The position numbers and the translations under genes were made by a program. 50,879 bases of DNA from Candidatus Thorarchaeota archaeon (GTDB lineage Archaea; Asgardarchaeota; Thorarchaeia; Thorarchaeales; Thorarchaeaceae), in contig JAEOTX010000051.1 in assembly GCA_016839605.1 (NCBI GenBank), positions 1 to 50,879 of the forward strand, in the 5' to 3' direction. Positions within the stretch are counted from its first letter, which is position 1; every line of letters begins with the position of its first letter. Under the pieces are notes generated by a model, which ran no database searches, was not told the origin of the DNA, and saw nothing but the letters and a program-made list of their open reading frames with translations. Below, piece after piece: positions 1-50,879 of the stretch.

Positions 1-354
1 AAGTGATTGGGTCTGCTCCGACTCATGAACTCCTCCAATAAAAACGGGATAGCTCTTTCCCTTCGTGATTCGCTTTTTGTCTGCAACGTCAACTCCGATG
101 ACAATTACTGACGAATCAGAGTAGGTGCTTCGTAATTTGTTTATATCTTCTGCATGCACAACTGGCTCGACGAACGTAATATGAAATATCTCGCCAGACT
201 TGAGAATGGATCTGGATAGTATTGCGGAGGCGATTGTGGACTCAGGCATTGATGAGCTTACGATTAGAACGCGCTTACCTGTCTTGAAAGAAAGCTCTGA
301 AAACTGTGTTCTTATGGCCTTGAAACTTGGAGTCTTACGTGACCTGCCGCTCAT
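1..354 (-). CDS. N-terminal fragment of a CDS running off the left edge, possibly a DHH/RecJ-like phosphoesterase
   Basis: Manual translation from the ATG at 354 is open to base 1: MSGRSRKTPSFKAIRTQFSELSFKTGKRVLIVSSSMPESTIASAILSRSILKSGEIFHITFVEPVVHAEDINKLRSTYSDSSVIVIGVDV... Located directly downstream of rps15, where archaeal RecJ-like genes are common. Family call is mostly contextual. Confidence 0.5.
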   Translation of the reverse strand, partial: MSGRSRKTPSFKAIRTQFSELSFKTGKRVLIVSSSMPESTIASAILSRSILKSGEIFHITFVEPVVHAEDINKLRSTYSDSSVIVIGVDVADKKRITKGKSYPVFIGGVHESEQTQSL

Positions 355-388
355 CTCATAACGTAAGAGCGAGGGCTTGATGATAAAG

Positions 389-850
389 CTACCTCAACAA
401 AACTGCGGCTTGATCAGGACTATACTTCCAATCTGCGGAAAGAACATGTTTCTTCCTGTAGTATTTCGACAGTCTGTGAATCTTGCTCTCGATGAGCTGG
501 AGGCCACGCTTTGATACAAAGTCCTTCTTGTTCTCCTCCAGGTGTCTTCGCATTTTTGCAGCTTTGGCAATCATGTTACGAAGATCTTCAGGAACCTGTC
601 GTTCAAGATTGTTCTCTGTGATGATGTCCAATATCTTCTTCCCGGTTATCACCTTCACCAAAGGTACGCCATATTGATCCCTAAGCAGCATACCAATCAT
701 TGATGGGGTATTACCAGCCTTGGCAAGTTCCACTACCTTGTTCTCGACCCATTCTGCATTCTTCTCCTTATCCAACCACTCAGGAGTTTGTAGTGTAGAG
801 GGTCGTCTGCTTCCAGACTGGCCTTTGCGGCGTGTGTGCATTCTTGCCAT
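389..850 (-). CDS. rps15: 30S ribosomal protein S15 (uS15)
   Basis: 153 aa, MARMHTRRKGQSGSRRP... typical archaeal/eukaryotic uS15 N-terminus and ...SKIHRLSKYYRKK... C-terminus. Confidence 0.95.
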   Translation of the reverse strand: MARMHTRRKGQSGSRRPSTLQTPEWLDKEKNAEWVENKVVELAKAGNTPSMIGMLLRDQYGVPLVKVITGKKILDIITENNLERQVPEDLRNMIAKAAKMRRHLEENKKDFVSKRGLQLIESKIHRLSKYYRKKHVLSADWKYSPDQAAVLLR

Positions 851-944
851 TAGGATTACCTCTGAGATTCTTAAGTCCCAAGAAACCGGGTCAGCCCCAC
901 GGCCAATGGCTGTGGATATAAAGATTGCTCAATGACTTGTTACA

Positions 945-1583
945 CTAGTGATATCTACCACGTTCTCGAATCTCTTCAACTCGAGAGAGTACTTGTTCTG
1001 TTTCTTCGGCATGGATAGTTCTGTAGCCGTCAAGAGCGGCACTCCACAGGATTGCTTCAAAATCCCAGTGAGTTGTTTCGAACGCTCGCCTCATTAAATG
1101 AAGATCGACTCCCTTCATCTCTACAGTCGCATTCATTTCAGCAAGTCCAAAATCGACAAGCCAAATGTTCCCCCTCGGGTTCACAATCACGTTACTGGTT
1201 GTTGGATCACCGTGAACCATTCCTCCACGATGCAGTAGACCAATCAGTTTCCCGAATTCTCTGGTGATTTTTTGCAGTCTATCAGCTGCTAGCTCTGCGA
1301 CTAGCTGCTTGAGCTGTTTGCCTTGAAGACATTCCATTGCAATAGAGTGATTATGCACATCTATCCAATACACCATTGGAGTGGGGACTCCCAGATTTCT
1401 TGCCACTGTCAGCATCTTGCATTCTCTACTCGTCCTCGACGTTCTCAAGAATTCGTCTATATCCTTCAGTAAGTAGGGTTTCTGTGGACGGTGTTTCAGG
1501 AGTATTATGCGGCCCCATTGTTCGAGTCTGTATATTATAGACTCTGCACCAATGTTCCAAGGCTCCATCATGACCTCCTCCAC
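945..1583 (-). CDS. bud32: KEOPS complex kinase Bud32
   Basis: GAES..., VHGDPTTSNVIV, IWLVDFGLAE kinase motifs; overlaps the 3' end of kae1. The start is likely the internal MMEPWNIGAES. Confidence 0.93.
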   Translation of the reverse strand: MEEVMMEPWNIGAESIIYRLEQWGRIILLKHRPQKPYLLKDIDEFLRTSRTSRECKMLTVARNLGVPTPMVYWIDVHNHSIAMECLQGKQLKQLVAELAADRLQKITREFGKLIGLLHRGGMVHGDPTTSNVIVNPRGNIWLVDFGLAEMNATVEMKGVDLHLMRRAFETTHWDFEAILWSAALDGYRTIHAEETEQVLSRVEEIRERGRYH

Positions 1584-2587
1584 ACGATGTCTTGTTCATC
1601 TGTACGCCATTTTGGAAGGATGGAAGAATCTGCGACGCTCAGTCGGTCCCCAGCCTCGTGCTGCAAAATTCCAGTCCATGCAATCATTGCACCCTGATCG
1701 CCAGCAAGGGGTGGTGTAACTCGATGAAATGCCGCATTGTGTCGCTTTGCGACTCCTGATAGGATATCTGTAAGACGATTGTTCCGCGCAACCCCCCCAG
1801 TCAAAAGAAGTTCCTTCTTCTTTGTATGAGCAATAGCCCGTTCAGCAATCTCAGCAAGCATACCAAATGCTGTTTCTTGAACACTGAAACATGCGTCTGC
1901 CAATGAAACACCCTCGGAAACGAGCCTATTTGCAGCAGTCAGCATTCCCGAATAACTGAGGTCCATTCCTTTGACGGAATAAGGCAATTGGTGGTAATTG
2001 GTGGCGTTACTAGCTTCTCGTTCTATTTGAGGGCCTGCTGGAAAACGCATCCCCACTTCTCGACCAAAGGTGTCAAGCATATTTCCAATGGCAATATCCA
2101 GAGTTTCACCGAATGTTCGATATCGCTTACCAGCGTATGCAATGATTTGTGTATTGCCTCCTGAAACATATACTGTCACTGGGTCCTTGAAGCCAGATTC
2201 AAGACAGCCTATCTCTATATGTGCGACACAATGATTTACTCCGATCAAGGGTACATCTAGCCTCAGAGATAGGGTGCGTGCGATTGTTGCAGTGGTCCTC
2301 AGACATGGTCCAAGACCAGGACCCCTAGAGAAAGCGACTAGGTCGATGTCTTTGTTGTTAATTGATGCTTCTTCCATTGCATTCCGAATTACACTAGGTC
2401 CTATGTCTGAGTGATGTCGACTTGCCTCGCGTGGATGTATTCCTCCCTCTTCCGGGGAAAACATATCCCAAATATTGGATAGTACATGACCATCACTGGA
2501 TACTACTCCAGCTCCAAAGGAATGGGCAGTTCCTTCGATACCCAGACAGATAATTGACATTGTGATTCGAATCCATTTGGTTTGCAT
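1568..2587 (-). CDS. kae1: tRNA N6-threonylcarbamoyladenosine synthase Kae1 (KEOPS)
   Basis: CLGIEGTAHSFGAGVV, NHCVAHIEIG, YVSGGNTQIIAY, LLTGGVARNNRL motifs. Confidence 0.96.
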   Translation of the reverse strand: MQTKWIRITMSIICLGIEGTAHSFGAGVVSSDGHVLSNIWDMFSPEEGGIHPREASRHHSDIGPSVIRNAMEEASINNKDIDLVAFSRGPGLGPCLRTTATIARTLSLRLDVPLIGVNHCVAHIEIGCLESGFKDPVTVYVSGGNTQIIAYAGKRYRTFGETLDIAIGNMLDTFGREVGMRFPAGPQIEREASNATNYHQLPYSVKGMDLSYSGMLTAANRLVSEGVSLADACFSVQETAFGMLAEIAERAIAHTKKKELLLTGGVARNNRLTDILSGVAKRHNAAFHRVTPPLAGDQGAMIAWTGILQHEAGDRLSVADSSILPKWRTDEQDIVWRRS

Positions 2588-2699
2588 CTCAATCGGTACT
2601 TAACATTGACGTGTGGTTTTGAGAAAGTGATTGTTCTAAATTGTTTTTCAGCAAAGGCTTTATAATGTTCAGACTTGGCCTTGACCTGAGGAGAAGACC

Positions 2700-2927
2700 G
2701 TGTCGCAGAACATGCCCATCAAAGCACTAGAATCCGTTCTCAATGATGTCATTTCGATAAAATTGAAAGACCAACGAATCTTCAGAGGACGACTTACTAG
2801 ATGTGACATGTACATGAATCTGACTCTTGCTGATGCGGAAGAGCTCGAGAACGAAGAGATTCGAGCCAAATACGGTCAGCTGTTACTGCGAGGAAACAAT
2901 ATACTTTGGATTCAGATTCCCGAATGA
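2700..2927 (+). CDS. Sm-like (LSm) RNA-binding protein
   Basis: 75 aa, GTG start; Sm1-like ISIKLKDQRIFRGRLTRCDMYMNLTLADAEE and Sm2-like LLLRGNNILWI. Confidence 0.9.
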   Translation: MSQNMPIKALESVLNDVISIKLKDQRIFRGRLTRCDMYMNLTLADAEELENEEIRAKYGQLLLRGNNILWIQIPE

Positions 2928-2945
2928 GGTTCTCTTGGTGTCAAT

Positions 2946-4964
2946 TTAGCGTTCTATCTCGCGCTGATACCGTTCGACGAGTTCAACAAGCTCATCCTCA
3001 CCCTTCTGACGTGCTCTCTCACGCACTTTGTCAATGAACGACCGAAGTAGTATCCCAAACTTCTTCCTGCTGATGAATGCAAACTCATCAACCCTCTGTA
3101 ATTCCACTTCTTCTGCGTTGATAACAGGAATTACTGACAGTATCAGCTCCTCTTCTGATAGATGTGACAAGGGGGTATCCACGATTACTGCGCGAATACC
3201 ACGATCAATTAACAGTCCTGCTGTTTGAGGGCCTCCTCCACTTGCATCCTCAAATAGAACAATATCACCAGACTTCAGTCCTACTTTTTGTATGTATTCC
3301 GAGATACTCTCTCTTGTGAACTGAGGAACTGTCTTAATGGCAAGCATATCACCTCGAATCTCACGTCGTTTGACGCCCCTGAGATTCTCTAGGCGTTTGT
3401 TCAGTTTCTCAACCTCTTTCTGGAGGCCTTTCACCTCGCGCCTAACCTGTTTGAGTTCTTTGTCTTTCTTCACAATTTCTCGGTCACGTTTGATTTTCCA
3501 ATAGTGCTCTTCTGTGACTATATCTAAGCTGTCTGCCAGTTCACTCTCCCGAAACTGCAAGAACTCCACGTAACGTCTTAGATCTTCAACTCTTTCACCG
3601 AGTACGATATTCTTAGCCTCAGCTTCTGCGTGCTTAGCTAGAAGTGACTCAAATCGTTCTTGTGTAAGAGGCTCTTCCTCAGTAGTCAACTCTGGTACAA
3701 TCTCGACTTCTTTTGACTCCTCATGAAGAAGACTGGCCGTGGCTTCCTTCATCGACATGCCTTTGATGACCAGTGCTTTCAATTGGTGTCGATCGACTGC
3801 AAGTTGTTCATCACGAATCTTTCGTTCAATCTGTTGGAGTTTTGGCTGAATGCTACGATATGCATAGACTGCTGCTGTGAGGGCATCACGTTCGTGAGCA
3901 TTTCGTATCTTGATACCGTCAGAAAACTCCCTTGCCAATTCTTGTTTGTCTGAAACTGCTATTTCGCGCTTTGGTACAAATAACTCTGCATTCACCGTAC
4001 TTGCAATCTTCTTCACGAAATGGGGTACAGGAGTGACATCTGTTGCAACCATCACAGGAATTCCTTGTTCATACACCTGCCTGATGATATCTGCTCTAGT
4101 TAGTGACTTCCCACTTACCATTCGATGTATCCTTCCATCTAATGTGAGCATGCAGATTGCAGCTGTAGAACCTGGGTCGATTCCGAGAATGAAATACCTT
4201 GGTCTTAGAGAACTGATGATGGGTTTTGGCTCAAGAGGAAGGAATTCGACCCTCTTTCTGACAGGGGATATGAGAACTTTGAAGTCACCTCCGCGCTTTG
4301 ATTCGATGAGTTTACGAATCTTGGGCAGAGAGGCGTATGCGATTATTCGAGCACTTGCATAGCCAAAATCAGAAGTCCTTACATCAATGTCATAATCGAT
4401 CTTTGCAGTCTTCAGTTGATCTTCAATATGCCTTGTCATTTGCTGAATTTGTGAGTGAACCTTGCGTCTGAATCGATTTGCACTCTGGCCTCCACGACCT
4501 GGTTTTTTACCACGGGCTATCTTAATCTCAGTCTGTTCACCAAAACATTCCAGACTGTGTCCAACACCCATCAAGGCCAACTGAGCTGCAAGATGAGCAG
4601 ACTCAAGGGGTGTTGGTTTCCCGCGAACACTTAATCCATGCCGTTTTGCAAGTCGTTTCAATGACACTTGACGGGGCGGAACTCCCGTCACTTGGACTAT
4701 CCGAGTTTCTACGGGAATCTTGTCAGCAAGATGAAAGAGAGATTTGCTATCAGGTGCAATTTCGAAAATATTATCGGTGCATAGCCATTTGGGGCGAATC
4801 TCTCGGATAAGCTTCAGAAGTGCTGCACGCGAGATTTCAGAATACTCATTGAGTGATACACCCTCATGCATGATTACGCATGCGAACTTTGGACTCCTCT
4901 TAGACTTTGGACTTTGGCCGGGTAGGATATCGAATCCCATTATGAATACGCTTTCATCGCCCAT
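2946..4964 (-). CDS. DUF460 / COG2433-like archaeal protein (RNase H-like fold plus coiled coil)
   Basis: 672 aa; FILGIDPGSTAAICMLTLDG RNase H-like start, long Glu/Lys coiled coil, C-terminal domain; matches the remembered architecture of archaeal DUF460 proteins. Confidence 0.75.
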   Translation of the reverse strand: MGDESVFIMGFDILPGQSPKSKRSPKFACVIMHEGVSLNEYSEISRAALLKLIREIRPKWLCTDNIFEIAPDSKSLFHLADKIPVETRIVQVTGVPPRQVSLKRLAKRHGLSVRGKPTPLESAHLAAQLALMGVGHSLECFGEQTEIKIARGKKPGRGGQSANRFRRKVHSQIQQMTRHIEDQLKTAKIDYDIDVRTSDFGYASARIIAYASLPKIRKLIESKRGGDFKVLISPVRKRVEFLPLEPKPIISSLRPRYFILGIDPGSTAAICMLTLDGRIHRMVSGKSLTRADIIRQVYEQGIPVMVATDVTPVPHFVKKIASTVNAELFVPKREIAVSDKQELAREFSDGIKIRNAHERDALTAAVYAYRSIQPKLQQIERKIRDEQLAVDRHQLKALVIKGMSMKEATASLLHEESKEVEIVPELTTEEEPLTQERFESLLAKHAEAEAKNIVLGERVEDLRRYVEFLQFRESELADSLDIVTEEHYWKIKRDREIVKKDKELKQVRREVKGLQKEVEKLNKRLENLRGVKRREIRGDMLAIKTVPQFTRESISEYIQKVGLKSGDIVLFEDASGGGPQTAGLLIDRGIRAVIVDTPLSHLSEEELILSVIPVINAEEVELQRVDEFAFISRKKFGILLRSFIDKVRERARQKGEDELVELVERYQREIER

Positions 4965-5100
4965 GGGCTCTGCACTCGATTGCGCGTTCGCTGTTTTGGC
5001 TATAAGGATTCACATCGGTTCAGAAGCGCACTAGCAAAGAGGATACACAAACAACAAGTATAATAAAGACTTACTTGAGCAACAGACTAACTCATGCGAG

Positions 5101-5391
5101 GTGTTACGACTGTCAGAAACACTGCAAATTGACAACGACGACGCAATTTTACGAATCGGCCGAGCGCTTTCATCGGGAACGAGACTAAAGATACTCAAAC
5201 TTCTTCTGCAGGGAGAGAAGGATGTAACACGAGTAGCACGGCACCTTGGGGGAACAGAAGCCAACGCCAGTGCCCAAATCAAGATACTCTACGAATCGGG
5301 TATGCTGGAGTGCCGTTACGAACCCGGGCAGCACGGTCTAAAGAAGATATCAAAGACGAAAGTCAAGCGGATCATAATTGATTTGGAATAG
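5101..5391 (+). CDS. ArsR-like winged-helix protein
   Basis: 96 aa; GRALSSGTRLKILKLLLQGEKDVTRVARHLGGTEANASAQIKILYESGML. Confidence 0.75.
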   Translation: MLRLSETLQIDNDDAILRIGRALSSGTRLKILKLLLQGEKDVTRVARHLGGTEANASAQIKILYESGMLECRYEPGQHGLKKISKTKVKRIIIDLE

Positions 5392-5407
5392 GTAATATTT
5401 TTCCAGC

Positions 5408-5429
5408 CTCACCCGGGACTCCGGGTGAG
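5408..5429. terminator. Perfect 9-bp hairpin between convergent genes
   Basis: ctcacccgg-gact-ccgggtgag, between the wHTH stop (5391) and the end of the opposing ORF (5478). Confidence 0.45.
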
Positions 5430-5477
5430 ATTCAATATTTCCCAAAGAATCAAACAGCTACTTGGATAGCAGGCAGA

Positions 5478-5993
5478 CTAGGTTGCGAGGTGCACCTTCC
5501 ATCTTCTGATCCGCTCAAGGATGTTATCGCGCTCTTCAGGACGAATTCCCTTCTTGCCCCTTGCGCGGAGAAATTTCAATACCACATCCATGTCACGGAC
5601 TACCTTTTCATTGGCTGAATGTTCTTGAACCAGGTAGTTCTTAGCAGCTTCAAGATACTCAGCTATAACCTCCGCAGTTGCCTCTCCTGTCTGTAATTCT
5701 TGCATTATGGGATCAAGAACACGTACAACATTTTCGTTTGTCGGAGGGAGATCTATCAACTCGTCGTGTGGTGGACTTGTAGCTGGTGAAGCTACGACAT
5801 CATCTGTTTCTTTAGTTGCGTCTGAAACCTCAGAGGATATTTGAGCTGATGATAGAGAGGGTGATGATTCAAAATTCTCACCTGCCAGATCCAATTGCCG
5901 TCTGAGTTCATGTAGCTGGTCGAATAGCTCTACAAGTGCAGACTGCATACTATCAATAAGTTTCTTAATTTGCTCAAGGTTTCTATCAGACAA
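5478..5993 (-). CDS. Hypothetical protein, acidic linker with N- and C-terminal helical segments
   Basis: 171 aa ORF filling the gap; no recognised motif. Confidence 0.6.
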   Translation of the reverse strand: MSDRNLEQIKKLIDSMQSALVELFDQLHELRRQLDLAGENFESSPSLSSAQISSEVSDATKETDDVVASPATSPPHDELIDLPPTNENVVRVLDPIMQELQTGEATAEVIAEYLEAAKNYLVQEHSANEKVVRDMDVVLKFLRARGKKGIRPEERDNILERIRRWKVHLAT

Positions 5994-6098
5994 ACGCAGG
6001 CCCCCGCATGTCCCGGTAGGTGCTTTGGGGAGAGCTAATGTTTTTTCTTTTTGACTGTTGTGTGAATGGCCTATCGCTCGAAAATGACACAGGTCACT

Positions 6099-7628
6099 CT
6101 ATTTGTCAGCCTTTCTCACAGCCTCAGAAAGACCTTGGGTGAGTCCTGATGGCTCAAAGTGCCTCCTCCGTATCTTAACAAATGTTGGAACAGAAACAGT
6201 TTCTCCTACAAAAAGGGCCTCTCCGACTTCCAGTGTGGTTATGGTGTCCAGTGATGCTCGATCAATGCCTTCACTACTGCGTCCAATGTGTTCAAGATCA
6301 TATGGATTCGTCGCCCTGAGAATTGCTTGGTTGCTACACTGACTTAGCACAGTCGTTGAGAGCTTCACAGGTCTCTGTGAAACCAGACAGAGCAATGCAA
6401 AGAACTTGCGTCCCTCTCTTGCAATGGTCTCGATTCGGCTTTTAGGAAGAGCAAGTTCATGGCGGCTCTCTGGACAGAACTGATGAGCTTCCTCTAAAAC
6501 TAATAGAAAGGGAGGGATTGAACCTCGACGTCTCAGATACATAAGCTCGCTCACCAGATGAGCCACAACAATTTGCTTCTTCTTGAGACTGATGAAGTCA
6601 CTCAAGTCAATGAGGCTTAGCTTACCTGGTTTAACGATGTTTTTGAGATTCGGAACGCCTTCTTTGCCGAACAGACCGGTTTCTTCTAGATTGACGAGCC
6701 ATCCTGCAAGAGCCTCTCTTGTGTTCTTACTGATTGTTTCATCAGTTCTCACATAGTCAATGACATCACCAAGTGTATAGCCGTTCTTGGAGTTCTTGCG
6801 CATTATAGAAACCACTCGCCTTAGATCACGAACTTGAACGGCACTCATGTCTGCAACAAGAGATCCTATTGCTTCAGCTGCAAGAGATTGCACTGGAATC
6901 TGAAAGTGAGAACCTCGAATATGTTCCACATCAACGTCAAGGTCCGGCACCCCCAACGTGTCACTTGTGAGATTCTTCAGGTAAGTGTATTCTCCATGCA
7001 CATCAACAACAATTACAGCAAGCCTACCTTGCTCCTTGGAGCGCGTTAACAGCTCTTCAAGAAGAACAGATACGAAATAAGACTTCCCCGCGCCACTCAT
7101 GGCCAATATAGCAAGATGCTTAGAGAGAAGTCGATTGATAGATGGTTTGAACTCCAGATTATGATGAGCCAGATTGCCCAGCATGAGGCCATCAGTGTCA
7201 TCAAGGTTTAGAAAGGCGGTCAGCACTTCACCGTCCGCCTTGCGTACTTGTGCTCCTGGAGATACTGCGAAGTATGGACGTACTGACCTGTTCTCTGACC
7301 ATAGGCCAAGGACTTGGGCTCTGGCAATGGTATATTGCCAGCGGTCCGTTGGAAAGATTGAACGCAGGGGTTCACCTCTTGATTGGTATTCTCTTACAGC
7401 TTCGGCATGCTGGTAGTAGCGATTGACTCTCACTAAATCTTGCACTCTAGCAATGACTATCTTATCATCATTTGAAACTGAAACGAATTCCCCACGTCTT
7501 ACTACTAGCTCATGAGCTTCGCCTTCAACTACAAATGAAAACTCCATGACATTAGGCGAATCCTGTTCACAAATGACTGTTCCAATCCTGGTGAGTGGTG
7601 GTATTTCGGACAAATCTCTAGCCTCCAA
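6099..7628 (-). CDS. herA: HerA-family ATPase/translocase
   Basis: Walker A HLAILAMSGAGKSYF, AVIVVDVHGEY, LLVLEEAHQFCPE; adjacent to nurA. Confidence 0.92.
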   Translation of the reverse strand: MEARDLSEIPPLTRIGTVICEQDSPNVMEFSFVVEGEAHELVVRRGEFVSVSNDDKIVIARVQDLVRVNRYYQHAEAVREYQSRGEPLRSIFPTDRWQYTIARAQVLGLWSENRSVRPYFAVSPGAQVRKADGEVLTAFLNLDDTDGLMLGNLAHHNLEFKPSINRLLSKHLAILAMSGAGKSYFVSVLLEELLTRSKEQGRLAVIVVDVHGEYTYLKNLTSDTLGVPDLDVDVEHIRGSHFQIPVQSLAAEAIGSLVADMSAVQVRDLRRVVSIMRKNSKNGYTLGDVIDYVRTDETISKNTREALAGWLVNLEETGLFGKEGVPNLKNIVKPGKLSLIDLSDFISLKKKQIVVAHLVSELMYLRRRGSIPPFLLVLEEAHQFCPESRHELALPKSRIETIAREGRKFFALLCLVSQRPVKLSTTVLSQCSNQAILRATNPYDLEHIGRSSEGIDRASLDTITTLEVGEALFVGETVSVPTFVKIRRRHFEPSGLTQGLSEAVRKADK

Positions 7629-8775
7629 ATGGGTTTCTCGAGCGTCTTCTCTCTAGTGCAGTATAGGTAAGACCAGACAGCGCCATCAATCGGTCAACAA
7701 TGAGTTGGGTTTCGTTGTTACTTATTCGAGCCCGTGCATCTGCTTCAAGTACCGGAGTGGGAATTCCGTACTCAGGATGTTGCCAAGAGAGGGGAAGAAT
7801 AACTGAAAGAGCCTTATCTACTTGTGCAGCTCCATTACTATCGTCAACAAGAATCTCTATCCTGATAGGCAGGTCATCACGTGCAGTCTTCAAGTATGTC
7901 ACCCAGATAGATGACGCCCATATCGAAAGATCGTCTGAGAGTGTGTTTGTGCTTTGTATTAACTCAGCAGAATACTTGAACGCAAATGTTCGTTCACCTT
8001 CTTCTAGGAATGTATCAAGGATATCACAATCTCTGGAAAACTTGAGAAGCCAACGATAGTCCACTCCCTGCATCATCTCGAAAACGCCAGGATTGCGGAG
8101 GATATGAGGAAGAATATCACCAAGAATGTTGACAATTCGCGTTGATCGACTGTCCTTCACTACACCTACTAGGATTGTGCTCTTTTTTCTGGCCTTATGG
8201 TATAACTGTCTATACAGTGCAATTACTTCCTGAAACTTCTCGTACGCAGCTGATCCAACGCTCGGGCGGTCTCGGGGATGATAGAATAGAGAGCCATCCA
8301 CGAGAACTAAATCGACATGGTATTCATCAAGGACAGACAGGGTAACTCTTAGTTCTGCAGCAATGCGTTCTAGCGATGCGAGTTGGTCAAGTTCTGGCCC
8401 TGGTAACGTGAGCATTACTGGCCTGATAGCGGGTTCAGGAAAAGCTCTTGGAAAGAAATCCACGCTTGGTCCTTCTTCTGGCCCAAATTGAAAGACCACT
8501 GCTACGCCACGTGTAAGTATCAAATCTATTGACCTGAATCGTCTTCTTATCAGTCCGCCATCAACTCCTGCAATTCTTAGCCCAGATAAATCGGTGGGTT
8601 CAATTATCTTAGAAAACTGTGTTTCCACAGCATCTGCTGCAAGTGCAGGATATCTTCCCAGATTCAGCTCTCCTTTAATTTGAGATAGAGCTGAACCAAA
8701 TCGTTTTCTTGTTTCTTCAACACGCTCTATTTCCTCGACCAAAATAGCAAGCATTGCGTCAAGGTTACGTTCCAC
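7618..8775 (-). CDS. nurA: NurA-domain nuclease
   Basis: RIAGVDGGLIRRRF and LVLVDGSLF motifs; overlaps herA. Confidence 0.9.
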   Translation of the reverse strand: MERNLDAMLAILVEEIERVEETRKRFGSALSQIKGELNLGRYPALAADAVETQFSKIIEPTDLSGLRIAGVDGGLIRRRFRSIDLILTRGVAVVFQFGPEEGPSVDFFPRAFPEPAIRPVMLTLPGPELDQLASLERIAAELRVTLSVLDEYHVDLVLVDGSLFYHPRDRPSVGSAAYEKFQEVIALYRQLYHKARKKSTILVGVVKDSRSTRIVNILGDILPHILRNPGVFEMMQGVDYRWLLKFSRDCDILDTFLEEGERTFAFKYSAELIQSTNTLSDDLSIWASSIWVTYLKTARDDLPIRIEILVDDSNGAAQVDKALSVILPLSWQHPEYGIPTPVLEADARARISNNETQLIVDRLMALSGLTYTALERRRSRNPFGG

Positions 8776-10451
8776 TACGACTTCCCTCTCTGCTTCTTGT
8801 GTTCTAGAGCTGCTCTAATAAGGCCCAAGTAGAGAGGGTGTGGGGAGTCAGGACGAGACTTGAACTCCGGATGGAATTGCACTCCTATCCAAAATGGATG
8901 ATTGACCAATTCAATAGCATTGATTATCTCACCAGTAGTGTCATAGGCAGAAACGATTAATCCCTGTTCCTTCATCCTGTTGATGTATCTATCAATAAGA
9001 TGGAATCTATGCCTGAACCTCTCTCTAGTGGTTGTTTTTCCGTAGATTGCGTGAAGCTTTGTTCCCTCTAGAATTGAAATCTCGTGCCCGCCCAGACGCA
9101 TTGTCCCACCCTTATCATCTACAGTCTTTTGCTCTTCCATTAAGTCTATGACAGGATAGAGGCTATCCGCATCTACTTCCGTAGTATGCGCCCCCTTCCA
9201 GTCCATCATTTTCCTCGCAAAAGCCACGGTTCCAAGCTGAGCACCATAGCAGATTCCTAGTAATGGAATCTCAAGATTAAAGGTCAGTGTAGCCGCACAA
9301 ATCATGCCTTCTACGCCACGCTCGCCAAATCCAGGTGTTAGTAGTACTGCATCTACATCATGTAAGTCCTCATGGAGACTTGTTTCATCGCAACGCTCCT
9401 CGGTTTCAATCCATTTAATCATCACGTTAGCATCACAAGCTGCTGCAGCATGATATAGGGCTTCGTTGATACTTTTGTAGGAATCACTTAGTGTGGTATA
9501 CTTCCCAGGCATTGCGATGACAAGACTCTCAGAAGGAGCTTCGAATTTCTTGACCATTTCACGCCATTTCTCAGCGTTAGATGGACGTTCCTCTAATCCT
9601 AGATGGGTAGTTAGAATACTCCCGAGATCTTGGTCCTCAAATGACAAGGGCAGTCGATAGATGACTGGTATATCAGGATTAGAAATGACACGACTCTCGG
9701 GGACGTTGCAGAAGAGGGCAATCTTACTTTCAGCTGAAGCTGGTAGTTCTTTTTCAGCTCGACAAATTATGACGTCTGGTTGGAGACCAAGACCTTGGAG
9801 TGTCCTGACGCTGTGTTGAGTTGGTTTCGTCTTGAACTCTCCAACAGATCCCATATAAGGAACAAGAGTCACATGTACAAGAGCAGCTCTTTCGCGGCCG
9901 ACTTCGCTCACCATCTGCCGAACTGCTTCAAGAAAGGGCATTGCCTCGATATCCCCTGCAGTGCCTCCTATTTCCACTAGTAAAACGTCGGGCTTCTGCT
10001 CTTCCACAACTTTCCAGATTCGTTGTTTTATTCTGTTTGTGACGTGTGGGATTATCTGAACGGTCCTCCCTAGAAAACTCCCTTTTCGTTCTCCTAGAAT
10101 TACTGAGATGTAAATCTGACCTGAAGTGATGTTTTGCGAAGGATGTACTTCCATCCCAGTAAACCGTTCGTATGTGCCAAAATCTAGATCTATCTCTGAA
10201 ATTATGAATTCAAATCCTTCTGCGGGCCGGAAGATCCATGGTTGATCTGTGACAAATACCTCTCCATGCTCAACAGGGTTCAATGTTCCGGGGTCAATGT
10301 TAAGATAGGGATCGATTTTCATTATCCGGATATTATACCCCCGAAATTGGAAGAGCTTGGCAATTGATGCTGTTGTAACACCCTTTCCAATCCCAGAGAG
10401 TACACCCCCTGTTACAAAAACAAAGCGGGTCCGGTCTTGATTCTTGTTCAA
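8775..10451 (-). CDS. pyrG: CTP synthase
   Basis: RFVFVTGGVLSGIGKGVTTASIAKLF, LLGICYGAQLGTVAFAR, GVQFHPEFKSRP. Confidence 0.97.
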   Translation of the reverse strand: MNKNQDRTRFVFVTGGVLSGIGKGVTTASIAKLFQFRGYNIRIMKIDPYLNIDPGTLNPVEHGEVFVTDQPWIFRPAEGFEFIISEIDLDFGTYERFTGMEVHPSQNITSGQIYISVILGERKGSFLGRTVQIIPHVTNRIKQRIWKVVEEQKPDVLLVEIGGTAGDIEAMPFLEAVRQMVSEVGRERAALVHVTLVPYMGSVGEFKTKPTQHSVRTLQGLGLQPDVIICRAEKELPASAESKIALFCNVPESRVISNPDIPVIYRLPLSFEDQDLGSILTTHLGLEERPSNAEKWREMVKKFEAPSESLVIAMPGKYTTLSDSYKSINEALYHAAAACDANVMIKWIETEERCDETSLHEDLHDVDAVLLTPGFGERGVEGMICAATLTFNLEIPLLGICYGAQLGTVAFARKMMDWKGAHTTEVDADSLYPVIDLMEEQKTVDDKGGTMRLGGHEISILEGTKLHAIYGKTTTRERFRHRFHLIDRYINRMKEQGLIVSAYDTTGEIINAIELVNHPFWIGVQFHPEFKSRPDSPHPLYLGLIRAALEHKKQRGKS

Positions 10452-10578
10452 GAATGATTCCTCATGTTCTTGAATCCGCTATCATCGTATTCTACGGCTC
10501 AAGACTAAGCGTCGCAGTCGCATGATGTCGTATAAATCGTTCGCTAAAGATGTTGATTCTGCGCCTTTCTTGAGTGTC

Positions 10579-11169
10579 CTAAATGGGTTTTGTCAGAACA
10601 CTTGCACGCATTGCATCTCGAAAGAGGTGTTGGAAGGCTTCAAGGATGTTGAGTCCATCCTTGGCAATGCTTCTGAACACAGGGACTGATCGCGGAAGCT
10701 TTAGACGCTCACGTATTTCATCTTCCTGAACAGCCCCAGGAAGGTCCTGTTTGTTGAGGCAGACTATTATCGGCAGGGGTCTCTCCTCCTCTGCTACCAA
10801 TGCTACCAGCTCATTCCAACTTGCCAGATTCTCCTGTAACAGGTGTTCCTGAGAATCAACCATGAATATAACTCCATCAGCACCCACAAGGACCACTTCT
10901 CTTGTCGATCTATAGAAGTCTTGACCAGTTGCTGACCAAACATGTGCGTTAATCTTCCAGCTATCGCCCAATGCGAAGGGAATCGTGCCAAAGTCACAGA
11001 ACATAGTCCGTCCCACAGTGTTCTCAATGGATGTCAGCTTATCTGCATAATCAAGGCTCGAAAAAAGCCAACGTATAGCTGTGGTTTTGCCGCTCATTGC
11101 AGGACCAAAGAATACAATCTTGAGACCGACCGTACGAGTACCATAGTCTATAATCATCCCTTTCTTCAC
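10579..11169 (-). CDS. MglA/Arf-like small GTPase
   Basis: G1 FFGPAMSGKTT, switch II ATGQDFYRSTREVVLVGADGVIFMVDSQ (MglA-like), G4 CLNKQDLPG. The 215-aa ORF starts at 11226, but VKKG-MIIDYG (start 11169 or 11157) is more plausible. Confidence 0.88.
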   Translation of the reverse strand: MKKGMIIDYGTRTVGLKIVFFGPAMSGKTTAIRWLFSSLDYADKLTSIENTVGRTMFCDFGTIPFALGDSWKINAHVWSATGQDFYRSTREVVLVGADGVIFMVDSQEHLLQENLASWNELVALVAEEERPLPIIVCLNKQDLPGAVQEDEIRERLKLPRSVPVFRSIAKDGLNILEAFQHLFRDAMRASVLTKPI

Positions 11170-11176
11170 TCCTCGA

Positions 11177-12097
11177 TTACGTTCCCCACATACTGTCAAC
11201 CCATGCCCCAAGGCCTGATAGTGCACCAGACTTCACACAGTCAGAGAAATCTTCGTGCCACTCTGCACGGATGAAACGAATAAGGTCTGTCAAATCACCG
11301 CCTTCCCATCCGATTGCCTCATACAGATTTCTCTCTGTCAAGGCAGTGGATGCGCCAAGTTCCCGAGCTAGACGGATTCTGGAAAGCAGAGTAACTGCTC
11401 TTCTAGCTGCATGCACATAATTGCTTATTTCCTCATCAAACACATCATGCGTGAGCTTTTCGGATTCATCATCAAGTTTCAGGACTGCATTTACAATGCT
11501 ATTTGATACATTGACTCCACGAAGTGATTTTCTTAGGAGTCGACGGATTCTTTCAAGTGATTGCCGTTTTCTTGTCAGGATTTTACTTACTATCTTCTTC
11601 TCCACTTCCAGACTGCTACTACATGGCTCTATGAGAGAGAAATTCATGGCTGAGGGAGAATCCACGCTTAAAATGCCGCAATTGCTGGAATTCTGTAGTA
11701 CTCGATGAATCACTGTCTGCATCATCTCTTCATCTACATGGATTCCCAATACACTAGCTCCAATAGGGATTGCAAGAAGCCACCCAGGAAATCTGGTTAT
11801 ACGTTCCAGAGCCAAGCGCAGGTTTGATGAAAGCCCACAGACAATGGTTCTGCTAACTTCGTAGTTGTGCTTCTCTTCCTCCCAAACTGAAAGAAGCTCA
11901 CTTTCGGATGTGAAATCACGCCAGAACACAAGCTTGTGGTGGTGGGGGCATAGCATGGTGAGGCTTTCAGTGATATCATCTACCAGTTCAACATCTTGAC
12001 CAGTGACCAAGATAGGAAGACGATTCATTACGGAATTAAGTAGAAGCGGAAAGTCGTCCCCCATTAGCTCAATCATTCGCATTATAGAATAAGTCAT
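11177..12097 (-). CDS. Uncharacterised protein in GTPase/roadblock operon
   Basis: 306 aa; overlaps the roadblock gene by 4 nt; only a short gap to the likely GTPase start. Confidence 0.75.
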   Translation of the reverse strand: MTYSIMRMIELMGDDFPLLLNSVMNRLPILVTGQDVELVDDITESLTMLCPHHHKLVFWRDFTSESELLSVWEEEKHNYEVSRTIVCGLSSNLRLALERITRFPGWLLAIPIGASVLGIHVDEEMMQTVIHRVLQNSSNCGILSVDSPSAMNFSLIEPCSSSLEVEKKIVSKILTRKRQSLERIRRLLRKSLRGVNVSNSIVNAVLKLDDESEKLTHDVFDEEISNYVHAARRAVTLLSRIRLARELGASTALTERNLYEAIGWEGGDLTDLIRFIRAEWHEDFSDCVKSGALSGLGAWVDSMWGT

Positions 12098-13041
12098 GGA
12101 TCTCGCCTCGCTAAAACAACTCCATTGTCAGTCCCTCCAGCCAAAAGCAGTTCCCTCAGATCATCTGGAACTGAGGGGCGCATCACTTCAGCAGTACCGA
12201 GAACCCTCTTGATTTCCCCGATATAGTGCTTGAGTAAAAGCCGCATGAGACCAAGTTTCTGACCGCCACGATTTACCCATAGACTGAACACCCCATTGGG
12301 CACTGCATAGATGAAGTGTCGGATTGGACCAGCTTCGCAGAGTACAGTTTGAAGGGAGCTATTTCGCAGCGTTCGAACCACGCGTTCTGAGGCATCATGA
12401 AGAGCAAATGACATTGCAGCAAGTCTGTCATTGGTGAACCCCTCTAGAGAAACACGAACGCCACCACTGAGGGAAAGAAAGACAGAGTCGATATCAGGGA
12501 TGCTATCATGGACCTGTCGCATTAGTGCTCTCAGTGTAAGAGCTTGAGACCGATCAAGTGAGATGATTGACCGTGATGTGGTATAGGATGTGTCATGTCC
12601 TTCAGCCACAGCAAACCCACTAAGAACACGATGGGTTTCGTCATTGCTGTAGGAACGTAGTGGAGGGAGCCTACCATCCACATGTTGACGCAGCAAGAAT
12701 GAAACACGGGAGAGGTTATCTTTCATCTCTATGAATAGCGCCGCAAGATTCACTCTGGGTGCTGTTGTAACCGTCAGGAAGTAGTCAGGATCATTTGGAA
12801 GCGATGCAAGAAAGACCTTGGAGGTCTCGGACTCCATGAGGAGATACTTGAATTCACCATGAATAAGACGTGCAACTCCATATATTGCACATGTTGATGA
12901 TGCAACCGCGAATACCTCTTCCCTGCTGAACCAGACCCCTGCACTAGCAACAGGGAGTCCATCCTTCTGAATCAGGACTACATTTTCAACGCCGGCTATC
13001 ATTTTGATATTTTGCAGCGTTTCGGTTAGCTCGTCAGTCAA
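12094..13041 (-). CDS. Roadblock/LC7 (MglB-like) protein, probably two roadblock domains
   Basis: N-terminal IKMIAGVENVVLIQKDGLPVASAG; second similar unit SIPDIDSVFLSLSGGVRVSLEGFTNDRLAAMSFALHDASERVVRTL... Confidence 0.75.
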   Translation of the reverse strand: MTDELTETLQNIKMIAGVENVVLIQKDGLPVASAGVWFSREEVFAVASSTCAIYGVARLIHGEFKYLLMESETSKVFLASLPNDPDYFLTVTTAPRVNLAALFIEMKDNLSRVSFLLRQHVDGRLPPLRSYSNDETHRVLSGFAVAEGHDTSYTTSRSIISLDRSQALTLRALMRQVHDSIPDIDSVFLSLSGGVRVSLEGFTNDRLAAMSFALHDASERVVRTLRNSSLQTVLCEAGPIRHFIYAVPNGVFSLWVNRGGQKLGLMRLLLKHYIGEIKRVLGTAEVMRPSVPDDLRELLLAGGTDNGVVLARRDP

Positions 13042-13157
13042 TCGCTCAGCTCCGGACCTAGAAGATGGTCCAATGTAGAATCTCGGAGGTCACTATATAA
13101 CCACCACACAGACTGTCTTCTTCATGGTGTGGTTTTGAGCGAAGCTTTAGCTAATAG

Positions 13158-14453
13158 TTACATGTGAATTAGCGCAGCATCTGGGACCTCTTGAAAAACT
13201 TCACGTGCGGCCTTACCGACTTTCTTACGATTACGATCAAATGTGTACACGCGGATGACATCAAGGTATACCTTCATCATCTCTGCAATGTTTGAATATT
13301 CTGAGAGATTATGAGAGACTTTCTTACCATCAATCATCTCGAAGATTCGTATCTCCATAGGATTGAGCTGATGGGGATTGTAAGGAACTGATGGAAGAGT
13401 AGGTACATCAACAATCACTTCGTCAGCTGGTACGCCCGCTAATGCCGCAATCTCATCTTGAATGCTCTCTCTAACTCTTCGTTTGGTGAGGATTTTGGAA
13501 ACAAAGCGGTCTTCGGTGTGTAGGACTTTTTCGAATACTGACTTGTACAAAATACGCGAGTCTAGCATGTTTACCATTGTGACCGCCTCCTTGGCATCAT
13601 CAGATTCGGAGGGGTCAATTTTCCTGATTCGTGATATCAATGACATATCATCTAGTTTCAGAAACTCCTCAGGAGTTGAAAAGCTTGTCAATCCTAAAAC
13701 ACTGTCTGCAGCATTCATCAGCTTTACCAACATTACCTCAACACTACGAACTGTCTTGTGGTAATAGACATTGAGAAACATCTCGTATCGTGCAACAAGG
13801 AATGCTTCTAGTGCGCCTCGAGCTGCAATGTCAAACTCAAGTGTCAAATCATCAGAAACCTCTAGACTATTGATGAGTCGATGAATATCAACAAGACCAT
13901 AATTGACACCACAATAGAATGAATCCCGGATAAGGTAGTCCATCTTATCAGCATCGACTTGACCAGCAACAATGGAACTAACAACCGAATCATTCTTGGT
14001 TTCGCGTCTTCCGCGAACCAGGTTGGCTATTCGGTTCTTGGATATTCCGTTATCCTCGAGCAGGTCTCCAACTTCGCTCTCACGGATAATCCACTCAGTC
14101 ACGTCTTCGTGATTCCATCCTCTTCGTTCGATCAGTGACTCTTCAAACACATGGCTGAAAGGGCCATGACCCATGTCATGAAGGAGACCTGAGATTCGTA
14201 CCTCTTGAAGGGTCTTCTCACCAAGATTCATTGGTCCAAGTAGCTTCTTTCCGATCAGACCTGCCAGAAACATAGCTCCAATGCAGTGTCCGAAACGGCT
14301 GTGCTCAGCGGCTGGATATACAAAATGGCCACCAGAGAGTTGTTTTATCCGTCTGAGCCGTTGATAAGGCTTAGAGTTAATGACTTTGGACTCAAGTTCT
14401 GTGAGCCCGATAAAACCGTGAATGGGATCGTTCAGCTCCATTATGAAATCCAT
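13158..14453 (-). CDS. HD-superfamily phosphohydrolase (COG1078-like)
   Basis: AAEHSRFGHCIGAMFLAG...SGLLHDMGHGPFSHVFE, VDADKMDYLIRDSFYCGV. Confidence 0.92.
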   Translation of the reverse strand: MDFIMELNDPIHGFIGLTELESKVINSKPYQRLRRIKQLSGGHFVYPAAEHSRFGHCIGAMFLAGLIGKKLLGPMNLGEKTLQEVRISGLLHDMGHGPFSHVFEESLIERRGWNHEDVTEWIIRESEVGDLLEDNGISKNRIANLVRGRRETKNDSVVSSIVAGQVDADKMDYLIRDSFYCGVNYGLVDIHRLINSLEVSDDLTLEFDIAARGALEAFLVARYEMFLNVYYHKTVRSVEVMLVKLMNAADSVLGLTSFSTPEEFLKLDDMSLISRIRKIDPSESDDAKEAVTMVNMLDSRILYKSVFEKVLHTEDRFVSKILTKRRVRESIQDEIAALAGVPADEVIVDVPTLPSVPYNPHQLNPMEIRIFEMIDGKKVSHNLSEYSNIAEMMKVYLDVIRVYTFDRNRKKVGKAAREVFQEVPDAALIHM

Positions 14454-14470
14454 AAGAGTCCCTCTGTGGT

Positions 14471-15211
14471 CTACATCTGCGGGTTGAATGACCTCAGTTC
14501 TCGAATTAATTCTTCGGAGGCTAGGTCTGAAACGCAGAGAGGTAGGTGAATACTATCCGCAATTTTGACAGCAAGTGGATCAAGCTCCTTAACTCCTTGT
14601 AATATCACAGCGGCTGGCTTGACCGCAGCAGAAGTTCCAATCTGACTCGCTTTTATTGCAACCATGGGAGAACGCCCAGTGGATACATTTGTGAGAATCG
14701 CCGCTCTTTGAGTGGTTCCCCCATAGAGTCGAAGAAGCTGTTGTGGTGTCAAACTGACAATGGCCTTTACACTGTCTAGTGCTGTGTAGCCGTAGATGTC
14801 GCGATCTAGTAGGTTACTATGTGTGAGAATTTTACATTCAAGCCGATCTACAAGAAGACGAGCTGGCACAGGTAGCCCAAACTCCCTACTATCAAGGATT
14901 GCGTCAGATGCTATTTCTGGAGCTAAGAGTTTCTCAAGTGCCATTGCAACCCTTCCCCCATTAACGGCGTCCATCTCGATGAGACCTTCAACGAATCGTT
15001 TTATGGTTTCAACTCGAGGTGATTTCCTTCTGCCACTTTCATAATCACTGATTACAGATGGTGATACACCGAGATGTTTTGCTAGGTGTTTCTGTGATAT
15101 TTGAAAGCGCTCACGCCAGCGTTTCATTATAGCTCCAGGATCATTTTCTGCGAGGCATATCTCTCCTGCCATGGCCTCTGCTAGCCTATGGAGTGCCTCA
15201 CTTCCTTCCAT
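14471..15211 (-). CDS. XRE-type HTH transcriptional regulator (COG1709-like)
   Basis: RFQISQKHLAKHLGVSPSVISDYESGRRKSPRVETIKRFVE with conserved C-terminal domain. Confidence 0.85.
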   Translation of the reverse strand: MEGSEALHRLAEAMAGEICLAENDPGAIMKRWRERFQISQKHLAKHLGVSPSVISDYESGRRKSPRVETIKRFVEGLIEMDAVNGGRVAMALEKLLAPEIASDAILDSREFGLPVPARLLVDRLECKILTHSNLLDRDIYGYTALDSVKAIVSLTPQQLLRLYGGTTQRAAILTNVSTGRSPMVAIKASQIGTSAAVKPAAVILQGVKELDPLAVKIADSIHLPLCVSDLASEELIRELRSFNPQM

Positions 15212-15330
15212 AGCATGACTTCAGAAGGGCGTTTCTGATAAAGATTTGCGAAGTAGTTAATCTCCTATTTCTTATGCGTCACCGAAGGACTCAAAGAGAG
15301 CTCGTTGCTCAAAGCGGTTTGGTTGAAGCT

Positions 15331-16095
15331 ATGTTCTTCGTATTCTTAGTTGGTACTGCCGGATCAGGAAAATCGCTTCTTACTTCATCCCTTGAAAAAT
15401 GGCTTGTAGAAGCAGAAGCAAGCGTCACTGTCGTAAATCTTGATCCTGGGGTCGAGGATCCACCCTACACAAGTGATGTAGATGTCCGTGAATATGTGAA
15501 CTATGGCGAAGTGATGCAACAATTTGGTCTAGGCCCAAATGGTGCTCTTGTTGCTTCCCTGGACATGGCTATAGGCCACGTGGGTGATTTACGAGACGAG
15601 ATATTCGAGTTTGATCGTGATTATGTCCTGGTTGACTGTCCAGGACAGATGGAGCTTTTTGCCTATCGAAACTCCGGACCTCTAATAGTATCAAGCCTCA
15701 TGGGTCAAGATCCCGCTGTTTCACTCTATCTGCTTGATTCGAATATAGCTCGTACACCAGTTGGATATCTTTCTTCAATGCTCCTTGGTATCTCGATAAG
15801 CATTCGTTTCGGCCTTCCACAAATCGGGGTTCTAAGCAAACCTGATATCCTTATGGAGGAGCAAATAGAAGAGATACTATCATGGTCAACTGAAAGCTAC
15901 CTTTTGGAAGAGGCACTTGATGATAGCTCCAGTGGTCTTGTTCGGGAATATTCCAGTGCTATTCTTCGGATGCTTGATGATATCGGCGGGGGTAGTGCTG
16001 TGGTTCCAGTGTCAGCAAAGCTCATGGAAGGGATTGATATTCTATATGGGGAACTTCAACGGGCATTCCTAGGCGGAGATAATCTAATAGTATGA
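15331..16095 (+). CDS. GPN-loop GTPase
   Basis: FFVFLVGTAGSGKS, GLGPNGALVASLDMA GPN loop, VDCPGQMELF. ORF opens at 15274; ATG 15331 is the more likely start. Confidence 0.93.
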   Translation: MFFVFLVGTAGSGKSLLTSSLEKWLVEAEASVTVVNLDPGVEDPPYTSDVDVREYVNYGEVMQQFGLGPNGALVASLDMAIGHVGDLRDEIFEFDRDYVLVDCPGQMELFAYRNSGPLIVSSLMGQDPAVSLYLLDSNIARTPVGYLSSMLLGISISIRFGLPQIGVLSKPDILMEEQIEEILSWSTESYLLEEALDDSSSGLVREYSSAILRMLDDIGGGSAVVPVSAKLMEGIDILYGELQRAFLGGDNLIV

Positions 16096-16108
16096 GCAGG
16101 GGTTCAAA

Positions 16109-17140
16109 TTGCATACCTTCTTTGTGACTATCTCGGGGGAGAATATCAACCTCGCCAAGGCCGAGATTGATTCATTGATCGGTCTAGCAGAAACTGACGC
16201 CAAAGTTACGTGGCTTGGACAGCTGGCCTATATTGAGTCAACCTATGATTTGACACATTTTCTGTTGGATAGAGCTGCTATGACAAAAGAAGCAGGAGTA
16301 GTAATTGGCCAAGGGCCATTGTCTGATACTTCCATGGAATGGCTGTCAGACGATGTGTTGATGACCTGTGTAAAACCAACAGAAACATTCTCAGTAAGGA
16401 CCAAATCCTTAGCAGCAGGAAGACGTGTAGAACAGAGAGAAAGATTGAGTGTATTGCTGGGGGCACGAATCAGAAACCTGACAAATGCAAGAGTATCATT
16501 AGACAAACCAGACGTCAAAGTACTTGTCATAATGACTGCTGATAGAACGTTAGTTTGTATCTCCAATGAGTCGAGGTTGAGGCAGGAACTAAGACTTAGA
16601 GAACCAGGACGGAGACCCTTCTTCCATCCATCAATGATGAATTCCCAATTGGCGAGAGTTATTTGCAATCTTGCCGGAGTACGATCCAAAGCAACTGTAC
16701 TTGATCCATTCTGTGGTAGCGGTGGTATTTTGTGCGAGGCAGCCACACTAGGCGCCAAGGTACTAGGATGGGACCTTAGCTGGCGTCTGCTTATGGGTGC
16801 GAGGAAGAATCTTACGGAATCATTGGACAGAGAAACATCCGTGATTCAAGCTGATTCGCGTTGGCCCCCTTTACAGGCAAAGCAAGTTGACTGCATAACT
16901 ACCGATCCTCCATATGGTAGGACTAGTTCAACTCGAGGTGCAAAAGCGATAAAACTAGTCCTGACTTTCTTAGAGTCTATTCCTGAAATTGTCAGAGAGG
17001 AAGGGCGTCTATGTATCTGTGGAAGTCACGAAATGAGAATAAAAGAAATGATGCAGGACTTGGGATTCGCTATCAAGTATCATATTCTCGTGCCAGTGCA
17101 TAGAGGTCTCACACGAGAAGTCACAGCAGCACAGTTCTAA
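16109..17140 (+). CDS. trmG10: THUMP-type tRNA (guanine-N2) methyltransferase, Trm-G10-like
   Basis: VLDPFCGSGGILCEAATLGAKVLGWDLS and TTDPPYGRTSST; TTG start. Confidence 0.85.
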   Translation: MHTFFVTISGENINLAKAEIDSLIGLAETDAKVTWLGQLAYIESTYDLTHFLLDRAAMTKEAGVVIGQGPLSDTSMEWLSDDVLMTCVKPTETFSVRTKSLAAGRRVEQRERLSVLLGARIRNLTNARVSLDKPDVKVLVIMTADRTLVCISNESRLRQELRLREPGRRPFFHPSMMNSQLARVICNLAGVRSKATVLDPFCGSGGILCEAATLGAKVLGWDLSWRLLMGARKNLTESLDRETSVIQADSRWPPLQAKQVDCITTDPPYGRTSSTRGAKAIKLVLTFLESIPEIVREEGRLCICGSHEMRIKEMMQDLGFAIKYHILVPVHRGLTREVTAAQF

Positions 17141-17556
17141 TTGCTAACAACCCTTCCATCCTTCGTAGGGGGTACGAACCAGATAAGGAACCTGTTGAAA
17201 TCATCCTCATCCTCAAATGTAAGCACTAGCTCAATGTATCCCAATGGGGGGTCTTCTTCAGTTTCGTCGACAAGTCGCATCTTTCCATAATATGCTGCCT
17301 GCTTGTCAAAGAATACGGATGTCTTGGTACCATCCCAGTTTGACAGCACTCGTTTCCTGACAGCATCAATAATACGTAGACTGTGAATGTATTGTTGGAT
17401 GTAATCAAGAGAACCTCGTTTAGCTGACCTGAGCATTAGATAGCCATCCTCAGTTTTTTGGCAAGACCTATCCGAAACAAAAAGCTTGGTGAGTGCAGAA
17501 CAGACGCGTTCTGTGTCCTCAGTGGGGTAGATCGGACATCTAACAACTGCATCCAT
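17137..17556 (-). CDS. Predicted RNA-binding protein (COG1325-like)
   Basis: 139 aa, VRCPIYPTEDTERVCSALTKLF... Confidence 0.75.
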   Translation of the reverse strand: MDAVVRCPIYPTEDTERVCSALTKLFVSDRSCQKTEDGYLMLRSAKRGSLDYIQQYIHSLRIIDAVRKRVLSNWDGTKTSVFFDKQAAYYGKMRLVDETEEDPPLGYIELVLTFEDEDDFNRFLIWFVPPTKDGRVVSN

Positions 17557-18096
17557 TTACGTAAACCTCTGAACAAGTTTTCCAGACTCGTTCTGCAGCT
17601 CTTCTATGGTTCCTTCATTAACCACGACAATATCACTTAGAGCAATTACTGCTCCTAGGCCGACAGATACCTCACGAAGGTCTCTTTCTCTGAATGTGAC
17701 CCAGTCTTGTGGGTCATCCTTTCGACCACGTTGTTGTAGGCGTGAGAAACGTGCTTTTGGTGAAGAATGCACACAAACTATGCATACTTCATCTGCATAG
17801 TCATCAAACACATCCACCTCGGCGAGGCTTCTACATCCCTCAATCACAACTACTTCAGAATCAGAGTTTTTCAGACTTTCCACGCAGTGCTTAGCAACAG
17901 CACCTGGACCATCCCGCTCGCGAAGCTCCAACATGACATGTTTGTTGTTCTTAGGATTAACATCCATGCCGCGTCGTTTCACTTCATTACGAATGACATC
18001 ACCCATGACAATGACTGGAAGACCAGCCACATGAAACGCCTCTGCAACTGTACTTTTGCCGCCACCGGGCATTCCAGTTAGTATTACGAGCTTCAT
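17557..18096 (-). CDS. UPF0200-like P-loop nucleotide kinase
   Basis: MKLVILTGMPGGGKSTVAEAF...VIVMGDVIRNEVKRRG. Confidence 0.87.
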   Translation of the reverse strand: MKLVILTGMPGGGKSTVAEAFHVAGLPVIVMGDVIRNEVKRRGMDVNPKNNKHVMLELRERDGPGAVAKHCVESLKNSDSEVVVIEGCRSLAEVDVFDDYADEVCIVCVHSSPKARFSRLQQRGRKDDPQDWVTFRERDLREVSVGLGAVIALSDIVVVNEGTIEELQNESGKLVQRFT

Positions 18097-18203
18097 GGTC
18101 AGATTCCCTTGGTTGCGAACTTGAACTCCACTTTACCCTTGCGGTCGTCAGTCTAATATGGTGCTATGTAACCTTCACTATTCCAGATGAATGAGGTGAA
18201 ATC

Positions 18204-18767
18204 GTGTCTTCGACTAGTAGGGTATTCCTTAGTGTTGACATTGAAAACGACGAGCTTCTCTCTAGGATTGCTCACATTCAGTCAAAACTAGATAGGCAAT
18301 CAGCAAAGATGAAGATAATTGAACGAGAGAATATCCATTTCACATTGAGGTTTCTTGGTGACACACCAAATGCAAAGCTAGAGAAGATAAGAGAGAGTCT
18401 TTCAGGAGTCCGGTTCAACCAGTTCATAATCCGGATTAATGGTGTCGGCGCTTTCCCGAGTGCCAATCGTCCGAGAGTGATATGGATAGGGGTAACTGAG
18501 AATGCAGACAAGCTTACCAGCTTGAAACTGGAAATAGACGATCTCCTTGGAAATCTGGCATATTCGCGTGACAGGAAGTTCCATGCTCACGCCACAATTG
18601 CACGAGTCAGGGCAGTACGGGATCGTAGTTTGACAGCAAAGAATATTGAGAATCTAGCCAGTGAAACAGTAGGAACAATGTCAGTTGACTGTTTTAGGAT
18701 GACTAAGAGTACACTAACCGCTTCGGGACCAATCTATGAAACTCTATGGGAAGTGAGAGCTTCCTGA
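18204..18767 (+). CDS. thpR: RNA 2',3'-cyclic phosphodiesterase
   Basis: Two HxT motifs: NIHFTLRFLGDT and HAHATIARV. Confidence 0.92.
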   Translation: MSSTSRVFLSVDIENDELLSRIAHIQSKLDRQSAKMKIIERENIHFTLRFLGDTPNAKLEKIRESLSGVRFNQFIIRINGVGAFPSANRPRVIWIGVTENADKLTSLKLEIDDLLGNLAYSRDRKFHAHATIARVRAVRDRSLTAKNIENLASETVGTMSVDCFRMTKSTLTASGPIYETLWEVRAS

Positions 18768-18777
18768 TAAGGAATGA

Positions 18778-18886
18778 TGGTGGGCCGGGGGAGACTTGAA
18801 CTCCCGATCTCTTGCATTCTGTGACTTGAGGCCCTAGGTCCTTAGCCGCCCCAAGCAAGAATCATACCAAGCTAGACTACCGACCC
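18778..18886 (-). tRNA. tRNA-Pro(GGG) with intron, CCA encoded
   Basis: GGGTCGG...CCGGCCC acceptor, discriminator A plus CCA; anticodon arm CTTGC-TTGGGG[intron]T-GCAAG; T-arm GGGAG-TTCAAGT-CTCCC. Confidence 0.92.
18817..18848 (-). other. tRNA-Pro intron (32 nt, canonical 37/38 position)
   Basis: BHB-like fold: TTGG / bulge GG|C / GGCT...AGTC / ACAG / bulge AA|T / GCAAG (central helix relaxed). Confidence 0.8.
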
Positions 18887-19022
18887 ATGCAGTCGTTGTC
18901 GTGCATTGATGCCAAGATAAACATTATTACATGAATCCTAGAACACGTGTTCGAACTATATTCCGGATGTGAGTCTACACTTATCTGCTGGAAATGAACC
19001 AGAGGCATCAAAGGTGGTGTCA

Positions 19023-20078
19023 ATGACTACAGATTTGCTCTATCATGAAATGTTCACTAAACATGTGATGTCACCGGGTCACCCTGAGAGACCTGAAAGA
19101 CTGATATCAGCTATGAAACACATCCAAGAAACCGGTCTTCTTGAGGAATCCAAAGTCAAGTTGATTGAGGCTACACCAGCCAATCTTGACTTGGTTCATT
19201 CAATACATGAAAAGCAGTACATCGATATGGTCAAGGCCAAGTCCGATGCTGGAGGGGGATACTTCACAATGGATACGGCTGTTAACAAGTACACCTACGA
19301 TGCTGCGATGCTGGCTGCTGGTGCTGGAACATTGGCTATGGATCGAATCATAGAAGGTGTTTCTAAGAATGCATACGTGTTATGTCGCCCACCAGGACAC
19401 CATGCAGAATATGACAGAGCCTTCGGTTTTTGCTTCATCAATAACGTGGCTATTGCAGCAAAACATCTCATTCAACGACATGGAATCCAGAGAGTGCTAA
19501 TTGTAGACTATGATGCTCACCATGGGAATGGGACCCAGAATGCGTTCTATGCAAACAATCAGGTCCTCTATATAGGACTCCACCAAGATGGACGAACACT
19601 GTTCCCTGGGTCAGGGTTTCCGGACGAGATTGGTTCAGGTGAAGGGAGGGGGTACAACGTCAATCTTGCAATGTACCCAGGAGCAGGTGACAAATCCTAT
19701 GATATTGCGTTTTCCGAGATCGTCGAGAAGATTGGCGAATCGTTTAGTCCTGAGTTTGTGCTCGTTTCATGTGGTTTTGATGGACACTTCAGTGATCCGT
19801 TGACCGTATTGGGTTTGACTACCTCTGGAATGGCAATGATGAACTCACGACTGAATTCAATGGCAAAGAAGCTCTGTGAGGGGAAAATCGCGTTCTTCCT
19901 TGAGGGTGGTTATGACCTTGATATAGTAGGAAAATGTTCACGTAACATAATCGAAGAACTCAGTGATACTGATACTACATCATACAATGATATCCATTCT
20001 GAGAGCGAGAATTGCACCCAGCACACAAAAGAGCTCATTGATAGGCTAAAAGACTCCTTGAATGATGTTCATTTTTAG
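19023..20078 (+). CDS. Histone deacetylase-family protein
   Basis: HPERPERL, RPPGHHAEYDRAFGFCFINNVAIAA, VDYDAHHGNGTQNAFY, GGYD. ORF opens at 18969; ATG 19023 is likely. Confidence 0.93.
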   Translation: MTTDLLYHEMFTKHVMSPGHPERPERLISAMKHIQETGLLEESKVKLIEATPANLDLVHSIHEKQYIDMVKAKSDAGGGYFTMDTAVNKYTYDAAMLAAGAGTLAMDRIIEGVSKNAYVLCRPPGHHAEYDRAFGFCFINNVAIAAKHLIQRHGIQRVLIVDYDAHHGNGTQNAFYANNQVLYIGLHQDGRTLFPGSGFPDEIGSGEGRGYNVNLAMYPGAGDKSYDIAFSEIVEKIGESFSPEFVLVSCGFDGHFSDPLTVLGLTTSGMAMMNSRLNSMAKKLCEGKIAFFLEGGYDLDIVGKCSRNIIEELSDTDTTSYNDIHSESENCTQHTKELIDRLKDSLNDVHF

Positions 20079-22333
20079 TCGTTCTCGATTTCAAAGTCCT
20101 CGAGAAGAGTCTGTATCGAGTAGGTATCTTCATCATCTTCAGGTTCAATAAGAGAAGTGGTTTCGCCTTCCGTGACCGGTACATCCACTCCAAGCTGTCG
20201 TTTTATTGATTTGGCTAAGGAAGTGCCTATGGTTGGCACGCGGGCGATTTCTTCAAGTGATGCATGATAGAGGTCAGACTGGTTCTTCATGCCATTGGCA
20301 TATAACATCCTGCCTCTTATACGACCGATCCCTCTGAGAACGACAAGATCCAGTAGTTCTCTTTGCACTCCATATTTGAGACGAGACCGAAGATTGTAGA
20401 AGAATGGAATATGTTGCGTAGCATTGACTACTCTTGCAATCTCTGATGCTGAATAGACTAGCCACTCTGCAGTCTGAACATACCTGTGAACATCACCCAT
20501 ACCTACATTGAATCCTTCAGTGATTTCACGTTCCGAACTCTCAGAGATCCACTCTTCAAGCAGTCGTGCTGTCTTTACTTCTGCAAGATACCGGCCATAG
20601 TCTTCAATCTCATCTATTGGAGGTTCAATCATGAAGTCATTCTTGTGTTCTTCTACAAAGGAATCGTACTCATCAAAATCGGTTCTAGTTAGATAGGTGA
20701 TTTGTTGGTCTGGAGTATGGCATATGAGATGTAGAGCACCAATGGACGTGACCTCTTTGGCCTCAGAGAGAGTATCACGGAGTAGTATAGCTGTATAGGG
20801 ATCAATGTACAGTCTAGATGCCCTCCTACCCAAAGGTGTAGCAGAGTATGCTCCAGATTCTGTGCTTTCAATCAATTGACCATCTTGAAGGAATATCAGT
20901 GCTGACGAAACATGGTGTTGAATTTCCAGTGGGTCAAATTGACATGAGAAGAATGTGCCTTTGATCAATGAGTCAACTTCCTCTCTGTTTCGTGTCATAT
21001 CAGTCGCAATGGATGCGAGCAGGTGAGAACGAAGAGCGGAAGGTGATGCGAGCTTGGATGTGATTCTCTCTGGCTCGGCTAACACATACTCGTCAGTCAG
21101 TGCATCACGTTCTAGCTCGGATTTGGCAATGAGAATAGCTTCTCCATAGCTATCGTATTTTGGGCGACCAGCCCTTCCGGCCATCTGTTTGTACTCAAGA
21201 ACAGGGATAGTGTAGCTACCTCTGCCTTGTTCAAAGCGTCGATAATCACGAATGACAACACGTCTGGCAGGAAGATTCACACCAGCAGCTAGGGTAGGAG
21301 TTGCAATAACGACCTTCAACATGTCATCCTTAAAGAAGTCTTCAACCAATGTGCGTTCGTTGTTGTCAAGTCCAGCGTGGTGAAAAGCCACACCCGAAGC
21401 AATGACTCGAGCAAGAGTCTTCGTTGCTTCTGGAGCCGAGGGTCTTTTGGACAGCTTCTTAGCTGCTTTCGTCAACAGCTCTTGTGCGTCTACATTGAGA
21501 TAGGGACGGACAGACGAAGCAATCTTCTTGGCTACTGCAACGGTCGATCGCCTGCTTGATACAAAGACAAGAGCTTGCCCCTTTTCATCCAGAATATCGC
21601 ATACCACATCACTAACTATCTCAGGTCGTCTTCTCGGAATGGATTTGGACCTACCATCAAGAATGAATGAGATCTTATTATCAAAATAGACCCCTTCTCT
21701 CAATGGTACTGGTCTCCATGTACTTGTAACAAGTTCTGCGTTCAACCACTCAGCAATTCTATCTGAATTTGAGATAGTTGCACTTAATGCTACAATTTGT
21801 AGGTCTGGAAGGCTCTGCATCATCTTAGCTATAACCATTTCCAATGTAGGACCACGTTTTGAATCATTGACTAGATGGACCTCATCTACGACAATGATTC
21901 CTATATCTTCAAGCCACTGAGTCCTATGACGCACCAATGAGTCGGCTCTTTCTGTAGTTAGTACAACTATGTCAGCCTCTTTGAGTCGTGTGCCTGGGGA
22001 GTCATAGTCCCCTATCGACATTGCTATTGTAATTCCAAGCGATTCGTATTTCTTGAATTCAGAGTATTTCTCTCGTGCAAGCGAGCGCAATGGAACAAGG
22101 TATAGCGCTTTGCCACGACCTTCTAGGATGCTCTTGAGCATGCATATCTCTGATACCAGTGTCTTGCCAGCACTTGTAGGGACTGCCAGAACAAGGTTGT
22201 TTCCATCTAGTACTCCTGTTTCAAATGCAGACACCTGAGGTGGAAAGAGTGTGGAGATTCCAGTGGCTTGAATCAGGCTGATGACCTTCTTATTTATTGA
22301 CAAGCTCTCAAGTTGCGTTGTGGTCATCTCCAT
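20075..22333 (-). CDS. hel308: Hel308-like Ski2-family helicase
   Basis: LAVPTSAGKTLVSE, VDEVHLV, ATPTLAAGVNLPARRVVI, QMAGRAGRPKYD, C-terminal HhH region. Confidence 0.92.
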   Translation of the reverse strand: MEMTTTQLESLSINKKVISLIQATGISTLFPPQVSAFETGVLDGNNLVLAVPTSAGKTLVSEICMLKSILEGRGKALYLVPLRSLAREKYSEFKKYESLGITIAMSIGDYDSPGTRLKEADIVVLTTERADSLVRHRTQWLEDIGIIVVDEVHLVNDSKRGPTLEMVIAKMMQSLPDLQIVALSATISNSDRIAEWLNAELVTSTWRPVPLREGVYFDNKISFILDGRSKSIPRRRPEIVSDVVCDILDEKGQALVFVSSRRSTVAVAKKIASSVRPYLNVDAQELLTKAAKKLSKRPSAPEATKTLARVIASGVAFHHAGLDNNERTLVEDFFKDDMLKVVIATPTLAAGVNLPARRVVIRDYRRFEQGRGSYTIPVLEYKQMAGRAGRPKYDSYGEAILIAKSELERDALTDEYVLAEPERITSKLASPSALRSHLLASIATDMTRNREEVDSLIKGTFFSCQFDPLEIQHHVSSALIFLQDGQLIESTESGAYSATPLGRRASRLYIDPYTAILLRDTLSEAKEVTSIGALHLICHTPDQQITYLTRTDFDEYDSFVEEHKNDFMIEPPIDEIEDYGRYLAEVKTARLLEEWISESSEREITEGFNVGMGDVHRYVQTAEWLVYSASEIARVVNATQHIPFFYNLRSRLKYGVQRELLDLVVLRGIGRIRGRMLYANGMKNQSDLYHASLEEIARVPTIGTSLAKSIKRQLGVDVPVTEGETTSLIEPEDDEDTYSIQTLLEDFEIEND

Positions 22334-22348
22334 TGCAAAGGTTGTCTG

Positions 22349-24427
22349 TTAGCTTGTGGTTGAAATTCGTATGGTACCACTGCCTTCGCCTTTGGGTCTA
22401 TATACCGTGCCCTCTCGTAGAAGCCGTTCTATGATGGTTTCAGCTCTCTCTCGAGGTAGACCCTTGGCTTCTAATCTCTGCAATAGCTCGACCTCGCTAT
22501 CCGAACCGTCGGTTTCCATTTCTCTAAGGGTGTTGATAATCATAGTTCTAGCGCTTCTCTGAGAAGCACTCTGCTCTGATATTACACGGTCAATGTCATA
22601 TTCGCCAGTCTCAACATCAAAGGCTACCATTTGTAATGACGCTCTCATAAGGTTCACAGCCGCTTGGCCGTCCTCTTTTGTGACGTTCGTTCGCAGAGCC
22701 ATTCTTGCTCGAGCTTCTGCAAGACGGACCAAGGACTCTAGCTGCCGAGCAGTAATTGGTACAGGTGCAGCCCCTCCTTCAGCCCTCTTGCGGAGACCCA
22801 CATAGAAGTCCTCAATTGCCTGAGCAGCCTCCGGAGACAGCTGAGGAATAACATTGCGGTTTGCATATCCAATGTACTTCTTCAAGAGTCCTGGAGGGAT
22901 TGGAGCTGTTTCATCTGTTGTCTTCCGTGGTTTCATCTGATGCATATCCAGAATGAACCTAGCTAGTTCCTTATCACGTTCTTCGTCTGGAGTGTCAATC
23001 ATGACCCAGATTAAATCAAATCTAGATAATATTGTGAAAGGCAGTTTGATGTTTTCTTGTGGGGTCCACGATGTTTCATATCGGCCAAGTGTTGGGTTCG
23101 CCGCAGCTAAGATTGAGGTGCGTGCATTCAATGTTGCAACAATGCCAGCTTTTGCTATACTTACAGTATGCTGTTCCATTGCTTCATGTATTGCTGTTCG
23201 ATCATTTGGGTCCATTTTGTCAAACTCATCGATACATGCAATTCCTTGATCTGCCAAGACCAATGCTCCAGCTTCTAGTGTCATAGCTCCGCTATCAGTG
23301 TCGTGAATAACGGCTGCTGTCAATCCTGCAGCAGTGGTACCTTTTCCTGATGTGTACAAGGCTCTGGAAGCAAGGTTTGATACAAATTTCAGAATCTGGC
23401 TTTTTCCTGTGCCGGGATCACCAACCATCAGAATATTCGACCGTCCTCTCAATCGAGTTCCATCTGGCAGTGTTTTATCGACCCCACCAAATAGAAGAAG
23501 AGAGATGGACGTCTTTATGTCGTCATATCCTTGTATTGCAGGGGCGATTGATCTGTATATCTTCTCATGGACATACGGATTCTTAGACAGTTCGATTATC
23601 TCTTTCTCATCCTCTTCGGAGATGTCGAGCTGCTCATATTCCTTCTCAGCAATTTCGACCCCATTTGCTTCAATGAACACGTTGAAAGTGGCTAGCTTCC
23701 CACCCCTCCTAGAGAAGTCAGGAGTGGTTTGTAGCAGTCCAGTCACCTTGACCATGTCACCAGGTCGCGAAATGTCTACAATGTCGCCTTTGAGCACCAC
23801 ATCAACAGACCTTGGCATTTGTCCAGGAGGAAGCTCTTCGGGAGACTCTTGTATTCGGACCTTCTGCCAGTCTATGAACCGCGATTTCGCAAGCAATAGT
23901 CTCATAGGGGTTTTCTTCCCACAGGTAGAACACAACGGAGGTTCTGTATATCGACCTTCTTCTTGTTCTTGAGGAATTTCAGCCATGCAAACTCTGCATT
24001 GGAATGTAGCATTGACCAATAATGGCTTGACAATACTTGCGCGCATCATGATACCACTTATGCGGATAAGCTTCCCAATATGTCGCGACCGTATGTGTCT
24101 AAGGGGGACATTCTCGGTATAGTTTGTGATACGAACTTGCAGCGCGTCATGCCCAATTGTGTCCACATACTCGGGATCTTCGATTCTGAGAATTGAAACT
24201 AATGCATTATGTGTCATCTTGAGAAATGACTGAGGGTCTTCTGTGGCGAATGCCATGAAGACGTTATCAAAACCAATAAGGTCCTGGAAATTCACAACCA
24301 GTGAAGACTCGTCATCAATAGACATCTGTTGGACTCTGGACCAGTATACTGTGCTCCCTTGTTCATCCTTGTACGTACGAATGAACTCTTCAAATCGCTC
24401 CTGTTCAGTTTCCATTTCTAATGTCAT
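22349..24427 (-). CDS. mcm: Replicative helicase MCM
   Basis: LMVGDPGTGKSQILKFVSNLA, ACIDEFDKMDPNDR, LSRFDLIWV, CxxC zinc ribbon. Confidence 0.97.
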   Translation of the reverse strand: MTLEMETEQERFEEFIRTYKDEQGSTVYWSRVQQMSIDDESSLVVNFQDLIGFDNVFMAFATEDPQSFLKMTHNALVSILRIEDPEYVDTIGHDALQVRITNYTENVPLRHIRSRHIGKLIRISGIMMRASIVKPLLVNATFQCRVCMAEIPQEQEEGRYTEPPLCSTCGKKTPMRLLLAKSRFIDWQKVRIQESPEELPPGQMPRSVDVVLKGDIVDISRPGDMVKVTGLLQTTPDFSRRGGKLATFNVFIEANGVEIAEKEYEQLDISEEDEKEIIELSKNPYVHEKIYRSIAPAIQGYDDIKTSISLLLFGGVDKTLPDGTRLRGRSNILMVGDPGTGKSQILKFVSNLASRALYTSGKGTTAAGLTAAVIHDTDSGAMTLEAGALVLADQGIACIDEFDKMDPNDRTAIHEAMEQHTVSIAKAGIVATLNARTSILAAANPTLGRYETSWTPQENIKLPFTILSRFDLIWVMIDTPDEERDKELARFILDMHQMKPRKTTDETAPIPPGLLKKYIGYANRNVIPQLSPEAAQAIEDFYVGLRKRAEGGAAPVPITARQLESLVRLAEARARMALRTNVTKEDGQAAVNLMRASLQMVAFDVETGEYDIDRVISEQSASQRSARTMIINTLREMETDGSDSEVELLQRLEAKGLPRERAETIIERLLREGTVYRPKGEGSGTIRISTTS

Positions 24428-24590
24428 GATTGTTCAGAACACTCCGGATTTGGTCCTAGTGGTGTCACACGACTCTCACACTACGTCTACTGGGTCAGAT
24501 ATTAAAACCCGTTCTCGTTAGTTGTGAGTGTGCCTTTTTAACTCTGCCAGAGGTGTCAGGAATTTGTACGGGCAGTGATTTGTGAATATC

Positions 24591-25163
24591 TTATTCCGTT
24601 ACCATTTCGCGCCAAGTAGAAAGGAGTGTGCCAAGTTCATCGACAAGCCACCGCTCCTCTAATGCCATCTGCTTACGTCTGTCCTGATTTGCTCCAGACT
24701 TCGACTTCGCAACACGCCACAGTTTAGACAAACGAGTTTCGACTAGAATTTCGAGCATGTTTCGTATTTTTTCAATCTCTTCGTGCCGTCGAGGACCAAT
24801 CGATGTCTTGTCACTTTGCAGCTGGTTCACCTTTCGGATAATTGCAGAGTAAAGCAATGGAGGAAATACCTGCAGTTTGTGAGGCTGTTTCTCCTCTGCA
24901 TTATACAGATTCTGGAAACGTCTGAGTGATTCATAGGCCTCTGTTGCATCCAAGTCAACTAGATTGTGTGCAACTAGTTTTTCAATCACCCAATTAGGAA
25001 GCTGGGTTTCGGTTCCAGACTTGAATGGACCCAGCGTTTCGCCGCCAATACTTAGTTCAGGCACATCCTCTCGGAAACTACACGTACGTGTTTCGTTGAG
25101 AAACTGAATTTCAAATCGCTCTTTTGCAGTCCTGACATCGCGCTGAAAGGTCATTGTGTACAC
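24591..25163 (-). CDS. GINS subunit, probably Gins23-type by domain order
   Basis: N-terminal B-domain-like LGPFKSGTETQLPNWVIEKLVAHNLVDL followed by helical segment; next to mcm. Confidence 0.75.
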   Translation of the reverse strand: MYTMTFQRDVRTAKERFEIQFLNETRTCSFREDVPELSIGGETLGPFKSGTETQLPNWVIEKLVAHNLVDLDATEAYESLRRFQNLYNAEEKQPHKLQVFPPLLYSAIIRKVNQLQSDKTSIGPRRHEEIEKIRNMLEILVETRLSKLWRVAKSKSGANQDRRKQMALEERWLVDELGTLLSTWREMVTE

Positions 25164-25249
25164 AGGAATCTGTTGAATGACATACCATAAAGAGCTTGTT
25201 CTAGACAGCGGATTATAGTGCTCCTTTTAGTCTAGCAAGAGTACTCTCT

Positions 25250-25270
25250 AACACAAGTTAGGCTTGTGTT
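25250..25270. promoter_or_regulatory. 8-bp inverted repeat in the divergent GINS/RFC promoter region
   Basis: aacacaag-ttagg-cttgtgtt. Confidence 0.4.
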
Positions 25271-25351
25271 TCGAATAAACTGATACTTCCGGAGAAGCTT
25301 TTAAGAACACTAGAAGATTGTCACCGCAGCCTACGACTGGATGGGAATCAC

Positions 25352-26308
25352 ATGGATCTAGACCTCTGGACAGAGAAATATCGCCCTCCCACACTCGGAG
25401 AGATTATTGGACAGGAATCAATCATTGAGAGTCTAACCAAGTTCGTGGAGAATAGGAATGTACCACATTGTTTGTTCAGCGGGCCGCCAGGCACAAGCAA
25501 GACTACCGCTGCAATGGCGATGGCAAGAGATCTCTTTGGCGATACTTTTGATCGCAACTTCATGGAGCTAAATGCAAGTGATGAAAGAGGTATTGATGTC
25601 GTTAGAAACCAAATAAAGAACTTCGCCCGGACTATGCCTGCGGGAAATGCTCCATTCAAGATTCTGGTCTTGGATGAAGCAGACCACCTTACTGCTGATG
25701 CTCAACATGCGTTAAGACGTACGATGGAATCGTATGCGGGCTCATGTAGAATGATATTGATTTGCAATTATTCAAGTAGGATAATTCCACCAATTCAGTC
25801 TAGATGTGCAATATTCAGATTTGCCCGCCTAAGTGATGACTCGATGGCCAAGAGATTGAAGTACATTGCCAAAAGGGAGAAGGTTTCTGTCAATGTAAAT
25901 GGACACAAAGCCATACTATATCTTGCAGAAGGAGACATGCGTGCCGCTATCAACCTCCTTCAAGCATCTGCATCAGCAGGGGAAAAGGTGGATGATGCAG
26001 TAGTCTATTCAATAGCCGGTAGAGCGAATCCCAAGGCGATTAAGGAGATGTTGGACTCTGCAGATGTGAACTACGAAGACGCTCTAGAAAAGCTAAGGGT
26101 GCTCATCTATCAGCAAGGAGTATCACCCGTAGATTTAGCAAGGCAACTACATAGAGAGATCCTAAAACTGGACATCTCTGAGAATCAAAAGATGCTGATT
26201 CTTGAGAGGGCTGCAGAAGTTGAATTTAGAATAGGAGAAGGGGCAAGTGGTGAAGTCCAGTTGAGTGCACTATTAGCTCATATAGGACTGGAACGGGGTA
26301 AATCATGA
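25352..26308 (+). CDS. rfcS: Replication factor C small subunit
   Basis: WTEKYRPPTLGEIIGQ, LFSGPPGTSKTTAAMAMARDLFGD, LDEADHLT, SRC motif. Confidence 0.96.
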   Translation: MDLDLWTEKYRPPTLGEIIGQESIIESLTKFVENRNVPHCLFSGPPGTSKTTAAMAMARDLFGDTFDRNFMELNASDERGIDVVRNQIKNFARTMPAGNAPFKILVLDEADHLTADAQHALRRTMESYAGSCRMILICNYSSRIIPPIQSRCAIFRFARLSDDSMAKRLKYIAKREKVSVNVNGHKAILYLAEGDMRAAINLLQASASAGEKVDDAVVYSIAGRANPKAIKEMLDSADVNYEDALEKLRVLIYQQGVSPVDLARQLHREILKLDISENQKMLILERAAEVEFRIGEGASGEVQLSALLAHIGLERGKS

Positions 26309-27525
26309 ATCACAAGAATCTACCGTGGCCAGAACTTCATCGACCTACGAGTCTCGTACAATTGGCTGGCAACGTTGATGCAATAAGAGGACTGAAAGAA
26401 TGGGTTCAGTCCTGGATTAGGGGATCACCTACTAAGAGAGCTGCATTGCTAATTGGCCCTCCAGGCGTTGGAAAAACTGCTTCTGTTGGAGCGCTTTCTC
26501 ATGATTACGACTTAGAACTGGTAGAGTTCAATTCTAGTGATAAACGAAACAAGGGGAGTATCGAGAATCAGGTCTGGAAAGCAGCAACACAGCAAACATT
26601 GGATGGCAGACTTCGTCTTCTTCTTTTGGACGAGGTAGACGGGCTCTCCGGGACCAGTGATCGGGGAGGGGTGGGTGCAATCCTCAAAATCGTTGAAGAC
26701 ACAGTCCATCCTATCATAATGACTGCAAATGATCCGAGCAGCCCACGACTCAAAGATTTACTGAAGATCTGTAAGGTGTTCAAATTCGACCCGATCGAAC
26801 TGAATGACATGGTGGCTGTCATTAGAGAGATTGCAGCTGCACATGATTCCACATTTACCGATGATGTGTTAGAGGGAATTGCGGACAGGGCTGGAGGCGA
26901 CCTTCGAGCTGCAATATCTGATCTTGAAACTCTCTTTGTAAGCGGACGCACGTCAGATGTTGGACTACCATCACGTGACGTACGTCGTGAGGTTAGGGAC
27001 GCCTTTGGACGATTATTCATGACTACTGATCCAGAGGCTGCTAGGCGCGTTGTTTCAGAATTAGATATAGACCACAATCAGCTTCTTCTGTGGCTTGAAG
27101 AGAATGTTCATCTTCATCTCACGACTCTGGAAGAACTTGACCAAGGGCTTGAATATCTTTCACTTGCTGATTTATCCCTTGGACGAATTTGGAGGCGTCA
27201 GAACTGGAAGTTGTTGGCCTATGTATATGACTTTCTAGCAATTGGGGTGTCTGCAAGCAGGAAGGTGACGCCATATAGGAGTGTCGAGTATTCTCAGCCA
27301 TCCTGGCCAATGCTAATCTGGCGTGGGAATAGAAAACGTGACAAAGAATCAGACCTTCTTCTCAAACTATCTAGAATTGCATCGGTTTCTAAGAGAAGAG
27401 CGGCACGTGCTTATAGAGATGCAATGTTCGAGATGGTCAGACAAAATCCCAGATTGAAAGAAGCCTTTTCAGACTGGCTAGAAGTCAAGGAGGGCTTCTT
27501 TGATGAAAGAAGTAGTCGTCACTGA
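26305..27525 (+). CDS. rfcL: Replication factor C large subunit
   Basis: LLIGPPGVGKTASVGALSHDYDLELVEFNSSDKRN; overlaps rfcS by 4 nt. Confidence 0.94.
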   Translation: MNHKNLPWPELHRPTSLVQLAGNVDAIRGLKEWVQSWIRGSPTKRAALLIGPPGVGKTASVGALSHDYDLELVEFNSSDKRNKGSIENQVWKAATQQTLDGRLRLLLLDEVDGLSGTSDRGGVGAILKIVEDTVHPIIMTANDPSSPRLKDLLKICKVFKFDPIELNDMVAVIREIAAAHDSTFTDDVLEGIADRAGGDLRAAISDLETLFVSGRTSDVGLPSRDVRREVRDAFGRLFMTTDPEAARRVVSELDIDHNQLLLWLEENVHLHLTTLEELDQGLEYLSLADLSLGRIWRRQNWKLLAYVYDFLAIGVSASRKVTPYRSVEYSQPSWPMLIWRGNRKRDKESDLLLKLSRIASVSKRRAARAYRDAMFEMVRQNPRLKEAFSDWLEVKEGFFDERSSRH

Positions 27526-28324
27526 TAGCACTTAAGGTACGTCTGGACCTCCTGAGATAATTCATATGACCACTCAACTGTTTTTGAATCCTTGAAAGGG
27601 CATACCTACTAGTATTCATTCGAATAGGAATCGCTGTTTCCACTAGTACTAGGCATTCTGGTGGAGCTGGCTCAATACCTCCTGGAATTCTGTCACTACC
27701 ATTGAGATGATTTGAGAACGTTTGTATGTTCATTGCGCTGGTGCCAATCTGTAGAAGCAGTGATACTGTCTTTCTGATTAACTTCCAGAGAAAGTTAGTA
27801 CCAAAGATGTCCATAGTAAGGCCATCGTCGGATTCCAGCAGACATGCATTGAGAATAGTAGTTGTAGTCGGTCTATCACCATCTGGCTTGGAGAGAAGAG
27901 AGAAATCGCGGGTTCCTGACAGCAGTTGTGCAGCAGTTCTCATAGATTGCAAATCCATGTCGGATGAATCTATATCGAAATAATACCTGTAATGTCTCAT
28001 AAGTACGTCATATCGGGGATTGAAATTGGATGGGGCTAAAGTAGATGCCCACAATGCAATGTCAGATGGAAGATGTCTATTTACTCTGTCAATGTCGAGT
28101 TTCTTTTCTGTTTTTATTAGCACAATTTGACCTATGCTATGCACTCCACGGTCAGTACGGCCCGAGAATTGGACTGTCTGAGTAGAGTAATCGGTCTTAC
28201 TCTTCGGGTCCCACTGATTCAACGCGTCAATCAGTTCACCCTGGACAGTTATGAGGTTTGGCTGAAATTGGGATCCATGGTAACGATCTCCGAGATAGAA
28301 GAGACGTGTGATATAGGAATGCAA
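27485..28324 (-). CDS. truA: tRNA pseudouridine synthase A
   Basis: FYLGDRYHGSQFQPN, SGRTDRGVHSIGQ, RHYRYYF. Confidence 0.93.
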   Translation of the reverse strand: MHSYITRLFYLGDRYHGSQFQPNLITVQGELIDALNQWDPKSKTDYSTQTVQFSGRTDRGVHSIGQIVLIKTEKKLDIDRVNRHLPSDIALWASTLAPSNFNPRYDVLMRHYRYYFDIDSSDMDLQSMRTAAQLLSGTRDFSLLSKPDGDRPTTTTILNACLLESDDGLTMDIFGTNFLWKLIRKTVSLLLQIGTSAMNIQTFSNHLNGSDRIPGGIEPAPPECLVLVETAIPIRMNTSRYALSRIQKQLSGHMNYLRRSRRTLSAISDDYFFHQRSPP

Positions 28325-28340
28325 CTGGTAGACCTCTTAG

Positions 28341-28634
28341 TCATGACTGCCATAGTCCAAACAGATTTCGTAAGGCTCGTGCCCTGTGGTCCTCTATTCG
28401 ATAACGGTAGATTTTGATTCTCCCGAACATCTTTTCCTCGACAAGACCTGATGCGATAAGCACCTCGAGATGTGATTTGGTTGAGCTATGATTCAAAGAA
28501 ACTCTCCGACAGAGTTCGGATATGTTCAACTCGCTGGAAGTGGCCAGTTCTTTTATTATTTTGATTCTTCCTCTTGAAGAGAATAGCTCCTCTATCGGTA
28601 CTCGGAAACTGTCATCAGCATCAGTAGAAATCAT
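28341..28634 (-). CDS. ArsR-like winged-helix protein
   Basis: FSSRGRIKIIKELATSSELNISELCRRVSLNHSSTKSHLEVLIASGLVEE. Confidence 0.8.
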   Translation of the reverse strand: MISTDADDSFRVPIEELFSSRGRIKIIKELATSSELNISELCRRVSLNHSSTKSHLEVLIASGLVEEKMFGRIKIYRYRIEDHRARALRNLFGLWQS

Positions 28635-28646
28635 GTAAACCCCCTA

Positions 28647-29840
28647 TTAGGTAAGTAAATCGAGCAGATGTTGTTCTAGCATTTCAGCTGGCACATCAGA
28701 GAGTCCTATCAGAGTTGTCTGGCCTCTCTGTCCAGCACCAGAGCGTTTTGTGTCTAGAAGTCCATGAGCGTTTAGATCCTGCACCCACTCCCAAATCTGA
28801 GTGTGAGCCCTTGGTTCTTCGTTATACTCCTCACATATCGGATGATACATCTCTTCGAGCTCACCCATTGTGATGTAGGCACCCCGATTCACCTTGAGTT
28901 GTCTTGCGGCTGCTAAAAGAAGAAGCATGTTCTGTCGTGGAAGAGCTGCAAATACTTCCTTCCTCAACTCAGGATGTGTGTCGGCTTTAGCCTTACGAGC
29001 ATAGTCAGGAATCACCTTTCTGGAATCCGTACTATCGGCCTGTTTCCCTGCACGCCACAGGAGTTCGATTGCATAACGAGCATCCCCACGTTCTGAGGCA
29101 ATATCACAGATGAGCTGTAGTGTCTCGTCCATGACTGTATCTTGCTCGAATGCAGTATCTACTCGCCCCTTTAGAATATCATACAGAGCAATGGATGCAT
29201 ATTGATTAAAACGCAGTATGTTTCTTTGAAGTGTGCTTAATGTACTTTGGTCCAAGATGGTTTCATCGAGAGGTATCTTTCTCCCCACTCCGATTACAGA
29301 CAGACGTTGGGGAGCATTCAACTGATCATCCGTTAGCCGAGTCAGGTCGTAGAGAATGTCAGCACCTCGTTGTCTAATGAAATAGTCGAGCTCGTCAAGT
29401 ATCAGTAGAAGGTATCTATCTTCTTCGTCAAGTACCTCGATAACCATCTGGAGGATTTCTTCTGGTGAGTGGCCTCGTCTGGGAAACCTTGGTTTAAACT
29501 CTCTTAGCATCCGCAGATACACAAGGTAGGTGCTTTTGCTTACTCGGCAATTGATATGCAGCTTATGCAATCTTATGCCCCGTCGGGTAGCTGCTTTAAC
29601 CATTTGATCTGCAAAACGCTTAGTCACAGCCGTTTTTCCAGTGCCTACTGGACCCTCGATAATGAACTTCTGACTTGTACGACCGGGGGAGGAGATTAGC
29701 GTCTTGAAACTCTGGGCAAGTGTTCTCAACTCGGGCTCTCGATGTGGAAGAGTTTCAGGAACATAATCGATAGAAAGTAATTGCTCCGCTTTGAATACAC
29801 TCTGCCGACTCAGTTCGTCTTCCACATAGTCATGCGTCAT
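28647..29840 (-). CDS. cdc6: Cdc6/Orc1 replication initiator
   Basis: FIIEGPVGTGKTAVTKRFADQM, LLLILDELDYFIRQ, C-terminal wHTH. Confidence 0.93.
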   Translation of the reverse strand: MTHDYVEDELSRQSVFKAEQLLSIDYVPETLPHREPELRTLAQSFKTLISSPGRTSQKFIIEGPVGTGKTAVTKRFADQMVKAATRRGIRLHKLHINCRVSKSTYLVYLRMLREFKPRFPRRGHSPEEILQMVIEVLDEEDRYLLLILDELDYFIRQRGADILYDLTRLTDDQLNAPQRLSVIGVGRKIPLDETILDQSTLSTLQRNILRFNQYASIALYDILKGRVDTAFEQDTVMDETLQLICDIASERGDARYAIELLWRAGKQADSTDSRKVIPDYARKAKADTHPELRKEVFAALPRQNMLLLLAAARQLKVNRGAYITMGELEEMYHPICEEYNEEPRAHTQIWEWVQDLNAHGLLDTKRSGAGQRGQTTLIGLSDVPAEMLEQHLLDLLT

Positions 29841-30060
29841 GAGGCATCCCGGTCCGAAGTAGAAACAATATAGTAACTTAAAAGAGTTATGCGAATTGTT
29901 CGATTAAATGTATCCGAGGGGTGGTGTTAACCGAAAGTAATAGTGGCGAGCTCGTTACTCAAGATCCATATCATCGTCACTCTGGACTCATTGGGGTCAT
30001 GGCAGTCATCACTCGCCGCTCTCGCTTGGGTCCACTCGTCCTTAAGTCTGACGAAAAGAA

Positions 30061-30166
30061 TGTGCGGCCGCCGGGATTATCTCGACACACGACAGTCGTC
30101 TGCCGATTCGAACCCGGGTTGGAGGCTTGGGAGGCCTCCGTCCTAACCATGCTAGACTACGGCCGC
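30061..30166 (-). tRNA. tRNA-Gly(CCC) with T-arm intron
   Basis: GCGGCCG...CGGCCGC acceptor; anticodon arm GAGGC-CTCCCAA-GCCTC; T-arm CCGGG-TTCGAAT-[30 nt]-CCCGG. CCA not encoded; structural gene is 30063-30166 including the discriminator. Confidence 0.92.
30076..30105 (-). other. tRNA-Gly T-arm intron (about 30 nt)
   Basis: Removing CGGCAGACGACTGTCGTGTGTCGAGATAAT restores a perfect T-arm. Junction is ambiguous by up to about 3 nt because of a shared AAT. Confidence 0.82.
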
Positions 30167-30283
30167 TGAAGAGGTCATCCTTGTGGTGCATGATAAAAGA
30201 CTATCGGCAAATTGAGACTGAAATGCTCCAAGTCAACGCTTATCAAGGACTTGTGGAACAGCCGGCCCTGAGGATTATACATC

Positions 30284-31420
30284 ATGGCCGGTAGCAATCC
30301 ATCAGTCAACTTCTGGCAAGGGAACCAGGCATGTGCAGAGGCCGCAATTGCAGCAGGCTGTAGGTTCTTCGCCGGTTATCCAATCACTCCAGCTTCTGAG
30401 ATAGCAGAAATAATGGCAGAGAATCTTCCAAGGGTCGGAGGAACGTATCTCCAAATGGAGGATGAGATTGGTGCAATATCTGCTGTGATCGGTGCTTCAT
30501 GGGGTGGCGCTCTGTCAATGACCGCAACATCCGGTCCTGGCTTCAGCCTCATGCAGGAGAATATTGGATATGCTATTATGACTGAAACTCCATGTGTCAT
30601 TGTAGATGTCCAACGTGCGGGGCCTAGTACTGGACAGGCAACAAAAGGTGCACAAGGAGATCTTATGCAATCAAGATGGGGCACACATGGAGATGTTGAA
30701 AGCATAGTATTAGCCCCCAACTCAGCACAGGAAACATTCGAGCTCACATTACGTGCCTTTCATCTATCAGAGAAGCTTAGACATCCCGTGATTGTTCTTT
30801 CGGATGAGATTGTGGGACATTCTCGGGAGAAAGTAGTGGTGAACACAAAGGAAGACCTTGTAGTTCAACGAAAATACGCGATGACGGGGAACCCCCCATT
30901 TGCCGGGGTTGATGATGATGGATGGATTAAGATGCCAAGATTTGGCGATGGTCATAACCTGTTAGTCACTGGATCGACACACGACGAATATGGCTATCGA
31001 AAGACCTCGGACCCTGATGTGCATAACAAGTTGATTCGTAGAATTTCAGCCAAAATTCAAGATGAACACACCAATCTCACGGATGTGGTTGTTTCTGGTC
31101 AAGAGTCTGCTGAGTGGGGAATTATATCATATGGTTGTACCTCAAGATCGGTAGAGGAATTAGTTGCTAGGAGTTCAGGTGCTCCTCCGTTGAAATCACT
31201 ACGTTTGAGAACCATATGGCCATTTCCAGACTCTGAGATAATGGAGTTTGCTGAATCAGTTGATCGATTACTGGTACCCGAGCTTAGTCTGGGGCAGCTC
31301 TCCAGAGAGGTCTCAAGAGTGGTTAGTGGCTCTGTAGATGTGGTCCCGCTGACTAAGATCGGCGGAGGGCTGATGATTGAACCAGATGAACTCATAGAGA
31401 GAATAGGATTCGATTCGTGA
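30284..31420 (+). CDS. korA: 2-oxoacid:ferredoxin oxidoreductase alpha subunit
   Basis: FFAGYPITPASEIAEIMAENLP, QMEDEIGAISAVIGASWGG, TSGPGFSLMQENIGYA. Confidence 0.92.
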   Translation: MAGSNPSVNFWQGNQACAEAAIAAGCRFFAGYPITPASEIAEIMAENLPRVGGTYLQMEDEIGAISAVIGASWGGALSMTATSGPGFSLMQENIGYAIMTETPCVIVDVQRAGPSTGQATKGAQGDLMQSRWGTHGDVESIVLAPNSAQETFELTLRAFHLSEKLRHPVIVLSDEIVGHSREKVVVNTKEDLVVQRKYAMTGNPPFAGVDDDGWIKMPRFGDGHNLLVTGSTHDEYGYRKTSDPDVHNKLIRRISAKIQDEHTNLTDVVVSGQESAEWGIISYGCTSRSVEELVARSSGAPPLKSLRLRTIWPFPDSEIMEFAESVDRLLVPELSLGQLSREVSRVVSGSVDVVPLTKIGGGLMIEPDELIERIGFDS

Positions 31421-33156
31421 CATGTGGGAATGATGTGTACCGGGGATATAGGGCCAGGGGGAATTGGGTCCCCAATAATTATCAATATGCTAGATCTCAT
31501 CCAGATGACTATGGGTTGTGAAATGTTAGTTTCTTCGCACCAAGAGCTGTTTATGTACAGATGAAGACTGTGTAATCCCGGATAGATATGGAGAGGGAAA
31601 AGAACCTGTATTGATGAAGTGACGTCTGCATTGTTTATTGTGAAGAAAGGTGTAGAGGTTGAATCGGCATAGATTCGCACATCAGCAGTTCCGATACTCT
31701 GTCCATTATCATCTGTAACATTCAGGCCAATCTCAGCTGTTTCTCCATAATACACCAAATCAAGCATCATATTGACGGAAATGGTCCCATGAACAATGAT
31801 TTCTAGCTCAAGGGGATTTTGGGCTATGTATGAACTGTCAGTTACCTCAATGGATATTGCATGAGGGCCTAATGATGTATTACTTTGGATTGGGAACGTA
31901 ATCTCCGTGGGACTGTTTGCAATAACTGACGCGTTGGTGCCGATCTCGCCAATTGAATCGATGATTTCTATTGGAATCAGCTGGCTCTGTAGCAAGGTGG
32001 AATTGATGCTAATATTCAGGGTGATATTGCTTCCGCGCTTGACTGACCAAGTAACATTCGTTGTGGAAAGATGAACAACGTAAGGTATCACATCAATTGT
32101 GATTGATTCTGACTCGTTTCGATAGAGTGGATTAACAGCTGTAAGATTCAGATTATAAGACCCTGGTTCGACATTGAAAGGTATTGACATGTCATAAAGT
32201 CCGTCACCAAGAATGTTCATTATACCTGAGGAAAAGGATGTGTGCCACTGAATCACACTGTCAGATATTGGCTGACCTTCCACCGTCGTCTGTTCTACTA
32301 ATATGTCTACAGATTCGTTTTGGCTGCCATCTGGTGTCTGACAATGTACCGATGATGGTGCGGATAAAACAGTCAGATTTGAGGCGGCCCTTGTTACTGT
32401 GAGAGGAAAAGATTCTGAGAAGGGCAGGAAGTCCTCTGTCCCATTGCCTGCTACTACCACTGTATAATCGCCTGGAGAACCAGTAGCGTCGGTCCAGTTA
32501 ATCTGAGCTTCTCCATTTGAGGATGTGGTCGTATCAAATTGTAGTATTGAATCAGATGTGGAATTGATGAGTGTGACAGTCACAGGGCTGTTCCTAAATG
32601 GAATAGACTGATTGTGCATACTTACAACTTTGAAGTCAAGAGTGGAATTTGCGTTGAATTCAATGTTCAATGTTGATAATGCAATAACACTAAGATGACC
32701 TCTTGTTATATTCACAATAATGGTATCGCCCCCACCCTGTGAATAGGAGTCGTAAATCTCAACATTGAAAATTACAAATGCTTGCGTGCCATTCATCCCC
32801 GGTGATGTGTCTTCTGGCAGGATGGTATAGGATGAATTGAAATAACGTACATCGGTTGAAGGCGGGATTTCATAGCTATTAGAGAACGCAGGACCTTGGT
32901 CAGTCACTACCGCAAATGACACATAGCACCACCCATCTCCACTGAAATCTGCAATCAACTTAGCAACCATGTTTATTGTCTCACCTACTTCATACACTAG
33001 CTTGTCAGTTTCGAAGTAATGGAATTCGAAATAGAAGGCAGAAACAGGTGCAATCAAACAGAATGTAATACATGTGCAAACGATAACAGCCGCTAGTGTC
33101 CTTTGACTCAAGAAACCCACCAAAACCCGGTCAGTATGTTGCCTAAAAAACAGCAC
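31099..33156 (-). CDS. Large Ig-like surface protein with signal peptide; 3' part antisense to korA
   Basis: N-terminal hydrophobic segment, Asn/Ser/Thr-rich beta-sandwich repeats; about 107 C-terminal codons overlap korA. Confidence 0.7.
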   Translation of the reverse strand: MLFFRQHTDRVLVGFLSQRTLAAVIVCTCITFCLIAPVSAFYFEFHYFETDKLVYEVGETINMVAKLIADFSGDGWCYVSFAVVTDQGPAFSNSYEIPPSTDVRYFNSSYTILPEDTSPGMNGTQAFVIFNVEIYDSYSQGGGDTIIVNITRGHLSVIALSTLNIEFNANSTLDFKVVSMHNQSIPFRNSPVTVTLINSTSDSILQFDTTTSSNGEAQINWTDATGSPGDYTVVVAGNGTEDFLPFSESFPLTVTRAASNLTVLSAPSSVHCQTPDGSQNESVDILVEQTTVEGQPISDSVIQWHTSFSSGIMNILGDGLYDMSIPFNVEPGSYNLNLTAVNPLYRNESESITIDVIPYVVHLSTTNVTWSVKRGSNITLNISINSTLLQSQLIPIEIIDSIGEIGTNASVIANSPTEITFPIQSNTSLGPHAISIEVTDSSYIAQNPLELEIIVHGTISVNMMLDLVYYGETAEIGLNVTDDNGQSIGTADVRIYADSTSTPFFTINNADVTSSIQVLFPLHIYPGLHSLHLYINSSWCEETNISQPIVIWMRSSILIIIGDPIPPGPISPVHIIPTCHESNPILSMSSSGSIISPPPILVSGTTSTEPLTTLETSLESCPRLSSGTSNRSTDSANSIISESGNGHMVLKRSDFNGGAPELLATNSSTDLEVQPYDIIPHSADS

Positions 33157-33228
33157 ACGAATAGAACGACAACTTTAATTCAAGACTTACAGCCAACCAA
33201 GCGCTGAAGAGAAGGAGCGTCTAAGAAG

Positions 33229-33594
33229 ATGGTGATCAGACTAAAGAATGCTACAATTGAGTCAATCGAAGACACTGAAACAAAGAGACTGAAAGTTGTC
33301 AAGGTGATTGCCAAGGAAGAAGGGGCTCGAGTATCATTGGAGCTTCCAGAGGTCCTATGCAGTACAATGAATCCAAGAGATGAAGTCACAGTCATAATTG
33401 ATTCTAAACCAATTGCACGAGGAAACAATGCCAAACTATATGCAGAAGGCAAGGTGTTTCGAATAAGGGATGAGAAGGGGGTTGAGGTGACTGGTACAGT
33501 AGGTGGACTAAGGATGACCCTTGATCTTAGTAGTCCTACAGCCGCTCAACGAAAGACATTCGATCACGACAAATTCTTGATAGCAATTGTCTGA
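33229..33594 (+). CDS. rpoG: RNA polymerase subunit Rpb8/RpoG-like
   Basis: YAEGKVFRIRDEKG, GGLRMTLDL and FDHDKFLIAI align with recalled Rpb8 motifs YGKVYRIEGDE, GGLLMRLQGD and the C-terminal YLLM. Confidence 0.78.
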   Translation: MVIRLKNATIESIEDTETKRLKVVKVIAKEEGARVSLELPEVLCSTMNPRDEVTVIIDSKPIARGNNAKLYAEGKVFRIRDEKGVEVTGTVGGLRMTLDLSSPTAAQRKTFDHDKFLIAIV

Positions 33595-33769
33595 GAGTGT
33601 GGTTGCTGATTCGCACAGAATAGTTTCGGACATCTCTCTTTCTGTCAGTCCGGACTACTAACACCCATTGTAAAGTATTAGGAATTTACTCTGTAGAACA
33701 ACATATCCTGAGGAACGAACTAGAACCCTCCTGAAATCTAGTTAGGACGCAGACCTACGTATTGTTTGG

Positions 33770-34807
33770 GTGTGGTCTTTGATTGATGAAACATTTGAGG
33801 CTATTCAAAACTTGTCTTGGTCTTGCCCCGACTGTTCGGGTCTGGTAACGACCAACCAGGGCTATATAGTATGTGTAGAATGTGGCTTGGTGATTTCTAG
33901 AGAATACGTATCGCCCACCTATCAAATGGGCGAGAAAGTATCTGAAAATGCTCCTGATGCAAGCGTATACGTTTCTCTTGGTAATCGTATGCATATTGTT
34001 GATGGATTGGGAAGCTATATTGGTTTCCACAAGGATAGATATTTCCAAGATGCACAAGGTCAGACTCTCACAGCACGATCTCAAAAGAAGTTCAAGCGGC
34101 TTAAAATGATATACAGTACGCGAATACGGATTGGCAGAAATGAAGCAAAGTACAGAGCTCTCAGAACGCTCAACCATGTTTCAAAACTGCTTATGTTAAA
34201 CGAACAGGTCCGTGATCGTACTGCCTATCTCTACAAGAAAATATCCTCTGAATCTTCAGAGAAGATTAACAACAATATCCTGCTTATTGCCGTATGCCTT
34301 CTAATGGCTGTGAGAGAGTTCAAGGATGGAGCGCCAATAACCTTGGATGAGATAGCTAATACATTCGAGAAGTGCGGTCATCGTGTGAACGTCAGGGCGA
34401 TTGTAAGAGAAGCTCTGAGACTCAAGTCACTAACAGGTGTTGCTCCTGAAATTCGTCGTCCAGATGACTATGTACCAAGAGTCTTGTCTATGTTGATGAA
34501 CAGTGATAAGGTGCTCAAAAAGGTGATAGCTCGTGGATGGGAACCAAAGAAGTATGAGAATGCGCTCAGAGACAAGATCTTTGAAGTTTTAGAGATGATA
34601 CCAGCATCTAAGAGAGGAGGACGAAATCCCTTCATATTCACTGTTTCTGCGGCGTATGCAAGTGATCGTCTAGTTGCAGATGAGCATGGAAAAAGGTCCG
34701 TGCTTACTCAGAAGCTCACTTCAGAGGCCACTGAAGTAGCTGAGTACAGCATTCGTGATCACTTTGGAATGATGAAGAAAGTGATTGCATCAGCTTCTCT
34801 AGCTTAG
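33770..34807 (+). CDS. tfb: Transcription initiation factor TFB
   Basis: N-terminal zinc ribbon CPDC...CVECG; two cyclin-like repeats. Confidence 0.9.
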   Translation: MWSLIDETFEAIQNLSWSCPDCSGLVTTNQGYIVCVECGLVISREYVSPTYQMGEKVSENAPDASVYVSLGNRMHIVDGLGSYIGFHKDRYFQDAQGQTLTARSQKKFKRLKMIYSTRIRIGRNEAKYRALRTLNHVSKLLMLNEQVRDRTAYLYKKISSESSEKINNNILLIAVCLLMAVREFKDGAPITLDEIANTFEKCGHRVNVRAIVREALRLKSLTGVAPEIRRPDDYVPRVLSMLMNSDKVLKKVIARGWEPKKYENALRDKIFEVLEMIPASKRGGRNPFIFTVSAAYASDRLVADEHGKRSVLTQKLTSEATEVAEYSIRDHFGMMKKVIASASLA

Positions 34808-34830
34808 ACGCCTGATGTAACACATTCGGC

Positions 34831-36564
34831 TTGAATCATGCTCCTAAAGATGAGGTCAAGAGAATGCGGGAAGATGTACTCAGAGTAATTAGATGTCCGG
34901 ACATAAGATGCAAAGAGTGTTCCGAGCTGGTTGCTCCAGATTGTTCAAAGCTCTCCTTGCTATTGGAAGAGAAAACTAAGGAGAAGGTGATTATTCTGGA
35001 AGCTTCCAGAAGTCTTCTTCATCTTGGGGGAATTTCAGGTCCTATCCCAACCAGGCCGCCTTGGAAAGGAGAAGGATGGGAATCAATTTACATCGGTAAT
35101 CGAGAAGAGTTCCCGGACAAAGATTGGTGTCCTATAGATGCTTACTTGGTTGGGCCGTATCTTTCGTTTTACTTCTCACTGACGAGTGAAAAGGAGGTTT
35201 TTCACCGGTCGTATCCATTGGTGAGGACTTCACTCGAATATGGACTGTTGCAAAAACTAAGTGAATCAATTGAGAATGAATTTCACGAACAAGCAGCAAA
35301 AAGGACTGACATCTCCGTTCGACTCAAGCAAATAGCAAACAACGTTTCCAGAGATATCCTGACATCGCTGCCTGAGATAAGCAAAACGACTCGTGAGAGA
35401 ATCTCTAGAATTGTAGCAAACAAAACAACTGTTCTGGACTCACTTCTCCCAATTCTTTTGGATGATGATGTGGAAGAGGTGTATATGGACCGTCCAAGGA
35501 AGCCTATCTATTTTGACCATTGTAGGTTAGGAAGATGCATTTCTAAATACGAGCTTCATCAGGATGATGTGCCGCGTTTTGCAACACTCCTACGAGCAGA
35601 GAGTAACCTCCATCTTGATAGAAGAAACCCATCTCTCAAAACCGATCTGAATCTGTTAGATATGAATCTGCGAGTTTCTGCAAGCCTGCCACCACTTAGT
35701 CCTGATGGTCTACACCTAGAAATTCGAAGGGCAAGAAGAAGACCATTCACCATACTGGACTTGATACGTAATGGTACACTACCGACCGAGGCAGCAGCAG
35801 CACTTCTCCTTGCACTGGGCTGCAGGTTTAATATAACCATAACTGGAGGGCCTGGAACCGGCAAGACTACTCTATTGAATGCACTTGACTTGGATAGTCC
35901 GAAAGTGTGGAGGAAGATCTATATCGAAGATGCAATGGAAAGTAGAAATCTTGAGAATCATCACCAAGTTCGCTTCAAGGTCGATCCGGTTGATGAGATA
36001 GATGGACATTTTGACAAATCCATAGAGATCGTCAAAACTCTCCATAGGTCTCCAGACTATGTCATACTTGGTGAGATTCAAACTGCAGAACACAGTCAAG
36101 CACTCTTTCAAGCTATTGCCGCTGGTCTTCGTGCAATGCAGACCTGTCATAGTTATTCCGCAGCTAGTCTTATGTCCCGTTGGACTACAGGACATGCTAT
36201 CGAAAAATCAAGTTTAGCCATGATGGATTTGATTGTGACAATGGTACGTCCAGTGCCTGGAGAGTCGATTAGACGAGTCAGTGAAATTGTTGAGGTGCAA
36301 CGTGCGGTTTCAGAAGGAGTTCTCGAGTTCAATGGACTTAGTACGGTCTACAACTATCATTCATCTCAGGATTTACAATGGGTACCTGACGGAGCGTATC
36401 TTTCGTACGCACGAGAAGCTGGGCATGAAAGCCATATTCAGGCATATAACGGAATAGTTGATTCTCTAACTCGAAGTTTGCAGACCTCAGTAAATGATAC
36501 TCACAGAGATTTGGGAGAAGAGATTTGGTCGCAAACACATCCATTGTGGTCTGCAGGAGTCTGA
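34831..36564 (+). CDS. Type II/IV secretion (TadA/FlaI-like) ATPase
   Basis: ITGGPGTGKTTLLNAL, YIEDAMESRNL, YVILGEIQTAEHSQALFQAIAAG; N-terminal Cys cluster CPDIRCKECSELVAPDC; TTG or ATG 34864 start. Confidence 0.88.
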   Translation: MNHAPKDEVKRMREDVLRVIRCPDIRCKECSELVAPDCSKLSLLLEEKTKEKVIILEASRSLLHLGGISGPIPTRPPWKGEGWESIYIGNREEFPDKDWCPIDAYLVGPYLSFYFSLTSEKEVFHRSYPLVRTSLEYGLLQKLSESIENEFHEQAAKRTDISVRLKQIANNVSRDILTSLPEISKTTRERISRIVANKTTVLDSLLPILLDDDVEEVYMDRPRKPIYFDHCRLGRCISKYELHQDDVPRFATLLRAESNLHLDRRNPSLKTDLNLLDMNLRVSASLPPLSPDGLHLEIRRARRRPFTILDLIRNGTLPTEAAAALLLALGCRFNITITGGPGTGKTTLLNALDLDSPKVWRKIYIEDAMESRNLENHHQVRFKVDPVDEIDGHFDKSIEIVKTLHRSPDYVILGEIQTAEHSQALFQAIAAGLRAMQTCHSYSAASLMSRWTTGHAIEKSSLAMMDLIVTMVRPVPGESIRRVSEIVEVQRAVSEGVLEFNGLSTVYNYHSSQDLQWVPDGAYLSYAREAGHESHIQAYNGIVDSLTRSLQTSVNDTHRDLGEEIWSQTHPLWSAGV

Positions 36565-36638
36565 GTTTGTCTTGTTCGGTCTTGGTTTTGAGGGCAGTTA
36601 AAATACCATTCCATGGACAGCTAATCAGGTGGAATTCT

Positions 36639-36833
36639 ATGCATGACCCGATAAGGGATGAACAGGGCGGCCCACTGGTCGAGGAAAGTCTCTTGCTTGG
36701 CATTGCCGTGGTTACTGTATCAATAGTCATTGCTGTGATATTGCAGGCGACAGGTTGGGCGCAAGATGTAGTAGCAGGACTATTTCAAATCCTTGAAGAT
36801 AGTTGGAGTAGTTTCACAAGTCTATTTCCATAG
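36639..36833 (+). CDS. Flp-like mini-pilin (type III signal peptide candidate)
   Basis: 64 aa MHDPIRDEQGGPLVEESLLLGIAVVTVSIVIAVILQ...; DEQG|GPLVE gives Glu+5 followed by a hydrophobic helix; aggtgg before the start. Confidence 0.68.
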   Translation: MHDPIRDEQGGPLVEESLLLGIAVVTVSIVIAVILQATGWAQDVVAGLFQILEDSWSSFTSLFP

Positions 36834-36928
36834 CAATTTAATGCCACTAGCAGATTATGCCCCGTGATTTGGGAAAGCCTTATTTGTAATCTGGAGTGAG
36901 CACACCCGCTCCGGACTGGTATGCCTTA

Positions 36929-37035
36929 GCTCCGGTAGATGCTTCATGAAACCATGATGCAACCGTATGTAGTCCGGCCCAGCATGAGGGACTCTCGATC
37001 CCTCGACCCGGGTTCAAATCCCGGCCGGAGCACCA
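36929..37035 (+). tRNA. tRNA-Glu(CTC) with D-arm intron, CCA encoded
   Basis: GCTCCGG...CCGGAGC-A-CCA; anticodon arm AGGGA-CTCTCGA-TCCCT; T-arm CCGGG-TTCAAAT-CCCGG. Confidence 0.94.
36939..36967 (+). other. tRNA-Glu D-arm intron (29 nt, between positions 10 and 11)
   Basis: Exact BHB: helix CGGT/ACCG, bulges AG|A and TA|T, inner hairpin TGC-t-TCATG-AAAC-CATGA-t-GCA; splicing restores GCTCCGGTAG-TGTAGTCCGG. Confidence 0.92.
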
Positions 37036-37045
37036 GATTTCATTG

Positions 37046-38983
37046 TTATCCTACTAGACGTCTTCGCCATAGGATTGGTATGCTAACAAGAGAAACCGAT
37101 ATGCCCAGGCTAAGAGTAAGGATTGGAATTCCCACTCCTTGAGCAGCCATTGCCTCTGCTTCAGAGATGATAATGATGTGGTATCCAGTGGAAGAGTGTG
37201 TGAATGGAGCTTCCTCTGTTTCATAATAGAGATTATAGACGCCTGATGCTGCCGGAATACGTAGCCCGAATTCAACAATGCCGGACACTTGACTTAGAGC
37301 AAGGCTTCTATGACTCAGCCATTCATAGTGCATTTCAATATTACCTAGGAGAGTGCCATTTAGGGCTATGATAGATAGTTGAACTGAAATTTCTTGAAGA
37401 GCTGTTGAAACAGAATAACTAACAAGATTCACAGCCACTGGTACTATCCTACTCACAATGATTTCATATTCCAGACTTGTTGGCAGTTCGTATTCCAATA
37501 TACTACCATTATAGCTTATGACCAATTGATGTAATCCCTCCAATAATGGTAGTTCGAATGTTTCCTCTGCAATGCCGTTGTGATTTGTTGTGGAAATAGC
37601 TACTAAACGATCTCCAATATGCCATTCAATTGGTCCGTTTGGTATCTGAATTCCACTAGCGTTGAGCTGAATTTGGAATGTCGCATCTTGAGAAGGGGAG
37701 GCATAACCAAGTATGCTTTGATGGATCATGAAGAGATTTGGTTTGGACCAGACTGTCACCAAGATTGTTCCTGTCTTATTTGTTAGGAAAGGACTGTCCA
37801 GAACTGTGATTTGCATATGTCTGGGCCCAAGAAGACCATCGAAGATGATTTGAGAGGTGGCAATAGTCTGTCCGTGAGAAAATGAAATCAGATATGACTC
37901 TTGAGTGAGTTCATCGAACAATGTGATAGTGGCATTAGGGACCGGTCTCTGTAGGATATCATAGAAGACTACTTGGACTTCTGTTTCAACTCCTGCTTGA
38001 ACCAACTCTGGTAACTGCACAAGGATCACTGCAGGACTTATCACGGTTATCTCAAGTTCAAGATATGAAGCAGCATAACGGAATGTCCCTGTGTACTCTA
38101 TCTTAAGAATATGAATCCCAAGTATGTATCGTGAGTCAATATCCAGACTCAGAGTGGCTAGACCATTGCTATCGCTTACAAGCGCATCAATTGGGTTTCC
38201 ATCAAGAAACACTACAAGTGACGCATTAGAGTGGTTTTCACCCTCAGCCTGAAGTATCATCTGCATCCAGAATGAGTCATTCAATTGAACTTCAGAATTG
38301 TAAACGCCCTGAGTGTCAAGAGATGTTGTGACTTGTTGAACAATAATTGGTATTGAATTCTCAGAAGTATTCAGAAAACGGCCTAGGTCCTGCTCATAGA
38401 CTACTCTCAATGTGTTTTCGCCAATTGTACACCACGAAGCATTACAATCTATGATGAAAGTCACATAGCCACTGATATTAGATAACGCGGCTGATAGCAG
38501 AATGTTATCTCTATAGACAGCCATCGAAGCACCAGCAATGGAAACATTATGATCATCAACAATTCTGGCAGTTAGAATGATTTCATCATCTGGATGAACA
38601 GCTTGTTCGTCAATTCGGACTTCCAAATATGTATGAGAAACTACGATAACAGATAACCATTGGTATGAAGAGGCAAGAAAGAGGGAAGCATTACCTTCGA
38701 AAGTCACATTTAGTAGAGATAAGCCCAAAGGATGATTAATCGAAACGTTCCAAAGCACAGTTGCATAGCCATTGGAGTCTGTTACTGCAGACCCTATGAA
38801 AATGTCTAAGGTCTGATCATAGAAGAGAAGATGCTGGCTGATTACTGGATCTCCAAAGGTTCCGTTCTGAAGAAGCCTTGCAGTGATAGGCACTAACTCC
38901 CCACGGGCTACGATAGGGATTTCTTCAGCAGATACTACCTCTGCAGTTATACTAGATATGAAGAACAGTGCTACAAATACCAT
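37046..38983 (-). CDS. Large Ig-like surface protein, C-terminal TM anchor
   Basis: N-terminal hydrophobic segment; repeated beta-sandwich segments; C-terminal GVGIPILTLSLGISVSLVSIPILWRRRLVG. Confidence 0.82.
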   Translation of the reverse strand: MVFVALFFISSITAEVVSAEEIPIVARGELVPITARLLQNGTFGDPVISQHLLFYDQTLDIFIGSAVTDSNGYATVLWNVSINHPLGLSLLNVTFEGNASLFLASSYQWLSVIVVSHTYLEVRIDEQAVHPDDEIILTARIVDDHNVSIAGASMAVYRDNILLSAALSNISGYVTFIIDCNASWCTIGENTLRVVYEQDLGRFLNTSENSIPIIVQQVTTSLDTQGVYNSEVQLNDSFWMQMILQAEGENHSNASLVVFLDGNPIDALVSDSNGLATLSLDIDSRYILGIHILKIEYTGTFRYAASYLELEITVISPAVILVQLPELVQAGVETEVQVVFYDILQRPVPNATITLFDELTQESYLISFSHGQTIATSQIIFDGLLGPRHMQITVLDSPFLTNKTGTILVTVWSKPNLFMIHQSILGYASPSQDATFQIQLNASGIQIPNGPIEWHIGDRLVAISTTNHNGIAEETFELPLLEGLHQLVISYNGSILEYELPTSLEYEIIVSRIVPVAVNLVSYSVSTALQEISVQLSIIALNGTLLGNIEMHYEWLSHRSLALSQVSGIVEFGLRIPAASGVYNLYYETEEAPFTHSSTGYHIIIISEAEAMAAQGVGIPILTLSLGISVSLVSIPILWRRRLVG

Positions 38984-39243
38984 GACTAATCCTGTGCAGA
39001 CTCGCTTCAGATGCAGTCACCTCGTGATGTGTATTGGGATAATTCTCCGCAATGATTACACAAACAACTCATGCATAATCAGTTCTGAGTTCTCTCATGA
39101 GTCTGCATTCTTGTTTTTAACCTCCTATCGAACAGCGAGATTCCGGGGGGAGTTCATATGTAATCGTAATTCATCAAGAGTAGACTGACTGTAGAGTCAC
39201 GAAGACTTTCACAGGGCTCTGACTCCGGAAGGGTGATGACGCG

Positions 39244-42200
39244 ATGTCCAGCCATGTATTGAGCGAGGGAAGCCGATTTAAAGCACCCAGAAAAGCACAT
39301 CCGAGGTTATGGAGATGGATTGAGATTGGGTGGCTGTCCGGTATTATGGTCTTGACCATTTACTTTGTAGTGGTCTACCTACTCCCACTCTCAAGGCTAA
39401 TTGATCCTGTTTCAATTCCTTCCAAGCTGGCCATCGAAATCATAATTTCCTTATACCCAGTCTTGCTGGGCGGACTTTTAGTTCGTGGAAAGATTAGTTC
39501 TGAACAGATGCTGACAGCTGTCATAGAGGATGACTTGGTTTCAGTACATGTAGGAGATTATGTGATAGCGACATGCTGTCTTGATATCATCTCCGCTCCC
39601 GGATCGGTGCTTGTTACGAGAAATGATCGGCCAGAATATGCAACTGCATTCCTTCTTGCTCTTCGTGCAGGAATGGATAACAAAGTCAGCATGGCATATG
39701 AGGTCGGGGTCTGGGAAGGTGAGGTGTTTCTTCGAATTTTCATAACTGGATCAGGCAAGAGTATGCAGGAGGTTGAGAACACTCTTAGACGTGAAGCAAC
39801 CCGAACTGAGGCCATTTTGCTCTCCTCTCTCAATAATGTAGAACTCCAACAGCTTAGAGGGGATGACCTGAGTGAGGCGGTTTCTGGAATATTGTCACTG
39901 GACCTAGAGAGTGGTTCAGAACTAGTACCTGAAAAAATGCATACAGCGTTGTTATTGATTACTGGAGAGCCACGTGTTTCACCCAGTCTAGAAAGCTCTC
40001 AAATCGGGACTTTCATCTCCACTTCGCTTCGCCAAGGGTACAATGTAAGCTTCACATGCGTTTTTTCAAAGGCTAAGCCTGGACGTGAACAAAGAAAGCT
40101 GGAAGGACATTGGAAGACAATACGGGAGAAAGAGAAGAGAAATGAAGACTCCTTAGCAGACCACTCAGAAAAGAAGAAGCTATTACGTAGTTATGAGGAA
40201 ATACAGGGAAATGCAGGCTGGTTTGATTCTTCGGTTTCCCTTGCGATAAGAGCAGACACTCCCGATCAGCTATCAAGCACTCAAGAGGGTGTGGCTGGTG
40301 TTGTTCAATCAATATGGGGAGGAGAGGACGCACTCAAACTGAAACAGAAAAGCATCGGAAAAAGGGCTGTTTACAAGCTCCTTCTTAGACGACATATCGC
40401 ATCGCAGAGAATTCATGTCAGTAGATTGGCTGCCTTCTTGAATACTCCAGTTCAACAGTTACCGGTTATCACTGCATCTCCGGTTCCTGGCTTTTCCATC
40501 CCCTCGAAAGAATTTGTGAATAATGAGCTCATCATCGGAAAAGCTGTATTTGGAGGGCGCCGTCTAAATGATGTCGGTCTCAGACCCGAGTGGCTTCGAG
40601 AACATGTTGCGGTGATGGGTGCAACCGGCACAGGCAAGACTACTCTTGTTAAACACCTAATTGCAGAACTCAGTACGAAATCGAGTGTTCCATGGTGGAT
40701 ATTTGATATAAAGGGATCAGAATATCACGAATTAGTGGATTTATGTGACAATGACGTTCTTGTGTTGAAACCTGGGACAGACCCATCATTCGTGATTGAC
40801 TTTATGGACCCAGAGGTTGATTCTGGTGAAAGGCATGCCCACACGACCTTTGCAATCTTGAAAGAGCTGCTGAAAGAAAGAGGTGTGTCTTCAGAGCTAT
40901 CGCCTGCTATGGAGAAGCTTCTCCGTGAGGCAGTCCTTGAAATTGCACGTTCTTCAGATAACGGTAACTCAATTCAAGCACTTACTCAAGCAGTATCCGA
41001 GCTTGCAGAGAAAGACCGTACTGGTACCATGACCAGAGATGCACTCCTCAATCGATTGGAGATACTGTCACGCGAACCGCTTGGGAGTATTCTAAGTGGC
41101 GGTCGAAAAGCCCTTAGGATTTCAGATCTCATAGACAGACGAGTGATTCTTGATTTACAGCATGTCGCAAGAACTGGGGGCATGGAAGCAGCTCGCTTAC
41201 TCTATAATCTCATTGCCAAACGCATCTTTGATTGTGCACTGCATCGAGGCATAAGGCCTGGACTTCATCATCTAGTGATACTCGAAGAGGCTAGTAATCT
41301 TGTACCTGAAAGCTATACCAGACATACAGCTGCGGATGTGACAACGGGTGAATCTATGGTGATGCTCCAACGGGCTACCGGACAAGGAGTTATCATTATC
41401 TCAACTCGACCGAATGTGTCTTCAAACATTTTGGCAAATACAGCTACGAAAATCACTTTCCGTCTCCCCTATGACAGTCCCATCGGTGCAAGATTCATGT
41501 CACTAGATGAAGAACAGGAACGATATCTGAAGACACTGAAACGTGGAAGAGCATTGATTGTTTTGCCCGGAAGCGAGCCGTTCGAGATCGCTACACGACC
41601 ATTTGAAATGGCATCCGTTTTGAAGAAACCCATTGAGTCTTTGACGGATGATGAAACCAGAATTGAAGTCGAATCTGATGATGGCAGGGAATCCTCTCTC
41701 GAATATGATATGGAAGCTCAATCAAGACATGTTAGTGCTTCCAAGTCAATAGGAGCGGTCTATGACAGATTAGGAGAGCTAGGATCACATGTTGTGGCGT
41801 TTCTTGCCGCTCGGAGTATGGGAACTCAAGCAGAAATCCAAGGTATTTTGGCATCAATAGATCCTAGGATAGAGGATGATGACATAAGTGAGGTCATTCG
41901 TGATTTGGTATCCTTAGGAACAATTGAGAGAGAGGGATTATCGCTTGTGCCAGGTGACTTCATATTCACTCTGCCGGGCAAAGGACTTGATGCAGTGAGA
42001 ACAGCAATAACTGACTACATCATTGAAAAGCTCGGACTGCTTGATACTACGTGGGAACGGAATTCGGATGAAGGACCGGATATCATTCTTGATGATAGAG
42101 CCATTCTAATAATCCCTCAGCATCTCAAAGCGTCATCAATGAAAACAACTCTTTCCAAGATTCGGAATTATATGAACAATTTGGGGAATAATGTCATAGA

Positions 42201-43035
42201 GTTAATTGTGATTGTTAGAGGAAGTGTTGCCGCAGCCAAGCTTAGAGAAGTCATGGATGAAACGAACGAATTTGAAGCAGTCAGCATAGTTTCAGCATTT
42301 CCTAGTTCACTTGAAACAATGATTGAGAACTTAGTAATGGGGACCTCAACCAATGTAGAGTTGACAACTGATGACAATGAGATGGCCCAAGATAATGCAG
42401 GAGTTAATCTCATTGGGGCTATGCATGATGTTGGAACAGCCACAAACCGAGCAATACAGATGCGTCTGTGGTTTCAGCTGATTCAGGATTTTGTAGATTT
42501 GTCTAATGGTAGAACAGAATGGAGTGTCTTGTTGGAGTTCATTGAAACAACCGCTCTGCAATCACTCAAGGGAAAGTCCACCCCAATGAATGCAGAAGAA
42601 GGAAAACGTGCATTGACAGAGCTTCTGGCCGATGAAGTCTTGATGGCCCTCCGTGTTGGAAATGATTTTGATTTCATTGATCTAGATGAAGGACTTTGGA
42701 TAGTGAACTCAGGTGAATTAGGAAAGCTCAAGGATTCCGCCGTCAATGCTCTGGAGCAAGAACTGCAAAAACGACAAAGCTCGGTTTCTCGTAACCATGG
42801 CTACTACGATCTTTGCACAAATGGTATTTCCTATGTTGTCTTCCCGAATCAACAACAGCTCAACACGTTGCTTCATCTTCAGAGTGATATTGCATGTAGA
42901 ACTTGCAAATCAGAACGAATTGTATGTGTGTTGACCGCTGCAGAGTATCTTGAGGAAACTGTTGTCTTGCCAGATAACATCCTGCTTTATGACTTCTCAG
43001 AGTATGTTGCTGTGGCTAGTGCTACAGGACATTAA
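39244..43035 (+). CDS. Membrane-anchored HerA/VirB4-like ATPase with long C-terminal region
   Basis: 1263 aa; two N-terminal TM segments; VAVMGATGTGKTTLVKHLIAELS, WWIFDIKGSEY, LVILEEASNLVPE; wHTH-like segment after the ATPase. Confidence 0.85.
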   Translation: MSSHVLSEGSRFKAPRKAHPRLWRWIEIGWLSGIMVLTIYFVVVYLLPLSRLIDPVSIPSKLAIEIIISLYPVLLGGLLVRGKISSEQMLTAVIEDDLVSVHVGDYVIATCCLDIISAPGSVLVTRNDRPEYATAFLLALRAGMDNKVSMAYEVGVWEGEVFLRIFITGSGKSMQEVENTLRREATRTEAILLSSLNNVELQQLRGDDLSEAVSGILSLDLESGSELVPEKMHTALLLITGEPRVSPSLESSQIGTFISTSLRQGYNVSFTCVFSKAKPGREQRKLEGHWKTIREKEKRNEDSLADHSEKKKLLRSYEEIQGNAGWFDSSVSLAIRADTPDQLSSTQEGVAGVVQSIWGGEDALKLKQKSIGKRAVYKLLLRRHIASQRIHVSRLAAFLNTPVQQLPVITASPVPGFSIPSKEFVNNELIIGKAVFGGRRLNDVGLRPEWLREHVAVMGATGTGKTTLVKHLIAELSTKSSVPWWIFDIKGSEYHELVDLCDNDVLVLKPGTDPSFVIDFMDPEVDSGERHAHTTFAILKELLKERGVSSELSPAMEKLLREAVLEIARSSDNGNSIQALTQAVSELAEKDRTGTMTRDALLNRLEILSREPLGSILSGGRKALRISDLIDRRVILDLQHVARTGGMEAARLLYNLIAKRIFDCALHRGIRPGLHHLVILEEASNLVPESYTRHTAADVTTGESMVMLQRATGQGVIIISTRPNVSSNILANTATKITFRLPYDSPIGARFMSLDEEQERYLKTLKRGRALIVLPGSEPFEIATRPFEMASVLKKPIESLTDDETRIEVESDDGRESSLEYDMEAQSRHVSASKSIGAVYDRLGELGSHVVAFLAARSMGTQAEIQGILASIDPRIEDDDISEVIRDLVSLGTIEREGLSLVPGDFIFTLPGKGLDAVRTAITDYIIEKLGLLDTTWERNSDEGPDIILDDRAILIIPQHLKASSMKTTLSKIRNYMNNLGNNVIELIVIVRGSVAAAKLREVMDETNEFEAVSIVSAFPSSLETMIENLVMGTSTNVELTTDDNEMAQDNAGVNLIGAMHDVGTATNRAIQMRLWFQLIQDFVDLSNGRTEWSVLLEFIETTALQSLKGKSTPMNAEEGKRALTELLADEVLMALRVGNDFDFIDLDEGLWIVNSGELGKLKDSAVNALEQELQKRQSSVSRNHGYYDLCTNGISYVVFPNQQQLNTLLHLQSDIACRTCKSERIVCVLTAAEYLEETVVLPDNILLYDFSEYVAVASATGH

Positions 43036-43044
43036 TCATTCAAT

Positions 43045-43848
43045 CTAGAAACGGATTCTTGTGCATGGCGGGGTTTTCCCAGAAAGTAATGTGGAAAGTC
43101 GACTAGGCACTCCAAGATTGAAGATTGCTATGTCCATGGCAAGACCAGACAATGTGAAGATATCTACAAGTTTTTTTTCCATCCCACCTGTGACATCTGT
43201 GGCTGAGGATGGACCTGCTTTGCCTAGAACAGAGTCTATGTTTGTAGTATCGATTATCTCTATATGGGCAGCCTCAGGATTGGTCTTAGGATCTTCTTCA
43301 AGAACTCCATCTACATCTGTTCCTATGTAGAGAGAGGTGGCTTTCATCTCTTTTGCTAGATAGACCGCAATTGTATCACCACTAAGAATAGAAGCACCAA
43401 GAGATTCGTCAAAGCAGACGTCTCCATGTGTGATGACGGTGAAACCAGACCAAATTGCCTTCTGGAAGAGTGATGTTTGAAAGTTGCTAATCTCTTTGTT
43501 ATTCAGACTAGCTACAAGAAAAGGTGGTAGTACTACTCCGTGGAGACCTGCTTCATTTAGGATTTCTTCGACAGCAAGAGAGAGAGTCGACATATTATGA
43601 CGTATTGAAGGGATTCCTTTGAGTAATTGTTCTGAGGGTGTTGAAGAGTTTCCGAAACCATGTTTGTGAGCTGCTTGATGCCCATGTGCTCCACCACCCA
43701 GAATTACTATGAGTGGTTCTGTCGAAGTCTTCAGTTCTTTGGCTATACGAAGCAAATTCTCTCGATTGACTTTGGGCGGAGATGAGTCCTTGTAGGTTAT
43801 GACTGATCCTCCCAGTTTTACTATTGTAAGCCTATTCAAATCCTGCAC
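43045..43848 (-). CDS. ipk: Isopentenyl phosphate kinase
   Basis: TIVKLGGSVITYKDS, VILGGGAHGHQAAHKHG, LYIGTDVDGVLEEDP. Confidence 0.92.
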   Translation of the reverse strand: MQDLNRLTIVKLGGSVITYKDSSPPKVNRENLLRIAKELKTSTEPLIVILGGGAHGHQAAHKHGFGNSSTPSEQLLKGIPSIRHNMSTLSLAVEEILNEAGLHGVVLPPFLVASLNNKEISNFQTSLFQKAIWSGFTVITHGDVCFDESLGASILSGDTIAVYLAKEMKATSLYIGTDVDGVLEEDPKTNPEAAHIEIIDTTNIDSVLGKAGPSSATDVTGGMEKKLVDIFTLSGLAMDIAIFNLGVPSRLSTLLSGKTPPCTRIRF

Positions 43849-43969
43849 TCTCCCTTTCTGGATATGCTCATACTTATGGACATTGTTATGTAAGATTATG
43901 AGAACACGTGTTCCAAGTCACTCCACAAGACAACCTTTTTATCCAATTGAAATTCCGTTGCGTTATCCA

Positions 43970-43983
43970 CCTCGTAGACGAGG
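43970..43983 (+). promoter_or_regulatory. Leader hairpin overlapping the uS10 Shine-Dalgarno-like GAGG
   Basis: cctcg-taga-cgagg stem; GAGG at 43980-43983, ATG at 43994. Confidence 0.4.
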
Positions 43984-43993
43984 CTGAATTTAC

Positions 43994-44305
43994 ATGACCC
44001 AGAAAGCACGGATTCGACTGTCAAGTACGAGTACTGAACACCTAGATGGTGTCTGCAATCAGATTAGACGAATTACTCGCAAGACGGGAGTCCGGATGTC
44101 TGGTCCGATTCCACTGCCGACACGAAGAATGGTCATTCCTACACGCAAGACTCCTTGTGGGCAAGGATCTGAATCGTGGGACAAGTGGGAGATGAGAATT
44201 CATAAACGTCTGATTGACATTGATGCGGATGAGCGTGCGATTCGTCAAATCATGCGGGTACGTATCCCGGACTCTGTCTATATTGAAATTGAACTCACTG
44301 GTTAG
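43994..44305 (+). CDS. rps10: 30S ribosomal protein S10 (uS10)
   Basis: [23 protein letters not shown]...[40 protein letters not shown]. Confidence 0.96.
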
Positions 44306-44381
44306 GTCAATTCCCTCTACACAAACCCTTTTTGGTGGATAATATTGTTGTGTATCTATAGTGAGTCTGAGGACCTTGTAG

Positions 44382-46205
44382 ATGTGTGGTATAATAGGTG
44401 TCGTTCAGAAGCGGGGTCAAGTAGCCCCATTCCTTCATCAAGCATTAAAGCGTCTTGAATATCGAGGATACGACTCTGTAGGTGTGACAACTATTGCAGA
44501 AGACCAGCTGCATATGAAGAAAGACAAGGGTAAGATTGAGGAAGTCCATATGAAACTCAATCTCGATGAGATGCCTGGAAGTATAGGAATTGGACATACC
44601 CGATGGGCGACTCATGGGATACCATCAATGTACAATTCACATCCTCACTTTGATTGCAACAATGAGATTGCCGTGGTCCATAATGGCGTTATTGATAACT
44701 TTCTGGAACTTCGGAAGGAGCTTGCGTCAAAAGGGCATAAGTTTGGCTCTGAAACTGATACAGAAGTCATTCCCCATATGATAGAGGATTACATGGCTGA
44801 TGGCATGAATCTCACTGAAGCAATTACTGAAGTTACCAAGAGAATCGAAGGCACTTATGCTATTGTTGCTATGACAACGAAAGAGTATGGGAAAATTGTC
44901 TGTACTCGTGATGGTAATCCCCTTGTACTCGGAAGAAAGGAAGATACTACCTATGTATCATCAGATATCCCTGCATTCTTGCCAATGACTAGTGACATGA
45001 TCTTGTTACTTGATGGCGAAATTGCAGCTCTTGATACGGAAGGTGTTGTGATTCGAAAGTTATCTGATGGTACAGTTGTAGATAGAGAAACCATCGAGAT
45101 AAGCTGGACTGCCGACCAAGCTCAGAAAGGTGGATTTCCTCATTTCATGTTGAAAGAGATACACGAGCAACCAGATGCAATTCGAAATACCCTTCGTCTG
45201 AAACCGGAAATATTGCAAGATGCTGCTCAGCTGATTCTTGAAAGCAGGAATGTCTACTTTCTGGCAATGGGGACATCCGGCCATGCGGCAATAGCTGGAA
45301 AGCACATGTTTGCTTCTCTTGCTGGGATTTTACCCCGGTTCGAGCTAGCCAGTGAATTCCCTGATACTGTCTATGGTGCTTTGTCTGAAAACGATTGTAT
45401 TGTAGCCATTACTCAATCAGGTGAAACGACTGATACTATATCATCTCTCAAGTATGCAAAAGGATTCGACACGAAAGTGATAGCCATCACGAATGTTGTT
45501 GGAAGTTCGGTTACACGAATCGCCGATCACACCATTATTACACAAGCAGGTCCAGAAATTGGTGTTGCAGCCACTAAGACCTTCATGGTTCAACTCACAT
45601 CGCTAGCCCAACTAGCCCTAGTGCTTGGTGAGCTGACTGGTTCAGTAGACAAGAGAATACTGAAAGAAAAACGAAAAAGACTTGAAAAGTTACCTGAGAT
45701 TATCTCAGAAGTCATCTCGAGGAATGAAGAACAAGCCAGACGACTTGCTGGTCTTCTTCATGACAAGCCAAGCCTACTCTTCTTGGGAAGAGGCATTTCC
45801 CAGGCAACATCTGAGGAAGGAGCACTCAAACTCAAGGAGATTGCCTACAATCATGCTGAAGCGTACTCTGCAGGACAGTCCAAACATGGACCAATAGCGC
45901 TTGTTCATGATGGGTATCCTGTGATTTTTGTTGCTCCAAGAGATGAAACCAGAAATCGGATTATCGGAAATATAATGGAGATGAAAGCAAGAGGTGCGTC
46001 GATAATCTCTGTCATTGAGAGAGGCGATGAGGAGTTAGAAAGTCTCTCAGATCATTTGTTTACCATTCCCTCGGGAATCGATTCGGAATTCTCAGTTATG
46101 CCATACGTTGTGCCACTTCAGCTCTTCAGCTACTACATGGCTCGGAGAAAGGGATATGACCCTGACAAACCTCGAAACCTAGCTAAATCGGTCACTGTTC
46201 TCTAA
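44382..46205 (+). CDS. glmS: Glutamine-fructose-6-phosphate aminotransferase
   Basis: MCGIIGVV with Cys2, GIGHTRWATHG, VAITQSGETTDTISSLK, C-terminal LAKSVTV. Confidence 0.97.
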   Translation: MCGIIGVVQKRGQVAPFLHQALKRLEYRGYDSVGVTTIAEDQLHMKKDKGKIEEVHMKLNLDEMPGSIGIGHTRWATHGIPSMYNSHPHFDCNNEIAVVHNGVIDNFLELRKELASKGHKFGSETDTEVIPHMIEDYMADGMNLTEAITEVTKRIEGTYAIVAMTTKEYGKIVCTRDGNPLVLGRKEDTTYVSSDIPAFLPMTSDMILLLDGEIAALDTEGVVIRKLSDGTVVDRETIEISWTADQAQKGGFPHFMLKEIHEQPDAIRNTLRLKPEILQDAAQLILESRNVYFLAMGTSGHAAIAGKHMFASLAGILPRFELASEFPDTVYGALSENDCIVAITQSGETTDTISSLKYAKGFDTKVIAITNVVGSSVTRIADHTIITQAGPEIGVAATKTFMVQLTSLAQLALVLGELTGSVDKRILKEKRKRLEKLPEIISEVISRNEEQARRLAGLLHDKPSLLFLGRGISQATSEEGALKLKEIAYNHAEAYSAGQSKHGPIALVHDGYPVIFVAPRDETRNRIIGNIMEMKARGASIISVIERGDEELESLSDHLFTIPSGIDSEFSVMPYVVPLQLFSYYMARRKGYDPDKPRNLAKSVTVL

Positions 46206-46240
46206 GGACCTTAAATCCCCTTGAGGGTAATATCTAACGT

Positions 46241-46498
46241 GTGAATCTAATGCCAGCATATCTACTTAGTCCGTTGGCTGACTTTGCCAACCTGATAGCA
46301 GGGTATTTTGTGGAAATATGGGACTTTCTGATTTTCATAGGTGGGGTTTCTGCAGCGATTGTCGTCCTCGCGGGAGCAATTCTATGGTTCACGGAGGTAA
46401 ATTCGAAACGTGGCAAGGGTCTAGTAATGAGTGGAGTACTTCTTGCAATAATCGTGCAGTACTTTGTCATCTATCCTCCTGTCTTCGGTGTTGGCTAG
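46241..46498 (+). CDS. Small two-TM protein, VirB2/CedA1-like topology
   Basis: 85 aa; two hydrophobic helices separated by basic EVNSKRGKGL loop; GTG 46241 or ATG 46250 start. Confidence 0.6.
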   Translation: MNLMPAYLLSPLADFANLIAGYFVEIWDFLIFIGGVSAAIVVLAGAILWFTEVNSKRGKGLVMSGVLLAIIVQYFVIYPPVFGVG

Positions 46499-46513
46499 AT
46501 CTTGTGTTGGACA

Positions 46514-47728
46514 TCATAGGAGCTCCTTGATAATCATCCTAAGTGATTCAACCATTCGATCAATGTCCTCCATAGTATTGTAGGCATGGAGCGATATCTG
46601 AACAATTCCTTCCTCTGAAAATGGTTTGATTAATGGATGAGCACAGACCAACCCGCTTCTGACTGCAATATTAGAGTCATCTAGGAAAAGGGCAATCTCA
46701 TGACAGTTGATTCCATCCTTATCGCCTATGTTGAATCCAAAAATGCTGTTCTCCTTTGTAGGATTACCGTAGAGAATTAGTCCCTCTATGTCACTTAGAG
46801 AATCATATGTATGAGCTGTGATTGCGTTCATGTGCTTGAGTTGACCCTGGTTTCTTAGTTCTCGAAGATAGTCAAGTGATGCACCAAGTCCTGCTATTGC
46901 GGGAAGATTTAGAGTGCCTGATTCGAATTTATCTGGTTGAAATGCAATCTCAAAAGACTGAGCCTCGACATTTGCGACTGCAGACCCACCAAGTACACCA
47001 GGCTGATGAATTTCTCCGAGATCCTTTCGAATCCATTGTAATGCCAAACCTGGAGGAGCCATCAGACCAATATTTGCTGAACAAACTGCTATGTCAGCCT
47101 GTAGGGACGAGAGAGTTGTATCTGTCACGCCCATGGATCGTGTCGCATCAGTGAGAAGCAATGCTTCGTGCTCTTGGCAGATTTTGGCGACTTCCTGAAG
47201 GGGATTTATCACGCCAGCCCCAACAGTCACATGACTGACTGCAACAATTCCTGTTTCCATATCGACAGCTTGGTCGAGGTCCGATAAGTCCAAAATACCA
47301 TCAGAAGATAACGGAACAGTTTCAACTTGAAGACCCAGAGTTTGAGCTGCCCTTAGAAGTGCGACAAGAATTGAGTGTTCCTCATTCTGAGCAAGCACTA
47401 TCTTATTCCGATTAGTCCCTTTCCAGTCAAACCCATATGCAAAAGATGCGACAGCAGTGGGGAGAGATTTTTGAAAGGAGACCTGTGATTTTTCAGCATC
47501 CATGAAGTCTGCTAATGACTTACGGACGTTTTCAGTCATAGAACTGGCATCCACAGCCAATCTGTAGGCTCCTCTTCTGGAAGATGATACTATTGAATTG
47601 AGAAATCTCTGTGTGGCATCAACAGCGATTTTGGGAACCAGGGTTGTACTAGCTGAATCGAGATACACAAGCTCTGGTTCTACATCATAAACGCCAAAAT
47701 CCGCTTTGATGTCCATTGCTGCTGTCAT
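46514..47728 (-). CDS. Class V aminotransferase / cysteine desulfurase-like protein (degenerate PLP-lysine motif)
   Basis: YLDSASTTLVPK, VSHVTVGAGVINPLQEVAKICQEHEALLLTDATRSMG, AVRSGLVCAHPL; expected SGHK region reads CSANIGLMAPPG. Confidence 0.85.
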   Translation of the reverse strand: MTAAMDIKADFGVYDVEPELVYLDSASTTLVPKIAVDATQRFLNSIVSSSRRGAYRLAVDASSMTENVRKSLADFMDAEKSQVSFQKSLPTAVASFAYGFDWKGTNRNKIVLAQNEEHSILVALLRAAQTLGLQVETVPLSSDGILDLSDLDQAVDMETGIVAVSHVTVGAGVINPLQEVAKICQEHEALLLTDATRSMGVTDTTLSSLQADIAVCSANIGLMAPPGLALQWIRKDLGEIHQPGVLGGSAVANVEAQSFEIAFQPDKFESGTLNLPAIAGLGASLDYLRELRNQGQLKHMNAITAHTYDSLSDIEGLILYGNPTKENSIFGFNIGDKDGINCHEIALFLDDSNIAVRSGLVCAHPLIKPFSEEGIVQISLHAYNTMEDIDRMVESLRMIIKELL

Positions 47729-47783
47729 AGTCAGTTTTGTACACGGGGGTCTCTTTAATTGTTGGCCTTGTGTTCAGAAATTG

Positions 47784-48815
47784 ATGAGTCCTTTGAGTGT
47801 AACACCCATTGAAGGCCATTTCATAATGACCGATGATGGTCTTCTATTCGAGGTAAAGGGGGTCGTCCATCCCAGAGACCGCGTTATCGCATATTTACGA
47901 TACGTCAAAGATGAACAGGGAGATCGTCAAACAAGAAGTGGGACTAGGTTCAGAAAGGTATACAACCTGATAGAACGGGATGAGATTCTTCGTGAAAAAT
48001 ACCCACAGTATTTGTGGCTCGATAAGAAAAGGGGACGGCAATTCCAGGTGGTCCCTAGAAACCGTATATCATTTGTTCTGAATCCAACGGACGGTCTACG
48101 ACAGCTTTTCGATATGGGTTCACACATCTCAGATTTAGAACGAGCTTCTCGTGATCTTGCCGAGCTCTTAGTGGATAAGACTGGCGTGAATTATTCAGAC
48201 ATAGGACTCACAGGGTCTCAGCTTGTGGGCCTCTCTAGTCATAAGTCTGACATTGATCTTGTCGTTTACGGGTCAAAACCTGCTAGAAAGATTCACAGCT
48301 CGCTCAAGGGTAAATTCGATTCATTCCCGGAGATGATACAGTATCAAGGTGACCCACTGAAAATGCATGTGAAGTTTAGATGGGAGAAACATGAACAATG
48401 GACGAAAGCATTGCAGAAAATCGAATCTCAGAAGATTCTTCAAGGATTGTTTAGGTCGTATGACTTCTTCATCAGAGCAGTGAAACTTCCTGAAGAGATA
48501 GATTACAAGTATGAAGACCTAGTCATTCGAGATAAGGGCATTCAAACAATAAACGGTACCGTTACGGATGACTCTGATTCGATATTCACTCCATGTATCT
48601 ATACTGTAGAAACGGATGATACAACCAGGATAAAGAGGTTGGTCAGTTTTCGTGGAAGATTTACAGAACATGTCTTCGCAGGTGAAACAGTTGAGGCACG
48701 CGGAAGATTGGAAATGGTGACAAATGTGAATACTGATGAATCGTTCACTCAGTTGGTCCTCGGGGAGGATCCATTAGACTATTTGATGCCAATTCAAACC
48801 ATCGAAGAAGGTTGA
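47784..48815 (+). CDS. Predicted nucleotidyltransferase (COG1665-like)
   Basis: IGLTGSQLVGLSSHKSDIDLVVYG; start chosen at ATG 47784 rather than the overlapping upstream start. Confidence 0.78.
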   Translation: MSPLSVTPIEGHFIMTDDGLLFEVKGVVHPRDRVIAYLRYVKDEQGDRQTRSGTRFRKVYNLIERDEILREKYPQYLWLDKKRGRQFQVVPRNRISFVLNPTDGLRQLFDMGSHISDLERASRDLAELLVDKTGVNYSDIGLTGSQLVGLSSHKSDIDLVVYGSKPARKIHSSLKGKFDSFPEMIQYQGDPLKMHVKFRWEKHEQWTKALQKIESQKILQGLFRSYDFFIRAVKLPEEIDYKYEDLVIRDKGIQTINGTVTDDSDSIFTPCIYTVETDDTTRIKRLVSFRGRFTEHVFAGETVEARGRLEMVTNVNTDESFTQLVLGEDPLDYLMPIQTIEEG

Positions 48816-48957
48816 CATGTTCACCTCATTAACAGGTTTTCACAGTGATTATGTGTGAATGGCGCCTTTTTTGTGAACAGTTCTCATGAAAGAGCGTTCA
48901 AAAGACTTTAACTGATGAAAGAAGAGCCCATAGACCTTCTTGAGTGTGTGAATGAAG

Positions 48958-48981
48958 CCACCCCTTGGTTTCCAGTGGAAC
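48958..48981 (-). promoter_or_regulatory. ORB-like (origin recognition box) motif
   Basis: Minus strand GTTCCACTGGAAACCAAGGGGTGG closely resembles the remembered archaeal ORB core CCAGTGGAAACAAAGGGG; intergenic. Confidence 0.5.
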
Positions 48982-49062
48982 AGGACAAAAAGAGATATGA
49001 AATGCATATCAGTTCATTCACAAAGCACATATTCTAGTGAATAGGAGATGGTTTGTACAATA

Positions 49063-49085
49063 CCCTTATTTTTGCTAAATAAGGG
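49063..49085. repeat. Perfect 9-bp AT-rich inverted repeat
   Basis: cccttattt-ttgct-aaataaggg in the same intergenic region as the ORB-like motif. Confidence 0.75.
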
Positions 49086-49197
49086 CTCATAACGCTTCTT
49101 TCCTCATCTATTGACCGTTTAAGCTGCCAGCACATCGGTATCAAGCCGGACGTGTTCTGAATACGTATAGGCGCATTATGTTGCCGTTATCCCTGTA

Positions 49198-49923
49198 TTG
49201 CTAATTCACATACTCACACTTATTTGGTCGCAGTCTGTATTCCGTTGTGAATATTGTAGTGGGTATGAACGCCCGAAGAAGATTTTGGTGGAATACTTGA
49301 AGTCTGAAGATCGTACGAACTATGTCTACCGATTCACGTACAACTCAGGACCAGGACTTCGAGAGGTATTCCAGTGCAAGTATGTCAAGCCTGATGAGGC
49401 ATTGACAAGATTCCAGAGAATTCTGTCCCTGACTGAAGAACCCTTTGACTTCAAGATTGTAGTGATTGATGAGTCCAAGAGAGAAGAATCCAGCTTTGAA
49501 GTTGAGGGTGGCAGTGTAAAGGAAATGATTGACAAGTTCAGGGTCTTTTTGGAAGCAAGTACAGGCATACTATTTGTGGCAGAACAAGAGGATGTCGAGG
49601 TCGAGTTTGAAGAGATTTCCTTTGAGTCAATGAGTAGCTTTGAAAAGATGCACATAGTGATCTATGCCTCATTCAAACATGGCAAGTTCTCCTCGCTTGA
49701 CGTTGCTGAGATATTTGAAGCCACGTTCAATGAAGACCTACCGAAGAGTACTGCATCTACCTATTTAGCTAGAATGTGGAAAGATGGTAAGGGGCATCTT
49801 GAGAGATATGGCAATCGTTCTGGCTACACATACAGACTCAAGACAGAGGTTTCCGAGGTCCAAAAAGAAACTGAAAGAGCCGAGGATATTCTTGCGTCAA
49901 TCCAGATGCATGTTGGCAAATAA
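49198..49923 (+). CDS. Hypothetical protein with C-terminal winged-helix-like domain
   Basis: 241 aa; C-terminal VAEIFEATFNEDLPKSTASTYLARMWKDGKGHLERYGNRSGYTYRL; start uncertain (TTG 49198). Confidence 0.65.
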   Translation: MLIHILTLIWSQSVFRCEYCSGYERPKKILVEYLKSEDRTNYVYRFTYNSGPGLREVFQCKYVKPDEALTRFQRILSLTEEPFDFKIVVIDESKREESSFEVEGGSVKEMIDKFRVFLEASTGILFVAEQEDVEVEFEEISFESMSSFEKMHIVIYASFKHGKFSSLDVAEIFEATFNEDLPKSTASTYLARMWKDGKGHLERYGNRSGYTYRLKTEVSEVQKETERAEDILASIQMHVGK

Positions 49924-49951
49924 TCCAACGACTCTTTTCAATGGCCAAGTT

Positions 49952-50879
49952 CTATAATTTGGTAGTACGTTCCTCCAGTTTGATGTCTAATGTTTCTAAT
50001 TCCTTTAGAATTGGTTCATAGACCTCTGGCATAACTGGTCGGTGAACTCCAATCAGTTTAATGACACCCTCAAGAATCATTCTGCTAGCGATAGCTACAG
50101 GCAGTGCAACGGTTCTAGACATAGAAGAATCTCCGTTGGGTATACCATAATCAATCATTGTGGATGTGATCTTCTCTTTATGATCGGAGTATTCAGCGAT
50201 GAATTCATGATGCATGACAATCATATCACGTTCTCCAGGAGCATACTTTAGCTTCTGCTCGAACAGATTGCATAGTGAGTCTAGGTAAGTTGTAACATCG
50301 GATGGGACCTCTTGGTTGCTAAACAAGCCCAGCCAATCAAGTCGCTGAATTATTGGGTCATCTTTCTTGAGATCGACTTTTCTTGATGTTGCCCCTGCTG
50401 AGGATTCCGAGTTTTCAGCGTGAGCTAGCTCACTCATCATCTCAGCGTAGGTCATGCCAATGAAGCTTCGCTCTTCAATAGATAAGAGACCTAAGTCAGC
50501 TACTTTCTTGAGTGTGCCGCACCAGCCGAGATTTCTGTAAGTACCTCTCTGCATTGTCTTGGTTTCTTGAATACCGTAGTAATCGATGAATGGCATACTA
50601 TCACGATTAGGATAACCCTCGAACTTGCCCGCACCAGGCACTTCAACTATCTCGTAATGGTCAAAGAGCTCGGGACCAGGAATCTTGACTTCTTTACCGT
50701 CACGTAGAAATTGAGCGTCGTTACGGCCAGCAAGAAGGACCCCTCGTGGACTCCATGAGAGCTTGTATCCAAAGGGATTATCATTAGCATCTGGAGCTGG
50801 GAGACCGCCAGTGAAAGACGTGAAACTAGAAATTTTCCCACCTTGATTGTGGACATGATCAATAATCTGCATGGCGCTC
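49952..50879 (-). CDS. Saccharopine dehydrogenase-like protein, C-terminal part (gene runs off the right edge)
   Basis: SFTGGLPAPDANDNPFGYKLSWSPRGVLLAGRNDAQFL, GTYRNLGWCGTLKKVADLGLL. Confidence 0.85.
   Translation of the reverse strand, partial: SAMQIIDHVHNQGGKISSFTSFTGGLPAPDANDNPFGYKLSWSPRGVLLAGRNDAQFLRDGKEVKIPGPELFDHYEIVEVPGAGKFEGYPNRDSMPFIDYYGIQETKTMQRGTYRNLGWCGTLKKVADLGLLSIEERSFIGMTYAEMMSELAHAENSESSAGATSRKVDLKKDDPIIQRLDWLGLFSNQEVPSDVTTYLDSLCNLFEQKLKYAPGERDMIVMHHEFIAEYSDHKEKITSTMIDYGIPNGDSSMSRTVALPVAIASRMILEGVIKLIGVHRPVMPEVYEPILKELETLDIKLEERTTKL

What the first reader, a model, noticed from the sequence alone, without database searches (positions are those of the whole stretch)
36908..37035. 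tRNA-Glu(CTC) with a D-arm intron defined by an exact bulge-helix-bulge
Seen directly: GCTCCGGTAG|ATGCTTCATGAAACCATGATGCAACCGTA|TGTAGTCCGG. CGGT and ACCG form a 4-bp helix flanked by 3-nt bulges AGA and TAT. Cutting each after its second nucleotide restores a normal Glu tRNA. Archaeal tRNA endonuclease recognises this geometry. The intron lies between positions 10 and 11, far from the usual 37/38, and borrows the 5' acceptor strand for the splice motif, so splicing must precede or compete with acceptor-stem folding.
Basis: partly seen in the sequence, partly recalled or inferred. Interest (0 to 1): 0.72.

Follow-up and report, generated by a model that had tools for sequence, protein, structure and literature searches.

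The report
Thorarchaeal tRNA-Glu intron with decoy leader
A transfer-RNA gene of an Asgard archaeon is interrupted very near its start by a removable intron, and in every relative that has the intron the transcript begins with a conserved second copy of the tRNA's first seven bases that probably holds the tRNA in shape until the intron is cut out.

Summary
Window 36929-37035 is a tRNA-Glu(CTC) gene of a Thorarchaeia (Asgard) genome, with a 29-nt intron (36939-36967) between positions 10 and 11. The intron sits at the same position in 32 distinct gene versions from most genera of the family. The 4-bp helix and two 3-nt bulges are kept while the intron sequence turns over. Intronless orthologues exist.

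New here: all 32 intron-bearing genes, and none of 13 intronless ones, carry an intact 12-nt element, GCTCCGG-R-CTGG, at the predicted transcript start (36908-36919). It duplicates the tRNA's own 5' acceptor strand. The element is 92% identical between relatives and its flanks about 40%. It has decayed or vanished in about four apparently separate lineages without the intron. Nearest-neighbour folding predicts that the leader copy pairs with the 3' acceptor strand (P 0.96), freeing the real 5' strand for the splice helix (median P 0.92, against 0.02 without the leader). The leader would thus be a decoy acceptor strand that makes splicing precede 5' trimming.

D-arm introns and Asgard non-canonical introns are known. 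I found no report of a conserved decoy leader coupled to an intron. No RNA data exist here, and the hand-over from decoy to real strand after splicing is unexplained.

The parts
36880..36885 (+). TATA-like box TTATTT, within conserved GGGAAAGCCTTATTTG
   Evidence: Conserved in nearly all Thorarchaeia orthologues; usually 28-32 nt before the leader element
36908..36919 (+). Leader element GCTCCGG-A-CTGG: copy of the 5' acceptor strand plus CTGG; proposed decoy acceptor strand at the transcript start
   Evidence: 32/32 intron-bearing loci keep it within 2 mismatches, 0/13 intronless intact; 92% pairwise identity against about 40% in flanks; folding
36920..36928 (+). Variable spacer between leader element and tRNA
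   Evidence: 33-39% pairwise identity
36929..36938 (+). 5' exon, tRNA positions 1-10 (GCTCCGGTAG)
   Evidence: Watson-Crick match to the 3' acceptor strand in all 45 distinct loci, including the U3-A70 to C3-G70 change
36933..36936 (+). 5' strand of the 4-bp central helix (CGGT, positions 5-8)
   Evidence: sequence; conserved
36937..36939 (+). 5' bulge AGA; cut after the second base
   Evidence: sequence; conserved
36939..36967 (+). 29-nt intron at position 10/11, with internal hairpin
   Evidence: Absent from orthologues in g3, g10, g13 and part of g7
36962..36965 (+). 3' strand of the 4-bp central helix (ACCG)
   Evidence: sequence; RCCG in 31/32, GTCG in one
36966..36968 (+). 3' bulge TAT; cut after the second base
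   Evidence: sequence; NNT in all
36968..37032 (+). 3' exon, positions 11-73; anticodon CTC at 36994-36996
   Evidence: BLAST 91-100% in most family members
36979..36982 (+). CCAG, predicted partner of the leader's CTGG
   Evidence: mean pair probability 0.56
37025..37031 (+). 3' acceptor strand CCGGAGC, contested by leader copy and real 5' strand
   Evidence: folding
37033..37035 (+). encoded CCA
   Evidence: sequence

Best explanation
This is an expressed-type tRNA-Glu(CUC) gene whose pre-tRNA carries an EndA-type intron at position 10/11 and, at its 5' end, a decoy copy of its own acceptor strand. Proposed order: (1) transcription starts at or within a few bases of 36908, giving a leader GCUCCGGRCUGG (inferred from TATA spacing). 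(2) The real 5' strand folds locally into the splice helix with the intron (C5-U8 with RCCG) before the 3' half is made (predicted). (3) When the 3' acceptor strand CCGGAGC emerges it pairs with the free leader copy, with CUGG pairing to CCAG, so the body is tRNA-like while the splice motif stays formed (predicted; the leader may first pair the D-loop AGUCCGG). (4) EndA cuts and RtcB joins (inferred from established archaeal splicing and the genes present). (5) The real 5' strand, now joined to the D arm, replaces the decoy, and RNase P removes the leader (inferred; least supported). Splicing would therefore come before 5' trimming. The presence and position of the intron I hold at about 0.95; the stated confidence is for the decoy mechanism.
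For: 32 of 32 distinct intron-bearing loci have the leader within 2 mismatches; none of 13 intronless loci has it intact. Leader identity is 92%, flanks and intron 33-42%. The full pattern is in 29 of 47 genomes of the family, 0 of 180 other genomes of the phylum, and 0 with the reversed control pattern. On an rpoB tree the intronless loci fall in about four places, and the leader is changed in each: deleted in G012, degenerate in G019, one-base deletion in G015, substituted in G028 and g3. Folding of 32 precursors: leader with 3' acceptor P 0.96; splice helix median 0.92 with own leader, 0.02 with none, 0.44 with shuffled leaders, 0.19 with 20 natural leaders of other tRNAs, own leader better in 31 of 32. 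In truncated transcripts the splice helix is formed before the acceptor strand exists. No other tRNA examined in this genome has such a copy upstream (1 of 22, 7/7 match). The real copy follows the U3-A70 to C3-G70 change in L035; the leader copy does not.
Against: All pairings are nearest-neighbour predictions without tertiary contacts or proteins; there is no RNA-seq or probing. After splicing the same model still prefers the decoy by about 5 kcal/mol on average (range -2.3 to 12.5), so the hand-over needs tertiary folding, RNase P or another factor. The targets are nearly invariant, so leader pairing has no compensatory-change test; three variants (L012, L013, L032) put an A-C mismatch into it. 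The purine at leader position 8 is better explained by pairing with the D-loop. In g3 the leader is only partly degraded without the intron. In Methanopyrus kandleri 5' processing precedes splicing, even for D-loop introns of tRNA-Glu (PMC3695527). The alpha EndA subunit was not found in this incomplete assembly, only in relatives. The tree backbone is poorly resolved; well-supported branches force only two changes.
Confidence: 0.62

Rival explanations
1. The leader acts mainly by pairing CCGGRCU with the D-loop AGUCCGG (36971-36977), closing a domain around the splice motif or masking the D-loop, rather than by replacing the acceptor strand.
For: A 7-bp complement exists; the R at leader position 8 pairs with U16 as A-U or G-U in all 32 loci; in truncated transcripts that lack the acceptor strand this pairing reaches median P 0.92.
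Against: In full-length precursors its probability is 0.00 against 0.96 for the acceptor pairing; it leaves the invariant leader bases G1, C2, U3 and G11 unexplained. It may be an early step of the same pathway.
Confidence: 0.2
2. The leader is a transcription-start element or an inherited relic of a duplicated tRNA 5' end, with no role in splicing.
For: It lies at the predicted start site at a near-constant distance from the TATA box, and its first 7 bases equal the tRNA 5' strand, as a duplication would give.
Against: It is conserved at 92% while flanks are about 40%, it is intact only where the intron is present, and 21 other tRNA genes examined in this genome lack it.
Confidence: 0.13
3. 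The upstream copy is the mature 5' end, and the downstream copy lies in a second excised segment, giving a leaderless tRNA.
For: Removing 21 nt between the two copies would give the same mature tRNA in loci where they are identical (sequence).
Against: The upstream copy mispairs or wobbles with the 3' acceptor strand in L010, L012, L013, L032, L035 and L063, while the downstream copy pairs perfectly in all 45 loci; no splice motif fits the boundaries without replacing U8; intronless genes plainly use the downstream copy.
Confidence: 0.02
4. The locus is a dead gene or the insert is retained, with CTC read otherwise.
For: No expression data; standard predictors miss or misplace it.
Against: Promoter, exons, CCA and splice motif are conserved across genera; it is the only CTC gene found in this assembly.
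Confidence: 0.03

Closest known systems
Non-canonical archaeal tRNA introns removed by EndA (bulge-helix-bulge introns; reviewed in PMC4090602)
   Same: 4-bp helix between two 3-nt bulges, intron hairpin, positions other than 37/38, alpha-beta EndA genes and RtcB in the lineage
   Different: Position 10/11 is not among the examples listed in that review's text (20/21, 22/23, 25/26, 29/30, 30/31, 45/46, 53/54, 56/57, 59/60, 3/4 'etc.'), and a conserved 5' leader element accompanies the intron
D-loop introns in both tRNA-Glu isoacceptors of Methanopyrus kandleri (PMC3695527)
   Same: tRNA-Glu with an extra intron in the D region
   Different: There 5' trimming precedes splicing; here the proposed order is the reverse. 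I did not compare the sequences
Intron-rich tRNAs of Atabeyarchaeia and Freyarchaeia, Asgard archaea (PMC11291895)
   Same: Asgard hosts, non-canonical intron positions
   Different: The passages read say nothing of leader elements
Split and permuted archaeal tRNAs (PMC3218864, PMC3978253)
   Same: Leader sequences base-pair to build the splice motif
   Different: Here one continuous cis transcript; the leader copies an exon strand and is removed by 5' processing, not by splicing

Membership tests
EndA-type (BHB) archaeal tRNA intron | 4-bp helix between 5' exon and intron with two 3-nt bulges, cut inside the bulges, restoring a normal tRNA | tested here: met
   32 loci; spliced form equals the intronless orthologues
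EndA-type (BHB) archaeal tRNA intron | outer helix between the exons (strict hBHBh') | tested here: inconclusive
   C4-G12, U3-A14, C2-G15, G1-U16 possible across a bulged U13; mean P 0.07, so relaxed form
EndA-type (BHB) archaeal tRNA intron | host encodes a splicing endonuclease able to cut relaxed motifs, and a ligase | tested here: met
   Most family genomes have two EndA genes; the 24 alpha loci keep Tyr-His-Lys, the beta at L079 has Thr in place of His; RtcB in own genome. Alpha not found in own 80% assembly. That the enzyme cuts relaxed motifs is inferred from its subunit type
EndA-type (BHB) archaeal tRNA intron | intron removed in the cell | not testable with these tools
   needs RNA sequencing
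Split or permuted tRNA | exons on separate transcripts or in reversed order | tested here: not met
   both exons in order on one strand within 107 bp

The most novel reading that the evidence does not exclude
The pre-tRNA carries a built-in decoy of its own 5' acceptor strand that holds the 3' strand until the intron is removed. This is a cis-acting conformational switch that forces splicing before 5' trimming, gained and lost together with the intron.
Probability: 0.55. Interest if true: 0.82.

Novelty: new variant of a known kind. Interest (0 to 1): 0.7.

Why it matters
Pre-tRNA 5' leaders are usually seen as short throw-away sequence, and the one archaeal processing order found in the papers read here has ends trimmed before introns are removed. 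Here a leader appears to be under selection, to copy an exon strand, and to be lost when the intron is lost. It makes a simple question testable: how a splice motif can use the acceptor strand that the tRNA itself needs. It also shows a class of tRNA gene that predictors miss or mis-end, in the archaeal group closest to eukaryotes.

Tried and rejected
Asked whether the upstream copy is the mature 5' end: rejected by mismatches and by the covarying downstream copy. Asked whether the leader pairs the D-loop in the full precursor: probability 0.00, though high in truncated transcripts. Thought at first that EndA was a single-subunit form: the own genome has only the beta-type gene, but relatives have two. 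Intron inner-helix pairing by fixed register was irregular, because intron lengths differ, and gives no clean covariation count. Whole-genome download was not available. G034's rpoB fragment clusters with another genus, so its placement was ignored. Literature searches gave no report of a 10/11 intron or of a leader copy of the acceptor strand; the library lacks most subscription journals.

Full report
WHAT IS THERE. The window is contig C205 of a 3.08-Mb, 80%-complete genome. Matching tRNA sequences in named records are nearly all Candidatus Thorarchaeota, so the source is a member of Thorarchaeia. At 36929-37035 lies a tRNA-Glu(CTC) gene with CCA encoded, interrupted by 29 nt between positions 10 and 11. 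The gene for the other Glu isoacceptor (TTC) in this genome has no intron, and no second CTC gene was found in the assembly.

CONSERVATION. BLAST of the 3' exon in relatives, plus one scan of public genome contigs, gave 45 distinct tRNA-Glu(CTC) loci: 32 with an intron at exactly 10/11 (26-34 nt) and 13 without. The central helix is CGGT with ACCG or GCCG (GTCG once), and the bulges are [AG]G-N and NN-T. Intron interiors diverge freely (first 9 nt after the bulge 36% identical). Intronless orthologues read GGTAGTGTAG straight through, which fixes the splice point.

THE UPSTREAM COPY. The tRNA's first seven bases, GCTCCGG, also occur 21 nt upstream, at 36908, followed by ACTGG. This 12-mer is present within two mismatches in all 32 intron-bearing loci, 19-25 nt before the tRNA. 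In most loci it starts 28-32 nt after the first T of a conserved TTATTT box, about where archaeal transcription would start (the -26 rule is general knowledge). Pairwise identity is 92% for the 12-mer, 42% for the 12 nt before it and 39% for the 7 nt after it. Of 13 intronless loci none has it intact: G012 has lost it altogether and its TATA-to-tRNA distance has fallen to 38 nt; G019 and G027 are degenerate; G015 has a one-base deletion; G028 and genus g3 have substitutions. An rpoB tree puts these in about four places, though the backbone is weak and well-supported branches force only two changes. The full pattern is in 29 of 47 family genomes, in 0 of 180 other genomes of the phylum, and in none with the reversed pattern. 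Among 22 tRNA genes examined in this genome, only this one has a 7/7 copy of its acceptor strand upstream.

WHAT THE COPY DOES. With the leader removed, the model folds the acceptor stem (mean P 0.96) and not the splice helix (median 0.02). With the leader, the leader copy takes the 3' acceptor strand (mean 0.96), the real 5' strand is free, and the splice helix forms (median 0.92). Shuffled leaders give 0.44. Leaders of other tRNAs of this genome give 0.19, and the own leader is better in 31 of 32. In transcripts cut off before the acceptor strand, the splice helix already forms and the leader tends to sit on the D-loop. I therefore read the leader as a decoy acceptor strand that lets the body fold while the splice motif stays open to the endonuclease.

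WHICH COPY IS IN THE MATURE tRNA. The downstream one. It pairs perfectly with the 3' strand in all 45 loci, including the ones changed to GCCCCGG/CCGGGGC (L014, L035, L052), whereas the upstream copy in L035 keeps T, and other upstream copies carry wobbles or mismatches.

MACHINERY. RNase P RNA and RtcB are present. Most family genomes have two EndA genes: one with the Tyr-His-Lys set seen in the M. jannaschii enzyme (24 of 24 alpha loci checked) and one without the His (L079). This fits a two-subunit enzyme, the type known to accept relaxed motifs (PMC4090602). The alpha gene is missing from this assembly, probably through incompleteness, since two genomes of the same genus have it.

WEAK POINTS. 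Nothing here is RNA evidence. After splicing, the model still favours the decoy by about 5 kcal/mol on average, so hand-over to the real strand is an inference; the completed D arm and tertiary contacts, which the model ignores, or RNase P might drive it. In Methanopyrus kandleri ends are trimmed before introns are removed (PMC3695527), the opposite of what is proposed here. The leader's targets are nearly invariant, so compensatory change cannot be tested.

COMPARISON. Non-canonical archaeal introns are well known, and Asgard archaea other than this group can have introns in over 90% of their tRNA genes (PMC11291895). The intron itself is therefore a new member of a known kind. The conserved leader tied to it is the new part; I found no precedent in the papers I could search.

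Noticed in passing
window about 30065-30165, - strand: tRNA-Gly(CCC) with an insert of about 30 nt in its T loop (GGTTCGAAT[CGGCAGACGACTGTCGTGTGTCGAGATAAT]CCCGG), apparently a second non-canonical intron in this window. ARAGORN ends the gene wrongly at 30091.
   Followed up: partly
   Followed up: partly
L079: The beta-type EndA of this genome has Thr where the catalytic His stands, and an acidic N-terminal extension.
   Followed up: partly
L038, anticodon loop: The tRNA-Glu of genome G011 reads CCCTCGA instead of CTCTCGA, so U33 would be C; unusual, possibly a sequencing error.
   Followed up: no
L165 (G034): The rpoB fragment of a g3 genome groups inside g5, which suggests contamination of that assembly.
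   Followed up: no
window 33770-34804, + strand: A divergent TFIIB-like protein lies upstream of a secretion-type ATPase (34831-36561).
   Followed up: no
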